Positions 1 to 64,000 of a stretch of DNA of 64,000 nt are shown piece after piece. Numbering within the stretch: the first letter of the stretch is position 1; each line of letters opens with the position of its first letter. This DNA is from Geobacteraceae bacterium (GTDB lineage: Bacteria; Desulfobacterota; Desulfuromonadia; Geobacterales; Geobacteraceae), in contig JAQUHN010000001.1 of NCBI GenBank assembly GCA_028683555.1, forward strand, positions 1 to 64,000, written 5' to 3'. The notes beneath the pieces were generated by a model. The model was not told where the DNA came from and made no database searches. It saw only the letters and a list, made by a program, of their open reading frames with translations. Made by a program: the position numbers and the translations under genes.

Positions 1-1329
1 GAAAGGATTACCACGTTTGCCGGGGGGCAAGATAACCGGAGCCCTAGGTGTGGAGATGTCGATGACCTCCTTGTCTCGAATCGGAATGTCAGAATCGAAC
101 TGGCCAGAAGTAACCGACTGCATACTTTCGAGGAATTCTGCCAGGAGGATCGCATCCCGGAGCCATGCCACTCCTCGGCGGACACAGCCCTGATACTTTA
201 TACTTCGGGAACCACCGGGCGTTCCAAGGGTGCGCTGCTGAGCCATAGCAACATTGTGTCCAACATTCAGGCCGCCGAGTCACGGTTTTCTGTCGACAAC
301 CGCATGCATACCCTCTCGTTTTTGCCGATCAACCATGTTTTTGAACAGGTATGCGGTCTGCTTCTGCCGCTCTCGGTCGGCGGTACGGTTTCCTTTGCCG
401 AATCGTTGAAAAAACTGGGTGAGAATCTGGTCGAGGTGCGTCCCACCTTCTTTACCGCAGTTCCCGCTGTCTACCGCCTGTTTTATGACCGGATCATGAA
501 AAATATCCGCGGCAAGGCGATCTCGAAGCTGCTTTTCTCCCTTCCCGTGGCCCGGCGGCTGGTGGTTTCCCGTGTCAAAAGGAACTTTGCCGGTGGCACC
601 ATGTTCATCAGTGGTGGCGCTGCCCTCGACCCGGAAGTGGCCAGTGGGCTGATGCGTCTCGGATTCAGGATTTTTCAGGGATACGGGGTAACGGAAACAT
701 CGCCGGTGATTTCGGCCGAGTGTCCCGGCCGAACCCGGATCGGGTCAGTCGGCCCCCTTTTCGACGGTGTGGAGGTGAAGATAGAGGGGGCAAACGAGGA
801 GGGAATCGGCGAGATACTCGTCAGGGGGCCCAACGTAATGCAGGGTTATTTCAAGAACCCCTATGCCACCGAAGAAGCGTTGGCCGGCGGCTGGTACCAT
901 ACCGGAGACCTGGGCCGACTGGATGACGAGGGATTCCTTTTTATTTGCGGCAGGGTGAAAAACGTAATCGTTACCCCGAACGGGAAAAATGTCTATCCGG
1001 AGGAAGTGGAGATCGAATTGATGAAAAGCCCGTTCATCGCCGAGGTGATGGTGTACGGACACAAAATTGACCCGGTTTCCGAAGAGGTTCATGCGCTCAT
1101 CTTTCCGGCTCAGGAGGCCCTGGATGATTTCGAACGGAATCGCAATGCCGGTCCGATGACCGAAACCGATGTCGAAGCGCTGATGCGGCACGAGGTGCTG
1201 ACGGCGTGTAAGGGCCTTGCCGATTATAAGCGGGTGAAGAAGTTCACCCTGCGGGAAGATGAGTTTCCCAAAACCACAACCCGCAAGATCAAGCGATTCG
1301 CCGTGGAGGCGGACGTGGCGATTGGTTGA
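1..1329 (+). CDS. Long-chain acyl-CoA synthetase (AMP-binding), 5' end cut by window
   Basis: The reading frame is open from base 1, so the true start lies upstream. The protein would activate a fatty acid to acyl-AMP and then acyl-CoA at the inner face of the membrane. The ATP-binding motif YTSGTTGRSKGA is encoded at about 199-234. It is followed by the HVFEQ segment, a GYGVTETSP motif and the adenylate-domain signature WYHTGDLG, then GRVKN. The last ~130 residues form the mobile C-terminal domain and carry the usual K-T-T-R-K-I-K end. Long-chain specificity is inferred from overall resemblance to FadD/FAA-type enzymes; the substrate cannot be fixed from sequence. The next gene is convergent. 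Confidence 0.9.
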   Translation, partial: ERITTFAGGQDNRSPRCGDVDDLLVSNRNVRIELARSNRLHTFEEFCQEDRIPEPCHSSADTALILYTSGTTGRSKGALLSHSNIVSNIQAAESRFSVDNRMHTLSFLPINHVFEQVCGLLLPLSVGGTVSFAESLKKLGENLVEVRPTFFTAVPAVYRLFYDRIMKNIRGKAISKLLFSLPVARRLVVSRVKRNFAGGTMFISGGAALDPEVASGLMRLGFRIFQGYGVTETSPVISAECPGRTRIGSVGPLFDGVEVKIEGANEEGIGEILVRGPNVMQGYFKNPYATEEALAGGWYHTGDLGRLDDEGFLFICGRVKNVIVTPNGKNVYPEEVEIELMKSPFIAEVMVYGHKIDPVSEEVHALIFPAQEALDDFERNRNAGPMTETDVEALMRHEVLTACKGLADYKRVKKFTLREDEFPKTTTRKIKRFAVEADVAIG

Positions 1330-1392
1330 GATCAGGGGTGTCCACAGGGGATTTGTTGTTTGCTGCACTTCAACAACGAATAAACTGAACCG

Positions 1393-1797
1393 TCAGTGCT
1401 CGTGATAACCCAAGACCACCAACAGACAGCTTCCGTCGGCGATTACGTTGATATTGTTTGCGAGGCATTTTTCCACCGCGGCGGGGCTTTCGGCGCCGGG
1501 TTGCATCCAAATGTTCCTGATTCCCTTCTGAATGGCCATTTCCACGACCTTTTCGGTAACGGTGGGTGGCGTTATGACAGAGATGCTCATGATGTCGTCC
1601 GGCAGGTCGAGCACCGATGCCACGCAGGGAATTCCTTCGATTTCTTTCTCTTTCGGATTGACCGGAATAGCCCGGTACCCGTTCTGGAGATAGCAGCGCA
1701 GCACCTTGTTGCCGTATTTGTCACGATTGCTGGAAGCCCCTACGACGCCATAGGATTTTGTGTCGAGAAATATGTCGATTCGTTCCGGTACATTCAT
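1393..1797 (-). CDS. CoA-binding domain protein (YccU-like)
   Basis: A 134-residue single-domain protein. It has the Rossmann-type CoA-binding fold seen at the N-terminus of succinyl-CoA synthetase alpha subunits. Visible signs are the YGVVGASSNRDKYG nucleotide loop near residue 17, AIPVNPKE near 43, and IWMQPGAES near 96. Small stand-alone members (YccU family) are widespread and their cellular role is not settled. The ATG is preceded by an AAAGGAGGG ribosome site on the minus strand. It is convergent with the acyl-CoA synthetase, so a link to acyl-CoA metabolism is only suggested by position. Confidence 0.85.
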   Translation of the reverse strand: MNVPERIDIFLDTKSYGVVGASSNRDKYGNKVLRCYLQNGYRAIPVNPKEKEIEGIPCVASVLDLPDDIMSISVITPPTVTEKVVEMAIQKGIRNIWMQPGAESPAAVEKCLANNINVIADGSCLLVVLGYHEH

Positions 1798-1956
1798 GGA
1801 TTTCCCTCCTTTTTAGCAGAACGCGGATACTGCTTTGTACCTCTCCTGAAATCATCATGCAAGATGAATTTACACCACCGGAGTTCCCGATGCCATGAGT
1901 GGCTATGCAACTGTATGGGATCCGGTATACTCTGAGAAAAGTTGGAAGTGGTGGGC

Positions 1957-3600
1957 ATGCTGAAAATATTACTTGAAAATCCGCTGCTGCTCCTGTTCCT
2001 GGTTGCCGCCGTGGGCTATCCTCTCGGGAGGCTCAGGATCTGCGGCAGCAGTCTCGGCGTTGCCTCGGTGCTCTTCACCGGGCTGGCCATCGGCGCTCTC
2101 CATCCGGATCTGAAACTTCCGGAAATCGTTTACGTGCTTGGAGTGGCGCTGTTCGTCTATACGGTCGGCCTGGCCAACGGTCCGGCGTTCCTGGCAGCAC
2201 TCAAGCGCCAAGGGGTACGGCACAATTTCCTGGTTGTGGGAGTACTGGTCTTTGCCGCAGGCTTGACGATGCTGGCCCAGCAGCTCTTTCACCTCAAGCC
2301 GGCACTCGCGGCAGGTATGTTTGCCGGGAGCCTCACCAATACTCCCGCCCTGGCCGCGCTACTCGATATCATCAAGCATACCGTGCCACGCACGATGCTC
2401 AACAGCCTCCTTGCCGATCCGGTCGTGGGGTACTCCATTACCTATCCGATGGGTGTCATCGGCATGATACTGTCCATAAGTATCATGCAGCGCCTGTGGA
2501 AGATTGATTATGCCGCCGAGGCAAAACTGCTTCGCGGCTTCGGGGTCACTACCGAGCCGCTTCGCAACATTACCATCCGGGTAACCCGGCAGCAGGCGAT
2601 TGGCACCACCATTGAGCAACTGCGACGGGAAAACAGCTGGGATGTCATCTTCGGCCGGATATGGCATGATGATGCCGTGGTGCTGGCCGATCCTTGCTCC
2701 CGCCTTGCCATCGGAGACCAGGTGACCGCGGTTGGTACCCAGGAAGAGCTGCAAAGGGTTACCGCGTTCCTCGGTGAGAGGAGTGAAACGGAGATCGACC
2801 TGGACCGCCGGGAATTCGATTACCGTAGGATCTTCGTTTCCAACCCGAAACTGGCCGGTCGCCGGTTGCGCGACCTGCGGCTGAAGGAAAAACACGGTGC
2901 CATTATTACCCGGATCCGGAGGGGAGATAATGATATCCTTGCCGCCGGTGATACGGTTCTGGAGCTGGGTGACCGGGTGCGGGTGATAACCGACCGTGAT
3001 AGAATTGAGCAGGTGAGTGCTTTTTTCGGCGATTCCTATCGCGCTGTCAGCGAGGTTGATATTCTTACCTTCAGCCTCGGTCTGGCCTTTGGCCTCTTTC
3101 TCGGCACCCTGCCGATTCCCTTGCCCGGTGGTTCCGAACTGCGGCTTGGATTCGCCGGAGGTCCCTTGGTCACTGCCCTGGTGCTCGGTACGCTTGGTCG
3201 TACCGGGCCCCTGGTCTGGAGCCTGCCGTACGGGGCCAACCTGACGCTTCGCCAGATAGGTCTCATCCTGTTTCTGGCCGGCGTTGGCACGCGGGCCGGG
3301 TACGGTTTCGTTACCACTTTTGCCCAGGAGGGTGGGCTCCTGCTCTTTGGGACGGGCATCGCCATTACCTGTACCGTTGCCGTTACCATGCTCTGGATCG
3401 GCTACCGGGTCCTGAAGATTCCCATGAGCCTGCTTACCGGCATGCTTGCCGGGTTGCAGACCCAGTCGGCGGTGCTCGGCTACGCGCTTGAACAGAGCCG
3501 CAACGAATTGCCGACGATCGGCTACGCATCGGTCTATCCGGTTGCAACTATCGTGAAAATTTTATTGGCGCAGCTGTTGCTGACAGTGCTGATGAACTGA
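1957..3600 (+). CDS. AspT/YidE-type transporter with two TrkA-C domains
   Basis: Integral inner-membrane protein of about 547 residues. The order is typical of the AspT/YidE/YbjL family: five or so membrane segments, then two tandem RCK_C (TrkA-C) domains around residues 195-360, then a second block of membrane segments. The repeated GSLTNTPALAA and GLQTQSAVLGYA segments in the two membrane halves mark the internal duplication. Known members exchange aspartate for alanine or move succinate or related acids; the substrate here is unknown. I chose the ATG at 1957, which has GGAAGTGG upstream; an in-frame TTG at 1942 is less likely. It appears to be a single-gene unit. Confidence 0.87.
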   Translation: MLKILLENPLLLLFLVAAVGYPLGRLRICGSSLGVASVLFTGLAIGALHPDLKLPEIVYVLGVALFVYTVGLANGPAFLAALKRQGVRHNFLVVGVLVFAAGLTMLAQQLFHLKPALAAGMFAGSLTNTPALAALLDIIKHTVPRTMLNSLLADPVVGYSITYPMGVIGMILSISIMQRLWKIDYAAEAKLLRGFGVTTEPLRNITIRVTRQQAIGTTIEQLRRENSWDVIFGRIWHDDAVVLADPCSRLAIGDQVTAVGTQEELQRVTAFLGERSETEIDLDRREFDYRRIFVSNPKLAGRRLRDLRLKEKHGAIITRIRRGDNDILAAGDTVLELGDRVRVITDRDRIEQVSAFFGDSYRAVSEVDILTFSLGLAFGLFLGTLPIPLPGGSELRLGFAGGPLVTALVLGTLGRTGPLVWSLPYGANLTLRQIGLILFLAGVGTRAGYGFVTTFAQEGGLLLFGTGIAITCTVAVTMLWIGYRVLKIPMSLLTGMLAGLQTQSAVLGYALEQSRNELPTIGYASVYPVATIVKILLAQLLLTVLMN

Positions 3601-3690
3601 AAATAGTAGGACAAGGGGCATCTCCCCGTAGCGAAAGCTATCCAGGGTTTTGCCGGCAGTTATCTGTCAATTTCGGAGGAGGAAAGAACA

Positions 3691-4356
3691 GTGAAAAAAA
3701 ACATTCCCGAAAAGGGTGCCGTCCTGCAGCGGGATGGTGAGACCTATGCGATCAAGGTTCATATGCCCGGAGGGTATACGACCCCGCAAGAACTCCGCAC
3801 GGTGGCTGATGTGGCTGAGCGTCACGGGATTCCCACGGTCAAGGTAACCATCGCCCAGCGTATTGCCCTAATTGGTGTTCCGGAGGAGAAGATCGATGCG
3901 GTCCGTGCTGACCTTGGAGAGTTGGAAGACGGCGCCACCGGTCTCTGCATCCGCTATGTGAAAATGTGTCCCGGTGCCACTTGGTGCAAGCGGGGACACA
4001 AGGCTACCCATGATATCGGTATGGCGATGGATCAGCGCTTCCATCGACTGCAGGTGCCATGGAAATTCAAGATGGCTGTTTCCGGATGCGTCAATGACTG
4101 CACCGAGGTTTGCATCCGCGATCTGGGCTTGATCGGCACTGCTGCCGGGTGGAACGTCATGATCGGCGGGAACGGCGGTTCGCGACCTCGATTTTCCGTG
4201 CTGTTGGTGGAAAATGTGCCAACGGAAAATGAAGCCCTTGCAGTGCTTGACAAGGTCGTTGACTGGTGCAAATCTCTGGAAAGAAAGTGCCGGATCGGTA
4301 AGGTGGTTGAAGAACTGGGGGTAGAAGCGGTTCGGAAACAGATTTTCGGACAATGA
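3691..4356 (+). CDS. Small siroheme/[4Fe-4S] nitrite-sulfite reductase-like protein
   Basis: A 221-residue protein containing one ferredoxin-like half domain and the siroheme/[4Fe-4S] domain of nitrite and sulfite reductases. The cluster cysteines form C-x5-C at residues 93-99 and C-x3-C at 133-137. There is also a basic RGHK motif after the first pair. Full assimilatory enzymes are about twice this size, so this belongs with the short single-repeat family (compare small anaerobic sulfite reductases or the NirB C-terminal half). Whether it reduces sulfite, nitrite or something else is not clear. The GTG start at 3691 has GGAGGAGGAAAG just upstream. The next gene is a tautomerase 42 bases away, probably in the same transcript. 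Confidence 0.85.
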   Translation: MKKNIPEKGAVLQRDGETYAIKVHMPGGYTTPQELRTVADVAERHGIPTVKVTIAQRIALIGVPEEKIDAVRADLGELEDGATGLCIRYVKMCPGATWCKRGHKATHDIGMAMDQRFHRLQVPWKFKMAVSGCVNDCTEVCIRDLGLIGTAAGWNVMIGGNGGSRPRFSVLLVENVPTENEALAVLDKVVDWCKSLERKCRIGKVVEELGVEAVRKQIFGQ

Positions 4357-4398
4357 TCTCAAGGGGTGGATACTCAGATTTTAGCAAAGGAGAAAAAT

Positions 4399-4587
4399 AT
4401 GCCGGTTATTACCATTGATATCAGTATCACCAGCAAAGAAATAAAGGCTGCGCTGGTCAAGGAGCTAACCGCTAAGGCGAGTGAAGTTACCCAGATTCCC
4501 GAGGAAAAGTTCATTGTTCTGATCAATGAGATGGAGCGGGATAATATCGGTGTCGGCGGAAAACTGCTGTCCGAGATCATGAAGTAA
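4399..4587 (+). CDS. 4-oxalocrotonate tautomerase family protein
   Basis: A 62-residue protein of the 4-oxalocrotonate tautomerase superfamily. Its mature N-terminus would be the catalytic proline (M-P-V-I-T-I). That proline fixes the start at the ATG at 4399, which also has AAAGGAG at 4386-4392; a longer in-frame reading from 4366 would bury the proline and cannot be right. Family members use Pro1 as a general base for keto-enol tautomerisation or dehalogenation. The substrate is unknown. It is probably cotranscribed with the upstream siroheme protein. Confidence 0.88.
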   Translation: MPVITIDISITSKEIKAALVKELTAKASEVTQIPEEKFIVLINEMERDNIGVGGKLLSEIMK

Positions 4588-4781
4588 AGGTGAATTGCTG
4601 TTTGCTACCCGTTGTTCCCGGCAATAACAGGTTCTGGCCTGGATGGCCTCTGTCACGGGTGCGCAAAGCGTTTTCAGCGGCATAAAATTTACAGAGATGT
4701 CCCCGCTGGGAGAAAAAATGTCCCGATAAAGCGGAGAGCGTGTTCGTTTGGAAATTTCTCACTTAAATTAAGAAATTAGGG

Positions 4782-4809
4782 TTGATGATTTTTTCTGGTG
4801 CGCTATACT
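4782..4809 (+). promoter_or_regulatory. Sigma-70 type promoter of predicted small RNA
   Basis: TTGATG at 4782-4787 and TATACT at 4804-4809, with a 16-base spacer. The expected transcription start is near 4816. The transcript would run into the terminator at 4847-4891. Confidence 0.55.
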
Positions 4810-4815
4810 CTCTAT

Positions 4816-4891
4816 CCAGAAGCTATAAGCTTCTCCTTTTGGTTCTTCCCCTGTAGATTTCTTTAACGAGTAATTTGCAGGGGGTTTTTTT
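4816..4891 (+). ncRNA. Predicted small RNA or terminated leader
   Basis: From the promoter at 4782-4809 a transcript of roughly 76 bases would form a 7-bp hairpin (AGAAGCT, loop, AGCTTCT at about 4819-4835). It would then end at a CCCCTG...CAGGGG hairpin followed by seven T residues (4847-4891). It contains no reading frame of note. It could be a free small RNA or an attenuated leader of the gene that starts at 4980. I do not recognise it as a known RNA family. Confidence 0.45.
4847..4891 (+). terminator. Rho-independent terminator
   Basis: CCCCTG at 4848-4853 pairs with CAGGGG at 4878-4883 across a long AT-rich loop, and a run of T residues follows at 4885-4891. Confidence 0.75.
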
Positions 4892-4979
4892 GTCACATCC
4901 CTGTTGCCTGTTTCAGGCTAGACGGTTTTGCCGAAGACAGCGTTCAGGTGCATGAGATACTTTGGTTCAGGAGGGAAGC

Positions 4980-5486
4980 ATGCAGGACCCAACAAAACCG
5001 ATGTCTGCCGAGGAGGTGCGGCAGGGCGAGACAGCTGCCACCAATTCCGTTCTCGCTGCTCTCCTGAAAGCCTGCCGGTCAATGCTGCCGCTCGTCCAGG
5101 AGTGTCATGCCGGCACATCTGCGGGAGATTCCATCATTCGGCAAGCTGAACGGGCAATTGCCCGTGCCGAAAGTGAAATAAAACGGGGCTGGAAAAAGCA
5201 TCCGCAACAGAAGTCAGGTTTCTTTGGCAGGATTGGAAATCATTATGACTTCGAGATACATGTCAGTAAAACCCAGGAACGGGTTCATATTTATCGTTAC
5301 GAAGGGCATGACAGAGTGGGGCGGATGGTTGTCGTCCGGGTAAAAAAGCAGGAAGAGCCGCTTTCTCTGGAGGTGGGAGACTTGGTTTTCCTCCGGGGCA
5401 AGGTGCAGGACCATCGACTGTTCCATGGCGAGCCGGTCACGTATATCGATGCTACTTCGGGGATCCTGAAGATTCAATCCCCCTGA
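4980..5486 (+). CDS. Conserved hypothetical protein, no recognised domain
   Basis: A 168-residue soluble protein, with no signal peptide or membrane segment. The N-terminal ~70 residues look helical. The C-terminal half (KSGFFGRIGNHYDFEIHV onward) is beta-rich, with alternating charged and hydrophobic residues and a GDLVFLRGKV turn. It could be a small OB-like barrel, but I do not recognise the family. The ATG at 4980 has CAGGAGGG ten bases upstream; an in-frame TTG at 4962 precedes that ribosome site and is unlikely. It is convergent with the RNase Z-like gene. Confidence 0.7.
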   Translation: MQDPTKPMSAEEVRQGETAATNSVLAALLKACRSMLPLVQECHAGTSAGDSIIRQAERAIARAESEIKRGWKKHPQQKSGFFGRIGNHYDFEIHVSKTQERVHIYRYEGHDRVGRMVVVRVKKQEEPLSLEVGDLVFLRGKVQDHRLFHGEPVTYIDATSGILKIQSP

Positions 5487-5490
5487 CTTG

Positions 5491-6585
5491 TTACCCTTGT
5501 CGGGCAATTTTTCGCGCTTCGCAGGGCAAAAGGGGTTGGGGCGTCAGATATTTCGGCAGGCGCACAAGCGTGACACTTGAGGGCAGCTCAAGTTCATCGT
5601 AGAGTCTTTCCCACGTGTGGATATAGCTCTTGGAGAGATGCATGGGCAGAAAGAACCTGGGTCGGAGCCTGTCGGCCAGGATGTTGACGTCGTCGGTACA
5701 GAGGTGCGCCGACATTCGGGCTTTCTCTTTATCCTGTCGCAGGAATGAGCATTCACAGACGAGGAGCGTCACCCCTTTCATCAGGTTGACAATCTTTTCT
5801 ATATTTTTGCCAGTGAAACCGATATCGGTTATATAGCCGATACTCGCTGCCGGATGTTCTCCGCAGATTCTTTCGTAGAGGTTTGCCGGATTCTCAACAA
5901 GTTCTTCGACGATATCTTCTCCCTGTCTTCTGAGCACTTTCAACGGTTCGTTTGCCTGTTTCGACCCATAAAGGTGCTTCTTCAAAATACGCAGCCAGTT
6001 TCCTCTTACCAATCCTGCCCGATGGAGCTTTTCTTCGTCCACCAGAAAAGAAGGCAGTTCCGATATCCTGTAGACAAGAGAAGGAATCTTGTGGTCGCAT
6101 TGTTCTGCCTCGACTTTGATCTGCTCATCGAGGTAGATGGTGCGATCAGGGCGCAAGACGGTATCCCCGCTACGGCGGATGAATCCCTCGGGACCAGGAA
6201 AAATGGCTGTTTCGATGCAGTCCGCACAAACGTCATGGACTCTGAACGAGCACCAGGTGGGTTCCGCCAGGTTCCAGTCATAGCCGGCCAGCTTGCATGT
6301 CATTTTTTTCGTCAAACCGGGCGGACCATAGATATCGATTGTTTTCGGTGCCACATGTACGCTGCGGATGAAAGTATCGATGCCCATGAAATGATCCATA
6401 TGGGCATGACTGATAAAAAGGGTGGAGAGAGATTTCATGACACGCTTTGCCAGGTGGTGGATTCGTCCGCAGTCCAGCAGAAGCCCCTTTCCCGTTGGCC
6501 TGATGGTTAGGTGCAGAACCGGGTCGTCCAGCAGGCCGGAAAAAAAAGTTGGTTCAAGTGTGTGAAATGGAAATCGCTGTGTCAT
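5491..6585 (-). CDS. RNase Z-like metallo-beta-lactamase fold hydrolase
   Basis: About 364 residues from the ATG at 6585. The metal-binding motif SHAHMDHFMG lies near residue 60, and a late MHLSKSYIHTWE segment supplies a further metal histidine. RNase Z cleaves the 3' trailer of tRNA precursors. This protein is longer than the standard ~305-residue enzyme, and the middle part (about 150-260) is divergent. It may therefore be a specialised RNase Z-like hydrolase, and the exact substrate is uncertain. A longer TTG start at 6672 is possible but has no better ribosome site. The gene is divergent from the response regulator. Confidence 0.75.
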   Translation of the reverse strand: MTQRFPFHTLEPTFFSGLLDDPVLHLTIRPTGKGLLLDCGRIHHLAKRVMKSLSTLFISHAHMDHFMGIDTFIRSVHVAPKTIDIYGPPGLTKKMTCKLAGYDWNLAEPTWCSFRVHDVCADCIETAIFPGPEGFIRRSGDTVLRPDRTIYLDEQIKVEAEQCDHKIPSLVYRISELPSFLVDEEKLHRAGLVRGNWLRILKKHLYGSKQANEPLKVLRRQGEDIVEELVENPANLYERICGEHPAASIGYITDIGFTGKNIEKIVNLMKGVTLLVCECSFLRQDKEKARMSAHLCTDDVNILADRLRPRFFLPMHLSKSYIHTWERLYDELELPSSVTLVRLPKYLTPQPLLPCEARKIARQG

Positions 6586-6911
6586 GGCTTGATCCCTGCT
6601 GATATTTTTCACCGAAGGGATGTCGAATTTTATCTCCCCATCAATTTTCCCCGGCAAAAGGATAAATGGCAAGCTGTGGCTGTTTTTCTTCGGATTGCTT
6701 CACCATGGGGGCCATCCCCTGCCGGGATACGTGCCGCGAACGGAGCTTTTTCCATTCAAGATAGTGGCGACTTGGCCGAAAAGGAGAGTGTGGCCATGAA
6801 ACAGGTTTGCTTTCCATCTGCAGCGAAAGCTACCTTTGGTTGATTGGCCGGTGTTTCAGGATTTTTTTTCATCCGGCACACATGACATTTTTGCATTCAG
6901 GTGATATGACC
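6586..6911. other. Divergent intergenic region
   Basis: About 325 bases separate two divergent genes. An AGC-GAAA-GCT tetraloop hairpin sits at 6822-6831. A further imperfect GCCGG...CCGGC stem lies near 6847-6880. I see no convincing riboswitch or promoter match. Confidence 0.4.
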
Positions 6912-8042
6912 ATGATGAATAAAATAACAATTCTTGCCGTGGACGATATTGAAATGAACCTCCGGATAATGAGGGACGTGCTGCGGGGACTTGGCGAGAT
7001 AGATCTTCTTGAGGCGCGCAATGGCAAGGAAGCCTTGGCCATACTGGCGCAAAGGCCTGACGTGGATATCGTGCTGCTCGACCTCGAAATGCCGGTTATG
7101 AACGGTTTCGAAGCCTTGCGTTATCTGAAGGTGCATGAACGGTTCCGCGGTATCCCGGTGATAGTCGTAACGTCCGACAAGTCGGAGGTGAGAAAAACCC
7201 TGGAAATGGGTGCCAATGATTTCATGGCGAAGCCATTTGACCCTGAGGAACTCAAACTGCGGGTCATGAATCATGTGCGCAGCAAGAAACTGGGTGACTT
7301 GGCCCACGATATGACCGACTTGCTTGAAAAGGAAATTGTAAGAAAAACTGCTGCTCTGCGGAAGTCCCTGGACTTTTCACGGCAGGCGGAGTTCGAGATA
7401 TCGCTCCGCCTCGGCAGGGCGGCCGAATACCGTGACCTTGAGACCGGCATGCATATTCGCCGAATCAGTGAAATGTCAAAGGAACTTGCCGTCCTCCGGG
7501 GGCTTTCTGCTGAAGAATGCGAAATCGTGCGGCATGCGTCACCTCTCCATGATGTTGGAAAAATAGGGATTCCCGACCGGATTCTCCTCAAGACCGGCAA
7601 ACTGGATCCGGAGGAGTTCCACGTCATGAAAATGCACGCCGTCATCGGTGGGAAAATTCTCGATGAAGGCGAAAAATTTCCTGTTATCGAGGCCGGCAAA
7701 ATCATTGCCTTGCAGCATCATGAAAAATGGGATGGCAGCGGTTATCCCAATGGGCTTGCCGGAACGGATATCCATATCTTCGGACGTATCGTCATGGTCG
7801 CCGATATTTTCGATGCCCTGACTTCGGAACGCCCGTACAAGAAGGCTTTTTCTTTTGAAAAGGCTTTCGAGATCATGGAAGCTGACCGGGGCGTTTTTTT
7901 TGATCCGCAGTTACTTGACCTGTTTATGGATAATCGGGCTGTTTTCATGCGCATCAAGGAAGAATTCGGTGATCATGCTGCGCAGCGCAACAACTGTGAC
8001 GATAGCAACAAGCTGCTCTTTGCCGAGAGCGTTGCCGGCTAG
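6912..8042 (+). CDS. Response regulator with HD-GYP phosphodiesterase output
   Basis: About 376 residues. The N-terminal receiver domain (about 1-125) has the acidic start AVDDIEMN, the phospho-acceptor aspartate in VLLDLEMP, and the conserved Lys in MAKPFDP. A short helical linker leads to an HD-GYP domain with HDVGKIGIPD and HHEKWDGSGYP. HD-GYP enzymes hydrolyse cyclic di-GMP, and some Geobacter-group and Vibrio members hydrolyse cyclic GMP-AMP. The substrate here is not decided by sequence. The ATG at 6912 has AGGTGA seven bases upstream; the in-frame ATG at 6906 is too close to it. No sensor kinase is adjacent. The protein is of interest because a cyclic-dinucleotide riboswitch lies in the same window. 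Confidence 0.92.
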   Translation: MMNKITILAVDDIEMNLRIMRDVLRGLGEIDLLEARNGKEALAILAQRPDVDIVLLDLEMPVMNGFEALRYLKVHERFRGIPVIVVTSDKSEVRKTLEMGANDFMAKPFDPEELKLRVMNHVRSKKLGDLAHDMTDLLEKEIVRKTAALRKSLDFSRQAEFEISLRLGRAAEYRDLETGMHIRRISEMSKELAVLRGLSAEECEIVRHASPLHDVGKIGIPDRILLKTGKLDPEEFHVMKMHAVIGGKILDEGEKFPVIEAGKIIALQHHEKWDGSGYPNGLAGTDIHIFGRIVMVADIFDALTSERPYKKAFSFEKAFEIMEADRGVFFDPQLLDLFMDNRAVFMRIKEEFGDHAAQRNNCDDSNKLLFAESVAG

Positions 8043-8385
8043 GTGCACTTCCCGGGCTGGGGGCGACCGGTAACCAATGTTCTGCTGTATTGAGTCTTCA
8101 GCCTTGTTTACGCATCGTAGCGATGAATTCTTTTTCGTATCTGTTTGACCTTCTTACCATAAAAAATCTCCCGAATTCGGAATCAGCCCATTGTGCAAAT
8201 AATCTCAAAGGGCCAGGATTAAGTCGAAGGTTTTCGTTGCCTTCTGCCGCTGTTTTGTGGCTGAATTGATTGTATGACTTTTCGGAACACCAGTGATACA
8301 CTTCTCTCCTCGGCATTTCGAAGAAACCAGCTCCGCTGATTGTTTTGTTACAGTATAATCCTCCCAAGAAAGGCGCAGTGCGACC
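8043..8385. other. Intergenic region without a supported gene
   Basis: About 340 bases between the response regulator and the MFS gene. An open minus-strand frame (8098-8403) crosses it but lacks a good ribosome site and overlaps the start of the MFS gene. A TACAGTATAATCC stretch at about 8350-8362 could be the -10 region for the MFS gene. Confidence 0.4.
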
Positions 8386-9570
8386 ATGAGCGGCTTTCGC
8401 CATAGATACGGGCTGTTTCTTCTCCTCTGTTTCATTGCTTTTGCCACATTTTTCTGCTCCTATCTGCGCATTCCGGTGCTACCGTTGTTTGCCGTTTCCC
8501 TGGGAGCCGGCCCGGCCCAAGTCGGGGTGATCAATGGAGCCTTCATGTTGGCCACGGGAATTCTGTCGATCCCGGCCGGTGTTCTTGCCGACCGGGTCGG
8601 GCCGCGTTTGCCGGCCGTGGGCGGGATTCTGGCGGCAGCACTTTCTTCTTTCCTGGTCACTCAATGCAGTACGCCGGCTCAGATGGCCTCGGCCTACCTT
8701 CTCTTTGGGGTGGGACTGGCGGCCTTTGTCCCGAGCATGCTTTCCCAAGTGGCCGACAGCTTCCCGGTGGAGAAGCTGGGGCAGGCGTATGGCTGGTACA
8801 GCACTGCCATGTATGTTGCCATAACCCTTGGGCCGGCATCCGGTGGCTACCTGGGTAAAAACTTCGGCCTGCGCCAGGTGTTCTTCCTGTCGGGCGGCTT
8901 GCTGCTACTGGTAGCGTTACTGGCATTTGCCTTTTTGCCTCGTTCTGCGGTATTGCGCAAGCGAGAACCCCGGGCACTGCTGGCGGCGAGTTTTTCCCTG
9001 TTCCGCAACCGGGCGCTCACTGCCTGTCTTCTGGCAACCTGGGGGACAGCCATGGGATTCGGTATCTTTCTTTCATTTTTGCCCCTCTATGCTTCGGGCA
9101 AAGGACTTGACCCGGCCCAGGTGGGGCTTGTTTTTGCTGCGCAGGCTCTTAGCAATGTATTTTGTCGTATTCCGGTCGGGATGGCGGCCGACCACTTTGA
9201 CCGTCGCTGGATTGTCGCCGTCGGAATGCTGCTGTTTGCCGTCGGTCTTTCCTTGCTGGGACTTTTTCAGCTTACGGCCACCCTGTCGGCCTGCGCCGGG
9301 TTGCTTGGCATCGGCATGGCCTTGACGTTTACCGCCATCGGCGCGCTCATCGCTGAATCGGTCCCGCCCTTGCAGCGGGGACTTGCCATGGGGATGTATA
9401 ACAGCACCGTGTACCTGGCGATGATGACCGGTTCGACGACCATGGGAGCCTGCGTCGGCGCAACAGGATATGCCACCGGTTTCGCTCTTGGCGGCGGAGC
9501 CGCATTGGTGGGCGCGTTCGCTTTTCTTCAGGTGATCGGAGTTCGTGCCCGTTCAGGAGTTCGGCTGTAA
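8386..9570 (+). CDS. Major facilitator superfamily transporter
   Basis: A 394-residue inner-membrane protein with about twelve hydrophobic segments. The loop 2-3 signature appears as GVLADRVGPRLPAVGG near residue 64, and a second related motif MAADHFDRRW appears in the C-terminal half near 266. Such proteins move small molecules by proton coupling, often drugs or sugars. The substrate cannot be told from sequence. The ATG at 8386 follows AAGAAAGG. It stands alone between intergenic regions. Confidence 0.88.
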   Translation: MSGFRHRYGLFLLLCFIAFATFFCSYLRIPVLPLFAVSLGAGPAQVGVINGAFMLATGILSIPAGVLADRVGPRLPAVGGILAAALSSFLVTQCSTPAQMASAYLLFGVGLAAFVPSMLSQVADSFPVEKLGQAYGWYSTAMYVAITLGPASGGYLGKNFGLRQVFFLSGGLLLLVALLAFAFLPRSAVLRKREPRALLAASFSLFRNRALTACLLATWGTAMGFGIFLSFLPLYASGKGLDPAQVGLVFAAQALSNVFCRIPVGMAADHFDRRWIVAVGMLLFAVGLSLLGLFQLTATLSACAGLLGIGMALTFTAIGALIAESVPPLQRGLAMGMYNSTVYLAMMTGSTTMGACVGATGYATGFALGGGAALVGAFAFLQVIGVRARSGVRL

Positions 9571-9658
9571 TGTTGTGCCGGGACTGTGGCGAATCGGGTG
9601 GTATACTCGTTGTGGTGTGACATGTCGAACAACTAGATGGTGACAAAGGAGGATGTGA

Positions 9659-10108
9659 ATGAAGAAGATTGTGCTTGTTTTTGTGGTCTTGCTGCTTGTT
9701 TGCGGTTCGGCGATTGCCGGAGGAGGCCTCACCGTTTTTCTCGACAACCTGAATGTTCAGGCCCAAGCAGACCTGCCGGGGTTCTCAGCCCGGATAAGTG
9801 CCCAGTTCGGCGTCCCTCTGCCGCAGGTCCAGACGGTTCTCGGCACAGTGGCCGTGCCTGCCGATGCTTTCATGGTCTTCCAGCTAGGTCAGATGGCCAA
9901 CAGAACGCCTGACGCGGTTCTTGCCACCTACCGGGCAAACAGGGGCAGAGGCTGGGGCGTGATCGCCAAAAACCTCGGCATCAAGCCTGGTTCGGCGGAG
10001 TTTCACGCATTGAAGCGGGGCGATTTGGTGCTTGCCGGCGGTCCGAACGTCGGGCCGGGAGCGGGGAAAAGTAAAGGAAAATCAAAGGGAAAGGGGCGCA
10101 ACAAGTAG
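9659..10108 (+). CDS. Exported hypothetical protein with basic tail
   Basis: 149 residues with a clear cleavable signal peptide (MKKIVLVFVVLLLVCGSAIAG, probable cut after AIA). The mature part has a short conserved-looking core with GVPLPQVQTVL and WGVIAKNLGIKPGS. It ends in a lysine/glycine repeat (GKSKGKSKGKG). The ATG has AAAGGAGG at about 9646-9653. I know no function. The family appears to be periplasmic or surface exposed, and the basic tail might bind nucleic acid or polysaccharide, which is only a guess. Confidence 0.75.
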   Translation: MKKIVLVFVVLLLVCGSAIAGGGLTVFLDNLNVQAQADLPGFSARISAQFGVPLPQVQTVLGTVAVPADAFMVFQLGQMANRTPDAVLATYRANRGRGWGVIAKNLGIKPGSAEFHALKRGDLVLAGGPNVGPGAGKSKGKSKGKGRNK

Positions 10109-10167
10109 CAGAACCTTGCCCTGCAAGCGGGACAAAAACCAGCTGTCATCTGTCGCGCCATTTCCAG

Positions 10168-10611
10168 CTATTCTTCGGCGTAACGCACGTCAATGACTTC
10201 CAGCACTTCTTTCTGGACCAGGTCGAGCAGGAATGAAACCATGGCAGGATCAAGAATTCCCGAGGGTCCGAGGATGTGAGCCAGCTGGTAGTAGGTGTTT
10301 CCCTCGTTGATGACAATCCTGCCGTAAAAGGGTTCTTCACGAAGGTAAAACTCGTAGGAAATATCGGCGACATTGGCAAGTATCTCCACATCATCGGGGC
10401 ATTCGATCTGCATGTCGACCATGAAGAAGAGACTGTTGTCCTTGTGCAGAACGCCGACGGTCAGATCCTGTTCCTCCTCCGCGATATCGACGAAAATCGA
10501 GTAGTCGATGTAATTCTGTTCGACTTCTCTTGCCTGAATAAATCGCCGGGTAAGCTCTTCCTTGACCAGGGTTATCGGGCTTTTGCCAATTCCTTCCCAT
10601 GCATAGGGCAT
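10168..10611 (-). CDS. Hypothetical YbjN/secretion-chaperone-like protein
   Basis: A 147-residue acidic cytoplasmic protein. The alternation of helices and strands resembles the YbjN or type III chaperone-like fold: DYSIFVDIAEEEQDLTVGV, FFMVDMQIECPDD, ILANVADISYEFYL, and a final helix with LLDLVQKEVLEVIDV. This is a fold-level impression and not a firm family call. The start ATG is at 10611 with GGAAAGGAG upstream. No functional partner is adjacent. Confidence 0.65.
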   Translation of the reverse strand: MPYAWEGIGKSPITLVKEELTRRFIQAREVEQNYIDYSIFVDIAEEEQDLTVGVLHKDNSLFFMVDMQIECPDDVEILANVADISYEFYLREEPFYGRIVINEGNTYYQLAHILGPSGILDPAMVSFLLDLVQKEVLEVIDVRYAEE

Positions 10612-11031
10612 CCGGTTGTGGTCTCCTTTCCCTGTTTAGCTGTGCCCCGAAGGCTTGGTGCTTGTCTTTTTTTGCGGATCGTTGGTGCAACTGCTTTTCT
10701 GCCTGGATGGTTATAATAGTATAGGAAGGAAAACTTGAAAAGCCATCTGTTTTCGATATGCCGGAATTAAATCTTACACCGGTAACTTCGGACCGATCCT
10801 CTGATGCGACTTTTCCCTTATGCTCTATTGCCTTGTTGCGTCTCTGTAAAGTGTTCGGCAGAAACAATGTTCAGAAATGCTGTAAATAGTTAATTTCAGG
10901 TATTTGGTGCACAATTTCAAAAATCGGACACGTTATTCCTTCGTAGATTGAGTTTCGCATCTGTGGTGACAAACGGGACAATGATTTTGCGGCAAGTGAT
11001 GAAGGTTGTTAAAAATCGGTGCGGGGTTACA
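10612..11031. other. Divergent intergenic region
   Basis: About 420 bases between two divergent genes. The centre is AT-rich and has several -10-like stretches (for example TATAATAGTATAGG near 10711-10724). I found no operator, riboswitch or small gene that I can support. Confidence 0.4.
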
Positions 11032-11664
11032 ATGCTTATTGAAACGATTCCGGCCGGTCCATTGAAGGCCAACTGTTACGTAATTGGCTGCACAGAGACC
11101 GGCGAAGGTGCGGTCATTGACGCCGGCGGCGATGCGGAAAAGATCCTGGCCAGGCTGAAAGCCCTCGGTCTGTCGTTGCGGTATATTCTCAATACTCATG
11201 GGCACTTCGACCATGTCAGCGCCAACAGGGCGCTCCATGATGCGACCGGTGCCGAACTGTGTATTCATGAACATGAGATGTATTTTTCTTGTTCGGCGGC
11301 TGCCGCTGGCAGAGACTTCGGGGTGGCGGCGGAGGATTCCCCTCCGCCCAATCGTTTCCTGGAGGACGGCATGCGACTGTGCCTTGGCCGGTATGTCCTT
11401 CAGGTAATTTACACGCCGGGTCATTCGCTTGGAGGGTGCTGTTTCTGGTGCGAAAGTGAAGGGCTGGTGTTCACCGGCGACACACTTTTCAACGGTTCCA
11501 TTGGCAGGGTCGATCTGCCGGGCGGTTCCCTGCACGCGCTACAGCGTTCGATCAGGGAGCGCCTCTTTGTGCTTGGCGACAGCACTCGAGTTTTTCCCGG
11601 GCACGGTACCGCCAGCAGCATCGGCCGTGAACGACTCGCCAATCCCCATGTGCCTCGTGGCTAA
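11032..11664 (+). CDS. Glyoxalase II-like metallo-beta-lactamase fold hydrolase
   Basis: 210 residues of the metallo-beta-lactamase fold. The metal site is seen as NTHGHFDH near residue 56, then TPGHSLGG near 130, GDTLF near 151 and FPGHG near 192. This is the HxHxDH...H...D...H order of glyoxalase II-like hydrolases. The protein opens with the common GPLKANCYVIGC segment. Such enzymes hydrolyse thioesters such as S-lactoylglutathione, but many bacterial relatives have other thioester or persulfide substrates. I chose the ATG at 11032 because the family sequence begins there; no strong ribosome site is present. Confidence 0.85.
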   Translation: MLIETIPAGPLKANCYVIGCTETGEGAVIDAGGDAEKILARLKALGLSLRYILNTHGHFDHVSANRALHDATGAELCIHEHEMYFSCSAAAAGRDFGVAAEDSPPPNRFLEDGMRLCLGRYVLQVIYTPGHSLGGCCFWCESEGLVFTGDTLFNGSIGRVDLPGGSLHALQRSIRERLFVLGDSTRVFPGHGTASSIGRERLANPHVPRG

Positions 11665-11706
11665 CGAGGAGGTTTTTCTGTTTTTGACCGATAAACCCTT
11701 GACCGG

Positions 11707-12084
11707 TTACTGGACGCTTTTTACTGCTTCATTGGAAAAAGAGCTTTCGTTTCCTGCTGCATCATAACAGGTGACGGCAAAGTAATACGTGCCTGGCGCA
11801 AGCCCGCTGATGGTACAGGATGTCCGTGTTCCGCTATCAAACACCTTGCCATAGTATCCAGGCGTGGTTCCATAATGCACTTTATATCCAGCGACGCTGG
11901 GCAGTGGCATTCCTTCGCTGGTTAGGGGCGCGTCCCAGGCAAGCGTTACGGAGCCGGCGGTGGTAGTGCCGGAGGTCGTATCGCTCCCGCCAAAAATGCC
12001 ACCTCCTCCGGAACTGCCGCCGCAACCTGCAACAGACAACAGCAAAAACAATGACAGGGCTGCGGCGAAATGAAATTTCTGCAT
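11707..12084 (-). CDS. Small lipoprotein with a fibronectin type III-like domain
   Basis: 125 residues. The lipoprotein signal peptide ends in the lipobox S-V-A-G-C at about residue 21, so the protein would be anchored by lipid on the membrane facing the periplasm or on the cell surface. A Gly/Ser/Thr-rich linker leads to one FnIII-like domain (about 45-125) with VTLAWDAP, VAGYKVHYGT and AVTCYDAAGNESSFSNE. Domains of this type often accompany extracellular cytochromes and polysaccharide-related proteins in Geobacter relatives. The start has GGAGGTAA. The gene is controlled by the riboswitch and terminator just upstream at 12131-12250. Confidence 0.85.
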   Translation of the reverse strand: MQKFHFAAALSLFLLLSVAGCGGSSGGGGIFGGSDTTSGTTTAGSVTLAWDAPLTSEGMPLPSVAGYKVHYGTTPGYYGKVFDSGTRTSCTISGLAPGTYYFAVTCYDAAGNESSFSNEAVKSVQ

Positions 12085-12130
12085 ATCGAGTTACCTCCAT
12101 TTTTTGTCTGAAGACCTGTGCCCAAGGCGC

Positions 12131-12177
12131 AAAAAAAGCCGGGCGGAATATCTGAGTGATATTTCGGCGACCCGGCT
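12131..12177 (-). terminator. Riboswitch-associated intrinsic terminator
   Basis: On the minus strand AGCCGGG pairs with CCCGGCT, and the stem continues inward through CGAAATATC with GATATTCCG (one mismatch). Seven T residues follow. The left arm belongs to the 3' side of the riboswitch aptamer, so aptamer folding and terminator folding should exclude each other. That predicts that ligand turns the gene on. Confidence 0.85.
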
Positions 12178-12250
12178 GTCTCGATGAGACCCTATAGGCT
12201 TTCCGTCCCATCCTCACGGATGGTTTAGTAGTATCGTTTATCCTAGATAC
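12162..12250 (-). promoter_or_regulatory. GEMM-Ib riboswitch, predicted cyclic GMP-AMP class
   Basis: Read on the minus strand, the sequence has the GEMM-I layout: CTACTAAACC, a CATCC-GTGA-GGATG hairpin with GNRA tetraloop, GGGACGGAAAGCC, a second hairpin around GGTCTCATCGAGAC, then AGCCGGGTCGCC. Aligned on AAACC, the position equivalent to G20 of the Vibrio Vc2 aptamer is A. From published work, A20 in Geobacter GEMM-I RNAs marks the 3',3'-cyclic GMP-AMP-preferring subclass. The core closely resembles, from memory, the Geobacter cGAMP aptamer whose crystal structure is known. It lies between a promoter (12282-12310) and a terminator, and controls the lipoprotein gene. Confidence 0.88.
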
Positions 12251-12281
12251 ATCTCTAGACAATTGGTTGTTTTAAGCGTAA

Positions 12282-12310
12282 TTTTTACACCTGGATCAAA
12301 AAACTGTCAA
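12282..12310 (-). promoter_or_regulatory. Promoter of the riboswitch transcript
   Basis: On the minus strand TTGACA (12305-12310) and TAAAAA (12282-12287) are separated by 17 bases. Transcription should start near 12275, about 25 bases before the aptamer. Confidence 0.65.
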
Positions 12311-12637
12311 CAGTAAATCCCAAATTAATAACAAAATTACAACATGTCGGCGGGTCAGCGGGTGCGGTTATTGCCATTTAGAAAAAGATGACCGAAGCAT
12401 CTGGTTCAAAATTCGGATGTTGAGATAGTTGCTGAAACCGGTCTTTTCCCCCCCCGTTTAAGATAGAGCCGTTCATGGTCATGGCGCACCATCCTTGCGG
12501 ATTCGACCTTTCTGACGGAACATTCATGCTGGATACAAAAAACCCCTCAGCCAGTACCAGCCTGAGGGGTTTTTCGTCCTGATTAAACTCCCGGCCGGAA
12601 CTGTCCCGGGAGGAAGTGCCCAAGGCAACATGCAGCG
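12311..12637. other. Intergenic region between riboswitch promoter and cytochrome operon end
   Basis: About 325 bases. It contains the terminator at 12536-12574 and a run of C residues near 12448-12455. Nothing else is recognised. Confidence 0.5.
12536..12574. terminator. Bidirectional intrinsic terminator
   Basis: AAAACCCCTCAG at 12539-12550 pairs with CTGAGGGGTTTT at 12562-12573. A-rich and T-rich flanks make it functional in both directions. It would end the minus-strand porin-cytochrome transcript. Confidence 0.85.
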
Positions 12638-14854
12638 CTACTGTTCCGCACCATAATCCCGAGCGGCCCGGGTCCCTGCCGGTCTTGTGCCCGCCAGCGG
12701 AAGTCCGGGAGTCGGAGCGACCGCGTTATAATCTTCGTAGGCGTCTCTGAGCAACTGGATGGTGTACTTGTAGTTGTGGACTGCGGCAGAAGCGTTTGGC
12801 ACCAATGTCTGAGAGGTCGCGGCGGAGGGAAGGCCCTTGATGATGAACTGCAGGTTGAAGGCTGCCTTGTAGGCGTTCTTTCCGCCGGTGACACTGCCCC
12901 AGGTGGTGAACCGGTTTGCTGTCTCACGGAGCACGAGATCATTGAAAAAGTATGGGTAGACCAGGTCATCATAGTAAATTCCGTTATTGGCCAACAAGGC
13001 GATAAGCCTGTTCTGCAGACTCTGGATTTCGACCGCGATCGGATTTGCGATCCCGTTTCCGTCATAATCATTGGTGTCAAAGGCTGCCCGGTACGTGTTC
13101 ACATTAGGCGATGCTGCGCCTGCTGTCGAAACAGCAGGGCTGACTCCACTGATGCCGTGGCAATCGGAGGTGTTACAACTTGCGACGTTCGGTTGCCAGG
13201 AGTGGCCGCCGTTCATTGCGTCGGCGGTAGGATTCTCCATGTGGCAGGTGGTGCAGTTGGCTTCCTGGTGGGCAGCGTTAGAACTGTATGTCTTGCCGGC
13301 ATATTCATAGCCGTTGACTCCCCAGAGCATGGCGCCGGTGCCAAGGTAGTGGGGATTGGAAAATGCCTTGTTGAGATCTGCAAGCGCCACTTCCGGGGCC
13401 AGCTTGTTTTTGTAGAGGGTATAGCCGCTTTCCCGGCCCTGGTGGCAATAGATGCAGATCGTGGCGTTTTCGGTGGTAGCCGGTATCGGTGAATTGTCGA
13501 GGAACACATTGCCGGAGAAGCTCACCGCCGTGGATGCGTATCTGGTCATGACGACCGGCCGCCGGGTATTTGCCGAGTTTCCTGCCGTGTTTCGATGTGG
13601 GTCGTGGCACGTTATGCAGGTAACCGAAGCATCGCCATAGACAACCGGAGCAGACGCCGTCCCCTGCACGTCATCCTGGTGGGCGCGTGAGGTCAAGCCG
13701 TTATGGCACTTGTAGCAGGCATAGTTGTTGTTCCAGCCGCCACTGCCGTTGGACACGGCTGCATTCTGCCCCGGCTTGGCGGTTGCGCCGGTAGTGGCGA
13801 TCGCCATGTCGAAGGGGTAGATGGACTGGTGGCTGCCGGTGCCGGTCGGGTATTCCGGGTCATAAGCGGTGGGGTTGGCGGAAAATTCGCCGAACGGCGG
13901 CGCGCTTCGGTCACCATGGCCGGAATGGGTCCATTGGGTGTAGATATCGTCCTGGTGGGTAGCACCGCCGCTATTGCGGTAGGCTCCCCGGGTATGGCAG
14001 GCGGCGCATAGGGCTTCGGGGGTAACTTCATTGTTTGTGCCGACAACTTTGGTCAAGTCAGGGGTGACTTCCGTGCCCGGTGGTAGACCTGATGCGGGCA
14101 GTGCAGCACCATTTGGCTGAAAAAGGAATGCGGCGCTATTGGTTACCCCGGGGTCTCCGGGTATGCCCTGGGCGCCCGACGCCGTGACATAAAAGGCGCG
14201 GAACAACGGGTAGGCGGCCAGTGAGGTTCGTTGGGCGATGGCTACTTTCAGTTCCGGCTGGTGGCCGTCATGGCACGATGCGCAGGAAACAACCGGTTTC
14301 GGCAGGGCCGTGAGGCTCGGTTTCACCAGGTTGCCGTCGGCGTCGAAGGTGAAGCGTTGGTTCGGGTTGTGGCAGACGGAGCACTCCTGGATATGTTGGC
14401 CGGTGCTGACGGGCGTGGCAATCTGGGAAAAGGTTGAATTCGGCACATTGTTCGCATTGCCGTGGTCTGTTGCATTGAATTCGGCCAGTGCCTTGTCGGC
14501 GGTACCGCCGTTGATGGTTGAGTGGCAGGCGGTGCACTGGGCCGCTTGCGGGTTCGGATAGGGAATCGGGCCGACCCCGAAATGGTTCCCGCCATTACCG
14601 TGGCAGTCTTCACACTGTACCTGGCCGTCTGTCGTGTGGGTTGTGCCCTGCCAGGCAGTAACAATGGTGTTTCCGGTAATGTCTATCGGTAAAATACTCG
14701 TATGGCAGCTGATGCAGGTATCCGAACCTACCGGGCTCGGTCCAGCGACCGGAAAGAGAACACCTTCCTTTTTCCCCGAGCCGCAACCGCCGAGCAGGGC
14801 GGCAAGCAGGAATGAAAGAAGTGCTACAAAGCTCAGAATTCTGTTCCTCTGCAT
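12638..14854 (-). CDS. Outer-surface multiheme c-type cytochrome lipoprotein
   Basis: 738 residues. The lipoprotein signal peptide has lipobox L-G-G-C at about residue 24, so the protein should be lipid anchored at the outer membrane. I count ten CxxCH heme sites (CISCH, CEDCH, CTACH, CSVCH, CASCH, CAACH, CYKCH, CITCH, CIYCH, CTTCH) plus one C-x4-CH site (CNTSDCH) near residue 570. The last ~150 residues have no heme motif. It is the third gene after a porin and a periplasmic-type cytochrome, the same order as the Geobacter OmbB-OmaB-OmcB conduit. I infer that it is the outer-face electron carrier. It is not necessarily an OmcB ortholog. The start at 14854 has AGGAGG upstream; the longer frame from 14908 has no signal peptide at its N-terminus. 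Confidence 0.9.
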   Translation of the reverse strand: MQRNRILSFVALLSFLLAALLGGCGSGKKEGVLFPVAGPSPVGSDTCISCHTSILPIDITGNTIVTAWQGTTHTTDGQVQCEDCHGNGGNHFGVGPIPYPNPQAAQCTACHSTINGGTADKALAEFNATDHGNANNVPNSTFSQIATPVSTGQHIQECSVCHNPNQRFTFDADGNLVKPSLTALPKPVVSCASCHDGHQPELKVAIAQRTSLAAYPLFRAFYVTASGAQGIPGDPGVTNSAAFLFQPNGAALPASGLPPGTEVTPDLTKVVGTNNEVTPEALCAACHTRGAYRNSGGATHQDDIYTQWTHSGHGDRSAPPFGEFSANPTAYDPEYPTGTGSHQSIYPFDMAIATTGATAKPGQNAAVSNGSGGWNNNYACYKCHNGLTSRAHQDDVQGTASAPVVYGDASVTCITCHDPHRNTAGNSANTRRPVVMTRYASTAVSFSGNVFLDNSPIPATTENATICIYCHQGRESGYTLYKNKLAPEVALADLNKAFSNPHYLGTGAMLWGVNGYEYAGKTYSSNAAHQEANCTTCHMENPTADAMNGGHSWQPNVASCNTSDCHGISGVSPAVSTAGAASPNVNTYRAAFDTNDYDGNGIANPIAVEIQSLQNRLIALLANNGIYYDDLVYPYFFNDLVLRETANRFTTWGSVTGGKNAYKAAFNLQFIIKGLPSAATSQTLVPNASAAVHNYKYTIQLLRDAYEDYNAVAPTPGLPLAGTRPAGTRAARDYGAEQ

Positions 14855-14880
14855 AGAAACCTCCTTCTCTCCCGGTATGT

Positions 14881-15657
14881 TCAGTAGGTGTTGTGACATT
14901 GTCTGCATGTCCTGCCGTCACTCTTGCTACGGTAGTTCCCTTTCACCGAGCCCCAGTCCCTGGGATGCGGACTGACCTTCAGGCCTTGTCGGGCGCTGTG
15001 ACACTTCATGCAGACATCACCATCACTGTGGCAGCTTTGGCAGGACTGGAGATTCCTGCGTGCCTCGGCGGCGTGGTCTGCCGACCACCTGTGGGACGGC
15101 AGAAGTCCGCCTGGATGGCATGTCTGGCACTGGCTCGGATTGAAGATGGCATGATTCGGCCCGACGTCGCTCAGTTTAATGTCCCTGAATTGACGCCGGT
15201 GGGACTGGAACTGGAGATCCTGTCCCCGGAATTTCGAATGGCACTGGGAACAGTATTTCTGGTCATGGCAACGGGTACAGGTCTGCGGGTTGTCAAGTGA
15301 TTTAAGGGGATGAATTTCGAGCCAGTCGGTGCGGTGGCTTTTCGGCGTGTAATCCCGCTTGTAGTTGCGGGTTGAAAGGTCCGTATCGATTCCTCCACCG
15401 CTATGACAGTCGAGGCAAAATGCCTGGTCGTGGCATTCGGCGCAATTGCTGGTGCCTTTGCCGGCTGCAACGCGATGCCCACGAAGCCAGTCGGCATCGT
15501 GATTCAGAGCCACTCCTTCGCCTTTGTGGCATTCATTGCATTCCTTGATGGAAAGAGATGAATACTCCTTGTGCGGCTCCTTTTTCTGCGCAACAGCCAG
15601 TTGCACGCAGAAAGCGGAAAGTGCCACGAAGAGGAAAAGGAAAAACCATTTCTTCAC
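14881..15657 (-). CDS. Exported nine-heme c-type cytochrome
   Basis: 258 residues from a GTG start at 15657 (AAAGGGGG upstream), beginning VKKWFFLFLFVALSAF with a probable cut after AVA-Q. I count nine CxxCH motifs: CNECH, CAECH, CLDCH, CTRCH, CSQCH, CQTCH, CQSCH, CMKCH and CRQCH. Many are paired a few residues apart, and histidines suitable as distal ligands are spread between them. It lies 25 bases after the porin gene and 26 before the surface cytochrome. By analogy with porin-cytochrome complexes it should sit at the periplasmic side of the porin and pass electrons outward. OmaB-type proteins have eight hemes, so this one has one more. Confidence 0.9.
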   Translation of the reverse strand: MKKWFFLFLFVALSAFCVQLAVAQKKEPHKEYSSLSIKECNECHKGEGVALNHDADWLRGHRVAAGKGTSNCAECHDQAFCLDCHSGGGIDTDLSTRNYKRDYTPKSHRTDWLEIHPLKSLDNPQTCTRCHDQKYCSQCHSKFRGQDLQFQSHRRQFRDIKLSDVGPNHAIFNPSQCQTCHPGGLLPSHRWSADHAAEARRNLQSCQSCHSDGDVCMKCHSARQGLKVSPHPRDWGSVKGNYRSKSDGRTCRQCHNTY

Positions 15658-15682
15658 GGGAGTACCCCCTTTCAACAGCCTG

Positions 15683-16897
15683 CTAGAAATTGTAATCAAG
15701 GATAAAGCGTCCTTGCATATCGTTGTTGTAGGTATTGTTTATGTTATCTTCGATCTGGAGAGATGCGCGGATGTTTTTGGAAAATTTGTAGCTCCCTCCT
15801 ACCCAGTATCGCTGGGCGCTTTCATCGCCGGTTATGGCATCCCACTGGTACACATCATAGGCAATCCCTCCGGCCAGCCGGAGTTTTTGGTCCACGTCGT
15901 ACTGCACATCGATGGTTCCGCCGTCCATGTCACCCGGATAACCCTGGCGCTTGTCATAGGAGAGCTCGATGGAGAGGGCGTCGAGCGGCCGGAGCCTGCA
16001 GCCGATTTCGTAAAGGTTTGCGGAGCCATCATCACCGTATTCCTGACGGCTGTAGCCGACATGAACGGAGATCATGTCGTTGATGGTGTAGTCGCCCCGT
16101 ATGACACCTTCCTGGTAGCGGTTCACGGCAAAGACCGAATAGATCGAGGTTGCATCGAATGTCGGATAACTTTGGTACCACTCGCCGGTCAGAACGAGGT
16201 CGGCAGTGGGGAAGTATTTTACCCCGGCCAGCACCTCGTTGAATACCTCGGCCGTCAGGTCATACCTGACGTCGGAATAGAGCTTGATGTTCTGGAAAAG
16301 GTATTGCTTGAAAGAGGCGCCGATGATGTCGCGGGCCACGTCACCCTGGTCCCATTTGCGAAACCAGCTCACCTCCAGGTCGGTATTTCGGAACCCTGCC
16401 AGATATGCTGCCATGCCTAGGGCATAATCGCCACTGTGGCCCATTTCACCGTTAAGACCAAATACAACGTTGCGGCCACCGAAAACGGTAAAGCCCACCG
16501 GCCCGGTATTCTTCAGGGTAAGTTGGGCGCCATCGACAATTGCCGTGCCGGCGGATACGTTGACGAATTGCCGACCCAGCCTGATGTCCAGCTTGTCGAA
16601 GAGCCCGCGGTATTCGCCGTAAAGATAGTACAGCCGACCATTGACTCCGTCACCATTGTTCAGGTCAGCCGTGCCCCGGCCATAGCCATAAATGGAAAAC
16701 TTGCCGGCAGTGTCGATATCGGTGATGGCGAAACGGAGATATTGGGCCAGTTCTACCTGCCGGCCGTTATAGTAGTCGTTGAACCAGAGAAGCTGCGAGG
16801 AACTTGTGCCGTGGAATTCAACGGACCAAGCGGTTGCGGTCAAGAACAGGAACAGGGACAGGGACAGCAACAGCCGCGGAACCCATATTTCTCCCAT
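15683..16897 (-). CDS. Outer-membrane porin of a porin-cytochrome complex
   Basis: 404 residues with a signal peptide (ending near AWS-VEF). The body is made of alternating amphipathic strands with many aromatic girdle residues and ends in aromatic Phe (DYNF), as outer-membrane beta-barrels do. About 20 strands are plausible from the pattern. It contains no CxxCH. It is the first gene of an operon whose other two members are multiheme cytochromes, so I infer that it is the barrel that lets them meet across the outer membrane. Its ATG follows GGGAGGG. An inverted-repeat element (16917-17000) occupies the leader. Confidence 0.87.
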   Translation of the reverse strand: MGEIWVPRLLLSLSLFLFLTATAWSVEFHGTSSSQLLWFNDYYNGRQVELAQYLRFAITDIDTAGKFSIYGYGRGTADLNNGDGVNGRLYYLYGEYRGLFDKLDIRLGRQFVNVSAGTAIVDGAQLTLKNTGPVGFTVFGGRNVVFGLNGEMGHSGDYALGMAAYLAGFRNTDLEVSWFRKWDQGDVARDIIGASFKQYLFQNIKLYSDVRYDLTAEVFNEVLAGVKYFPTADLVLTGEWYQSYPTFDATSIYSVFAVNRYQEGVIRGDYTINDMISVHVGYSRQEYGDDGSANLYEIGCRLRPLDALSIELSYDKRQGYPGDMDGGTIDVQYDVDQKLRLAGGIAYDVYQWDAITGDESAQRYWVGGSYKFSKNIRASLQIEDNINNTYNNDMQGRFILDYNF

Positions 16898-17392
16898 CAG
16901 GAGACCCTCCCTTTGGCAGGTTGTTGAGAAACTATCAGGGAAATGCGCCTGCTCTGTTGTGCAGTGCTTCCGTCCTGCTTCATAGTTTTTCGACAGCCTG
17001 TCAGAAATAACCTGTACTATTGCATTGTCAGCTTGATGTAATGTTTTGCGTCATGCCAGCGCTATCCTGGCACTGCTTCTTGTGCCCGGTCTCTGGTCGG
17101 CTGTGATCTAACCCTTGCATGTCCAGGTGGGGTCGCGAGGCTTTTCATGAGAGACGACCGGCAGATTGTGCTTGAATTTCAGGGCGTAAGGGTGTTTACA
17201 TTTGTTTACATTTCTATAAACTATCTCAATTATTCCGTCTGTCAATGTCGAACATAAAAAGCCTGCTCATCTTGAGAAGGTTTTTGCCATGGAGCGTGCG
17301 CAGCTCTGTCTGAAAATGGAGATGCGTCGGAAGGCTGCTGGTTTCGGTATTGAGTCGGAGAGTGTGGTGAGCAAGGAGAAGTGGAGGGTTTT
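16898..17392. other. Divergent intergenic region with an inverted-repeat element
   Basis: About 495 bases between the porin operon and coaE. The part next to the porin is an 84-base imperfect palindromic element, listed separately. The rest includes a direct repeat of GTTTACATTT near 17193-17212 (GTTTACATTTGTTTACATTT) that could be a protein binding site. I see no clear promoter for the porin operon. Confidence 0.5.
16917..17000. repeat. 84-base inverted-repeat (MITE-like or BIME-like) element
   Basis: The ends CAGGTTGTTGAGAAACTAT (16917-16935) and ATAGTTTTTCGACAGCCTG (16982-17000) are inverted copies that match at 16 of 19 positions. They enclose about 46 bases. From general knowledge, GeoBacter-group genomes carry dispersed intergenic elements with similar CTGTTGAAAAACT ends, but I cannot check copies here. 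A partial match (AGCAGGCTGTTGAAA on the minus strand, near 15667-15681) follows the porin stop codon. Confidence 0.55.
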
Positions 17393-18007
17393 ATGAAAGT
17401 AATTGGCCTTACCGGCGGCATTGCCTCGGGGAAGAGTTTCGTGGCAACTATTCTTGAGTCGTGCGGAGCTGTTGTGGTCGATGCCGACCTGCTCGCCCGG
17501 GAAGTGGTGAAACTGGGAGAACCGGCCTATCGGGCCATTGTCGAAACGTTCGGCGAAGGGGTGGTGCAGCAGGACGGTGCCCTGGATAGAAAAGCTTTGG
17601 GCCGAATTGTTTTCGCCGATTCCGCTGCCCGGAAGGTTCTAGAGGAACTAACTCCTCCTGTGATTGCGGAACGGGCTGCGGCAAGGATTGAACGGGAGCG
17701 TTCGCGGGGCACCCCGGTAGTGTTCTATATGGTTCCCCTGTTGATCGAGGCTGGCCTTACCTCCATGGTTGATGAGATTTGGCTGGTTTTCGTAACCAGG
17801 GAGGTGCAGGTCGAACGACTCATGAAACGCGATACAATCTCGCAGGAAGAGGCTTTGCGTAAGATGGCGGCACAGATGCCGCTGCATGAAAAGGCCGCGT
17901 ATGCCGACGTAATTATCGACAATAGCGGCCTCCCGGAAGAAACGGCGCGTTGCGTCAAAACTGAATGGAAGCTTCTGCAGGAACGGTTGTCCTCGGCAGA
18001 AGGATGA
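17393..18007 (+). CDS. coaE: Dephospho-CoA kinase
   Basis: 204 residues. The enzyme phosphorylates the 3'-hydroxyl of dephospho-CoA in the last step of CoA synthesis. The P-loop GGIASGKS is at residues 8-15. The DADLLAREVV segment and a lid region with TREVQVERLMKRD follow, as in the family. The ATG at 17393 has GGAGGG at 17382-17387; the in-frame start at 17381 overlaps that site. It is convergent with the IclR regulator gene. Confidence 0.93.
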   Translation: MKVIGLTGGIASGKSFVATILESCGAVVVDADLLAREVVKLGEPAYRAIVETFGEGVVQQDGALDRKALGRIVFADSAARKVLEELTPPVIAERAAARIERERSRGTPVVFYMVPLLIEAGLTSMVDEIWLVFVTREVQVERLMKRDTISQEEALRKMAAQMPLHEKAAYADVIIDNSGLPEETARCVKTEWKLLQERLSSAEG

Positions 18008-18020
18008 GTCTCGAATTCTC

Positions 18021-18803
18021 CTACTTATGGTAGCCGAGTTTCATGGAGATTTCATCTGCTGCTCTTATGGCAAGTGGGATGAGCTCTTTTTCCAGTCGTT
18101 CAATTGAGAGCCTCATGGACGGGCCCGAGATGCTCAGGGCACCGACTATGCGCCGCGTATAGTCCCGTATCGGGGCGCTGACACAGCGAACCCCCACATC
18201 GAGTTCTTCGTCATCTATGGCATATCCCTGCTCCGCCACCTGCTTGAGCTGCTTTTTCAGTTCCTCCCGATCCGTGATCGTGTTGGGCGTCAAGGGCTTT
18301 AACTCTTTGGTGGGGAAGTGCTCTTCGATTTCCTCCTGCGAAAGGTTGGCTATCTGGACCTTGCCTGCCGCAGTGCAGTAAGAAGGAAGGCGTGAACCGA
18401 CTCGTGGTACCACCCGAACGGTCAGGTCGGTTTCCACCACGTCCAGATAAATAATGTTGAAGTCCTTGAGAATTGCTACATAGGAGGTTTCGTTGCACTC
18501 CTGCACCACCTCTTCCAGTATCGGGCGTGATTGGCGAAGGAGCCCCATCTGCTTGACGAACGTTTGTCCCAGTTCCAGAGTTTTCAGGCCCAGCCGATAA
18601 TTCTCCGTTACTTTGTTCTGTTCTATGTATCCTCGGGATTCGAGAGTGGCCAGCAGGCGGAAGACATTGTTTTTGTGCAGTTGCAATCTCTTGCTCAGTT
18701 CAGTAACGCCCAGTTCGTCCACTTCGTCATGGAACTGTTCGAGAAGATCCAGGGCGTGGGAGACCGATTGGATGATATAATCGGATTTTTCTTTTTTTGC
18801 CAT
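18021..18803 (-). CDS. IclR-family transcriptional regulator
   Basis: 260 residues. The N-terminal winged helix-turn-helix (about 10-75) has VTELSKRLQLHKNNVFRLLATLESRGYIEQ. It is followed by the IclR effector domain (about 85-255) with the typical GSRLPSYCTAAGKV segment and the DDEELDVGVRCVSAPIRD segment. IclR proteins bind small organic acids or aromatic compounds and act as repressors or activators. The effector is unknown and no catabolic operon is adjacent. A perfect TACCG-N6-CGGTA inverted repeat at 18927-18942 could be its own operator. Confidence 0.92.
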   Translation of the reverse strand: MAKKEKSDYIIQSVSHALDLLEQFHDEVDELGVTELSKRLQLHKNNVFRLLATLESRGYIEQNKVTENYRLGLKTLELGQTFVKQMGLLRQSRPILEEVVQECNETSYVAILKDFNIIYLDVVETDLTVRVVPRVGSRLPSYCTAAGKVQIANLSQEEIEEHFPTKELKPLTPNTITDREELKKQLKQVAEQGYAIDDEELDVGVRCVSAPIRDYTRRIVGALSISGPSMRLSIERLEKELIPLAIRAADEISMKLGYHK

Positions 18804-19169
18804 GTGAGTTACCTTGTGAAAGGCGGTTTCAGTGAACTCCTTGTTGGATAGTATGGGAGGTTTGCCGACATGATATCCGTTGTCGTGTCCACGTGCCGCG
18901 ATGTAGTTAAAAATTCTTGGAAATATTACCGTATTATCGGTATTCGTACTGTTTTATATGTAGCCTGAATCAGGTTCTATTGAAAATCAATTTCAAGGAC
19001 AAAATTGAAAAAAACATTAAAATAGATAGATAAAAGGCTATTACTACATAGATAGAATATTGTTTTACTGTTGTCAAGTTGGAAAAATAACGTTTCCTCT
19101 GTTCCGGGGAGAATTTCCTGCTTCGTGATCGATAGCTTGCCACTGCAGAGGGCTTGGAGCGGTAAACAT
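18804..19169. other. AT-rich upstream region of the IclR gene
   Basis: About 365 bases, notably AT-rich between 18900 and 19080. It contains the inverted repeat at 18927-18942. No gene is visible. Confidence 0.5.
18927..18942. promoter_or_regulatory. Inverted repeat, possible IclR operator
   Basis: TACCG, six bases, CGGTA: a perfect 5-bp inverted repeat about 125 bases upstream of the IclR start. IclR proteins commonly bind such palindromes and repress their own genes. The link is by position only. Confidence 0.35.
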
Positions 19170-20372
19170 CTATGGCGCTGATGGCTTCATTACTTCGCGC
19201 AGTACCGATGTTGCGTAGACTCCTCGGGGGAGAGAGAAGTTCAGGACAAGACCGTCGGCATCCAGCATTGACGACAGGTTTTGAATGGGTATCCGGAGCG
19301 GTCGGCGCTCGCCTTCCATCCGCAACCCCCCGGGCAGGTTGAATTCCGGGAGGCTCAGCTGCTCTTCCCGTAGCAAACTTTCTTCAATTTCACGAGGGTT
19401 CCCTGCAGGAAGTTTCATTTTGCAGCCGAACATTGGGCCGCTTGGTGAAATGGCGAATTCGCGGGCTCTTTCCGCTTCAGCTGCACTGTCTTCAACGATA
19501 AAACAGGCGCCGTTGTCGTGGCGGTAGGCGAGATCCCCCTCTTCAACCCTGTCGATGTTGTTCAGCCGCTGTTCCACAACCCGGTCGAAAAGGGCAGACT
19601 GATAGGCTGACAGGTAGAGTTTCTTCAGGCGGGGAGAAACGGCGTCGAGCGCCCGTTCGTAGGCTTCGGGGCGTTTCGTCAGTCGCTGCAGTATTTCCCG
19701 TTCCGTCCGGCAGTGACCGGGCAGTTTTTCCATGCTTGCAGCCAGGTCTCCCCGGTGATATGACTCAACGGCACTGCGCCATTGGTCATCGCGGATGGCG
19801 GCGGGGTCTCCGATAATTGCATCGATTGCCGCCTTGAAGTCCCGCCGTAACAGCGCCCTGCCGATCAGGTGGGAGTTGCCGAGGCCACCATAGCGCTGGC
19901 TGCCGAAGTAATTGGGAACCCCTCGTGCGGAGAGGACGGCAAGAATTGCCGAGGCCATTTCCAAAGCATTATCTGCCACGCCCCGGACGCGGATGGAAAA
20001 GCTGTTTCCCGCGAGATGCCCAAGTTTCAGCTTGTTGCGGTGACGGGTCGCGGAAAGAACCTTGATGCCGGGCAGGGACAGGGAGTGGAGCCGTTCCGGT
20101 TCGACCCGGGGGATGGAGAGTGTCTGGCGGGTGATCCCGCGGGCGTCCTTCATGCCGGCGTAACCCATGTCACGGTCCGGGATGCCGAGGCTCCGGGCTA
20201 TACGTCGTATGGCGTCCAGGGTGGTCAGTCCGCGTTTTTCGATCTCGGTGTAGGTGTGTTCGCCCTCGCCGCAGGGGAGATAGAGCGGAATTTCCGTTAC
20301 CAGAAAGTCTTCGGGCGTCTCCTTGATGGCTCCGCCGATGCCGGGCAGGTCGGCAGTCAGGTATGCATGCAT
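19170..20372 (-). CDS. truD: tRNA pseudouridine synthase D
   Basis: 400 residues. TruD makes pseudouridine 13 in tRNA-Glu. The catalytic aspartate lies in MGYAGMKDARGITRQ near residue 80. The TruD signature continues with HRNKLKLGHLAGN and VPNYFGSQRYGG, and the inserted TRUD domain runs to about residue 320. The start at 20372 follows CAGGAGAT. The longer frame to 20405 would add a stretch unlike the family N-terminus. Confidence 0.93.
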   Translation of the reverse strand: MHAYLTADLPGIGGAIKETPEDFLVTEIPLYLPCGEGEHTYTEIEKRGLTTLDAIRRIARSLGIPDRDMGYAGMKDARGITRQTLSIPRVEPERLHSLSLPGIKVLSATRHRNKLKLGHLAGNSFSIRVRGVADNALEMASAILAVLSARGVPNYFGSQRYGGLGNSHLIGRALLRRDFKAAIDAIIGDPAAIRDDQWRSAVESYHRGDLAASMEKLPGHCRTEREILQRLTKRPEAYERALDAVSPRLKKLYLSAYQSALFDRVVEQRLNNIDRVEEGDLAYRHDNGACFIVEDSAAEAERAREFAISPSGPMFGCKMKLPAGNPREIEESLLREEQLSLPEFNLPGGLRMEGERRPLRIPIQNLSSMLDADGLVLNFSLPRGVYATSVLREVMKPSAP

Positions 20373-20466
20373 GAATATCTCCTGTAAATACGGGCAAAAA
20401 AACAACGGGCTTACGACAATGGGCTCAGACCCAAAGGCCTACCTGGTTCCGTCAGCTGTTCTCACT

Positions 20467-21096
20467 TCACTGTTTACCGGTTTTCCGGTAGTGAACGAAA
20501 TAGATCTTCTTTCCTTCGGCCATGAATTTTTTCATATACTTGGAGAGGTGGTAGGCTTCCATTTCATGTCGGTAGAGATCGGGGGCGAGGCGGTTTTCGA
20601 ACCCCTCCAGACCGGCCATCATGCCGGCAACGTCGGTGCCGTAATCGTCGAAATCGGTGGCAAAGAAAAAATCCGCGCCGGGAACGAGGTAGTCACGCAG
20701 GAATTCCATGAAAGTTCGGTTTACCAGGCGGCGTTTCCGGTGCTTTTTTTTCGGCCAGGGGTCGGGGCAATTGATGTAAACAGCGGCAAGAGAACCTTTC
20801 GGGATTCTTTCGGTAATGAATTGGCGGGCTTCTTCCCGCAAAACGCGTACGTTCTTTAGACCGCGGGTATCGATTCTGCGGCAGGTTTTATAGCACCCTT
20901 TGTTGTAAAAGTCGATGGCAATGAAGTTGGTCGCCGGTCGCTCTGCCGCGGTCAGGGCAATGAAGTCGCCGATGCCGCAACCGATTTCCAGGGCAACTGG
21001 GTTATCGTTGCCAAACACCAGCTGCCAGTCGGTTGGCTTTTCCAGGTTTTCGGCCCGCAGGTAGTTGGGTGATTCGATATGGATGAAGGACTGCAT
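20467..21096 (-). CDS. trmB: tRNA (guanine-N7)-methyltransferase
   Basis: 209 residues. The enzyme methylates G46 in the variable loop of tRNA using S-adenosylmethionine. The SAM loop [10 protein letters not shown] is near residue 37, the [16 protein letters not shown] catalytic/tRNA segment is near 110-125, and the ATDFDDYG segment follows. All are diagnostic of TrmB. It is on the same strand as truD, about 95 bases away, so the two tRNA modification genes may be cotranscribed. Confidence 0.94.
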
Positions 21097-21368
21097 TGCT
21101 TTTCCTCAGATGATTAATGTGTCTGACAAAGCGGCCGACATGGGCTGCGTTGTCGTGATAAAATAGAAAAACCGGCCATTGGTGGCTGGTGGACGCATAC
21201 CATAGCACAGGAACGCGTTCTGGAAAAGTATCATGTTTCTTCCGCTTTGCAGGAGTTGTTTCCTGCTGCTGGCAGCCAAAGGTCCGGCAGCGGCATGGTT
21301 CTTGCCATTTTATACCCGGTGTGGTATAGCTATCCGCTTGAAATAGCGAAAAAAAAGGATTTGAATAC

Positions 21369-22769
21369 ATGAAATTTACCGAACTGGATCTGCCTGAAGT
21401 GGTGATGCGGGGCATTGCCGATGCAGGCTTCACCGAGTGCACTCCGATACAGGAAAAGACGTTGCCGCTCGCACTTACGGGAAAAGATGTGGCCGGCCAG
21501 GCCCAAACGGGAACCGGTAAGACCGCCGCCTTTCTCGTCACCCTCTTTGCCCGGCTCTTGGCCCACCCGAAAGAAACCAGGGACAACCATCCCCGTGCTC
21601 TCATCCTCGCCCCGACGCGGGAACTGGTGGTGCAGATCGAGAAAGATGCCCAGTTGCTGGGGGGGCACATCGGTTTCTCCATCCAGGCGATCTACGGCGG
21701 GGTCGACTACCAGAAACAGCGCAACGCCCTGCAGGAGGGGGCGGATATCATTATCGGTACTCCGGGCCGGCTCATCGACTATCTGAAGCAGAAGGTCTAC
21801 AGCCTGAAACAGATCGAGGCCCTTGTCATTGACGAGGCGGACCGCATGTTCGACATGGGTTTCATTGCCGATCTCCGCTTTATCCTCCGTCGCCTGCCGC
21901 CATACGACAAACGTCAGAACATGATGTTTTCCGCGACCCTGAACCAGCGGGTCATGGAACTGGCCTACGAATTCATGAATCTTCCGGAAAAGGTCTCGGC
22001 AACGCCCGAGAAGATGACTGCCGAGCGGGTCGAACAGGTCCTCTACCATGTGGCGAGCAAAGAGAAATTTCCGCTCCTTCTCGGTCTGCTGAGAAAAGAG
22101 GGGATGGCCCGCACCATGATTTTCGTCAATACCAAGCGGGAAACCGAATTCCTGTGCGATCGCCTGAATGCCAATGATTTTCCGTGCAAGGTGATCTCCG
22201 GGGACGTGGACCAGAAAAGACGGCTGCGCATCCTCGAAGACTTCAAGCAGGGTAAGTTGCCGATTCTCATTGCCACCGACGTTGCTTCCCGCGGTCTTCA
22301 TATCGACGAGATTTCTCACGTCATAAATTACGATCTTCCCCAGGATGCCGAGGACTATGTCCACCGTATCGGCCGCACCGCCCGGGCGGGTGCCGAGGGG
22401 AAAGCAATTTCTTTTGCGGACGAAACCGGAGCTTTTTACCTGGAGGCCATAGAGGAATACTCGAAGCAGAAGATTCCGGTCGAATGGGCTGATGACGATT
22501 TGTATGTCCATGACTTCAAGCGGGCAAAGCCGCGGCCGAAATCTTCGGCCGGCTCCGGAGAAGCGAAGGGAAAGGCGGGACGCGGAAGTTCGCGCGGCGC
22601 AAAACCGAAGCCGCAGAGGCGTCCCAAACAGCAGGGCGGTGAAAAGGCGGTTTCATCCCCAGTCCCTGAGGATGGCGCCAAAATGGCAGCGGGCGAGGCG
22701 GCCGAAAAGAAAAAGCGCCGCCGCCGTCCACGCAGGAAAAAACCGGCCGGCGAGGAGACACCGTCATGA
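21369..22769 (+). CDS. DEAD-box ATP-dependent RNA helicase (RhlB/RhlE type)
   Basis: 466 residues. All core motifs are present: the Q motif ([13 protein letters not shown]), AQTGTGKT (I), PTRELVVQ (Ia), GTPGRLIDY (Ib), [13 protein letters not shown] (II, DEAD), FSATL (III), IFVNTKRE (IV), [13 protein letters not shown] (V) and [11 protein letters not shown] (VI). The C-terminal ~90 residues are a low-complexity basic tail rich in K, R, P and G, suited to RNA binding. DEAD-box helicases remodel RNA in decay, ribosome assembly or cold adaptation. The stop overlaps the queC start by four bases. Confidence 0.94.
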
Positions 22770-23452
22770 AAAAAGCGGTTGTTTTGTACAGTGGCGGGCT
22801 CGATTCCACTACCTGCCTCGCCATTGCCAAGTCTGAGGGCTTCGAGGCATACGCCATGAGCTTTGCCTACGGGCAGCGGCACCAGGCAGAGTTGCAGGTT
22901 GCCCGGAAGCATGCCCGGGAGATGGGGGCGCTGGACCATATGCTGGTGGACTTCGATTTGCGGAAGATTGGCGGCAGCGCCCTTACTGCTGGGATCGATG
23001 TCCCGAAAGAAGGTGTGGGAAGCGATATTCCGGTAACCTATGTTCCGGCCAGGAATACGATATTCCTCTCCTTTGCCCTTGGCTGGGCCGAGGTGCTGGG
23101 TTCCTTCGATATTTACATAGGGGTGAATGCCCTTGACTACTCAGGGTATCCGGATTGCCGCCCTGAGTATATCGCTGCCTTCGAGACACTTGCCAACCTG
23201 GCAACCAAAGCCGCGGTGGAAGGGGCCGGGAAGTACCGCATTCATACCCCTCTGATCCATCTGACCAAGGCTGAGATCATTCGCCGCGGAGTGGGGCTGG
23301 GTGTCGATTACGGCAAGACTCATTCCTGCTACGACCCGTCGCCCGAGGGGCTTGCCTGCGGACGGTGCGACTCCTGCCGTCTGCGACTCAAAGGATTCGC
23401 AGAGGCGGGGTTGGTCGATCCTGTGCAGTATGTGGCGAGGAGAGAAGAGTGA
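22766..23452 (+). CDS. queC: 7-cyano-7-deazaguanine synthase
   Basis: 228 residues. QueC converts 7-carboxy-7-deazaguanine to preQ0 with ATP and ammonia in the queuosine pathway. The PP-loop LYSGGLDST is at residues 7-15. Four cysteines near the C-terminus ([21 protein letters not shown]) form the zinc site. The start overlaps the helicase stop (ATGA), and its stop overlaps the GTG of folE2, so these genes form a translationally coupled unit. Confidence 0.95.
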
Positions 23453-24291
23453 AGAAAGCGGATAAAAAGAGCACCGTCACTGCCGGAGCCATGCGTGATG
23501 TGCAGAAAACGCCTGATTTTCGCAAGCTTGCCATTAATAAGGTGGGGGTGAAGGACATCTCCTATCCCATCGTGGTGATGGATAAGAATGACGCCTACCA
23601 GCACACCGTGGCGCGGGTGAACATGTACGTGGATCTTCCCCATCATTTCAAGGGAACCCACATGAGTCGCTTTGTGGAGATCCTCAACGCGCACCGCAAG
23701 GAGATGGCCCTGGACAAGATGGAAGCCACCCTCCAGAAAATCAAGGACAAGCTCGGCGCGTCCCGTGCCCACCTGGAGATGGAGTTTCCCTATTTTGTCG
23801 AGAAGCGCGCTCCGGTTTCCGGAGCCGTGAGCCTGATGGAATATTCCTGCCGCTTCCTTGGCAGCCTTTCTACGGAGTTCGACTTTGTTCTCGAAATCCG
23901 GGTTCCGGTCACCTCTCTATGCCCGTGCAGCAAGGAATTGAGCCGCTTTGGCGCCCACAACCAGCGCGGCATCATCGCAGTGCAGGTGCGCTACCGGGAG
24001 TTTGTCTGGATAGAAGACCTGATTGCCGCTGTTGAAGAGTGCGGCAGCAGTCCAGTGTATGCCCTGTTGAAGAGGGAGGACGAGAAGTTTGTTACCGAAC
24101 AGGCCTTTGAAAATCCACGCTTTGTCGAGGATATGGTTCGCGAGGCCGCCCTCCGTCTGCTGAAAATGGACAATGTTACCTGGTTTTCGGTGTCAGCGGA
24201 AAATTTTGAATCGATCCATAACCATTCGGCCTATGCTGTTATAGAAATGGACAAGCAAAAATCCACAGAACTGGCTGAGTGCTGTGGATAA
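23449..24291 (+). CDS. folE2: GTP cyclohydrolase IB
   Basis: 280 residues from a GTG start at 23449, which overlaps the queC stop and has GAGGAGAG upstream. FolE2 opens GTP to dihydroneopterin triphosphate, the entry compound for both folate and queuosine. Family marks are [10 protein letters not shown], the [14 protein letters not shown] segment, [12 protein letters not shown] (active-site cysteine and metal region) and the [10 protein letters not shown] end. An alternative in-frame ATG at 23365 lies inside queC and is unlikely. The coupling to queC suggests that it serves queuosine synthesis. Confidence 0.93.
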
Positions 24292-24358
24292 CGTTGTTGA
24301 AAACCGGGTAAAATGTGGATAAAGCTACTTTTTAGAGATTTTCTTTACTCTTTTGTCT

Positions 24359-25018
24359 ATGAATAAGGCGTTACTAATTTTTGCCAAGCAGCCCTTGCCC
24401 GGAAAGGTCAAGACTCGCCTTTCGCCCCCTTTTTCCCTTCAGGAAGCTGCTGAAATTTACCGATGCATGCTCTCTGATACACTGGTAAAAGTCGCGGAGT
24501 TTGGCGATGTGGAAAAATTTCTTTTCTTCGAGCCCTCGTCCGGGGCGGAGGATTTTTTTCGGGCAAACTTTCCCGGCATGCGCTGTCTCCCCCAATTGGG
24601 TGCCGGGCTCGGCGAGCGTCTCGAAAAGGCTTTCGAGACCGTATTTGCCTTGGGGTTCGAGTCGGTGGCGGTCATCGGCACCGATTCTCCCGACCTTCCG
24701 CTGTCGTATCTGCGGCAGCCTTTTCGACTGCTGGAAAAGGGCCAGGCGGATGTGGTTTTCGGCCCGGCAGCGGACGGCGGCTACTATCTGCTGGCACTGG
24801 CACGATCCTGTGCCGGCCTTTTTCGCGACATTCCCTGGAGCACCAATCGGGTGCTGGAAAAGAGCCTGCGAGCGGCAGTTGCTCTTCAACTACGGACAGT
24901 CTGCCTGCCGGTATGGCACGACATGGATACGGTTGAGGATCTGAAAGAATTTCTTGCTGCGGCAGGTTCGGGCTCCGCTCCCCGTACGCTCGACTTTCTG
25001 CGGGATAAGGGCGTCTGA
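24359..25018 (+). CDS. TIGR04282-type glycosyltransferase-like protein (DUF2064)
   Basis: 219 residues of the GT-A-like nucleotidyl/glycosyl transferase fold. The N-terminal LLIFAKQPLPGKVKTRLSP loop, the GLGERLEKAF segment, the IGTDSPDLP metal-site motif and the FGPAADGGYYLLAL segment are typical of DUF2064/TIGR04282 proteins. Some relatives work in arsenosugar synthesis, but that role needs partner genes not seen here, so I leave the function open. The start is the ATG at 24359; there is no strong ribosome site. It is convergent with ilvA. Confidence 0.83.
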   Translation: MNKALLIFAKQPLPGKVKTRLSPPFSLQEAAEIYRCMLSDTLVKVAEFGDVEKFLFFEPSSGAEDFFRANFPGMRCLPQLGAGLGERLEKAFETVFALGFESVAVIGTDSPDLPLSYLRQPFRLLEKGQADVVFGPAADGGYYLLALARSCAGLFRDIPWSTNRVLEKSLRAAVALQLRTVCLPVWHDMDTVEDLKEFLAAAGSGSAPRTLDFLRDKGV

Positions 25019-25073
25019 GGAATCGCAACCGCTAGGCTTCGAGGATCGGCCGTTGTCGCTGCCGGTCCCGTTG

Positions 25074-26282
25074 CTATTTCAGAACCGTAACTTCGTAGCC
25101 TTTCCGTTCCAGGTGATCGAGAATGTTTTTGATATGTTCGAAGCCCCTGGTTTCCAGCTCCACTATCACCGCTGTTTCGCCGAGAGGGATTGCTCTGCAG
25201 CGCCGGTCATGGTTGATGTGAAAGATGTTTGCCTTCATCGTGGCAATTTCGCCAGCAAGTTTTGCCAGGGAGCCGGGGATGTCTTGCAATGCCACCTGCA
25301 GCTTAAGGTAGCGCCCTCCTGCCACGAGCCCCCGTTCCACCACCATGGCGATGGTTTTTACGTCGATATTGCCTCCCGACAAGAGGCAGATGGCCTTGCC
25401 GTTCGGGATAGTGGTCTTTTCCTGGAGAAGTGCCGCCAGGGAAGCCGCTCCCGCGCCCTCCGCCAGGAGTTTTGACCGTTCCAGCAGCAAAACGATCGCC
25501 TGGGCAATTTCCTCCTCCTCCACCAACACCACCTCATCGACCAGTTCGCGAACGATGCGGAAAGTCGTCTCCCCCGGCCTTTTTACCGCGATGCCATCAG
25601 CCAGGCTGGAGACAATCGGCGTTTCCATGATGCTTCCCTTTTTCAGCGAAAAATGCATGGCAGGTGCCGCCGTAGTTTCCACTCCGATGATCTTTATCCG
25701 TGAATTGCTCTCCTTTAGGGCGGTTGCTACTCCTGCTATCAGCCCCCCACCGCCGATGGGAACGAAGACGGTGGTAAGATCGGGAATGTCAGCCAGCAGC
25801 TCAAGGCCGATAGTTCCCTGTCCGGCAATCACCAGCGGATCGTCAAAGGGATGGATGAACAGGCTGCCCGTTTCCTGCTGTCGAATCAGGGCCGAGGCAA
25901 ACGCTTGATCGAAATTTCTGCCGGTTAGAACGATTTGTGCGCCATAGTCTCTAACGGCATGAAACTTTTGTAGCGGAGTGTTTTCCGGCATGAACACGGT
26001 GGCCGGTATGCCGAGCAGCGAAGCGGAAAAGGCGACTCCCTGGCCGTGGTTACCCGCCGACGCGGTGATGACGCCGTGTGTCAAGGCTTCGCGGGGTTGC
26101 GCAAGGATGAAGTTGAGAGCGCCGCGGATTTTGAATGAGCCGGTACGTTGCAGGTTTTCACATTTAAAGTAGATGGGCAGGCCGAGTCGGTCGCTGAAAT
26201 AGTGCGAGTGAATCAACTCGGTGCGGCGAACCCTCTTTTTCAGTCTTTCTGCTGCTTCTACGATGAGAAGGTAGGGAAGCAT
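25074..26282 (-). CDS. ilvA: Threonine ammonia-lyase with C-terminal ACT domain
   Basis: 402 residues. The PLP enzyme deaminates threonine to 2-oxobutyrate, the first step to isoleucine. The PLP lysine is in GSFKIRGA near residue 52. SAGNHGQGVA, the phosphate loop IGGGGLIAG and the CLLSGGNID tail of the catalytic domain follow. A single ACT domain occupies about 325-402. This single-ACT layout matches TdcB-like plus ACT enzymes common in anaerobes, and differs from the two-ACT enzyme of E. coli. Some such enzymes also deaminate serine. Confidence 0.9.
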   Translation of the reverse strand: MLPYLLIVEAAERLKKRVRRTELIHSHYFSDRLGLPIYFKCENLQRTGSFKIRGALNFILAQPREALTHGVITASAGNHGQGVAFSASLLGIPATVFMPENTPLQKFHAVRDYGAQIVLTGRNFDQAFASALIRQQETGSLFIHPFDDPLVIAGQGTIGLELLADIPDLTTVFVPIGGGGLIAGVATALKESNSRIKIIGVETTAAPAMHFSLKKGSIMETPIVSSLADGIAVKRPGETTFRIVRELVDEVVLVEEEEIAQAIVLLLERSKLLAEGAGAASLAALLQEKTTIPNGKAICLLSGGNIDVKTIAMVVERGLVAGGRYLKLQVALQDIPGSLAKLAGEIATMKANIFHINHDRRCRAIPLGETAVIVELETRGFEHIKNILDHLERKGYEVTVLK

Positions 26283-26359
26283 GGTGCCTCCTGTCTGGTG
26301 GCCCGTGCGCTTGCTTCACCCCATTGATTCCGACGATTCTTACTCCGGACAAACTGGCA

Positions 26360-27334
26360 TCAGGGGTGATGATCATGGTGCTCGTGCGTACAGGTGCCAT
26401 GTTCATGTTCGTGATGGCCTTCCGCACGCGGCTGATGACGCAGATCTTTGATAAGCGGAGCGCCAGCGCAGAGCGTGCATTCCACCTGCAGGGTGGTATG
26501 GGTGATGTGGTGGTTGTCGTGGAGGTTTTTTTCGATGGCGCGAAGAACCTCCGCCTGTCTGTCCTTGTGGCTCGGGTCAATATCGATGTGTGCCGACAGG
26601 GCGATGATATGGGAGCAGATGGTCCAGATGTTCAGGTGATGTAGATCGCGAACACCGTCGATGCCCCGAATGGTGGCAGCCACGTCGGAAGTGTTGAGTC
26701 TGCGCGGAGTCCCTTCCAGGAGGATATGGATCGACTCGCGGAGTACCCGCCAAGCTCCCCAGAAAATAGCGCAGCCGATTACTATGGATACAATCGGGTC
26801 GAGGATGTACCAGCCGGTGAAATAGATGACTACCCCGGCGACGATAACCCCGACCGAGGTTGCTGCGTCGCCGATCACATGCAGAAAGGCGCTGTGCACG
26901 TTCAGGTCGTCATGGGAGTGCTGGTGAAGGGCCGAAGCGGCAAGGAGATTCATTACCAGGCCTATCGCGGCGATGATAAACATGGGGATGCTTTTGATAG
27001 GTTCCGGGGCGAGCAAGCGCTGCAAGGCTTCATAGAAAATGCCGATCGCCATGAGAAAAACCGTTGCACCATTGATGAAAGACGCAAACACCTCGGCCCG
27101 GTGCCAGCCGAAGGTGCGGGTGTCCGAGGCGGGGATAGCGGCGAGACGTATCGCTACCAGCGAAAGGACCAGGGCGAAAATGTCGAGAAAGACATGCGCC
27201 GCATCGGAGAGCAGGGCCAGGGAGTTGGTCCAGATACCGCCGACCACTTCTGCGATCAGAGTAAGTGCCGTTAGGGCGATCGCATACTTCAGGCGTCCCT
27301 CGATGCTTTTATCCAGCTGGCTGTTTTCGCTCAT
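26360..27334 (-). CDS. Cation diffusion facilitator (zinc or similar metal efflux)
   Basis: 324 residues with six membrane segments. Metal-site motifs are SDAAHVFLDIF (HxxxD) in segment II and LHVIGDAATS (HxxGD) in segment V. The cytoplasmic C-terminal domain ends in a His-rich tail (HHEHEHGTCTHEHHDHHP) that should bind metal. Such proteins export Zn2+, Co2+ or Cd2+ by proton antiport. The ATG at 27334 has AAGGA upstream; a GTG at 27355 is a longer option. It is divergent from trxB. Confidence 0.91.
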   Translation of the reverse strand: MSENSQLDKSIEGRLKYAIALTALTLIAEVVGGIWTNSLALLSDAAHVFLDIFALVLSLVAIRLAAIPASDTRTFGWHRAEVFASFINGATVFLMAIGIFYEALQRLLAPEPIKSIPMFIIAAIGLVMNLLAASALHQHSHDDLNVHSAFLHVIGDAATSVGVIVAGVVIYFTGWYILDPIVSIVIGCAIFWGAWRVLRESIHILLEGTPRRLNTSDVAATIRGIDGVRDLHHLNIWTICSHIIALSAHIDIDPSHKDRQAEVLRAIEKNLHDNHHITHTTLQVECTLCAGAPLIKDLRHQPRAEGHHEHEHGTCTHEHHDHHP

Positions 27335-27564
27335 GGGTTTCCCGTTCCTTGGCACGGTTAGATCGGTGATGGTGGGACAGGGAGCATGAGTAGGGTGGTG
27401 TCGATCCCATGAAGGAAAAGGGCGACCGCAGTAACGATTTCAGGCTGCCTGTTGTGATAGCGGAACTCTTTATGGAAAAAGTCTAGCAGACGGCCGGGGT
27501 CCGGTCAAATCCGGTTCGTCCCTCTCCGTACCGTTGCAATTTGGCGCATCTGCTGGTAACGTAG

Positions 27565-28542
<978 letters not shown>

Positions 28543-28572
28543 GGGCATCTTCAGCGGACCCGATGCACATGG

Positions 28573-28598
28573 GTGGCGTACGAAAAAACGCCACTTTT
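28573..28598 (+). terminator. Intrinsic terminator after trxB
   Basis: GTGGCGT at 28573-28579 pairs with ACGCCAC at 28588-28594, followed by TTTTCT. Confidence 0.7.
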
Positions 28599-28646
28599 CT
28601 GCTCTCAGACAGTGAATACGTCACGATTAATCAACTATTTAAATCG

Positions 28647-28675
28647 TTGACAGGAATTCCTGATGCTGTTACATT
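28647..28675 (+). promoter_or_regulatory. Sigma-70 type promoter upstream of hisZ-purA
   Basis: TTGACA at 28647-28652 and TACATT at 28670-28675 with a 17-base spacer that begins with the palindrome GGAATTCC. The start would be near 28682, giving a leader of about 75 bases to the GTG of hisZ. Confidence 0.65.
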
Positions 28676-28755
28676 CATCGTCTTTGAAGCATACCGGAAT
28701 TTAGTTCCGGTTGATCACACGAAGCCATGCAGTGCGCAGCAGAAAGAATCGAAAC

Positions 28756-31370
<2,615 letters not shown>

Positions 31371-31395
31371 AAAATGTCTGCTGCGAAAAAAATGC

Positions 31396-31424
31396 TTGAC
31401 CCAAATCACATGCTGTAGTATAAA
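31396..31424 (+). promoter_or_regulatory. Promoter of the tRNA-Lys/tRNA-Glu unit
   Basis: TTGACC at 31396-31401 and TATAAA at 31419-31424, 17 bases apart. The first tRNA begins 20 bases after the -10 box. Confidence 0.75.
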
Positions 31425-31443
31425 GTCTATCTCTTAACACAAC

Positions 31444-31519
31444 GAGCCGCTAGCTCAGTCGGTAGAGCACCTGACTTTTAATCAGGTGGTCGTTGGTTCG
31501 ACCCCAACGCGGCTCACCA
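31444..31519 (+). tRNA. tRNA-Lys (anticodon TTT), CCA encoded
   Basis: The acceptor arms GAGCCGC (31444-31450) and GCGGCTC (31509-31515) pair, followed by A and an encoded CCA. The anticodon stem CCTGA/TCAGG encloses loop CTTTTAA with TTT at 31477-31479. The T arm GTTGG-TTCGACC-CCAAC is canonical. A CAGGGGG...CCCCCTG hairpin (31527-31549) separates it from the next tRNA and may be a processing signal or partial terminator. Confidence 0.97.
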
Positions 31520-31556
31520 AAATAACCAGGGGGTTCTAAGAGCCCCCTGTTACTTC

Positions 31557-31634
31557 GTCCCCTTCGTCTAGCCCGGCCCAGGACACCGCCCTTTCACGGC
31601 GGCGACGGGGGTTCAAATCCCCCAGGGGACGCCA
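31557..31634 (+). tRNA. tRNA-Glu (anticodon TTC), CCA encoded
   Basis: The acceptor arms GTCCCCT (31557-31563) and AGGGGAC (31624-31630) pair, followed by G and an encoded CCA. The anticodon stem CCGCC/GGCGG encloses CTTTCAC with TTC at 31593-31595. The T arm GGGGGTTCAAATCCCCC is canonical. It shares the promoter at 31396-31424 and ends at the terminator at 31647-31684. Confidence 0.97.
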
Positions 31635-32408
31635 ACAGAATTTGTCGGGGCTGATCATCGTGTATGGTCAGCCCCTTTTTTTTTGCACAGATTTGTGTCA
31701 GGCCTGTTGTTTGTGCGTCTGGTTGGTGTCGAGCTAAGTGTTATGTGTGCCACTTAAGTGCTTGGCGAAAATGCGGCATTCTTTCCTTTCCTGCCTGAAG
31801 TGTTATGGTTTTTCCTGCCAATCTGGCACCTTTAGGTCTTCGCGTGGCCCCTGTCCTGAAATATTTCTCCTGGTAGTGTTCTATATTAGAACTGTGTTCT
31901 TTCCGATTACACCATAAAAAATCCTGTATACAGTGTTGAATCTACTCCTGTCAGGTTGCAGAAGAGAAAAGAGTCCCTAAATTGAACACAAGTGCATAGT
32001 GCTTGGGTCCAAAGGTCGTTGAAAAACCACGTTTTTTTGGTGGCATGTATATTGCTTTCACAAAACGATGTTTTGGTTTGATTTTTTTCGACAGGAAGGA
32101 GGTGTGAAACAATCCGGTGCAAAGATCCCGGCCGGAACGAGGATTTTCCTTATGCAGGCTTTATGATTGGTTCCCGGGAGACTGAACCCGGGCATGTCAC
32201 GGCACATTGGCAGCTTACTGGAATGCATTGCAGGATGAGGGGGGAAAGTTTTGCGCTGCCCCAGTGTCGGTCTTGAGGTGAAACCTCTGTAGGTGCTTTT
32301 CTGTTGTGTTTTTTGAGTCTCCCGTAAGTTGACTGCTCAGTATGGGTAGAAACCTTCAACTTTGAAGGAGCAACCTATTTATTAATTACCATGAGAAGGA
32401 GGAAAAGG
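31635..32408. other. Long leader/intergenic region before the porin gene
   Basis: About 770 bases. After the tRNA terminator I see a perfect palindrome CACTTAAGTG (31751-31760), flanked by two copies of AAGTGTTATG (near 31736 and 31797). There are also several GG-N10-GC spacings that only weakly match a -24/-12 promoter. No supported gene is present. The 71-residue minus-strand frame at 31907-32122 shows no ribosome site or family. Confidence 0.45.
31647..31684 (+). terminator. Intrinsic terminator after tRNA-Glu
   Basis: GGGGCTGA pairs with TCAGCCCC, followed by nine or more T residues. Confidence 0.9.
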
Positions 32409-33632
32409 ATGAAGAGAGCTAAAGTCAGTAGTGCGATTATTGGTTTGCTGGGTTTTGCCGCCCTGGTGTTGGTGGCGAGCACCCCTGCCAAGGCAGCTTT
32501 TGTTGTCGGTGGCGAAAACGGCTGGCAGATGAGCTACGACGGTATGATCAACGTGTTCATGGTCTATGATGCAAAGTCTCAGCTTGAGTACAAAAATGGC
32601 GACGTGAAAGTGGCATCTCCTTACAGCGAGTTGCAGTCATTCCGTATCCGTACCGGTCTCCTTCCGAGTATCTTTGCCTTCAATGTCAAGTCACCTACCA
32701 TCAACGGCGTTGACTACAGTGCAAGGATTGGTCTCTATCCGCAGATTCAGAACAACGGTACCAGGATTGGTCTCGGTACTTATGGCGACGGCGGTACCAG
32801 CATCGATATCCGTGAAGTGTTCTTCACCGCAGACGGTAAATTCGGTCAGTTCCTTGTCGGCCGTGCGCTGAACCTGTACGAAGGGAAAAACATCCTTACC
32901 GACATGACCCTGATCGGTAACGGCGTGCCCCTCAACATGACCGGCGGCGGGGTTGACCTCGGCCACATCGGTTATGGCTATACCTATACTTCTTTCGGAC
33001 CCCAGTTCCGTTACACCACCCCCGACATGAGCGGTTTCAAGGTTGCCTTCGCAATCTGTGACCCCAGCAACATAGGTGGTGCAACGGCAATCAATCAGCC
33101 GCGTTTTGAAACCGAACTTTCTTATGTGAAGGAATTCGGCAGCGTAAAGACCAGCAGCTGGCTTGCCGGTATGTTCCAGGAAGCAAAATTTAACGGTACC
33201 GGTCACAAAGTGACCACTATTGGCGGTGCTGGTGGTGTTCAGGCATGGGTTGGTCCGGTTGAGATGCTGGTTTCCGGATTTGGCGGCAAGGGCGTTGGTA
33301 TCCAGCTTACCCAGGTAGACGCTGCTGTGCTTGATGCTGCTGGGAAAGAGCGTGTTACCTATGGTGGCCTTGTCCATGCGACCTATACCATCGGCGCAGC
33401 AAAACTCGGCGTTCAGTATGGTATCAACTATGCTGACAAAACGGATGTTGATAGTCTGACAACCGGTTTTGACGGCATCAAGTCCAAGCAGGCCGTTACC
33501 GGTGGTTGCTATTACTCCATCAACAAGTACCTGACACTGGTAGGCGAGTATACCTGGGCACGTGACTCCTATTATGACAGCTCACGTCAAACCCAGAACA
33601 TTGTGTCTCTTGGTACCGTTTTCACCTGGTAA
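32409..33632 (+). CDS. Outer-membrane porin
   Basis: 407 residues. The signal peptide (KRAKVSSAIIGLLGFAALVLVASTPAKAAF) is probably cut after AKA. The mature part alternates amphipathic strands, is rich in G, Y and T, contains no CxxCH, and ends in aromatic W (GTVFTW). It looks like a 16- to 18-strand barrel. Codon use is strongly biased, like the dehydrogenase genes downstream, which suggests high expression. The ATG at 32409 has AAGGAGG immediately before it; an ATG at 32391 lies upstream of that ribosome site. A terminator follows. Confidence 0.86.
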   Translation: MKRAKVSSAIIGLLGFAALVLVASTPAKAAFVVGGENGWQMSYDGMINVFMVYDAKSQLEYKNGDVKVASPYSELQSFRIRTGLLPSIFAFNVKSPTINGVDYSARIGLYPQIQNNGTRIGLGTYGDGGTSIDIREVFFTADGKFGQFLVGRALNLYEGKNILTDMTLIGNGVPLNMTGGGVDLGHIGYGYTYTSFGPQFRYTTPDMSGFKVAFAICDPSNIGGATAINQPRFETELSYVKEFGSVKTSSWLAGMFQEAKFNGTGHKVTTIGGAGGVQAWVGPVEMLVSGFGGKGVGIQLTQVDAAVLDAAGKERVTYGGLVHATYTIGAAKLGVQYGINYADKTDVDSLTTGFDGIKSKQAVTGGCYYSINKYLTLVGEYTWARDSYYDSSRQTQNIVSLGTVFTW

Positions 33633-33663
33633 GAAGAAAAATTTTCTAGTGTGATTGCATTAT

Positions 33664-33695
33664 GGGGGCCTGTCAATCAGGCCCCTGTTTTTTTT
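33664..33695 (+). terminator. Intrinsic terminator after the porin gene
   Basis: GGGGGCCTG pairs with CAGGCCCC, followed by TG and a run of eight T residues. Confidence 0.88.
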
Positions 33696-33902
33696 GCCCC
33701 AAAAGCTACTATACAGCAGTTGCCGCGGCTGCACAAAGTTGTCATGAGCTGCTTTTGCTTTGACTTTCTGCGCTGTCTAGTGCTATACAAAACAGTCAGT
33801 AGTTTTAGGATAAATAGTGCTTTTCCGGCTTGCATCTGCCGCAATCCAGTTTCTCGAAATCTCACCTGATCAGCAGGTTACATCCTTCTTAAGGAGCGCG
33901 TA

Positions 33903-34760
33903 ATGAAAAATGACTCTGTAGGATTCCCGCTAAAAACCTCCGCTTGGGGGGTAATGTTCCTGATGTTGTTTTGCCTGGGAGCTACGGGTTGCTCAACGGT
34001 CAAATCGCTTGTTGTCAGCGATAAAGACAGGAAGGAACTTTTCAAATCTCGAGACCAGTACGTTCGGATCATTGATCAGGACAGCGTAAAGGGTGTTAAG
34101 GTAACGCCGAATAATCATCCTGTTTCGCTTGATGAGGAACAGGTGCGAATGGCGCTCAGCACTATCGAGTTCATGCTGCCTGGCCAAGACAAGTCGTTTC
34201 CGGTTTTCGAAAAGCCGGAACTTGATGTTCTCGAGAAATATATCAGCAGTGCATTGGCGCAAGCGGGGCCTGATGAGGATGTTACCTTTGGCGTGATCGG
34301 CGACTACCGTGCTGTTTACGGATTGGCGAAAGAACAGATGTATACCTCCGGCAGGGTGTTTTATCGTGATGGTAAGCTCAACATCATCTTCGGTGACATA
34401 CATGGAAAATACTGGGCCAATGCTGATCGACGCTTGTATCCGTTGGCGCCTGGTTCTCGCTTTAAGCCAGGGACTCACGTTTGGCGCCTGCTGAGTCAGC
34501 CTGATCAGGAATTTTATGCCGGTCCGGAAGGTGTGCGCAGCGACTGGATTGTCCTGGATCTTGCCTCAATGGAAGCTCGGGCTGCTTTAGGTGAAAAAGC
34601 TGCTGCTCAAAGTCCCGGCATGACAGGTGGTCAGCCCTTCTATGGGGCACAGAAAAGCATTGAGGAGCGTCTCGTGATTCTGAATGATCTGAAAAACAAA
34701 AAAATGATAACGGAAGAGGAGTATGAGAAGAAGCGTCTGGATATATTGAAGGATCTTTAG
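33903..34760 (+). CDS. Lipoprotein with C-terminal SHOCT-like domain
   Basis: 285 residues. The lipobox (A-T-G-C at about residue 30) marks a lipid-anchored envelope protein. The central part (about 75-225) has no family that I recognise. It contains FGVIGDYRAVYGLAKEQMYTSGRVFYRDGKLNIIFGDIHGKY. The last ~35 residues (RLVILNDLKNKKMITEEEYEKKRLDILKDL) match the short SHOCT helical motif used for oligomerisation. The ATG follows AAGGAG. It is monocistronic between terminators. Confidence 0.78.
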   Translation: MKNDSVGFPLKTSAWGVMFLMLFCLGATGCSTVKSLVVSDKDRKELFKSRDQYVRIIDQDSVKGVKVTPNNHPVSLDEEQVRMALSTIEFMLPGQDKSFPVFEKPELDVLEKYISSALAQAGPDEDVTFGVIGDYRAVYGLAKEQMYTSGRVFYRDGKLNIIFGDIHGKYWANADRRLYPLAPGSRFKPGTHVWRLLSQPDQEFYAGPEGVRSDWIVLDLASMEARAALGEKAAAQSPGMTGGQPFYGAQKSIEERLVILNDLKNKKMITEEEYEKKRLDILKDL

Positions 34761-35139
34761 TTCTCGTGCTGGACGCCGTTTCTTAAAATATTTTCATTGA
34801 ATATGAAGGTTTGCTATATGTCGGCCCAAGGAGTACTGAGTTGTTTTGTCGGTACATCTTGGGCCGCTCTTATTTTGTGACCAGCTCTAATTGGGGGCCG
34901 GTTTCGGTCCGGCCCTTTCTTGCCGACTTCCTTAACTATTCATAACCATTCGGAAATAATGCTAGATTTTTGGTTTTAAGTAATGTATACAGTATGAGGG
35001 AAAAAGAGAACACTGTTAGAAAAGTCCCGATCTTCGGGTGGTGTTAGACATCTCTTCTTCCCAGGGACGGGGTGGTAAACGATAATATACGGAACTTTTG
35101 GGCTTTGTGGTACCTAATGAAAGCAAAGGGGTTGCATAG
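34761..35139. other. Intergenic region with two hairpins and a possible 20-codon frame
   Basis: About 380 bases. A long hairpin (34822-34866) and an intrinsic terminator (34893-34920) lie in the left half. A 20-codon frame (34818-34880) spans the first hairpin. The right half leads to the sigma-54 activator gene; I see no strong promoter. Confidence 0.5.
34893..34920 (+). terminator. Intrinsic terminator
   Basis: GGGGGCCGG pairs with CCGGCCC around a TTTCGGT loop, followed by TTTCTT. Confidence 0.7.
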
Positions 35140-37086
35140 ATGACAGCTCAAGTCATTCATCTGATTGAGGAAGCCTGGAACAGGTATATTGCAAATGATG
35201 TTCTGGATGTCCATAAATTGCGGCCTGAGGTCGCCCACTCCTGGCAGAGGTGCCGGAATTTTAAAGTTGATCCGTATGAACAGCAAAACTTCGATTCTAA
35301 GGGCAGTGAATTAAAAGACGTACTGCAGGCTTCACAGCATTTGATCAAGATTGCCCGCCCATTTATTCATAATCTATATGGCTTCGTGAAGGGGTCCGGT
35401 TTTCAGGTGGTTCTTGCCGATAAGGAAGGTTTGATCGTCGAGGCTATTGGTGATCCTGAAATTATCAAAAAAACCAAGCAGATTCAGTTGTGTCCGGGAG
35501 GCAATTGGAGTGAAGCCGTTAAAGGCACAAATGCCATAGGTACGGCAATTTTTGAAAAAAAACCAATCCAGATATTTGCTCGAGAACACTTCTGTCAACC
35601 CCACCACTTTCTAACCTGCTCAGCGTCTCCCGTTTATGACCCCGAAGGCCAGATGGTCGGAGTGCTGGACATTACCGGAGACTATAAGGCATTCAATCCT
35701 CATACTCTCAGTATGGTTGTCGCTGCGGTTAGTGCGATAGAAAATCAACTGCGTCTACATAAGACAACCAGCAAACTTTATGTTTCCTATAAATTCTCTA
35801 ATACCCTTCTCGAAACCATTTCTGACGGAGTCATCGCAGTAGACACTAATGGTGTTATCACGCAACTGAATTCCTATGGCGGCAAGATTCTTGGCGCGGA
35901 TCCAAAGTTTTCCATCGGCAAGCATATCGCAACTGTGCTCAAGAAGCCTGCAGCAATCCTCCAGGTTTTGTCGACAGGCGTTGAGTACCGGGATCACGAA
36001 CTGTTCAATGAAGATACAGGAAAGAAAGTCAACCAATCGGTTTCCCCTTTGCGGGATGATACCGGGCGAACAATCGGTGTGCTTGGTATCCTGCGGGAGC
36101 ACAAAGAGAGGCAGGCGGGCAGAAGGAACGGCTCACTTACGGCCAAATATGTTTTAGACGATATTATTGGCGATAGTGAATCTGTGTTGGTTGCAAAAAA
36201 ATGGGCGAGGATTGCTGCCGGGAGCCCTTCAACTGTTCTTCTGACTGGAGAGAGTGGCACGGGTAAAGAGCTTTTTGCGCAGGCGATACATAATGGCAGT
36301 TCCCGCAAGGAGCGACCATTTATTGCTATAAATTGCGCCGCTTTGCCGGATACGTTGATTGAAAGTGAACTTTTTGGGTACGAGGAAGGTTCTTTTACCG
36401 GTTCCAAGAAAGGCGGTCAGGCCGGCAAGTTTGAGTTGGCGAACGGCGGTACGATCTTTCTTGATGAGATAGGCGATATCCCTCTTTATACGCAAGTCAA
36501 ACTGCTCCGTGTTATCCAGGAAAAGAAGATCTCTCGTATTGGTTCTTCCGGTGAAATAAATGTTGATATTCGAATTGTCGCGGCAACCCATAAGGATCTT
36601 AAGGAAGAGGTGCAAAAGGGGAATTTCAGGAAAGACCTTTATTATCGGTTGAATGTAATTACGATAAACATTGCCTCTCTTCGGGAGAGGATGGATGACC
36701 TTTCGCTTCTGGCCAAGCATTTCGTCCAAAAGTTATCCCTTAAGTTGGATAAGAAAAATATTACCGTAACGGATGATTTCCTCGACAAGCTGAAAACATA
36801 TAGTTGGCCGGGAAATATTCGAGAACTTGAGAACGCGATTGAGCGTGCGCTTAACATTTTGACGGATCACGGTGTGCTGGTTCCCGATTTGTTACATTTT
36901 GACAGCCCCGTTCCTGCAAAAATCGGTGAGCGGATTACGGAAGTGAAATCGTTGAAGGATATCGAAAAGGACGCAATTGTTCAGGCCTTGAATATTTATA
37001 AAGGAAATATTCTCAAGGTGTCTGCAAAGCTGGGTGTGGGGCGCAACACTCTTTATCGCAAGATTAAGGAATATGATATCAAGTAA
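35140..37086 (+). CDS. AcoR-type sigma-54-dependent transcriptional activator
   Basis: 648 residues. The N-terminal GAF domain (about 60-190) carries the AcoR-type W-x-E...GTNAIGTAI signature and CSASPVYDPEGQMVGVLDITG. A PAS-like domain follows (about 210-320). The AAA+ domain has Walker A GESGTGK at 370-376 and the Walker B-type FLDEIGD. The sigma-54 contact loop reads GSFTGS (417-422) and not the usual GAFTGA. The C-terminus is a Fis-type helix-turn-helix (GNILKVSAKLGVGRNTLYRKI). Such proteins hydrolyse ATP to open sigma-54 promoters in response to alcohol or acetoin metabolites. The ATG follows AAAGGGG. The -24/-12 promoter of the next gene is its obvious target. Confidence 0.93.
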   Translation: MTAQVIHLIEEAWNRYIANDVLDVHKLRPEVAHSWQRCRNFKVDPYEQQNFDSKGSELKDVLQASQHLIKIARPFIHNLYGFVKGSGFQVVLADKEGLIVEAIGDPEIIKKTKQIQLCPGGNWSEAVKGTNAIGTAIFEKKPIQIFAREHFCQPHHFLTCSASPVYDPEGQMVGVLDITGDYKAFNPHTLSMVVAAVSAIENQLRLHKTTSKLYVSYKFSNTLLETISDGVIAVDTNGVITQLNSYGGKILGADPKFSIGKHIATVLKKPAAILQVLSTGVEYRDHELFNEDTGKKVNQSVSPLRDDTGRTIGVLGILREHKERQAGRRNGSLTAKYVLDDIIGDSESVLVAKKWARIAAGSPSTVLLTGESGTGKELFAQAIHNGSSRKERPFIAINCAALPDTLIESELFGYEEGSFTGSKKGGQAGKFELANGGTIFLDEIGDIPLYTQVKLLRVIQEKKISRIGSSGEINVDIRIVAATHKDLKEEVQKGNFRKDLYYRLNVITINIASLRERMDDLSLLAKHFVQKLSLKLDKKNITVTDDFLDKLKTYSWPGNIRELENAIERALNILTDHGVLVPDLLHFDSPVPAKIGERITEVKSLKDIEKDAIVQALNIYKGNILKVSAKLGVGRNTLYRKIKEYDIK

Positions 37087-37526
37087 CTTTTTGTCCGGAG
37101 ATTGCGCCGTGTCGTCACCAGGGTGCGGCGTTGAGTGGGCTGTTTTCGTAATCAACTATTCTGAGAAATTATCGTTTTACAAACAAAAAACACATTCCTA
37201 TAAACACCCGAAAGAATAAAGTCAGTAGTTTTTGACTAGAGGTTGTGCGGGAGGGTGCCGGTTTCTTCCGGTCTTCACTACTAACCTTCCTTCAGCTTGG
37301 TTTCTTTTCTCACCTTACCTGTCCAAATTTAATGTCTAACGGAAAGCCCTGTCTTTGCGCGGGCTGGCTCTTTTTCGTGCTGATCAGTGCCGATTTTATC
37401 CGCTATGTGCTCTGCTGTGATGGTGCTGTTTGGTCTCAACTGGCTTGTAATGTGCGTTGCTGTGCAGTTGCTCCGGTGTGCGAATCGATAAAAACCGGCC
37501 CTGAAAAATATTAAATCAAGTGGTGC

Positions 37527-37554
37527 TTGACAGTCGATTTTTCCTCGGTATTCT
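37527..37554 (+). promoter_or_regulatory. Possible sigma-70 promoter upstream of the alcohol dehydrogenase
   Basis: TTGACA at 37527-37532 and TATTCT at 37549-37554, with a 16-base spacer. It is a second, upstream start for the same gene if real. Confidence 0.4.
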
Positions 37555-37708
37555 TAAAACGTTTTGGCGCAGCGGGAAGATGTCAGTGCTCTATAATCAA
37601 ACGTCATGTTCCAAAATGGATTGAGGTTCGTTACTCCTGAAAATGTGCGACTAGAGCTTTCCTTCCATAATCCGGGCAATTGCTGGAATCGAGATCAACG
37701 GCTGTAAC

Positions 37709-37724
37709 TGGCACCGGATTTGCA
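37709..37724 (+). promoter_or_regulatory. Sigma-54 (-24/-12) promoter of the alcohol dehydrogenase
   Basis: TGGCACCGGATTTGCA matches the consensus TGGCAC-N5-TTGCA at every fixed position, with GG and GC ten bases apart. It lies between the sigma-54 activator gene and the dehydrogenase. Transcription should begin near 37736. Confidence 0.88.
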
Positions 37725-37897
37725 GTAAGTAAAACACTTGTTTATTGAAATGGAAGATTTGTACAGAGAGGGGGTGGTAGTAAAGAGACGGGCATTGCAG
37801 TTTAGCTTTAGTTGTAGTAGGTTCATGTAGTCGCAGAAAATGGGTATTTGCCCAAATGTGTTTTGATGGAAAAAAATAAAATATGGAGGATTGACAA

Positions 37898-39064
37898 ATG
37901 GCTTTAGCAGAACAGAGTTTCTTTTTCTTCATTCCGACTATCAGCATTCTTGGTGTAGGTTGTTCTAAGGAAGCAGGCCCCAAAGCTAAATCCTTGGGCT
38001 TCAAAAAAGCTCTGCTTGTAACCGACGCCGGCTTGGCGAAAATGGGCGTTGCCGACATCATCGGTGGTTACCTGAAGGCCGAAGGCGTTGATTATGTTCT
38101 TTATTCCGGCGCTGAGCCCAATCCTACCGACATAAACGTACGTGACGGCGTTAAAGTATGGAAAGACAACGGCTGTGACTCCCTGATCTCTCTGGGTGGC
38201 GGTAGCTCCCATGACTGCGGTAAGGGTATTGGCCTCATGATGTCCAACCCCGGGAAAGACATCCGTGATTTCGAAGGCCTCGACGTTTCCACCGAGAACT
38301 TCGTTCCTTACATCGCCATCAACACCACCGCTGGTACCGCCAGCGAAATGACCCGTTTCTGCATCATCACCAACACCGATACCCATGTTAAAATGGCTAT
38401 CGTTGACTGGCGTGTAACAGCACAGGTATGTATCGTTGACCCGGTCCTCATGCTCGGCAAGCCGCCCGCATTGACCGCAGCAACCGGTATGGACGCCCTT
38501 ACCCACGCTGTTGAAGCATATGTATCAACCATCGCTGAGCCGATCACCGACGCATGCGCCATCAAGGCCATCGAACTGATCGCCAAAGCTCTGCCCCGCG
38601 CAGTTGCTCTGGGTTCCGACCTCCAGGCACGTGACGATATGGCATGGGCAGAATTCCTTGCCGGTATGGCATTCAACAACGCCGGTCTCGGCTACGTTCA
38701 CGCCATGGCTCACCAGCTGGGCGGTTTCTACAACCTGCCGCACGGTGTTTGCAACGCCATCCTGTTGCCGCACGTTGAGCAGTACAACCTGATTGCCGCT
38801 CCGGCTCGTCTTGCTGACGTTGCCAAGGCAATGGGCGTTCCCATAGACGGTCTGTCAGTGATGGATGCAGCACAGGCAGCCATCGACGCCATCAAGAAAC
38901 TGTCCGCACAGATCGGTATTCCGCCGAACCTCACCGTTCTTGGCGTGAAAGAAGCCGACCTCAAGGTTATGGCTGAAAACGCAAAGAAAGACGTTTGCCA
39001 GCTCATGAATCCGCGTACTGCTACTCTTGATCAGGTTATCGATATCTTCAAGAACGCAATGTAA
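37898..39064 (+). CDS. Iron-containing alcohol dehydrogenase
   Basis: 388 residues of the group III (iron-type) alcohol dehydrogenase family. The NAD-binding region has SLGGGSSHDCGKGI near residue 97. Metal ligands are expected from the Asp near 195 and histidines in HAVEAYVS, MAHQLGGFYNLPHGVCNA and LLPHVEQYN. It oxidises primary alcohols such as ethanol or butanol, or reduces aldehydes. Codon use is strongly biased, which implies high expression. It follows a sigma-54 promoter and a likely cognate activator, and precedes an aldehyde oxidoreductase, so I infer alcohol oxidation to acid. The ATG follows TGGAGG. A terminator ends the transcript. Confidence 0.94.
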   Translation: MALAEQSFFFFIPTISILGVGCSKEAGPKAKSLGFKKALLVTDAGLAKMGVADIIGGYLKAEGVDYVLYSGAEPNPTDINVRDGVKVWKDNGCDSLISLGGGSSHDCGKGIGLMMSNPGKDIRDFEGLDVSTENFVPYIAINTTAGTASEMTRFCIITNTDTHVKMAIVDWRVTAQVCIVDPVLMLGKPPALTAATGMDALTHAVEAYVSTIAEPITDACAIKAIELIAKALPRAVALGSDLQARDDMAWAEFLAGMAFNNAGLGYVHAMAHQLGGFYNLPHGVCNAILLPHVEQYNLIAAPARLADVAKAMGVPIDGLSVMDAAQAAIDAIKKLSAQIGIPPNLTVLGVKEADLKVMAENAKKDVCQLMNPRTATLDQVIDIFKNAM

Positions 39065-39090
39065 TTTAACTAGCTTTAACTGTTTTACTC

Positions 39091-39120
39091 GGGGGGTGGA
39101 TTTTCCACCCCCCAACTTTT
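39091..39120 (+). terminator. Intrinsic terminator after the alcohol dehydrogenase
   Basis: GGGGGGTGGA pairs with TCCACCCCCC around a short T loop, followed by AACTTTTAT. Confidence 0.75.
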
Positions 39121-39420
39121 ATCTTCGCTTCAAAACAATCAGGTTAAAGTATCCCTGCCTCAAAAATACGCCTAAATGGCGCCGCACCTTTGGTGGTACG
39201 CAGAAGAAAACGCAAAGCCAGCCAAGGGAGTTCGCGCCGACAGGATGCATTGGTTCTGTTCTATTTTAGGACGTAGTCGCTTTATACAATAGTTTTGTCT
39301 TTTTATGATACATCACGGTATTGCCCATTATACGACGGAATTCCAGATATTTCTACGTTTGCATGGGTTTTGTTTTGTTTGATTGGTTGACTCAATTGTC
39401 GCTAGATTAAGGATACTCCC

Positions 39421-39440
39421 TGATTTTTCGATAAAAATCA
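39421..39440. promoter_or_regulatory. Inverted repeat upstream of the aldehyde oxidoreductase
   Basis: TGATTTTT and AAAAATCA form an 8-bp inverted repeat around CGAT, about 40 bases before the predicted -35 box. It is a candidate regulator site. No binding protein can be named. Confidence 0.35.
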
Positions 39441-39481
39441 AACAGGGTTCCAGTCGCAACAATAAAGATTTTATTTTTCTT

Positions 39482-39509
39482 TTGAGTTGTGGTATGTTTC
39501 TTTCATAAT
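39482..39509 (+). promoter_or_regulatory. Predicted sigma-70 promoter of the aldehyde oxidoreductase
   Basis: TTGAGT at 39482-39487 and CATAAT at 39504-39509, with a 16-base spacer. The leader would be about 45 bases. Confidence 0.45.
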
Positions 39510-39560
39510 GTAGTCCCGGGCAGCTTCAAAAATGAAAAAAGAATGGGAATGGAGGAAAGT

Positions 39561-41294
39561 ATGGGAGACAAGATTATCCGTATCAACATGACGAACCTCA
39601 CAACTGCTGTTGAGGCAGTGCCGGCTGAGTGGGCTGGCCTTGGTGGTCGTGGTCTTACCTCGACTATCATCGCAAAAGAGGTTCCACCGATGTGCGAAGC
39701 GCTTGGTAAATATAACAAGCTTGCTTTTTCACCCGGCTTGTTGACAGCTACTGCGGCCGCTAACTCCGGTCGTCTTTCCGCTGGTTTCAAGAGTCCTCTG
39801 ACCGGTGGTATCAAGGAAAGTAATGCTGGTGGAACTGCAGCACAGAAGCTCGAAAGACTTGGTATCAAGGCTGTCATTATCGAAGGTATGCCTGAGAAGG
39901 ACACCTGGTACAGCATCCACATCGATAATAACGGTGCAACAATTAAAGAAGATGTTGAATACATCGGCAAAGGTAACTACGAGCTTTTCAACATCATCGG
40001 TGAAAAAATGGGACCGAAAATCGGTGTCCTTGCAATTGGTCCTGCTGGTGAGTACAAAATGGCAGCAGCCAATATTTCTGTTAAAGATCCCGATGGCAAC
40101 ATTCGCAGCCACGGCCGTGGTGGTGGCGGTGCAGTTATGGGTTCCAAAAAAATCAAGTACATCACCATTGATGAGACTGGCGGACCTGGCGTTACCATCG
40201 CAGATCCCGAGAAGTTCAAGACTCAGGCCAGAATCTTTGCCAAAGCAATGCTTGATCACCCCGTTACCGGCCAGGGTCTCCCGACCTACGGTACCGACGT
40301 ATTGATCAACATCCTGAACGAAGCTGGTGGTCTTCCCACCAAGAACTTCCGTTTCGGAACCGTAGATCATCCGGAGAAAATTTGTGGTGAAACAGTACAT
40401 GATACCATTGCTGCTCGTCCCAATGGCGTGACTGCTCATGGCTGTCATGCTGGTTGTATCATCAAGTGTTCCCAGATTTATACCGACAAAGACGGTAAAT
40501 ACATCACTTCCGGTTTCGAGTATGAGACCATCTGGGGTTTTGGTTGCGCTTGTAACATTGAAGACCTCGATGACATCGCAAAGAACGACTGGGTAATGGA
40601 CGATGTCGGTGTTGACTCTATTGAAGGTGCGGTTCTCATGAGCGTTGCTATGGAAGCCGGTATTATTCCTTGGGGTGACGGCAAGGCTACCTATCGTCTC
40701 TTCGACGAAGATATGCGCAAAGGTACCCCGCTCGGCCGCATTCTCGGCAATGGCGCAGGTTCTGTCGGCAAGACCTATGGTCTTACCAGGATTCCGGTTG
40801 TAAAGAATCAGGGTATTCCGGCATATGATCCCCGTTCCGTTAAGGGTATCGGTATTACCTACTCCACTTCTACCATGGGTGCTGACCATACTGCAGGTTA
40901 CACCATTGCCACGAACATCCTGAAGGTTGGTGGTTTTGTTGATCCTCTTTCAAAAGAAGGACAGGTAGAACTTTCCAGAAACCTGCAGATTGCAACTGCT
41001 GCCGTTGACAGTACCGGTTTCTGTATTTTCGTAGCTTTCCCGGCACTTGATATTCCCGAGTGCTTCACTGCTATTTACGAAATGATCAATGCCCGTTATG
41101 GTCTGAGCCTGACCGCAGACGACGTTGTTGCTCTCGGTAAGCAGATTCTCAAAATTGAGCACGCATTCAACCTGGCTGCCGGTATGACGAACAAGTCTGA
41201 CCGTCTCCCTGAATTCTTTGAAGAGCCCATTCCGCCGCATAACGCAGTATGGGATTTCTCTGATGCAGAAATTGATGAGTTCTGGAACTTCTAA
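39561..41294 (+). CDS. Aldehyde:ferredoxin oxidoreductase (tungsten pterin)
   Basis: 577 residues. The enzyme oxidises aldehydes to acids and passes electrons to ferredoxin. It uses a bis-pterin tungsten (or molybdenum) cofactor and one [4Fe-4S] cluster. Domain 1 has the WAGLGGRGLTS and FSPGLLTATAAANSGR segments. Cluster ligands are predicted at C295, C299, C303 and C488. The first three read C-x3-C-x3-C, where the Pyrococcus enzyme has C-x2-C-x3-C. The ATG at 39561 has GGAGG at 39551-39555; earlier in-frame starts overlap that site. Codon use suggests high expression. Neighbours include moaA and a MOSC protein, which fit the cofactor need. Confidence 0.94.
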   Translation: MGDKIIRINMTNLTTAVEAVPAEWAGLGGRGLTSTIIAKEVPPMCEALGKYNKLAFSPGLLTATAAANSGRLSAGFKSPLTGGIKESNAGGTAAQKLERLGIKAVIIEGMPEKDTWYSIHIDNNGATIKEDVEYIGKGNYELFNIIGEKMGPKIGVLAIGPAGEYKMAAANISVKDPDGNIRSHGRGGGGAVMGSKKIKYITIDETGGPGVTIADPEKFKTQARIFAKAMLDHPVTGQGLPTYGTDVLINILNEAGGLPTKNFRFGTVDHPEKICGETVHDTIAARPNGVTAHGCHAGCIIKCSQIYTDKDGKYITSGFEYETIWGFGCACNIEDLDDIAKNDWVMDDVGVDSIEGAVLMSVAMEAGIIPWGDGKATYRLFDEDMRKGTPLGRILGNGAGSVGKTYGLTRIPVVKNQGIPAYDPRSVKGIGITYSTSTMGADHTAGYTIATNILKVGGFVDPLSKEGQVELSRNLQIATAAVDSTGFCIFVAFPALDIPECFTAIYEMINARYGLSLTADDVVALGKQILKIEHAFNLAAGMTNKSDRLPEFFEEPIPPHNAVWDFSDAEIDEFWNF

Positions 41295-41319
41295 TTTAAG
41301 CTTGTAATCCTGTAGGGTA

Positions 41320-41355
41320 ATACGGGCACTCTTTCGGGGGTGCCCGTATTTTTTT
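41320..41355 (+). terminator. Intrinsic terminator after the aldehyde oxidoreductase
   Basis: ATACGGGCAC (41320-41329) pairs with GTGCCCGTAT (41340-41349), followed by a T run. Confidence 0.92.
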
Positions 41356-41508
41356 GTCTATACTTTATCCGGAAAGTTTCCTATAGTAACCTAGTAACCA
41401 TAGTGTAATAGTAGGGCTCATTACTGAAGCCACTCTGCTTATTCTTCTTGCTTTTAGTCATGGGTCAGTTGGAGAGTGCCGCCGATAACTGGTATGAAAG
41501 GTTTTGAT

Positions 41509-42486
41509 ATGCCTTTAGTTGATTCTTTTGGAAGGAAGATAAATTATCTCAGGTTATCGATAACAGATCGATGTAACTTTCGATGCCTATATTGCATGCC
41601 GGAAGATGGTGTCAACAAGGTTTGTCACCATGAAATCCTGAGTTATGAGGAACTTTTGCTTCTTGCCCGGACTGTTGTCCCTCTCGGTATTGAAAAAATC
41701 CGGGTAACCGGCGGTGAGCCGCTTGTCAGAACGGGTGTTGTGCCTTTCCTGAAAGAATTATCACAACTGCCTGGTCTTCGTCAGTTGGTTTTAACCACCA
41801 ATGCTTCGCTGCTGGAAGATATGGCAACTCAATTAAAGGACGCAGGCGTTCAGCGGCTCAATATCAGCCTCGATTCGCTTTGCCCGGATAATTTTGCGGC
41901 CATAACCCGTGGCGGGGATCTGGCAAAGGTATTGGCTGGCATCCGAAGAGCGAATGAAATCGGTTTTCCAGTCAAGATAAATGTTGTTGCCATGCGTGGC
42001 GTTAATGATCATGAATTTCTAGACTTTGCGGCTCTTACCATTGAGAAACCTTTCGCGATCCGGTTTATTGAGTATATGCCGACGCGCAAAGACGAGTCAT
42101 GGGAGTCACGGGTTATATCCGGGGAAGAAATTCTTCAGAGAATTGCCGAGAGGTACCCCCTTCAGCCAGTGGTTCGAGGTGAAATGGCTGGCCCTTCCAG
42201 GGATTACAAGATTGATGGTGCTCTTGGTACAGTAGGCGTAATTACCCCTGTTTCCGGGCACTTTTGTCATGATTGTAATCGTATCAGGGTTACATCTCAA
42301 GGGATGGTGAAGAACTGTCTTTTTGCCGACACAGAAGTTGATCTGAAACCCTATTTGCGAGCAGGGGACGTGACGGCATTGCAGGAAATGCTCAAGAAAA
42401 TCGTTACTGACAAGCCTGGGAAATACCTTATTTCTGATAAAGAATCATCGCATCAACCGTTTTCAATGTCCAAGGTTGGTGGCTAA
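41509..42486 (+). CDS. moaA: GTP 3',8-cyclase (molybdopterin step 1)
   Basis: 325 residues. This radical SAM enzyme starts molybdopterin synthesis from GTP, with MoaC. The first cluster uses C22, C26 and C29 (CNFRCLYC). The second uses C-x2-C-x13-C in CHDCNRI...KNC near the end. The last residues SMSKVGG give the usual di-glycine tail. The ATG at 41509 has AAAGG at 41497-41501 and matches the family N-terminus MPLxDSFGR. It is encoded directly after a pterin enzyme, which suggests a dedicated or boosted cofactor supply. Confidence 0.95.
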   Translation: MPLVDSFGRKINYLRLSITDRCNFRCLYCMPEDGVNKVCHHEILSYEELLLLARTVVPLGIEKIRVTGGEPLVRTGVVPFLKELSQLPGLRQLVLTTNASLLEDMATQLKDAGVQRLNISLDSLCPDNFAAITRGGDLAKVLAGIRRANEIGFPVKINVVAMRGVNDHEFLDFAALTIEKPFAIRFIEYMPTRKDESWESRVISGEEILQRIAERYPLQPVVRGEMAGPSRDYKIDGALGTVGVITPVSGHFCHDCNRIRVTSQGMVKNCLFADTEVDLKPYLRAGDVTALQEMLKKIVTDKPGKYLISDKESSHQPFSMSKVGG

Positions 42487-42513
42487 AATACTATAGAAAA
42501 CGGAGTTTAATCT

Positions 42514-42963
42514 ATGCCTGGTAAAGTTGTTGCTGTTTGTGTCAGCGAGCAGAAGGGTGAGCGAAAGAAGCCCGTTACGGAAGTACTGGTCCGAGAGAAT
42601 CACGGTATAGTAGGAGATGCCCATGCTGGAGACTGGCACCGGCAGATTAGTCTGCTTGCGCTGGAGAGCATAAAAAAAATGCAGGCCAAAGGGCTCGATG
42701 TCACCACCGGCGACTTTGCCGAGAACATCACTACCGAAGGGATAGATCTTCCTTCCCTGCCGATCGGGACTAACCTTACCATTGGCGAAACTTTGCTTGA
42801 GGTTACCCAGATCGGTAAAGAGTGTCATACGCGTTGTGCCATATATCATCAGGCCGGTGATTGTGTGATGCCGCGTGAGGGTATCTTTGTTAAAGTGCTT
42901 CGCGGTGGAGTGATCAAGCCGGAAGACTCTGTACAAATAGTGCCGGAAAATAGCGACCTGTAA
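42514..42963 (+). CDS. MOSC domain protein
   Basis: 149 residues that form a single MOSC domain (about 20-145). It has GIVGDAHAGDWHRQISLLA, TTGDFAENITTEG and the cysteine-bearing GKECHTRCAIYHQAGDCVMPREG. MOSC domains occur in molybdenum cofactor sulfurases and are thought to bind pterin cofactor or transfer sulfur. Short stand-alone members often lie beside moa genes, as here, 27 bases after moaA. Confidence 0.92.
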   Translation: MPGKVVAVCVSEQKGERKKPVTEVLVRENHGIVGDAHAGDWHRQISLLALESIKKMQAKGLDVTTGDFAENITTEGIDLPSLPIGTNLTIGETLLEVTQIGKECHTRCAIYHQAGDCVMPREGIFVKVLRGGVIKPEDSVQIVPENSDL

Positions 42964-43106
42964 AAGATCTTTTCCGACTGCTAACCCACCATTGTGAAAT
43001 TCATGCTGTCAGCTTCTTGAAAAACAGATCTTTTTTCCGCAGGGACACTGAATACGCTACGTTCTGAGCCTATCCCGCGTGTAATCTGCGTTACTTCGGA
43101 ATTGCC

Positions 43107-43793
43107 ATGCTCACACTGATCCAGAATGATCCAGATGTTCCTCCAGGTAGTTTGCTTGATGTGTTAGCGGAAAACCAGGCTCCCTACCGAGTCATCAGCT
43201 CCTTTAGCGGAGAGACTTTCCCTTCGCTTGACGATGTCCCCGCCGTTATTGTTCTCGGTGGTGCAATGGGGGTACACGAGATCGATCGGTATCCCTATCT
43301 GGTTACTGTCAGGTCGTATATTGAAGAAGCCGTAAGTCGGAGTATACCGCTGCTGGGCATCTGCCTGGGGGGGCAACTGCTGGCTGAAGCCCTGGGTGCT
43401 GCAGTCCATTCACAAAAAAACGGCGAGATGGGAATTCATTCTGTTGCGGTGATGAACTCCGCGCGCATGGACCCCCTGTTTCTCGGGATTCCTGAACATT
43501 TTACCACCTTCCAATGGCATAATGACAGCTTTGAGATTCCTGATGGTGCTGCTTGCCTGGCATCGTCTCCTGGTTGCGCCCATCAGGCATTTCGCTATGG
43601 CAGCTGCCATTATGGACTGCAATTTCATCCAGAGGTGACGAAAAATATTGTTCGTTGCTGGGCACAGAATTCTTCAGAAGCTATTGATTCGATGAGGATC
43701 CTTGAAGACTTTCAGCGCCAAGAGGGTGCCTATTCTGCCATATCGCAAAAACTCCTGGAAAATTTCCTTCGACTGGCCCGGATTTTCGACTGA
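43107..43793 (+). CDS. Class I glutamine amidotransferase-like protein
   Basis: 228 residues of the GMP synthase-type amidotransferase fold. The nucleophile cysteine lies in LGICLGGQLLAEALG near residue 88. The His-Glu pair lies in LQFHPEVT near 173. No synthetase domain is attached. Stand-alone members can hydrolyse glutamine or gamma-glutamyl compounds for an unknown partner. It might be cotranscribed with the MOSC gene, but 143 bases separate them. Confidence 0.85.
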   Translation: MLTLIQNDPDVPPGSLLDVLAENQAPYRVISSFSGETFPSLDDVPAVIVLGGAMGVHEIDRYPYLVTVRSYIEEAVSRSIPLLGICLGGQLLAEALGAAVHSQKNGEMGIHSVAVMNSARMDPLFLGIPEHFTTFQWHNDSFEIPDGAACLASSPGCAHQAFRYGSCHYGLQFHPEVTKNIVRCWAQNSSEAIDSMRILEDFQRQEGAYSAISQKLLENFLRLARIFD

Positions 43794-43870
43794 GTCATGA
43801 TTCCCTTGCCGGGAAATTCCTTTCTGACTACCAAATGTTTCTTCACCACAAGATAATCTGGAGGTGATCC

Positions 43871-44977
43871 ATGAAAAGCACCGTTTTTTTCTCGGATATG
43901 AGAACTTCCAAAACTGCAAATCTGTTCGATAAAATCGGAAGCATTCTGGATCAGTCCGGGTTGGCAGGGGTCGTGAATTCCGGAGACCTGGTTGCGGTAA
44001 AGATACATTTTGGCGAGAAGGGCAATCACGCATTTATTCGTCCGGTATTTATCAGAAGAGTTGTGGAAGAAATCAGGAAATGTGGCGGGCTCCCGTTTCT
44101 CACTGATTCATCAACGCTGTATCCCGGTCAGCGAAAGAATGCAGTTGCGGCGCTGACCTGTGCGGTAGAAAATGGTTTTGCTGATGCTGTTGTTGGCGCT
44201 CCATTGATAATGTGTGACGGACTGCGGGGAGATGCCGCGGTTGAAACGGCTATTGACGGGGAATTTTTTACACGTGTTAAAATTGCCGCGGAAATTGCCG
44301 AGGCTGATTCGCTTGTTGCGGTGTCCCATTTCAAGTGCCACGAATTGACCGGGTTCGGTGGAGCTTTGAAAAATCTGGGCATGGGGTGCTCCAGTCGAGC
44401 CGGAAAACTGCAGCAGCATTCATCGCTGGCTCCGGTTGTCAGCAGTGAATTGTGTACAGCCTGTGGCGCCTGTCTCAAAGCCTGCGCGCACAATGCCATC
44501 GTTGTTGGCGACGGCTGTGCCAGTATTGAGCCAACCCTTTGTGTCGGATGTGGCCGATGTGTTTCTTGCTGTCCTCATAAGGCGGTGAAGGTTCAGTGGA
44601 ATGAAGCCTCATCTGTGGTCATGAAGAAGATGGCTGAGTATGCGCGGGGGGCTCTGGTCGGCAAGGAACAGGCAACACTTTTTCTGAATTTCATTACCCA
44701 GGTTTCTCCTGCCTGTGACTGTTACGGCCATGCAGATGCTCCGATTGTCAACGATATCGGTATCTGCGCCTCAAAGGATCCGGTTGCGCTCGACCAAGCC
44801 TGTGCCGACTTGGTAAATGCCGCAGCTGGCAACCGGAATACCGCCTTGAAATCGGCCTTCGAGCCGGGAGAGGATAAATTCAGGGGGCTCTATCCTGCTG
44901 TTGACTGGACAATTCAGCTGCAGCATGCCGAGAAAATGGGGCTAGGGACACGGAAGTACCGACTGGTTGAAATCTGA
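43871..44977 (+). CDS. DUF362 protein with two [4Fe-4S] ferredoxin motifs
   Basis: 368 residues. The DUF362 body has GDLVAVKIHFGEKGNHAFIRP, FLTDSSTLYPGQRKNAV, VAVSHFKCHELTGFGGALKNLGMGC and SKDPVALDQA. A ferredoxin insert at about 190-235 carries CTACGACLKACAHNAI and CVGCGRCVSCCPHKAV, two complete [4Fe-4S] sites. The family is common in anaerobes and its reaction is unknown. An electron-carrier or flavin-linked redox role is likely. Its place after the ferredoxin-linked aldehyde oxidoreductase cluster is suggestive only. The ATG follows GGAGG. Confidence 0.87.
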   Translation: MKSTVFFSDMRTSKTANLFDKIGSILDQSGLAGVVNSGDLVAVKIHFGEKGNHAFIRPVFIRRVVEEIRKCGGLPFLTDSSTLYPGQRKNAVAALTCAVENGFADAVVGAPLIMCDGLRGDAAVETAIDGEFFTRVKIAAEIAEADSLVAVSHFKCHELTGFGGALKNLGMGCSSRAGKLQQHSSLAPVVSSELCTACGACLKACAHNAIVVGDGCASIEPTLCVGCGRCVSCCPHKAVKVQWNEASSVVMKKMAEYARGALVGKEQATLFLNFITQVSPACDCYGHADAPIVNDIGICASKDPVALDQACADLVNAAAGNRNTALKSAFEPGEDKFRGLYPAVDWTIQLQHAEKMGLGTRKYRLVEI

Positions 44978-45004
44978 TTGAAACCAGGTATAGCGGAATG
45001 TCGG

Positions 45005-45040
45005 CAGGGCAGGGGCGTTTTCTCCTGCCCTGTTCTATTT
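45005..45040 (+). terminator. Intrinsic terminator between convergent genes
   Basis: CAGGGCAGG (45005-45013) pairs with CCTGCCCTG (45024-45032), followed by TTCTATTTT. It ends the DUF362 transcript and reaches the stop codon of the convergent thioesterase gene. Confidence 0.75.
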
Positions 45041-45481
45041 TGGCCTTTTTATCCGGAAGGTCGAGTGAAAAGTTGCTGTCTTGATGTCGTTCTCGTCAAA
45101 AACCTCGGCCTTCCCCTTTATTGTTCTTTCGTCCCTTTCAATGATGGTTGCGACGGCACGGACAGTGCCGCTTTTGACCGGAGCGTGAAAAGAAAGAGAG
45201 AGCTCAACCGTAGCAAAATGGCTGCCTTCCGGGAGAACTGACTTGATTGCCATGGCCACGGCGGTATCTGCCAGCGAGGTAACGGCACCGCCGTGCATAA
45301 GACCCTTTCCCTGTGCCAGTTTTACCCGAAACGGCATGGACAGCACGGCCCGGCCCGCAGCTGCTTCCTCGATCCGCATGCCAAGAAATTCTTCGAAAGG
45401 AGCGCAGGCTATCCATTCGGGAAGCTCGAAGGGTGGGGGGGCTTCAGCAGACATCGGTTGCTCGTAAACGGCTTCGTACAT
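45035..45481 (-). CDS. PaaI-type hotdog-fold thioesterase
   Basis: 148 residues with a single hotdog fold. Diagnostic segments are LGMRIEEAAAGRAVLSMP, LMHGGAVTSLADTAVAMA (with the HGG catalytic loop) and TVELSLSFHAPVKSGTVRA. Such enzymes hydrolyse acyl-CoA thioesters, often phenylacetyl-type. The substrate is not known. The ATG follows AGGAGAG. It stands alone, with terminators on both sides. Confidence 0.88.
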   Translation of the reverse strand: MYEAVYEQPMSAEAPPPFELPEWIACAPFEEFLGMRIEEAAAGRAVLSMPFRVKLAQGKGLMHGGAVTSLADTAVAMAIKSVLPEGSHFATVELSLSFHAPVKSGTVRAVATIIERDERTIKGKAEVFDENDIKTATFHSTFRIKRPK

Positions 45482-45513
45482 GAAGAGCTCTCCTTTCAGA
45501 TGCTGTTTGCAGT

Positions 45514-45548
45514 GAAAAGGGCCGCCCTGGAAGAGCGGCCCTTTTTTT
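45514..45548. terminator. Bidirectional hairpin terminator
   Basis: AAAAGGGCCGCC pairs with GGCGGCCC/GAGCGGCCC around a CTGGAAGA loop, with a T run on the plus strand and TTTTC on the minus strand. It should end the minus-strand transketolase transcript. Confidence 0.7.
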
Positions 45549-45607
45549 AATTAGAACGTTTGTGTCGTTTCATATTGGCAGTACCAAGTGATCGACTCCA
45601 AAAAAGA

Positions 45608-46546
45608 TTAACCGTTCTGTTTCTTGGCAAGTACTTCCTGTGCCGCTTCGACTAGGTCAGCAGGAGTCAGGCCGAAATACTTGATCAACTCTTCTGCCTT
45701 GCCGGAAGTTCCGAAACGGTCGTAAATTCCCACTCTTTTGAGATGCGTGGGATGATGTTCTGCGAGGAGTTCGGCAACGGCTGAGCCGAGACCGCCGATC
45801 ACCGAATGTTCTTCCGCTGTTACGATTGCGCCGGTTTCCCTGGCTGCGTTCAGTATTATTTCCTGATCAAGCGGCTTGATTGTTGCGATGTGTACGACGC
45901 GGGCGGATATCCCTTGCTCGCCGAGAAGTGCGGCGGCCTGGATTGCCTGTGCCGTCATGATTCCCGTGGTAATAAAAGTCATGTCGGTGCCGGCAGCAAG
46001 TTCGACCCCTTTGCCGAGGACAAAGTCGTGATCATCCGGGAAAATTGCCGGAACCTTGTTCCTCCCAAGACGGATGTAGAAAGGGCCATTGTGTGCCGCG
46101 GCTGCAGTAATGGCACCCCGCGTTTCAGCGGCATCGGCCGGAACGATGACGGTCATATTGGGAATGGCTCGCATGATAGCGATATCTTCTACCGATTGGT
46201 GAGACCCGCCATCTTCACCAACTGTTATTCCGCCGTGGGTAGGAACGATCTTGACGTTTGCCTTGGGATAGGCAACCGATTGCCGGATCTGTTCCCAAGC
46301 ACGGCCAGCCGCAAATATGGCAAAAGTTGAAACAAAAGGAATTTTACCTGCGGCCGCCAGACCTGCGGCGGTTCCTACCATATTGGCTTCGGCAATGCCC
46401 ATATTAAAAAATCGCTCTGGAAACTTCCGCGCGAAAACTCCTGTCTTGGTGGAGCCGGAAAGATCTGCGTCAAGTACGACAATATTGCTGTTTTGTTCGC
46501 CCAGTTGGGCGAGTGTCTCGCCGTAGGCGTCCCTCGTTGCCTTCAT
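45608..46546 (-). CDS. Transketolase, C-terminal subunit
   Basis: 312 residues. They hold the pyrimidine-binding and C-terminal domains of transketolase, including VVLDADLSGSTKT, FNMGIAEANMVGTAAGLA, GEDGGSHQSVEDIA and TAEEHSVIGGLGSAVAE. It forms one enzyme with the N-terminal subunit 21 bases upstream. Split transketolases of this kind are common in anaerobes and archaea. They move two-carbon units in the pentose phosphate pathway or in related aromatic and vitamin precursors. Confidence 0.93.
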   Translation of the reverse strand: MKATRDAYGETLAQLGEQNSNIVVLDADLSGSTKTGVFARKFPERFFNMGIAEANMVGTAAGLAAAGKIPFVSTFAIFAAGRAWEQIRQSVAYPKANVKIVPTHGGITVGEDGGSHQSVEDIAIMRAIPNMTVIVPADAAETRGAITAAAAHNGPFYIRLGRNKVPAIFPDDHDFVLGKGVELAAGTDMTFITTGIMTAQAIQAAALLGEQGISARVVHIATIKPLDQEIILNAARETGAIVTAEEHSVIGGLGSAVAELLAEHHPTHLKRVGIYDRFGTSGKAEELIKYFGLTPADLVEAAQEVLAKKQNG

Positions 46547-46567
46547 GGTGCTCTTCCTCTCTTTCTG

Positions 46568-47398
46568 TCAGTCCTCGAAACAGCCCAGGCACATGAGGGC
46601 TTCGTTCAGTTCGTCATCATTGGGTGCAACACCGTGATACGATGCTTTATGCTCGAAACGGGGCACTCCCTTTCCCTTGACGGTGGTGGCAACGAGCACT
46701 GTCGGCTTGCCCTTTGCCGCCTTTGCCTTTGCAAGGGCTTCGATAATTGCCTTCATGTCATGGCCGTCAATTTCAATAACATTCCAGCCAAAGGTCCGGA
46801 ACTTATCACTTATGGGAAAGACGTTCATGACCTTCTCGACTTCGCCGTCTATCTGCAGCGCGTTCGCATCCACCAGTGCACAGAGATTGTCAAGGCGGTA
46901 GTGGGCGGCAGCCATTGCCGCCTCCCAGACCTGTCCTTCCTGCAGTTCTCCGTCTCCCAGCAGTACGTAGACCCTGCTGTCACTGTTGTCCAGTCGCAAG
47001 CCGAGGGCCATTCCGTTGGCCATGGAGAGACCTTGCCCCAGGGAACCGGTGCAGACTTCCACCCCTGGTGTTCCCTTGCTGTCGGGGTGCCCCTGGAGAT
47101 GGCTTCCCAGGCGTCTGAGCATCATCAGGTCCTCTTTGGGAAAGTAGCCGGCTTCCGCGAGCGCCACGTATTGTGCCGGAGCTGCATGCCCTTTGCTCAA
47201 AACGAAGCGATCACGGCCTTCCCAGAGCGGGTTCTCAGGGTCGTGGCGCATTTCATGGAAGTACAGGGCGGTGACCATATCAATCGCTGAAAGCGATCCG
47301 CCGGTATGTCCGGACTGTGACTTGTGGAGCGTCTTAACGATTGAGACCCGCAGGTTGCGGGCCTTATCTTCCAATAACTCAATCTTTTCTTTCTCCAA
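46568..47398 (-). CDS. Transketolase, N-terminal subunit
   Basis: 276 residues from a TTG at 47398 that has AAAGGA just upstream. It holds the thiamine diphosphate domain: GHTGGSLSAIDMVTALYFHE, KGHAAPAQYVALAE, and the GDGELQEGQVWEAAMAAAHYRL...DANALQIDG metal/TPP motif. The open frame runs further upstream to 47611, but that part is low complexity, overlaps the next gene and is absent from the family. The usual length is 270-280. Confidence 0.92.
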   Translation of the reverse strand: MEKEKIELLEDKARNLRVSIVKTLHKSQSGHTGGSLSAIDMVTALYFHEMRHDPENPLWEGRDRFVLSKGHAAPAQYVALAEAGYFPKEDLMMLRRLGSHLQGHPDSKGTPGVEVCTGSLGQGLSMANGMALGLRLDNSDSRVYVLLGDGELQEGQVWEAAMAAAHYRLDNLCALVDANALQIDGEVEKVMNVFPISDKFRTFGWNVIEIDGHDMKAIIEALAKAKAAKGKPTVLVATTVKGKGVPRFEHKASYHGVAPNDDELNEALMCLGCFED

Positions 47399-47429
47399 AA
47401 CGGGTCCTTTCTTGCTGCTGATTCTGCTG

Positions 47430-47852
47430 TCAGTCTTTTGTAGACGCCAGATAATCAAGAATGATTTCGTCGAGTGTTTTTTCCGGTTGTGAATGTTTTT
47501 CAGGTTCGGGAGGTTGGGAAACGGGGGGCTGTTCCTGAGAAGGTGCGACTGGAGTCGGGGTTTTTTCTTCCTGAGCGCCGGATTTGTCAGGAGCAGGAAT
47601 GCGACCGTCAAATTCTCCGGCCTTCAGCCGACGCAGCATGTCTTTATGCTGCTCTTTCATCAGGTCTTCAACCACTTTTTCCAGCATTTCCGCCGTTATT
47701 ATGTCGGAATAGTCGGTTTTCTTGGAAGCAATGATGGTCCCCCCCTGATAAAGAAGGGTGGTTATCTGCGGCTTCCTGACACCGCTGTCTTCTGTCTGGA
47801 TGTGGAAGACCACGCCCTTGTAGAGAATATTGTGGTTATAACCAGGTACCAT
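47430..47852 (-). CDS. Conserved hypothetical protein with Pro/Glu-rich tail
   Basis: 140 residues. The N-terminal ~80 residues (NHNILYKGVVFHIQTEDSG, ITTLLYQGGTIIASKKTDYSD, VVEDLMKEQHKDMLRRLKAGEFD) look like a compact domain. A disordered P/E/Q-rich linker and a short final helix (DEIILDYLAST) follow. I recognise the type as a small conserved protein found in Geobacter relatives, with no known role. The final helix on a flexible tether suggests a docking peptide. It is probably cotranscribed with the transketolase genes. Confidence 0.72.
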   Translation of the reverse strand: MVPGYNHNILYKGVVFHIQTEDSGVRKPQITTLLYQGGTIIASKKTDYSDIITAEMLEKVVEDLMKEQHKDMLRRLKAGEFDGRIPAPDKSGAQEEKTPTPVAPSQEQPPVSQPPEPEKHSQPEKTLDEIILDYLASTKD

Positions 47853-47983
47853 GATTGTGTGCGTTCCTGCTTGTCAATGCCGTCGTGCGTTGTTGTGCAA
47901 CCGCAGGATTGCGGGTGCCGCCGGAAAAAGTAACATGGGTGAAAAAATGATGCAAGAAAGAAAAAAATCGAATTATCAGCTCA

Positions 47984-50407
47984 TTAGGGTGCATTACCGA
48001 GGAGCGTTTTAATCTTGGCGACTGCTTCCATGGCGTCTCGGGCATACAGGTCGGCGCCGATTTCCCTGGCATAGTCTTCCGTTACGACCGCCCCACCCAC
48101 CATGGTAAATGTCTTGATACCTTCTTTATGGAGCTTGCCGATAACGTTTTCCATCTCTGACATTGTCGTGGTCATCAGTGCCGAAAGACCGACGGCATCG
48201 ACTTCTCTTGCCCGCGCCTCATCGACAATTCGTTGTGCCGGGACATTCTTGCCAAGGTCAATGACTTCGAAACCATGATTCTCGAGCAGTGTGCAGACGA
48301 TGTTTTTGCCGATGTCATGGATGTCTCCTTCTACGGTGGCCATGAGGATCTTGCCTGCGGACGCAAGCGACTCCTGGTTCAGCTCTTCCTTCAAACGATT
48401 GAATGCCGTCTGCATTGTTTCTGCGGAAAGCATAACCTGAGGGAGAAAAACCTGGTTTTTTTCAAAACGCCGACCGACCTCTTCCAGTCCGGGAAGCAAG
48501 CCTTCGTTACTGATCTGCAAAGGGGTAAGCCCTTCCCGGAGAGCTTGCTCTACAAGGTCGCGAACGCCCTCCTTGTCGCCATTGATGATGGCGCGGGACA
48601 AAAGACCCCGAATGTCGAGCGGTGCGGCAGGTGCTTGCATCGCTGCTGTGTCCACGGCTGGCTTGTCGCGGTACGCTTCGATATAGCATGCGGCTCGCGG
48701 GTCTTTCTGCAGCAGCACCATGGCTGCCCGCCAGGCGTCCATCATTGCCTGTTCTTTCGGATTGATGATGGCGGCAGCAAGGCCGGCTTGCAAAGCCATG
48801 GCGAGAAAGGTGGCAGAAATGAGCGGACGGGAAGGGAGCCCGAAAGAAATATTGCTTACCCCGAGAACCGTATTCAGGGTGAGCGACTCCGTTACCGTAC
48901 GAATTGCGGCCAAGGTTTCGACCGCCTGCTTCTGTTCCGCGCTGACTGTCAGCGTGAGGCAGTCTATGACGAGATCATGCCGGGGAATGCCAATCTTTTG
49001 CGCCGACTCGAGAATTCTTGCCGCAATAGCTGTTCTGCCTTCCGCAGTATTCGGAATCCCTGCTTCGTTAAGCGTCAGGCCGATAACTGCTGCGCCGTAT
49101 TTTTTTACCAGCGGCAGTACCCGCAGGAGGCTTTTTTCCTCACCGGAAACCGAGTTGACCAGCGGTTTGCCGTCAACCGCCTTGAGCCCTCGTTCGAGAG
49201 CTTCGGGATTGGACGAATCCAGCACCAGGGGAACTGATACGGCACCGGTGACGCAGAAAACTGCTTGCTCCATGGTGGCCGGTTCGTCGATTCCGGGGGT
49301 GCCGACATTGACATCGAGCAGCGTTGCCCCGGCAGCGACCTGTTCGGTTGCTTCGCGACGGATATAGCTTATTTTGCCTTCCCGCAACTCTGCGGCAAAG
49401 GCCTTTTTTCCCGTTGGGTTGATGCGTTCGCCGATGATGGCGGCCGGATGGTTGCCACCGATGGCAGAAATGCCGGAGCGGCTTGAAAGCCAGGTTACAC
49501 CCGGTTCGGGTGACATAGGGGAAAAGGGCGTTTCTTTGCCCGCAAGAGCGTCGCGCATGGCGCGAATATGCTCGGGAGTCGTGCCGCAGCAGCCGCCGAT
49601 AATGCGGACGCCCAACTCCAGCAGGCGGTCGTGGTAGGCAGTCATTTCCTCCGGGGTGCCGGGGAAGATGGTCTTTCCGTCTTTGAGGACAGGCAGGCCG
49701 GCGTTTGCCTGGGAAATGAGCGGCAGCCCGGTCACCTGGCGCATCGAGCAAAGGATTTCATAGATGCCATCAACGCCAAGGCCGCAATTGGAACCGACAA
49801 TGTCAGCACCTACTGCTTCGAGGGTGATGGCCGCAGCTTCCGGCGGTGTTCCGAGAACGCTTCTGCCATTATCGTCAAAGGTCAGCATGGCGATGATGGG
49901 GATGGACGGGGAGAGCTCCCGGATAGCTATGACGGCCGCCCGGATTTCCTTGATGTCGAGGAAAGTTTCAAGGGTAATGAGGTCCGCCCCGGCATCGATC
50001 AGGGCCTCGGCCTGCTCACGGAAGATTGCAGCCATTTCATCGAAGGAGAGGTCTCCGACCGGTTCGACAAACTTTCCGGTCGGGCCGATGGATGCCGCGA
50101 TGTATGCCGATTCACCGGCAGCGCTCCGGGCGATTGCCACCCCGGCCCGGTTAATTTCCCGTAACTGCCCTTCCAGGCCGTAGTGGGAAAGTTTTTCGCG
50201 GTTGCCGCCAAAAGTGTTGGTGACGATAATGTCGGCCCCTGCTTCATGGTAGGCTCGATGTACGCCTGCAACGACATCGGGCAAGGTCAGGTTGAGTTCT
50301 TCCGGAGACTGGCCCGGCTTGAGGCCCCGTTCCTGCAGCATGGTTCCCATGGCACCGTCAAGAACGAGTACTCTTTTGCTGATCGCTTCCAAAAAGGGGA
50401 GTTTCAT
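47984..50407 (-). CDS. metH: Cobalamin-dependent methionine synthase, short form
   Basis: 807 residues. The enzyme methylates homocysteine using methyltetrahydrofolate and B12. The homocysteine domain (1-290) has DGAMGTMLQERG and the zinc cysteines in GSNCGLG and GGCCGTTPEH. The pterin-binding domain (about 310-570) has GERINPTGKKAF and NVGTPGIDE. The cap (about 600-680) and B12 domain (about 690-807) carry DIHDIGKNI, the lower-ligand histidine motif. The AdoMet activation domain of E. coli MetH (about 330 residues) is absent. Reactivation must come from a separate protein. No SAM or cobalamin riboswitch is visible in the 65-base upstream gap. Confidence 0.95.
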   Translation of the reverse strand: MKLPFLEAISKRVLVLDGAMGTMLQERGLKPGQSPEELNLTLPDVVAGVHRAYHEAGADIIVTNTFGGNREKLSHYGLEGQLREINRAGVAIARSAAGESAYIAASIGPTGKFVEPVGDLSFDEMAAIFREQAEALIDAGADLITLETFLDIKEIRAAVIAIRELSPSIPIIAMLTFDDNGRSVLGTPPEAAAITLEAVGADIVGSNCGLGVDGIYEILCSMRQVTGLPLISQANAGLPVLKDGKTIFPGTPEEMTAYHDRLLELGVRIIGGCCGTTPEHIRAMRDALAGKETPFSPMSPEPGVTWLSSRSGISAIGGNHPAAIIGERINPTGKKAFAAELREGKISYIRREATEQVAAGATLLDVNVGTPGIDEPATMEQAVFCVTGAVSVPLVLDSSNPEALERGLKAVDGKPLVNSVSGEEKSLLRVLPLVKKYGAAVIGLTLNEAGIPNTAEGRTAIAARILESAQKIGIPRHDLVIDCLTLTVSAEQKQAVETLAAIRTVTESLTLNTVLGVSNISFGLPSRPLISATFLAMALQAGLAAAIINPKEQAMMDAWRAAMVLLQKDPRAACYIEAYRDKPAVDTAAMQAPAAPLDIRGLLSRAIINGDKEGVRDLVEQALREGLTPLQISNEGLLPGLEEVGRRFEKNQVFLPQVMLSAETMQTAFNRLKEELNQESLASAGKILMATVEGDIHDIGKNIVCTLLENHGFEVIDLGKNVPAQRIVDEARAREVDAVGLSALMTTTMSEMENVIGKLHKEGIKTFTMVGGAVVTEDYAREIGADLYARDAMEAVAKIKTLLGNAP

Positions 50408-50472
50408 ATGTCGTGTCCTCCGGTGCGGAAATAATGGCTTCCCTCCGCTGGGGGAGGTTTCGTCGGTGCTGC

Positions 50473-51060
50473 TTATCCTTCGGTCTTTTCCAGCTGGAAA
50501 TCCGGCTCCAGCGGTTTGCGCAGATCGAGGTGCCCGTCAAGGGTGGGAACGTTCTGGCCGTCGACAAGAAACTGGACTCTTTTAATTGCCGGGAAGTTGA
50601 ACGCAATGGTGTTGATTATGGAGTAGACGGCAGTCATTTCCGCGGAGCTGCCTTTCGGCAGCCTTTCGACCAGTTCTGGCCCAAGGTCAATTATCGCGGT
50701 GTCACCCTGAATCTGAACGGAACGGAAAGCGCTGTTTTGGGGGATGGTGGGCGTCAAATCACCGAGCGGCCCGTTGGCAAGTTCTTCCAGGAGGGCCCGG
50801 ATACAGGGTGAGATGTCAGTATTGCAGGCCTGTTCGATCTCCCGAGTTTCCCGGACAAACCCGCTGCCGTCAGTGGCGGCGAAAAAGAGCGATACCGTTA
50901 CGGCACCGGCCGGCTTCGGCTGCACCGGTGCCGGAGGTGCCTGGTGCCTGGCAAGATACTTGTGCAGCATCATGGAGCCAAGAATGATGGCTGCCGCAAC
51001 AAAAGCCAGCAGCAGCAGGGTTCTCGTGTCAAGGTGTCGTTTTTTTTCCGTTTTTTTCAT
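50473..51060 (-). CDS. Membrane-anchored GerMN-domain protein
   Basis: 195 residues. One N-terminal membrane segment (LLLLAFVAAAIILGSMML) follows a charged cytoplasmic start, and a Pro-rich linker leads to a GerMN domain (about 65-180) with VTVSLFFAATDGSGF and LEELANGPLGDLTPTIPQN. The domain occurs in spore and envelope proteins, and its function is poorly defined. The ATG at 51060 is four bases after the murI stop; a TTG at 51087 overlapping murI is another option. Its position between murI and metH suggests one operon and a possible cell-wall link. Confidence 0.82.
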   Translation of the reverse strand: MKKTEKKRHLDTRTLLLLAFVAAAIILGSMMLHKYLARHQAPPAPVQPKPAGAVTVSLFFAATDGSGFVRETREIEQACNTDISPCIRALLEELANGPLGDLTPTIPQNSAFRSVQIQGDTAIIDLGPELVERLPKGSSAEMTAVYSIINTIAFNFPAIKRVQFLVDGQNVPTLDGHLDLRKPLEPDFQLEKTEG

Positions 51061-51064
51061 GGCA

Positions 51065-51880
51065 CTATACGCAGCTTTCTTTTTCAAGTACTACCTGGTG
51101 GACGTCATGTAACGATTCACCGAGAAATCGGCTGCCGACCTTGAGAAAACCGGCCGGTACGTCGGTTACGAAATAATGATGGTTGCCTCGTTCGGCAGCT
51201 GGTCGTATCATTCCGGAGTTGCGGAGGATTTCGGCAACGGTGCGAGCGGTTTCCTCTGCGGAGTCAACCAGTTGCACTCCTTCGCCCATGGTTGCGGCGA
51301 TCGTTTCCCGCAGTATCGGGTAGTGGGTGCAGCCGAGTACCAATGTGTCGACGCCGTCGCTTTTCAGGCCTTGCAGGTAGATCTCTGCGGTGAGGCGGGC
51401 AACGTCATTGTCAATCCAGCCTTCTTCCGCCAAGGGAACAAACAGCGGACAGGCGCGAGTCACTACTTCGATTGCCGGGTTGATCCTTTTTATCGCCTTG
51501 GTGTAGGCACTGCTGCGGATCGTTCCTTCGGTGCCGATTACTCCGACTTTGCCGGTTTTGGTGACGGACGCTGCTCGACGCGCGCCCGGTTCTATGACAC
51601 CGACGATCGGCAGGGAATATTGTTGTTTCAAGGCTTCGAGGGAAACGGCTGAGACGGTGTTGCAGGCGGCAACCAGCAACTTGATGTCGCGGCTCACCAG
51701 AAATGAGGTGATTTCCTTGGCGTAGCGGATTACCGTTTCCGGGGACTTGGTTCCATAAGGAACCCGTGCGGTGTCTCCCAGGTAAATGGTGTCTTCCTGC
51801 GGGAGTGATCTCATTATTTCCTTGAGAACGGTCAGTCCGCCGACACCAGAGTCGAATATGCCAATTGCTTGCCAGGACAC
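51065..51880 (-). CDS. murI: Glutamate racemase
   Basis: 271 residues from a GTG start. MurI makes D-glutamate for peptidoglycan. The catalytic cysteine pair lies in VAACNTVSA near residue 73 and LGCTHYPIL near 184. The family start IGIFDSGVGGLTVLKE and the YLGDTARVPYG segment are present. It heads a minus-strand run that continues with the GerMN gene and metH. Confidence 0.95.
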   Translation of the reverse strand: MSWQAIGIFDSGVGGLTVLKEIMRSLPQEDTIYLGDTARVPYGTKSPETVIRYAKEITSFLVSRDIKLLVAACNTVSAVSLEALKQQYSLPIVGVIEPGARRAASVTKTGKVGVIGTEGTIRSSAYTKAIKRINPAIEVVTRACPLFVPLAEEGWIDNDVARLTAEIYLQGLKSDGVDTLVLGCTHYPILRETIAATMGEGVQLVDSAEETARTVAEILRNSGMIRPAAERGNHHYFVTDVPAGFLKVGSRFLGESLHDVHQVVLEKESCV

Positions 51881-52154
51881 GTTGTACAGTCCTTTTTTCT
51901 GGGGAAGGATGTTTCATGGTCCTGGTTGCGATGAGTACTCCGGACGCCAGGGTGATGAAACTATTCAGAATTCAAGAGTGATAGCTAAAAGTGATGAATT
52001 CGTAATAGTAATTTGTATGTCTCTTTTTTGTCAAGGTTATTGTCGCCGGATGGACTCAAGTCGGTGGTGCAATTCACTCTTTCGGTAATATTCTCCTTTA
52101 ATTGCATGGTAAAATTTGCTATTGATACTGGATGTATCCAGAGGAGGATAAGCA

Positions 52155-52493
52155 ATGGAAAAACAGGAACTGATTGCGAAAACAAAGGATGCGCTGACTC
52201 CTTTTGAAACGGAAAATGTTTTTAAGTTCCTGCAGCATTTGACACTGCAGAGCGCCATGGAAAACCCTTGGATTATCGGTGGTTTTTTGGTCGTGTTCTT
52301 CTATGCGGTCATCCGTCGCTCCAAGTTCGTGCTGCTTGCCCTTTTTTCCGTTATTTCCGTCATGGTACTGATACGCTTCGCCTTCCCGCCGCAGGGAGAC
52401 GAACTCAACCTTTCTTCTACCCTGCCGTTTGTCTTCGGTGGTTTGCTTATCGGCGGTGTCCTCCTCTATTTCAACTTTGTCAAGACCGAATAG
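52155..52493 (+). CDS. Small membrane protein, unknown function
   Basis: 112 residues. Three hydrophobic stretches (about 38-55, 60-76 and 92-108) predict an inner-membrane protein with a charged N-terminal helix (MEKQELIAKTKDALTPFETENVFKFL). I do not recognise a family. The ATG follows GGAGGATAAGC. It starts a run of closely spaced genes that continues with the dehydratase-like protein six bases later, so a shared role is possible. Confidence 0.75.
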   Translation: MEKQELIAKTKDALTPFETENVFKFLQHLTLQSAMENPWIIGGFLVVFFYAVIRRSKFVLLALFSVISVMVLIRFAFPPQGDELNLSSTLPFVFGGLLIGGVLLYFNFVKTE

Positions 52494-52499
52494 GAACGC

Positions 52500-53483
52500 G
52501 TGAACAGAACCGGATTTACCACAACCATCCCCCTGGAAATACTTATCGCTGCAGGCAGGATCCCTGTTGACCTGAACAACCTTTTCATTGCCGGCGGGAA
52601 GAGCCTGGAGCTCATCGAAGCGGCGGAAGCGCACGGTTTTCCGCGCAATATCTGCGGCTGGATCAAGGGCATCTATGGTGCCATGATCGAGAGCGGCATC
52701 CGCGAGATCGTGGCGGTAACCGAAGGGGATTGCAGCAATACCCGTGCGCTCATGGAAGTTCTTTCCCTGCATGGTATCGCCACGGTGCCCTTTGCCTATC
52801 CCCATGACAGAAATCCGCAGGCACTTCGTGCCGAGATCGAGCGGATGATGGCACATTTCGGTGTCGATTGGGATGCGGTGAACCGAGCCGGTGAACGGCT
52901 TGAGAAAATTCGCCGGAAGATCAGGGAGATTGACCGTCTTACCTGGGAAGAGGGGCTCGTTTCCGGAGAGGAAAACCACTATTTCCAAGTGGCATCTTCG
53001 GACATGAACAGTTGTCCGGAAACATTTGAGGCCGAGATTGATCGTTTCCTTGGCGAAATATCGTGCCGCACTCCCTATCGTGACGGCCTCCGGCTTGCCT
53101 ACGTCGGCGTTCCTCCCATCATTGACAATCTGTATCCCTTTCTCGAGTCCCAGGGCGCGCGCGTCGTGTTCAATGAAACGCAACGGCAGTTCTCCATGCC
53201 GTACGGGATTTCCGACCTGGTCGAACGCTATCGCGCCTACACCTATCCTTATGATATTTTTTTCCGCTTGGCTGACATCAAGCAGGAACTGGAAAAACGG
53301 CGGATCGACGGCGTGATCCATTACGTCCAGTCATTCTGTTTTCGCCAGATTGAAGACATGGTGGTTCGCCAGCAGCTTTCCCTGCCGATACTTACCCTGG
53401 AAGGCGATAAGCCTGGCCCCCTGGATGCCCGGACGATGATCCGCATAGAAAGCTTCCTGGAGCTTTTGGGGGAGCGGATATGA
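52500..53483 (+). CDS. 2-hydroxyacyl-CoA dehydratase-like (HgdB/BcrB family) protein
   Basis: 327 residues, GTG start. The family includes the subunits of 2-hydroxyacyl-CoA dehydratases and class I benzoyl-CoA reductases, and the double-cubane cluster proteins. Cysteines at 52 (NICGWIKG), 78 (EGDCSNT) and 280 (QSFCFRQIED) occupy the positions that bind iron-sulfur clusters in relatives. C172 and C189 are extra. Only one such subunit is encoded, where true dehydratases use two. The start codon follows the previous stop by six bases, and the stop overlaps the activator gene. The substrate is unknown; see findings. Confidence 0.85.
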   Translation: MNRTGFTTTIPLEILIAAGRIPVDLNNLFIAGGKSLELIEAAEAHGFPRNICGWIKGIYGAMIESGIREIVAVTEGDCSNTRALMEVLSLHGIATVPFAYPHDRNPQALRAEIERMMAHFGVDWDAVNRAGERLEKIRRKIREIDRLTWEEGLVSGEENHYFQVASSDMNSCPETFEAEIDRFLGEISCRTPYRDGLRLAYVGVPPIIDNLYPFLESQGARVVFNETQRQFSMPYGISDLVERYRAYTYPYDIFFRLADIKQELEKRRIDGVIHYVQSFCFRQIEDMVVRQQLSLPILTLEGDKPGPLDARTMIRIESFLELLGERI

Positions 53484-54241
53484 GAATCGGTATTGACCTG
53501 GGCAGCAGAAAAGTGAAATTCGCTCTCGTGCACGAGGGCAAGGTTGAACGGTTGGACAGCTTTGATACCCTTTCCTTTTATAAGCGGTTCGGCCGGATGG
53601 AAGGGGATGACCTGATGTTCGACCTCGCGGCAACAGGCCTGTTTACCACTGCAGAGCTTGATGCTGCCGCCATTGTGGCAACCGGCTATGGGCGGAATAC
53701 CCTGAACCTCAAGGGTGTCAGGGTGGTTTCCGAAATCAGGGCACATGTGGCCGGCGCGCTTTTTCAGACCGGTTTGCGGGATTTTACCCTGCTGGACATG
53801 GGCGGCCAGGATACCAAGGTGGCCCTGGTGCGCAACGGCAGTCTGCAGGATTTTGTCATGAACGACAAGTGTGCCGCAAGCAGCGGTCGCTACCTGGAAA
53901 ATATGGCTGCGATCCTGGAAGTGGATCTGCAAGAGCTTTCCGCGCACTGGCTGGATCCGGTCCGACTTGATGCCACCTGCGGCATTTTCGGCGAATCGGA
54001 ACTCATCGGTCAGATTCTTCGCGGGCATTCCGTTGCCCGGCTTTGCGCCGGCGTGAACCAGACCCTGGTCAAGCGGGTGCTGCCGATGCTGAGGCGCTTT
54101 CCGTCCGACATGATCGTGCTGACCGGCGGGGTGGCATTGGACACCGCTCTGGTCCGGCTGCTGGAGAACGAGGGCTTCCCCGTCACGGTTCCGGACAGCC
54201 CTCAGCATAATGGCGCCATTGGCTGCGCCGTGATTGGTTAG
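53480..54241 (+). CDS. ATP-dependent activator of the dehydratase/reductase (BcrAD/HgdC family)
   Basis: 253 residues of the ASKHA ATPase fold. IGIDLGSRKVKFALV (phosphate 1), LDMGGQDTKVALV (phosphate 2) and the TGGVALD adenosine region are present. C131 (NDKCAASSGRYLE) and C167 (CGIFGESE) are the two cysteines that share one [4Fe-4S] cluster across the homodimer in known activators. Such proteins couple ATP hydrolysis to the injection of a low-potential electron into the partner enzyme. It overlaps the partner gene by four bases (ATGA), so one-to-one production is likely. Confidence 0.92.
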   Translation: MRIGIDLGSRKVKFALVHEGKVERLDSFDTLSFYKRFGRMEGDDLMFDLAATGLFTTAELDAAAIVATGYGRNTLNLKGVRVVSEIRAHVAGALFQTGLRDFTLLDMGGQDTKVALVRNGSLQDFVMNDKCAASSGRYLENMAAILEVDLQELSAHWLDPVRLDATCGIFGESELIGQILRGHSVARLCAGVNQTLVKRVLPMLRRFPSDMIVLTGGVALDTALVRLLENEGFPVTVPDSPQHNGAIGCAVIG

Positions 54242-54259
54242 TGATGGAGGATGCGGGGC

Positions 54260-54535
54260 ATGAAGATTGGACCGAAGGACTGGTTGTTCGTTGCCCTGAT
54301 CGGCGCGGTGCTTGCCGTGGTGCTGTCGATTTCGGGCGAGGAGAAGACGAAAAAGGTTCCCTTTGATGAGTCTCACCAGCCCGCTTATGAAACATTGCGC
54401 AAGACCGGCAGCAAAATCGAGACGGAAAAGGGCTGTGAAGACTGCCACAACCAGGCGACCCGACCTTTGCCGGCGGCCCATCCGCCGAAAAATCGCTGTC
54501 TTTTCTGTCATAAAATGAAACGGGTTGCACCGTGA
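54260..54535 (+). CDS. Membrane-anchored diheme c-type cytochrome
   Basis: 91 residues. One N-terminal hydrophobic segment (WLFVALIGAVLAVVLSI) should act as an uncleaved anchor facing the periplasm. Two CxxCH sites (CEDCH and CLFCH) bind heme c, with histidines at SHQP and AAHPP as possible distal ligands. The ATG at 54260 has GGAGG at 54246-54250. The short size resembles quinol-oxidising adaptors, but no partner is adjacent. It follows the activator gene closely and overlaps the next gene by four bases. Confidence 0.87.
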   Translation: MKIGPKDWLFVALIGAVLAVVLSISGEEKTKKVPFDESHQPAYETLRKTGSKIETEKGCEDCHNQATRPLPAAHPPKNRCLFCHKMKRVAP

Positions 54536-55113
54536 GCACCTTCAATCTCACCCGGGCGCTAGAGGAACTGGTTGCCGACATTGTCCGCCATGTCGCTGAT
54601 TTCAGCCACATCGACCCGACAAAAGTCCTCATCTGTGTATCCACCACCCGCCGCGGCGGTATCCAGGGAACCTTTGCCAAGATTCATCCGCTTCGCTTCC
54701 CGGGTGGCACCCGTTCCATGGAAGTCAAGCGAGGGCGCAGGGTCTTCACCTGCACCATGCCGGCGGTGACCCACGCCGGCCAGGAAATGTTCTATGTCAT
54801 CTATTTCCTCGTTCCACGGTTCCTCGATCTCTCGTTACGCGAGAAACTGATTACGGTTTTTCACGAGCTCTATCATATTTCACCTCACTTCGATGGTGAT
54901 ATCCGCCGTTTTCCGGGCAGAAACTTTGCCCACGGCGGTTCCCGCAAGCGCTACAACATTCTCATGGAAAACCTTGTGGACAACTATCTGCAGGCGCAGC
55001 AATGTCCTGACAGCTTCGGCTTCCTTGATGGTACCATGGAGTCTCTCCGCGCCAGGCACCAGGCGATCGTGGCGCGCAAATTTCCGGTACCGAAGATTAA
55101 AATCCAGTCCTGA
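54532..55113 (+). CDS. Putative zinc metallopeptidase
   Basis: 193 residues, GTG start overlapping the cytochrome stop. The zinc motif is HELYHISPHFDGD near residue 112 (HExxH form with a later Asp and His). The segments FAKIHPLRFPGG and FYVIYFLVPRFLD look like structural strands before the active site. There is no signal peptide, so it would act in the cytoplasm. It resembles the putative metallopeptidase family found in phages and bacteria (assigned by motif only). The substrate is unknown. Confidence 0.78.
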   Translation: MSTFNLTRALEELVADIVRHVADFSHIDPTKVLICVSTTRRGGIQGTFAKIHPLRFPGGTRSMEVKRGRRVFTCTMPAVTHAGQEMFYVIYFLVPRFLDLSLREKLITVFHELYHISPHFDGDIRRFPGRNFAHGGSRKRYNILMENLVDNYLQAQQCPDSFGFLDGTMESLRARHQAIVARKFPVPKIKIQS

Positions 55114-55133
55114 CCCTGTGACAGGAGGTTCCA

Positions 55134-55811
55134 ATGGTCATTCGGATTCTTGCGGTATGCCTGCTATGCCTGATTTCGGCTGCGGGGTACGGTTTTTGCG
55201 CGGACAACGGGAGCGTCGGCCTGTTCCCGGTCCGAAAAGGTGATTTGCTCGGTTTCATCGATCGTGCCGGTACCGTGGTCACCCCTCCCCAGTTTGATGA
55301 TTGGTCGGGAAGGTTCCGGGAGGACATGGCACGTGTCGAAGCGCACGGCAAGAAAGGGTATGTCAGCAGCCGTGGTGACGTTGCAATTCCACCGCAATAT
55401 GAAGATGCTGACGATTTCGTTGAAGGACTCGCCAGGGTTCGTGTCGGCAAAAAATGGGGGTATATCGACAAGTGGGGCAAAACGATAATCCGTCCTCTTT
55501 TCCAGGATTCCGAGGACTTTGCCGGCGGTTTGGCGCGGGTAAAATTAAACGACAAGTGGGGCTTTATCAACAGGAAAGGGGTTTTTGTCATTCAACCCCG
55601 GTTTGATGATGCCGATGATTTTCATGACGGCCTGGCCCGGGTTTGCCAGGATGACCGGTGGGGATTTATCGACAAATCGGGCAAGGTTGCCATCAACCCG
55701 GAATATCGCGGAGCGGATAATTTTTTTGACGGCCTTGCCGAGGTGGAGACCGCGGACGGCAAGGGCTATGTTGACAAGAATGGCGTTATGATCTGGAAGC
55801 CTTCACGGTAG
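55134..55811 (+). CDS. Exported WG-repeat protein
   Basis: 225 residues with a signal peptide (cut probably after FCA-D). The mature part is made of about six WG-type repeats of ~33 residues, each following the pattern F-x2-GLARV-x5-KWGYID-x3-K-x-I-I-x-P-x-F-x-D-A-D-D. Such repeats form beta-propeller-like structures used for binding partners, often in the envelope. No enzyme motif is present. The ATG follows AGGAGG. It is 20 bases after the metallopeptidase gene. Confidence 0.9.
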   Translation: MVIRILAVCLLCLISAAGYGFCADNGSVGLFPVRKGDLLGFIDRAGTVVTPPQFDDWSGRFREDMARVEAHGKKGYVSSRGDVAIPPQYEDADDFVEGLARVRVGKKWGYIDKWGKTIIRPLFQDSEDFAGGLARVKLNDKWGFINRKGVFVIQPRFDDADDFHDGLARVCQDDRWGFIDKSGKVAINPEYRGADNFFDGLAEVETADGKGYVDKNGVMIWKPSR

Positions 55812-55872
55812 CGCCGTTGCACATGGTGATGTTTCATTCCGACAGATGTGCCGCAGATGGAGATGCCTGAAT

Positions 55873-58176
55873 ATGCCAGAAGTGAAGATCGGTGCGGACG
55901 GAAAACTGCAGTTGCCGGAGGACATCCTGGCCGGGCTTGGTCTCGGGGCAGGAGATACCGTCCTGATTGAAATGGATGGCGGCAAAGCAGTCCTGTCCCG
56001 GGCTGTTGCCGCTTGCCCTGGTGTTGCAGCGGGACAACTCCGGGATGCAATCAGTCGGAAAAATCTGGAAGCCTCCATGCGTTTCATCAGGGGGGTTGGC
56101 CCGAAGATGGCGGAACTTCTCGCCAAAAAAGGAATTCAGGTCGTCGAGGATGCCCTGTACCATCTTCCCAGCCGCTACGAAGACCGCAGACGGCTTCGTT
56201 TGATCGAGGAATTACGCCCCGGATGGGTCGAGGTCTTTCATGCCGAGGTACAAGTTGCCGATGCCGTTGTCGCAAAAGGGGGGCGCAGGTTTTTCGAAGC
56301 AGTGGTCGGCGATGACAGTGGTTCAATCGTCCTGAAATGGTTCCATTGCAACCCTCGTTACATGAAGGGAGTCTGGCAGCCCGGCAAAAAAGGGATTTTC
56401 ACCGGCGAGGTGGTGCTGTACGGGTCGCGGCGGGAAATTCACCATCCCGAGGTGGAGTGGCTGAAGGAGGGTGAAGACATTGCCTCGGTCGTGGCCGGCG
56501 ATCCGGTCAATTTCGGCCGGACGGTTCCGGTTTACCCTCTTACCGAGGGGCTTCATCAGAAAGCCCTGCGCAAGGTGCTCAAGGAAGTGGTCGACAGCTG
56601 TTCCCGTTCGGTGGCGACCCATATCCCTGATGACATAATGGTGCGGCGGTCGTTGATGCCGCTGACCGATGCGCTCAATGAGGTCCATTTCCCCGGCAAT
56701 GATGCTGATATTACCGTGCTGAACAGTCATGCCACGAAAGCTCACCGGACGCTTGCCTTTGACGAGCTCTTCTTCTTTCAACTCGGGCTGGCGCTGAAGA
56801 GGCAGGGAACTTCCCTGGAAGATGGCATCCCGTTCCAGATATCACATAAATACACCCGACCCCTGCTGAAAATGCTTCCCTACTCGCTCACTGCCGCCCA
56901 GAAGAGGGTCCTGTCGGAAATCAAGCAAGATATGTCTTGTCCTGCTCCGATGTATCGCCTGGTGCAGGGTGATGTGGGGAGCGGCAAGACCATAGTTGCT
57001 CTCCTGGCAGCGCTGCTTGCGGTTGAAAATGATTGTCAGGCCGCCATAATGGCCCCCACAGAGCTTCTTGCCGAGCAGCATTTTCTGAATATTCACAAGC
57101 TCTGCGAGCAGTTGGGCATTGCGGTGCGGTTGTTGAGTTTGGCTGTCAAGGGGAAAGAGCGGACAGCGACACTGGAAGCCATAGCATCGGGGACCGTGCA
57201 GATTGTTGTCGGGACGCATGCGGTTATCCAGGAGAAGGTGCTGTTCCGGCGTCTCGGTCTTGGCATTATCGATGAGCAGCACCGTTTCGGCGTCCTGCAA
57301 CGGGGGGGACTGAAGAAAAAAGGTGCCTGCCCGCACATCCTGGTTATGACTGCGACTCCGATTCCCCGTTCTCTTGCCATGACGGTTTACGGCGATCTTT
57401 CCCTGTCGGTGATTGACGAACTTCCGCCGGGACGAACACCCGTTGCGACCCGGGTCTGTTCCGAGTCGCAGCGATCGCAGGTCTACCGGCTTATCAAGGA
57501 CGAGGTTCGCTCCGGCCGGCAGGCCTATCTTATCTGTCCCCTGGTGGAGGAGTCGGAAAAATCTGAGCTGCGGGCAGCCACCCAGATGGCGGAACACCTT
57601 GCCGCCGAAATTTTTCCGGAACTGCGCATCGGTCTTCTCCATGGGAGGCTCAAGCCGGAAGAAAAGGAGACGGTAATGGCTTCCTTCAAGGCGCGAGAAT
57701 TGGATGTCCTGGTTGCCACCACCGTCATTGAGGTCGGAATCGACGTTCCGAATGCAACCGTCATGGTTGTGGAGCACGCCGATCGCTTCGGCTTGTCCCA
57801 GCTTCACCAGTTGCGTGGCCGAGTGGGGAGGGGGAGCGGTCATTCCCGCTGCATCCTGCTGGCCGGAGGGAGCTTGTCCGATGAGGCCCGGCAGCGACTG
57901 AAAGTTATGGAAGAAACCACCGACGGTTTCCGAATTGCAGAAGCTGACCTGGAGCTGCGCGGCCCGGGGGATTTTCTTGGTACCCGCCAGGCCGGGTTGC
58001 CCGATTTTCGGGTGGCGCATATTCTCCGGGATGCAAGGATTCTTGAGGAAGCCCGCCACGAGGCGTTTGCCCTGGTGGCGAAGGATCCGGGCTTGTCGGC
58101 AATCGAAAATTCTCTGCTACGGGACGAGTTGCTGTGGCGATGGGGAGGGCGGTTGGAACTGGCAGTGGTTGCCTGA
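55873..58176 (+). CDS. recG: ATP-dependent DNA helicase RecG with AbrB-like N-terminal extension
   Basis: 767 residues. RecG drives fork regression and branch migration. The wedge begins near residue 70 (FIRGVGPKMAELLAKKGI...LYHLPSRYEDRR). The helicase domains carry QGDVGSGKT (Walker A), GIIDEQHRFGV (DEQH), TATPIPRSLAMT, ATTVIEVGIDVPNA and QLRGRVGRG. RecG is usually about 690-700 residues, so there are about 65 extra at the N-terminus. Residues 2-43 (VKIGADGKLQLPEDILAGLG, then AGDTVLIEMDGG and AVLSR) look like an AbrB/MazE swapped-hairpin domain. The start at 55873 is the ATG directly before that domain; no strong ribosome site precedes it. Confidence 0.93.
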   Translation: MPEVKIGADGKLQLPEDILAGLGLGAGDTVLIEMDGGKAVLSRAVAACPGVAAGQLRDAISRKNLEASMRFIRGVGPKMAELLAKKGIQVVEDALYHLPSRYEDRRRLRLIEELRPGWVEVFHAEVQVADAVVAKGGRRFFEAVVGDDSGSIVLKWFHCNPRYMKGVWQPGKKGIFTGEVVLYGSRREIHHPEVEWLKEGEDIASVVAGDPVNFGRTVPVYPLTEGLHQKALRKVLKEVVDSCSRSVATHIPDDIMVRRSLMPLTDALNEVHFPGNDADITVLNSHATKAHRTLAFDELFFFQLGLALKRQGTSLEDGIPFQISHKYTRPLLKMLPYSLTAAQKRVLSEIKQDMSCPAPMYRLVQGDVGSGKTIVALLAALLAVENDCQAAIMAPTELLAEQHFLNIHKLCEQLGIAVRLLSLAVKGKERTATLEAIASGTVQIVVGTHAVIQEKVLFRRLGLGIIDEQHRFGVLQRGGLKKKGACPHILVMTATPIPRSLAMTVYGDLSLSVIDELPPGRTPVATRVCSESQRSQVYRLIKDEVRSGRQAYLICPLVEESEKSELRAATQMAEHLAAEIFPELRIGLLHGRLKPEEKETVMASFKARELDVLVATTVIEVGIDVPNATVMVVEHADRFGLSQLHQLRGRVGRGSGHSRCILLAGGSLSDEARQRLKVMEETTDGFRIAEADLELRGPGDFLGTRQAGLPDFRVAHILRDARILEEARHEAFALVAKDPGLSAIENSLLRDELLWRWGGRLELAVVA

Positions 58177-58189
58177 TGTGCTGACATAA

Positions 58190-58220
58190 AGAAACCCGCT
58201 GACATGGTCAGCGGGTTTCT
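58190..58220. terminator. Bidirectional terminator between recG and the cold-shock gene
   Basis: AGAAACCCGCTGAC (58190-58203) pairs with GTCAGCGGGTTTCT (58207-58220) around ATG. It serves both convergent genes. Confidence 0.8.
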
Positions 58221-58254
58221 CTGTCATATGAGATGAATGCAGCGCTAAAAGCTG

Positions 58255-58455
58255 TTACATCTTCCTGACGTTTGAGGCCTGGAGTCCCTTGGGACCGTTG
58301 ACCACGTCAAAGGTTACCAGTTCGCCTTCGGCGAGGGTCTTGAAACCATCTGCCTCGATGGCAGAGAAGTGAACGAAAACGTCTTCTCCGTTCTCCTGCT
58401 CAATAAAACCAAACCCTTTTGCATCGTTGAACCATTTAACTTTACCCTGAGCCAT
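58255..58455 (-). CDS. Cold-shock domain protein
   Basis: 66 residues forming one cold-shock domain. The RNA-binding motifs KGFGFIEQ (RNP1-like) and VFVHFSAI (RNP2) are present, as is the start [14 protein letters not shown]. The protein binds single-stranded nucleic acid and opens RNA structure. Whether it is induced by cold is not known. A promoter at 58624-58652 would give a leader of about 160 bases, which is typical for temperature-controlled csp genes. Confidence 0.96.
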
Positions 58456-58793
58456 TTTCCTACCTCCTTTCTTGCTTCCGGAACTTCAGTCCCGAAATTT
58501 CACGGAACGCTGACATCTTAAGTTTCCGGAGTCTTGAGGCAGAAAAACAACGAAGCAGGTGTTCATAATGCTTCAGCGCGCTTTCTTCACTCAGCGATAA
58601 CTTCCGAAACTTACTTAGGGTATGACATAGCAGGGAGCTTTAGATATGTCAAGCAAATTTTGAGCAAACTCGTGTCTTCTGCAGTTGATAGAAACTTCTG
58701 TTCTGTGTGTAATGGTCTGTCGGATGGCTGGTGTCGAACGGAGCGGGAAGGAGATGTAACGGTTTTCTTGTGGAATCGCCCTGTCGCAACTTG
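58456..58793. other. Leader and promoter region of the cold-shock gene
   Basis: About 340 bases. It holds the promoter at 58624-58652 and the predicted leader 58456-58617, with repeated TTCCGGA-type short palindromes. The plus-strand 101-residue frame (58534-58839) shows no ribosome site and is a shadow. Confidence 0.55.
58624..58652 (-). promoter_or_regulatory. Sigma-70 promoter of the cold-shock gene
   Basis: On the minus strand TTGACA (58647-58652) and TATGTC (58624-58629) are 17 bases apart. The -35 box is perfect. Confidence 0.7.
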
Positions 58794-59822
58794 TCAGAAG
58801 GTGTTTATTTTCCTGATAAACGCCATGAGTAAGCCGTAGTGCTGGTGATTGAATCGCAATGATATGCGGTGGAGGTGCAGCAGGTCAGGTTGGTCAGACT
58901 CTTCCGGAAAGGGCGTGCAGGCACAGATCCTGGTGCCGGGCAGTCGCAGTTCGGGAAACTCGTCCTCCAGGTTCTCGATGTTTTCTTTGCTCAGCTCCTT
59001 GGTGAGTCGGAAAATAAGATGGCTGTTGACGAAGCGGAGCGAATGATAGATCCGGTAGAAATCCTCGATTACCTGGATCGCCTCTTTTTCGTCCTGGGTT
59101 ATGGTGAAGATGGAAAAATCCTCGCCGGAAATAAAACCTTTGCCAAACAGGCATTCCTTTACGAATTCGAGCCATCTTTTCCAGTAGCCGTCTTCGTCGT
59201 CCAGCAGAACGAGCGGCTTGGGCGATGTCTTGCCGGTCTGGATCAGGGTAAACACTTCCATTGCTTCGTCCAGGGTGCCGAAGCCTCCCGGGAAGACGGC
59301 AATGGCATCGGTCTCTTTTACAAAGGCCACCTTGCGGGTAAAAAAGTGCTTGTAGGTAATCAATCGCGGGTTGGCCAGCATGACATAGTTGGGCATCTGC
59401 TCAAAGGGGAGCCTGATATTGACGGCAAAAGAGTTTTCGGCTTCGGCGCCTTCGTTGCCGGCTTCCATGATTCCGCCGCCACCGCCGGTAATGATCATGT
59501 AGCCCTTATCCGCCAGGAGTCTGCTGAAGGCGACGCACTTGCCGAACATGGGGTCATCCCGTTCCGTTCTGGCGGAGCCGAAGATGGTAACCTTTTTCTT
59601 CTGCCGGTAGGGAGCGAATACCTTGTTGGTGTAGCGCATCTCCTTCATGGTGCTGTTGAGCAGCTTCTGGTCGGCAAGATAATCGCTTTCCTGGCCGGCC
59701 TTGAGAGCAGTGATGATCATTTCGCGGACTGATGCGGGGTGGTGGATTCCTTCCGCTGTTTCAATAAGTTGGTCGATGATCTCGTCCAAACCTTTATTGT
59801 CTCGTGAAAATTTCAGTTCCAT
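58794..59822 (-). CDS. LOG-family (TIGR00730-like) Rossmann-fold protein
   Basis: 342 residues. The nucleotide-binding core has VTIFGSARTERDDP, ITGGGGGIMEAGNEGA and the signature PGGFGTLDEAMEV. These are the marks of LOG/lysine decarboxylase-like proteins. Many of these are nucleoside-5'-monophosphate phosphoribohydrolases that release cytokinin-like bases; the bacterial role is often unknown. The protein has extra N-terminal (~85 residues) and C-terminal (~80 residues) parts compared with the ~190-residue core. The ATG at 59822 follows AAAGGAG by twelve bases. Confidence 0.85.
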   Translation of the reverse strand: MELKFSRDNKGLDEIIDQLIETAEGIHHPASVREMIITALKAGQESDYLADQKLLNSTMKEMRYTNKVFAPYRQKKKVTIFGSARTERDDPMFGKCVAFSRLLADKGYMIITGGGGGIMEAGNEGAEAENSFAVNIRLPFEQMPNYVMLANPRLITYKHFFTRKVAFVKETDAIAVFPGGFGTLDEAMEVFTLIQTGKTSPKPLVLLDDEDGYWKRWLEFVKECLFGKGFISGEDFSIFTITQDEKEAIQVIEDFYRIYHSLRFVNSHLIFRLTKELSKENIENLEDEFPELRLPGTRICACTPFPEESDQPDLLHLHRISLRFNHQHYGLLMAFIRKINTF

Positions 59823-60085
59823 GGTACGGGGGCGCTCCTTTGTAATTGGGGGCACTATAGCACTCTTCAGGTTCCATGGTAAACAAGAGAAGCTTGTTGA
59901 GCATTATTAATTTGATTTATCGAAGCGTTTTGATTAGATTAAGCGGATAATTACGTTTGCTCCGACCAACTCGGGGATGGTGACGCGGGCTTTAGCCCGT
60001 TTTCGCCACGTGCCCCTTGCGGATGGTGGCCTCCCGCCATGTCATGGGCAGCCGTAAGCATATAGAAATGAAAGGAATCGAATTG

Positions 60086-61375
60086 ATGGGGAAGACAACA
60101 GCTGAAAAGATATTTGCCAGTCACCTGGTTGATGAGCCGTTTCCCGGAGCCAAGGTGCTCCGGCTCGATGTGGTCATGTGCCACGAGATAACGACTCCCA
60201 TTGCCATTGCCGATCTCGTGGCGAGGGGGAAGGACCGGGTCTTCGATCCGACCAAGATCAAGGCGGTTATTGACCACGTAACGCCGAGCAAGGACAGCAA
60301 GACCGCTACCCAGGCGAAGATCCTGCGCGATTGGGCGAGACGGCAAGGAGTCCGGGATTTCTTCGACGTTGGTGCCAACGGCGTCTGTCACGCACTGTTT
60401 CCGGAGAAGGGTTTTATCCGCCCCGGTTATACCATCATCATGGGCGACTCCCATACCTGCACCCATGGCGCTTTCGGTGCTTTTGCCGCAGGTGTCGGCA
60501 CAACCGACCTTGAGGTGGGGATTCTCAAGGGCGTCTGCGCCTTCCGCGAGCCGAAGACAATCCGGATAAATCTTAACGGAACTCTTCCGCGGGGAGTCTA
60601 TGCCAAGGATGTAATCCTCTATGTTATCGGTCAACTCGGGGTGAATGGCGCCACTGACCGGGTTCTGGAGTTCCGCGGACCGGTGGTGGACGCCATGTCG
60701 ATGGAATCCCGCATGACCCTCACCAATATGGCTATCGAAGCAGGTGGCACATCGGGGATCTGCATGCCGGATCAGGTGACGGTCGACTATCTCTGGCCGT
60801 TTATCAAGGATCAATTTGCGTCAAAAGAGGCTGCGGTGGCAGAATTCCGTTCCTGGTGGTCGGATGATGATGCCAGCTACGACAAGGTCTATGACTTCGA
60901 TCTTTCCGAACTGGAGCCCCTGGTTACCTTCGGCTACAAGCCCGACCAAGTGAAAACGGTAACGGAGATGGCAGGGACACCGGTTGACCAGGTATACCTC
61001 GGATCCTGCACCAATGGCCGCCTGGAGGACCTCCGTGTGGCCGCTTCCATGTTGAAGGGGAGAACCCTTGCCCCCACGGTTCGCGGCATTCTTTCGCCGG
61101 CCACGCCGAAAGTGTTCCAGGACGCATTGAAAGAGGGCCTGATCGATGTGTTCATGGAAGCCGGTTTTTGCGTAACGAACCCCACCTGTGGCGCCTGCCT
61201 CGGCATGAGTACCGGTGTTCTCGCCGAAGGTGAGGTCTGCGCTGCCACTACCAACCGGAATTTCCAGGGACGGATGGGGAAGGGCGGCATGGTCCACCTT
61301 CTTTCGCCAGCCAGCAGCATTGCCGCGGCAATTGAAGGGAAAATCGCCGATCCGAGAAAGTACCTGCCCGAATAA
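60086..61375 (+). CDS. leuC: 3-isopropylmalate dehydratase, large subunit
   Basis: 429 residues, the shorter (archaeal-type) LeuC form. The enzyme isomerises 2- and 3-isopropylmalate in leucine synthesis. The [4Fe-4S] cysteines lie in LGSCTNGR and in NPTCGACLG. DSHTCTHGAFG and the early MCHEITTPIA segment carry substrate contacts. The ATG at 60086 follows AAAGGA; the open frame extends to 60017 but has no better site. The same family includes homoaconitase and dimethylmalate dehydratase, so the exact substrate is likely but not proven. leuD follows 144 bases later. A GC-rich hairpin (59980-60009) lies in the leader. Confidence 0.9.
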   Translation: MGKTTAEKIFASHLVDEPFPGAKVLRLDVVMCHEITTPIAIADLVARGKDRVFDPTKIKAVIDHVTPSKDSKTATQAKILRDWARRQGVRDFFDVGANGVCHALFPEKGFIRPGYTIIMGDSHTCTHGAFGAFAAGVGTTDLEVGILKGVCAFREPKTIRINLNGTLPRGVYAKDVILYVIGQLGVNGATDRVLEFRGPVVDAMSMESRMTLTNMAIEAGGTSGICMPDQVTVDYLWPFIKDQFASKEAAVAEFRSWWSDDDASYDKVYDFDLSELEPLVTFGYKPDQVKTVTEMAGTPVDQVYLGSCTNGRLEDLRVAASMLKGRTLAPTVRGILSPATPKVFQDALKEGLIDVFMEAGFCVTNPTCGACLGMSTGVLAEGEVCAATTNRNFQGRMGKGGMVHLLSPASSIAAAIEGKIADPRKYLPE

Positions 61376-61519
61376 GGAACGGTCCGGGCATGACAGGGTT
61401 CGGCTGTCCTTTGCCGGAACAAGCCCTGTCGGCGAAACGATGTGACGAATCCCCGATCTCGGGGAGCCTGTCCCGGCAGCAACGGGCAGGAAACAAAATT
61501 TCAATTCAGGAGTGGATGT

Positions 61520-62047
61520 ATGAAAACCTTTGGCGGTCCCGTACTTTTTTTAGACCGTGACGACATAAATACTGACGAAATCATTCCGGCCCGTTATCTG
61601 ACCGAAATCACCAAGGAAGATCTCAAGCCGTATATTCTCGAAGATCTGAAGCTGCCCGGTTTTGATCCGAAGGGAGAAACCACGAAAGCTGCCAGGGTAA
61701 TCGTAACCCGGGCGAATTTCGGCTGCGGATCTTCGCGGGAGCATGCGCCGTGGGTGTTTGAGGTGAACGGGATCACGGCGGTTATTGCCGAGTCCTTTGC
61801 CCGGATTTTCCGTCAGAATATGTTCAACTGCGGCATGACGGCAATTGAATTGAAAAAGGACGTTATTGACGCGCTCTTTTCCTATCAGGATTGTCCGGAC
61901 ACTTGCATTACCCTCGATCTGGTAGGGCAAACTCTCACTGTTCAGGGTGGGGGGCGCGAAGAATCCTTTGCTTTCGAGATTGCGCCCTTCGACAAGGCAC
62001 TTGTTCTGGCTGGTGGCTGGGTCGATTACGCCGATAAGAAATACTGA
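61520..62047 (+). CDS. leuD: 3-isopropylmalate dehydratase, small subunit
   Basis: 175 residues, the swivel domain that pairs with LeuC. The family start VLFLDRDDINTDEIIPARYL, the NFGCGSSREHAPW motif and the ITAVIAESFARIFRQNMFNCG segment are present. The ATG at 61520 follows CAGGAGTGG. The upstream in-frame extension to 61442 lacks family similarity. Confidence 0.93.
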   Translation: MKTFGGPVLFLDRDDINTDEIIPARYLTEITKEDLKPYILEDLKLPGFDPKGETTKAARVIVTRANFGCGSSREHAPWVFEVNGITAVIAESFARIFRQNMFNCGMTAIELKKDVIDALFSYQDCPDTCITLDLVGQTLTVQGGGREESFAFEIAPFDKALVLAGGWVDYADKKY

Positions 62048-62179
62048 TAGCGAATTCCGGGCAGGGGTGCAGGGGCCTGGCTGTTCTCGGACAGGTCTTC
62101 CGGGGCGTGATCTTTTCCATTGACACCTCGACAATCATGGGAAATAATTGCGCATTTTTCCAATATGTCCCGAGAATTC

Positions 62180-63700
62180 ATGAATAAACCAATGACTGGC
62201 AAAATATTCTTTCTGCTTCTTTTCCTCATTCTGTCTGTTGCGTCTCCGCTGCATGCCGAGGAGCCGCAACAGACAGAAGAAGAGAAAGGGTCCATCATCA
62301 CCTTCTGGCCGCTCTTCGACTACCGGGAGAGCCCCCGTGAAGGTTTCAGCAATCTGTCCATTCTCGGACCTCTTGTTAAATTCCAGCGTACCGGCTCAAC
62401 GGAAGACACTGCTGTTCGGCCATTTTTCTACCGAACCGAAGATGTCGGGGATGACGGGGAACGCACCGAATATCTGTATCCGCTTGCCTCAACCGAGACA
62501 TGGAGCGAGGGGAAATATCTCCAGGTCCTGCACCTGTTTCAGAAAAGAACGCCGTTGCCGGGTGTTGAGGAAAGCCGGGGGACGATGCTGTTTCCCTTCT
62601 ATATCAGCGGAACTTCTGAAAAATACGGCCACTATGTTTCGGTCTTCCCTTTTTATGGCGATATTTATGACCGCTTCTTCCGGGATGAGTATCATTATGT
62701 CCTCTTTCCGCTCTATGGCCGGACCGTAAAGAACGGCACCGAGACACGCAACTATCTCTATCCGTTCTTTTCCCTGACCAAGGGTGAAAAGGAGAGCGGC
62801 TATCAGTTCTGGCCGTTGTACGGACAGGCGGAAAAAGAAGGGGTATACCGTAAACGCTTTGCCCTGTGGCCCATTTTCCTGCAGGAGGAAACGGGGCTCG
62901 ATACCGAGGCGCCAAACCGGAAGTTTTACCTCTTTCCTTTCTATACCTCTTCCGAGTCGAAGAAACGGACCGAGAAGCATTACCTGTGGCCTTTTTTCGG
63001 CTATGTGTCCGACCGGGAGAAAAAACTCGAGGAGCGCGACTATTTGTGGCCGTTTCTTGTTACTGTGCGGGGTGAATCGAGAACCGTTGACCGTTACCTC
63101 CCCTTCTACAGTGAAGACCGCCGCAAAAACAGCCTGAAACGTTGGTATCTGTGGCCTTTTTACAGCCATCAGGAACTGAATTCGGAAAGCTATCAGCAGA
63201 CGCGCGACAGGTTCCTGTTTTTTCTCTATTCCGACACGACCGAAACCTGGACCATCGACGACAAGCAGCGGCGCAGGGTTGCCTGCTGGCCCCTGTTTAC
63301 CTACCGTAGCGATGAACGGGGCGTGAAAACGGTTACCTTTCCTGCCCCGGTCGAGCCAATTCTCAACAAGGAAGGCATTGAGAAGAGCTGGGCTCCGCTT
63401 TGGCGTCTCTATATACAGCGCTGGAACGACGCCGGCGATTCGGCGGTTTCTTTTCTTTGGAACCTTTATTGGCACGAGAGTCGGAAAGATGGCCTTGCCT
63501 ATGAATTGTTTCCCTTTATTTCCTACCGGTCCGAGCAAAAGCGAACGCAACTGGACCTGTTGAAGGGGTTGATTCACTACCGGAAACATAACGAAGAAAA
63601 TGAACTCAGGTTTCTGTGGCTTCCCTTCGGCATTGAGTGGGGTAAGCCGGTCATAACGGACCAACAGCAGCCTGGCATGGATACGAGGAGCGGATTGTGA
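62180..63700 (+). CDS. Exported aromatic-repeat protein, unknown function
   Basis: About 506 residues. The signal peptide ends near PLHA-E. The mature protein consists of about twenty short repeats with the core W/Y-P-F/L-F/Y, such as FWPLFDY, LFPFYIS, VFPFYGD, LFPLYGR, LYPFFSL, LWPFFGY, LWPFYSH and CWPLFTY. They are spaced about 20-25 residues apart and separated by charged turns. This pattern predicts many short beta-strands with aromatic belts, perhaps an outer-membrane barrel. I know no function. It overlaps the MlaE-type permease gene (TGATG), so a role with that lipid transporter is an inference. The start among 62165, 62180 and 62192 is not certain. Confidence 0.78.
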   Translation: MNKPMTGKIFFLLLFLILSVASPLHAEEPQQTEEEKGSIITFWPLFDYRESPREGFSNLSILGPLVKFQRTGSTEDTAVRPFFYRTEDVGDDGERTEYLYPLASTETWSEGKYLQVLHLFQKRTPLPGVEESRGTMLFPFYISGTSEKYGHYVSVFPFYGDIYDRFFRDEYHYVLFPLYGRTVKNGTETRNYLYPFFSLTKGEKESGYQFWPLYGQAEKEGVYRKRFALWPIFLQEETGLDTEAPNRKFYLFPFYTSSESKKRTEKHYLWPFFGYVSDREKKLEERDYLWPFLVTVRGESRTVDRYLPFYSEDRRKNSLKRWYLWPFYSHQELNSESYQQTRDRFLFFLYSDTTETWTIDDKQRRRVACWPLFTYRSDERGVKTVTFPAPVEPILNKEGIEKSWAPLWRLYIQRWNDAGDSAVSFLWNLYWHESRKDGLAYELFPFISYRSEQKRTQLDLLKGLIHYRKHNEENELRFLWLPFGIEWGKPVITDQQQPGMDTRSGL

Positions 63701-64000
63701 TGGGTATCCTGGAAAGGATCGGGAAAAAGGTTCTCTATTTTTTGCAGATTGTCGGCGAGATGCTGAAGCTTCTCGGGCAGACGATATATTATTTTCGTGA
63801 AGCGCCACGAAACATGCAGAGCATCTTTTCCCAAATGGCGATAATCGGCTATGAAACCTTGCCGGTTGCTTCGGTAATGGGTTTTTTCGTCGGCATGGTA
63901 TTGGCCCTGCAGACCGGATCCGAGTTGCAGAAGTACGGTACCCAGGACATCATCGGTGCCATTGTCGGGCTTTCCATGGTACGTGAACTGGGTCCGGTGA
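63700..64000 (+). CDS. MlaE-type ABC transporter permease, 3' end cut by window
   Basis: The first 100 residues are visible. They begin MGILERIGKKVLYFLQIVGEMLKLLGQTIYY and continue with the family segments SVMGFFVGMVLALQTG and LGLSMVRELGPV-type ending (here IVGLSMVRELGPV). MlaE/YrbE permeases move phospholipids between the inner and outer membranes with an ATPase and an MCE protein, whose genes should follow to the right. The ATG overlaps the stop of the aromatic-repeat gene. Confidence 0.92.
   Translation, partial: MGILERIGKKVLYFLQIVGEMLKLLGQTIYYFREAPRNMQSIFSQMAIIGYETLPVASVMGFFVGMVLALQTGSELQKYGTQDIIGAIVGLSMVRELGPV

Follow-up and report, generated by a model that had tools for sequence, protein, structure and literature searches.

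The leader described here raises three questions: which second messenger does it sense, in which direction does it act, and is the gene behind it connected with the electron-transfer genes that lie alongside? The window (the whole stretch of 64,000 nucleotides analysed, from a Geobacteraceae draft genome of 293 contigs) contains, on its minus strand, what we read with a probability of roughly 0.87 as a GEMM-Ib riboswitch with predicted selectivity for 3',3'-cGAMP, controlling one small FnIII lipoprotein via transcription termination. The switch is a further example of an already known riboswitch type.

The leader begins at a predicted sigma-70 promoter (12281..12310, minus strand) with TTGACA, an 18-nt spacer and AAAAAT preceded by TG. 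In a consensus scan the site 12310-12281 has 10 of 12 consensus matches, and shuffles average 0.6 such sites; the match alone is weak, within chance and not significant, and its position is just upstream of the aptamer. The aptamer itself (12163..12239, minus strand; Rfam RF01051, c-di-GMP-I) was recovered by cmscan with 43.7 bits against a gathering score of 35 and over the full length of the model (1-87), with an E value of 3.1e-5 against all Rfam families and of 4.4e-7 in the genome search. Its moderate score probably reflects a model dominated by c-di-GMP members. The base equivalent to G20 of the Vc2 aptamer (model position 11) is an A at 12229, as shown by the Rfam alignment, whose 5' end has no gaps, and by a reading of all 16 aptamers in the genome. 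The C and U after it pair with the G and G of GGACGGAAA; alignment of relatives identifies here the GEMM-Ib (cGAMP type) core, CUAAACC, a hairpin with a GUGA loop and GGGACGGAAA (12200..12228, minus strand), with the pairs C21-G46 and U22.G45. This core matches that of the characterised Geobacter GEMM-Ib members (CUAAACC...GGAAAGCC, with the same two pairs), a comparison that leans partly on what we take to be the pgcA aptamer sequence. By its A20 and its core, the window aptamer classifies within the GEMM-Ib subclass. A first-pass annotation had described a GEMM-I aptamer with an A at this position, together with a promoter, an overlapping terminator and a lipoprotein gene; the covariance search bore out the aptamer, the A is in place, and the other elements are all present in the sequence, on the minus strand and at the correct coordinates.

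An alignment of the window leader with those of 36 relatives (37 rows) shows how well these helices are preserved. Aptamer pair cells are standard in 93.7% of cases across the 37 leaders, against 34-48% paired in controls with slid partners; five pairs are changed on both sides (0-2 in the slid controls) and there are 14 doubly changed cells (2.0 in shuffles). Most of the sequence change falls in P2. Columns 12-37 hold C-G in 37 of 37 rows, and columns 13-36 hold U.G in 35 rows and U-A in two. In rows L024 and L036 the P3 pair C-G has become U-A, with the terminator altered to match. These two leaders (L024:1965-2040 and L036:1340-1415) precede genes for FnIII lipoproteins in a different family of the same order and combine the GEMM-Ib scaffold with G20 and U22-A45, which suggests that the messenger has changed on a related gene.

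The direction of the switch can be approached through the intrinsic terminator (12131..12176, minus strand), in which the 3' strands of P3 and P1 of the aptamer serve as the 5' arm. Its stem (12176-12138) is followed by seven U (12137-12131) and folds at -17.3 kcal/mol; the lowest-energy fold of the 119-nt leader (-37.4 kcal/mol, z -2.3) contains the terminator hairpin. A terminator scan returned none, because the window stem has internal bulges and the hairpin of the neighbouring operon (see below) has a loop of over 8 nt, and both were established instead by direct folding and direct reading of the sequence. The relatives have the same terminator-aptamer layout in the alignment (their terminator energies leave out five leaders, four cut at the first U run and one missed). 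Because the terminator stem incorporates the 3' strands of P1 and P3, the RNA can form either the aptamer or the terminator but not both, and from this overlap the predicted action of the ligand is ON. We infer, then, that this is likely a transcriptional ON switch; an OFF switch is not favoured, as terminator and aptamer use the same strand. The cGAMP ON switch of Geobacter pilM, also GEMM-Ib, has the same layout, with aptamer and terminator mutually exclusive (PMC9262584). Without ligand, the nascent RNA would fold the 12176-12138 hairpin, the 3' strands of P1 and P3 being drawn into it, and the polymerase would halt at the U run. Binding of cGAMP would close the pocket formed by A20 and the C21-G46/U22.G45 step and hold P1 and P3, so that the hairpin is blocked; the lipoprotein would then be synthesised and exported, its probable destination being the outer membrane.

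The riboswitch very probably senses cyclic GMP-AMP, because A20, C21-G46 and U22.G45 are found in a genome that also carries two Hypr-type GGDEF genes. The genome has 26 GGDEF matches, the majority with the usual Asp; in two full-motif proteins (L064 and L073) the Ser of cGAMP synthases takes its place. The motif pattern used does not resolve L056 and L067 (2 of the 26). The first, a receiver plus GGDEF protein (GHLIGS...GGDEY), has its best PDB match in 6d9m (256 bits, the next 141), a fusion of endolysin with a response receiver sensor diguanylate cyclase, presumably the T4-lysozyme/GmetGGDEF construct that the paper on the structure of GacA names (PMC6456294). It shares its domain order and signature Ser with GacA (GSU1658), is closest to the Geobacter GacA and is a candidate synthase. 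The second (HAMP plus GGDDF, GYIRGS) has the features of GSU1937, likewise HAMP plus GGDDF with the signature Ser, and is also a candidate; GSU1937 is supported as a second cGAMP synthase in G. sulfurreducens (PMC8835794). In Geobacter, the pgcA riboswitch prefers cGAMP with a selectivity of about 1200-fold, and expression of all GEMM-Ib genes falls when gacA is deleted (PMC6456294). The earlier proposal that cGAMP turns on the FnIII lipoprotein is supported, at the level of prediction, by the GEMM-Ib aptamer, its A20 and core pairs, and the terminator that excludes it.

A leader that is GEMM-Ib by sequence might nevertheless respond in the cell to c-di-GMP or to both messengers. Binding of c-di-GMP by cGAMP riboswitches is possible via a protonated adenine, changes in lower P2 alter their selectivity (PMC9262584), and the usual Asp of most GGDEF matches would fit such a reading; the specificity base and both adjoining pairs, however, are those of characterised cGAMP-selective Geobacter aptamers, and the two Hypr-type genes sit in the same genome, which makes this reading quite improbable. 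Still less credible is a decayed or ligand-independent leader that works as a constitutive attenuator only: the non-standard A40-C71 pair at the end of P3 could be taken as a sign of decay, but the mismatch recurs in 27 of the 37 leaders, the helices show covariation, and both the core positions and the overlap with the terminator are intact. The neighbouring operon (12638..16897, minus strand, outside the switch) encodes a predicted porin (404 aa, a weak NCBIfam match below the cut-off) and cytochromes with 9 and 10 CXXCH motifs, and the lipoprotein could belong to this electron conduit, with the riboswitch coupling the conduit to cGAMP. Both units are on the same strand, 328 bp separate the operon end from the promoter, and outer-surface cytochromes of G. 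sulfurreducens are under cGAMP control (PMC6456294). Between the two units, however, there are a separate promoter and a palindromic hairpin terminator with A and T runs on either side (about 12538..12578, arms CCCCTCAG...CTGAGGGG, found by direct reading). The closest riboswitch-lipoprotein pairs (in relatives G007 and G003 and on our own contig C179) have no cytochrome gene nearby, and an Rfam search of the window found no riboswitch belonging to the porin-cytochrome operon itself. We regard this conduit reading as unlikely.

No CXXCH gene was found near the relatives in G007, G003 and G024 or near the copy on C179, nor any CXXCH in a readable first gene behind the other GEMM-I elements of the genome. 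The step taken in the first-pass annotation, from the porin-cytochrome neighbourhood to a surface-electron-transfer regulon, is not supported, the operon having its own terminator and the linkage being unconserved in relatives. We have rejected the neighbourhood as evidence for electron transfer because of this lack of conservation and of the terminator between the units; the electron-transfer genes beside the riboswitch are probably chance neighbours only. A role of the lipoprotein in electron transfer is possible on other grounds, since G. sulfurreducens uses cGAMP signalling in Fe(III) oxide respiration (PMC6456294), and the neighbourhood is no evidence for it.

The controlled gene (11707..12084, minus strand) encodes a lipoprotein of 125 aa with a signal peptide, the lipobox LSVAGC, a Gly/Ser linker and one FnIII domain (Pfam PF00041, fn3, 28.4 bits against a cut-off of 25). 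It is preceded by the Shine-Dalgarno sequence GGAGG (12094..12098, minus strand), 9 nt before the ATG. From the single sequence AlphaFold2 produced an all-beta model of poor quality (pLDDT 54.6). The protein is probably located at the outer membrane, where it may serve in surface attachment or in contact with mineral or cells. Lipoproteins 57-59% identical to it are found on contig C179 of the same genome and in G007 and G003, each behind a GEMM-Ib. The C179 paralogue has sugar-polymer genes alongside, and its riboswitch is cut by the contig end. In G007 and G003 the locus occupies the same site, with a carboxylase gene on one side and gap/pgk/tpi/secG on the other (gene names from a reading of the translations), and the window and C179 copies sit elsewhere. 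The same pair at different sites suggests that the lipoprotein and its riboswitch move as a unit among changing neighbours. Adjoining the G007 locus there is also a fluoride riboswitch (L113:1991-2057), upstream of a universal-stress-protein-like gene.

On a broader scale, an Rfam scan of the 29 best FnIII loci in other genomes found a GEMM-I element immediately upstream, on the same strand, in 22. By chance, about 16 elements per 3.9 Mb would place a GEMM-I within 600 bp of roughly 0.1% of genes. As the FnIII loci are related, the 22 of 29 amount to conservation and not to 22 independent events; read in this way, the scan argues for a strong FnIII-GEMM link in relatives. The association is already published for Geobacter: an ancestral GEMM-controlled FnIII gene was triplicated in G. 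bemidjiensis (PMC2996986), and further cases are KN400_1971 (PMC13194489) and GSU1945 (PMC10599522). As in the window, Gbem_1796/1798/1799, GSU1945 and KN400_1971 are FnIII proteins predicted to be at the surface and encoded directly behind GEMM riboswitches; the window protein differs in being a short lipoprotein with one FnIII domain. Many FnIII relatives in other genomes are longer, with an added repeat or other regions after this domain. The aptamers of Gs1761/pgcA, Gmet_0970 and pilM share with the window A20, the C21-G46/U22.G45 core, a GNRA-type P2 loop and a terminator that reuses the aptamer 3' strand, a predicted ON switch; only the regulated gene differs, a cytochrome or pilus gene in their case and a single-domain FnIII lipoprotein in ours. 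In a Desulfobacterales MAG, an 85.8-bit c-di-GMP-I aptamer (L124:2791-2881) lies about 120 nt before an FnIII match, and the link may extend beyond Geobacterales.

The genome has 16 GEMM-I elements above the cut-off, that of the window included. Read by hand, nine (again counting that one) are canonical GEMM-Ib, three combine A20 with a c-di-GMP-like core (C205b, C53a and C53b), three have G20 (C205a, C44 and C200) and one, on contig C66, carries G20 on a GEMM-Ib scaffold; the element cut by the end of C179, upstream of the lipoprotein paralogue, is an additional GEMM-Ib. The scaffold with G20 (L014:4-80 on C66) is seen also in L135, L136 and L137. It is a natural counterpart of a published change, the A20G substitution that switches the Gmet_0970 riboswitch to c-di-GMP (PMC6456294). 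The C66 element precedes an L,D-transpeptidase lipoprotein gene with a SPOR domain, and the other readable targets are a spore-coat-U fimbrial cluster (C205), a BON-domain protein with a small membrane protein (C53) and small secreted proteins. Some targets are cut off in this draft assembly; those of C143 and C290 lie beyond the contig ends and so may include cytochromes. At the end of C290 there are three GEMM-Ib aptamers at an exact spacing of 226 bp (L017:66-594). This array is homologous to arrays before FnIII genes in G003, G005 and G007, and is 75-82% identical, over long stretches and spacers included, to those at L090, L091 and L038.

Several of the relatives carry mixed arrays, in which cGAMP-type (A20) aptamers with terminators are followed by a G20 aptamer of the c-di-GMP type and then by an FnIII gene. 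They were found at L087 (1022-1591), L090 (1501-2075), L091 (1018-1592), L098 (1341-1589; the same place as L027), L040 (1104-1342), L046 (831-1168), L023, L025 and L026. At L038:588-1302 four GEMM-I aptamers precede the FnIII gene, three of the cGAMP type and then one of the c-di-GMP type, this last with a C at position 20, the base of neither c-di-GMP nor cGAMP aptamers. L090, L091 and L038 belong to the genus of the window. A segment of the kind AGUACCUC or GUACCUCCUUG, located 6-9 nt after the second-type aptamer, complements the Shine-Dalgarno sequence of the FnIII gene; a match this long occurs in <4% of shuffles at L087, L090, L091, L098, L124 and L040, whereas the remaining loci have a weaker match or none. 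We tentatively propose, at a little under even odds, that the FnIII surface proteins of Geobacterales are a family whose messenger input has been repeatedly rebuilt: as a single cGAMP switch, of which the window gene is one case; as the G20 form of that scaffold, predicted to sense c-di-GMP, on some lipoprotein relatives; or as a mixed array. In the mixed arrays, one to three cGAMP-type aptamers would precede a c-di-GMP-type aptamer whose downstream AGUACCUC could mask the ribosome-binding site. A two-messenger gate is possible and, if true, expression would depend on both messengers, one acting at transcription and the other at translation. A survey of tandem riboswitches from 2022 has no cGAMP/c-di-GMP pair in its list of two-input systems (PMC9481103), and we found no report of such a pair in the literature searched, a search that did not cover the founding 2015 papers.

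For the biology of these bacteria, a small FnIII lipoprotein, and not a cytochrome, emerges as a recurrent target of cGAMP riboswitches, and the predicted cGAMP regulon would extend to an uncultured Geobacteraceae lineage. The mixed arrays of the relatives are the part most worth following: together with the A20 and G20 switches on the same gene family, they offer a natural series for testing how the choice of messenger evolves.
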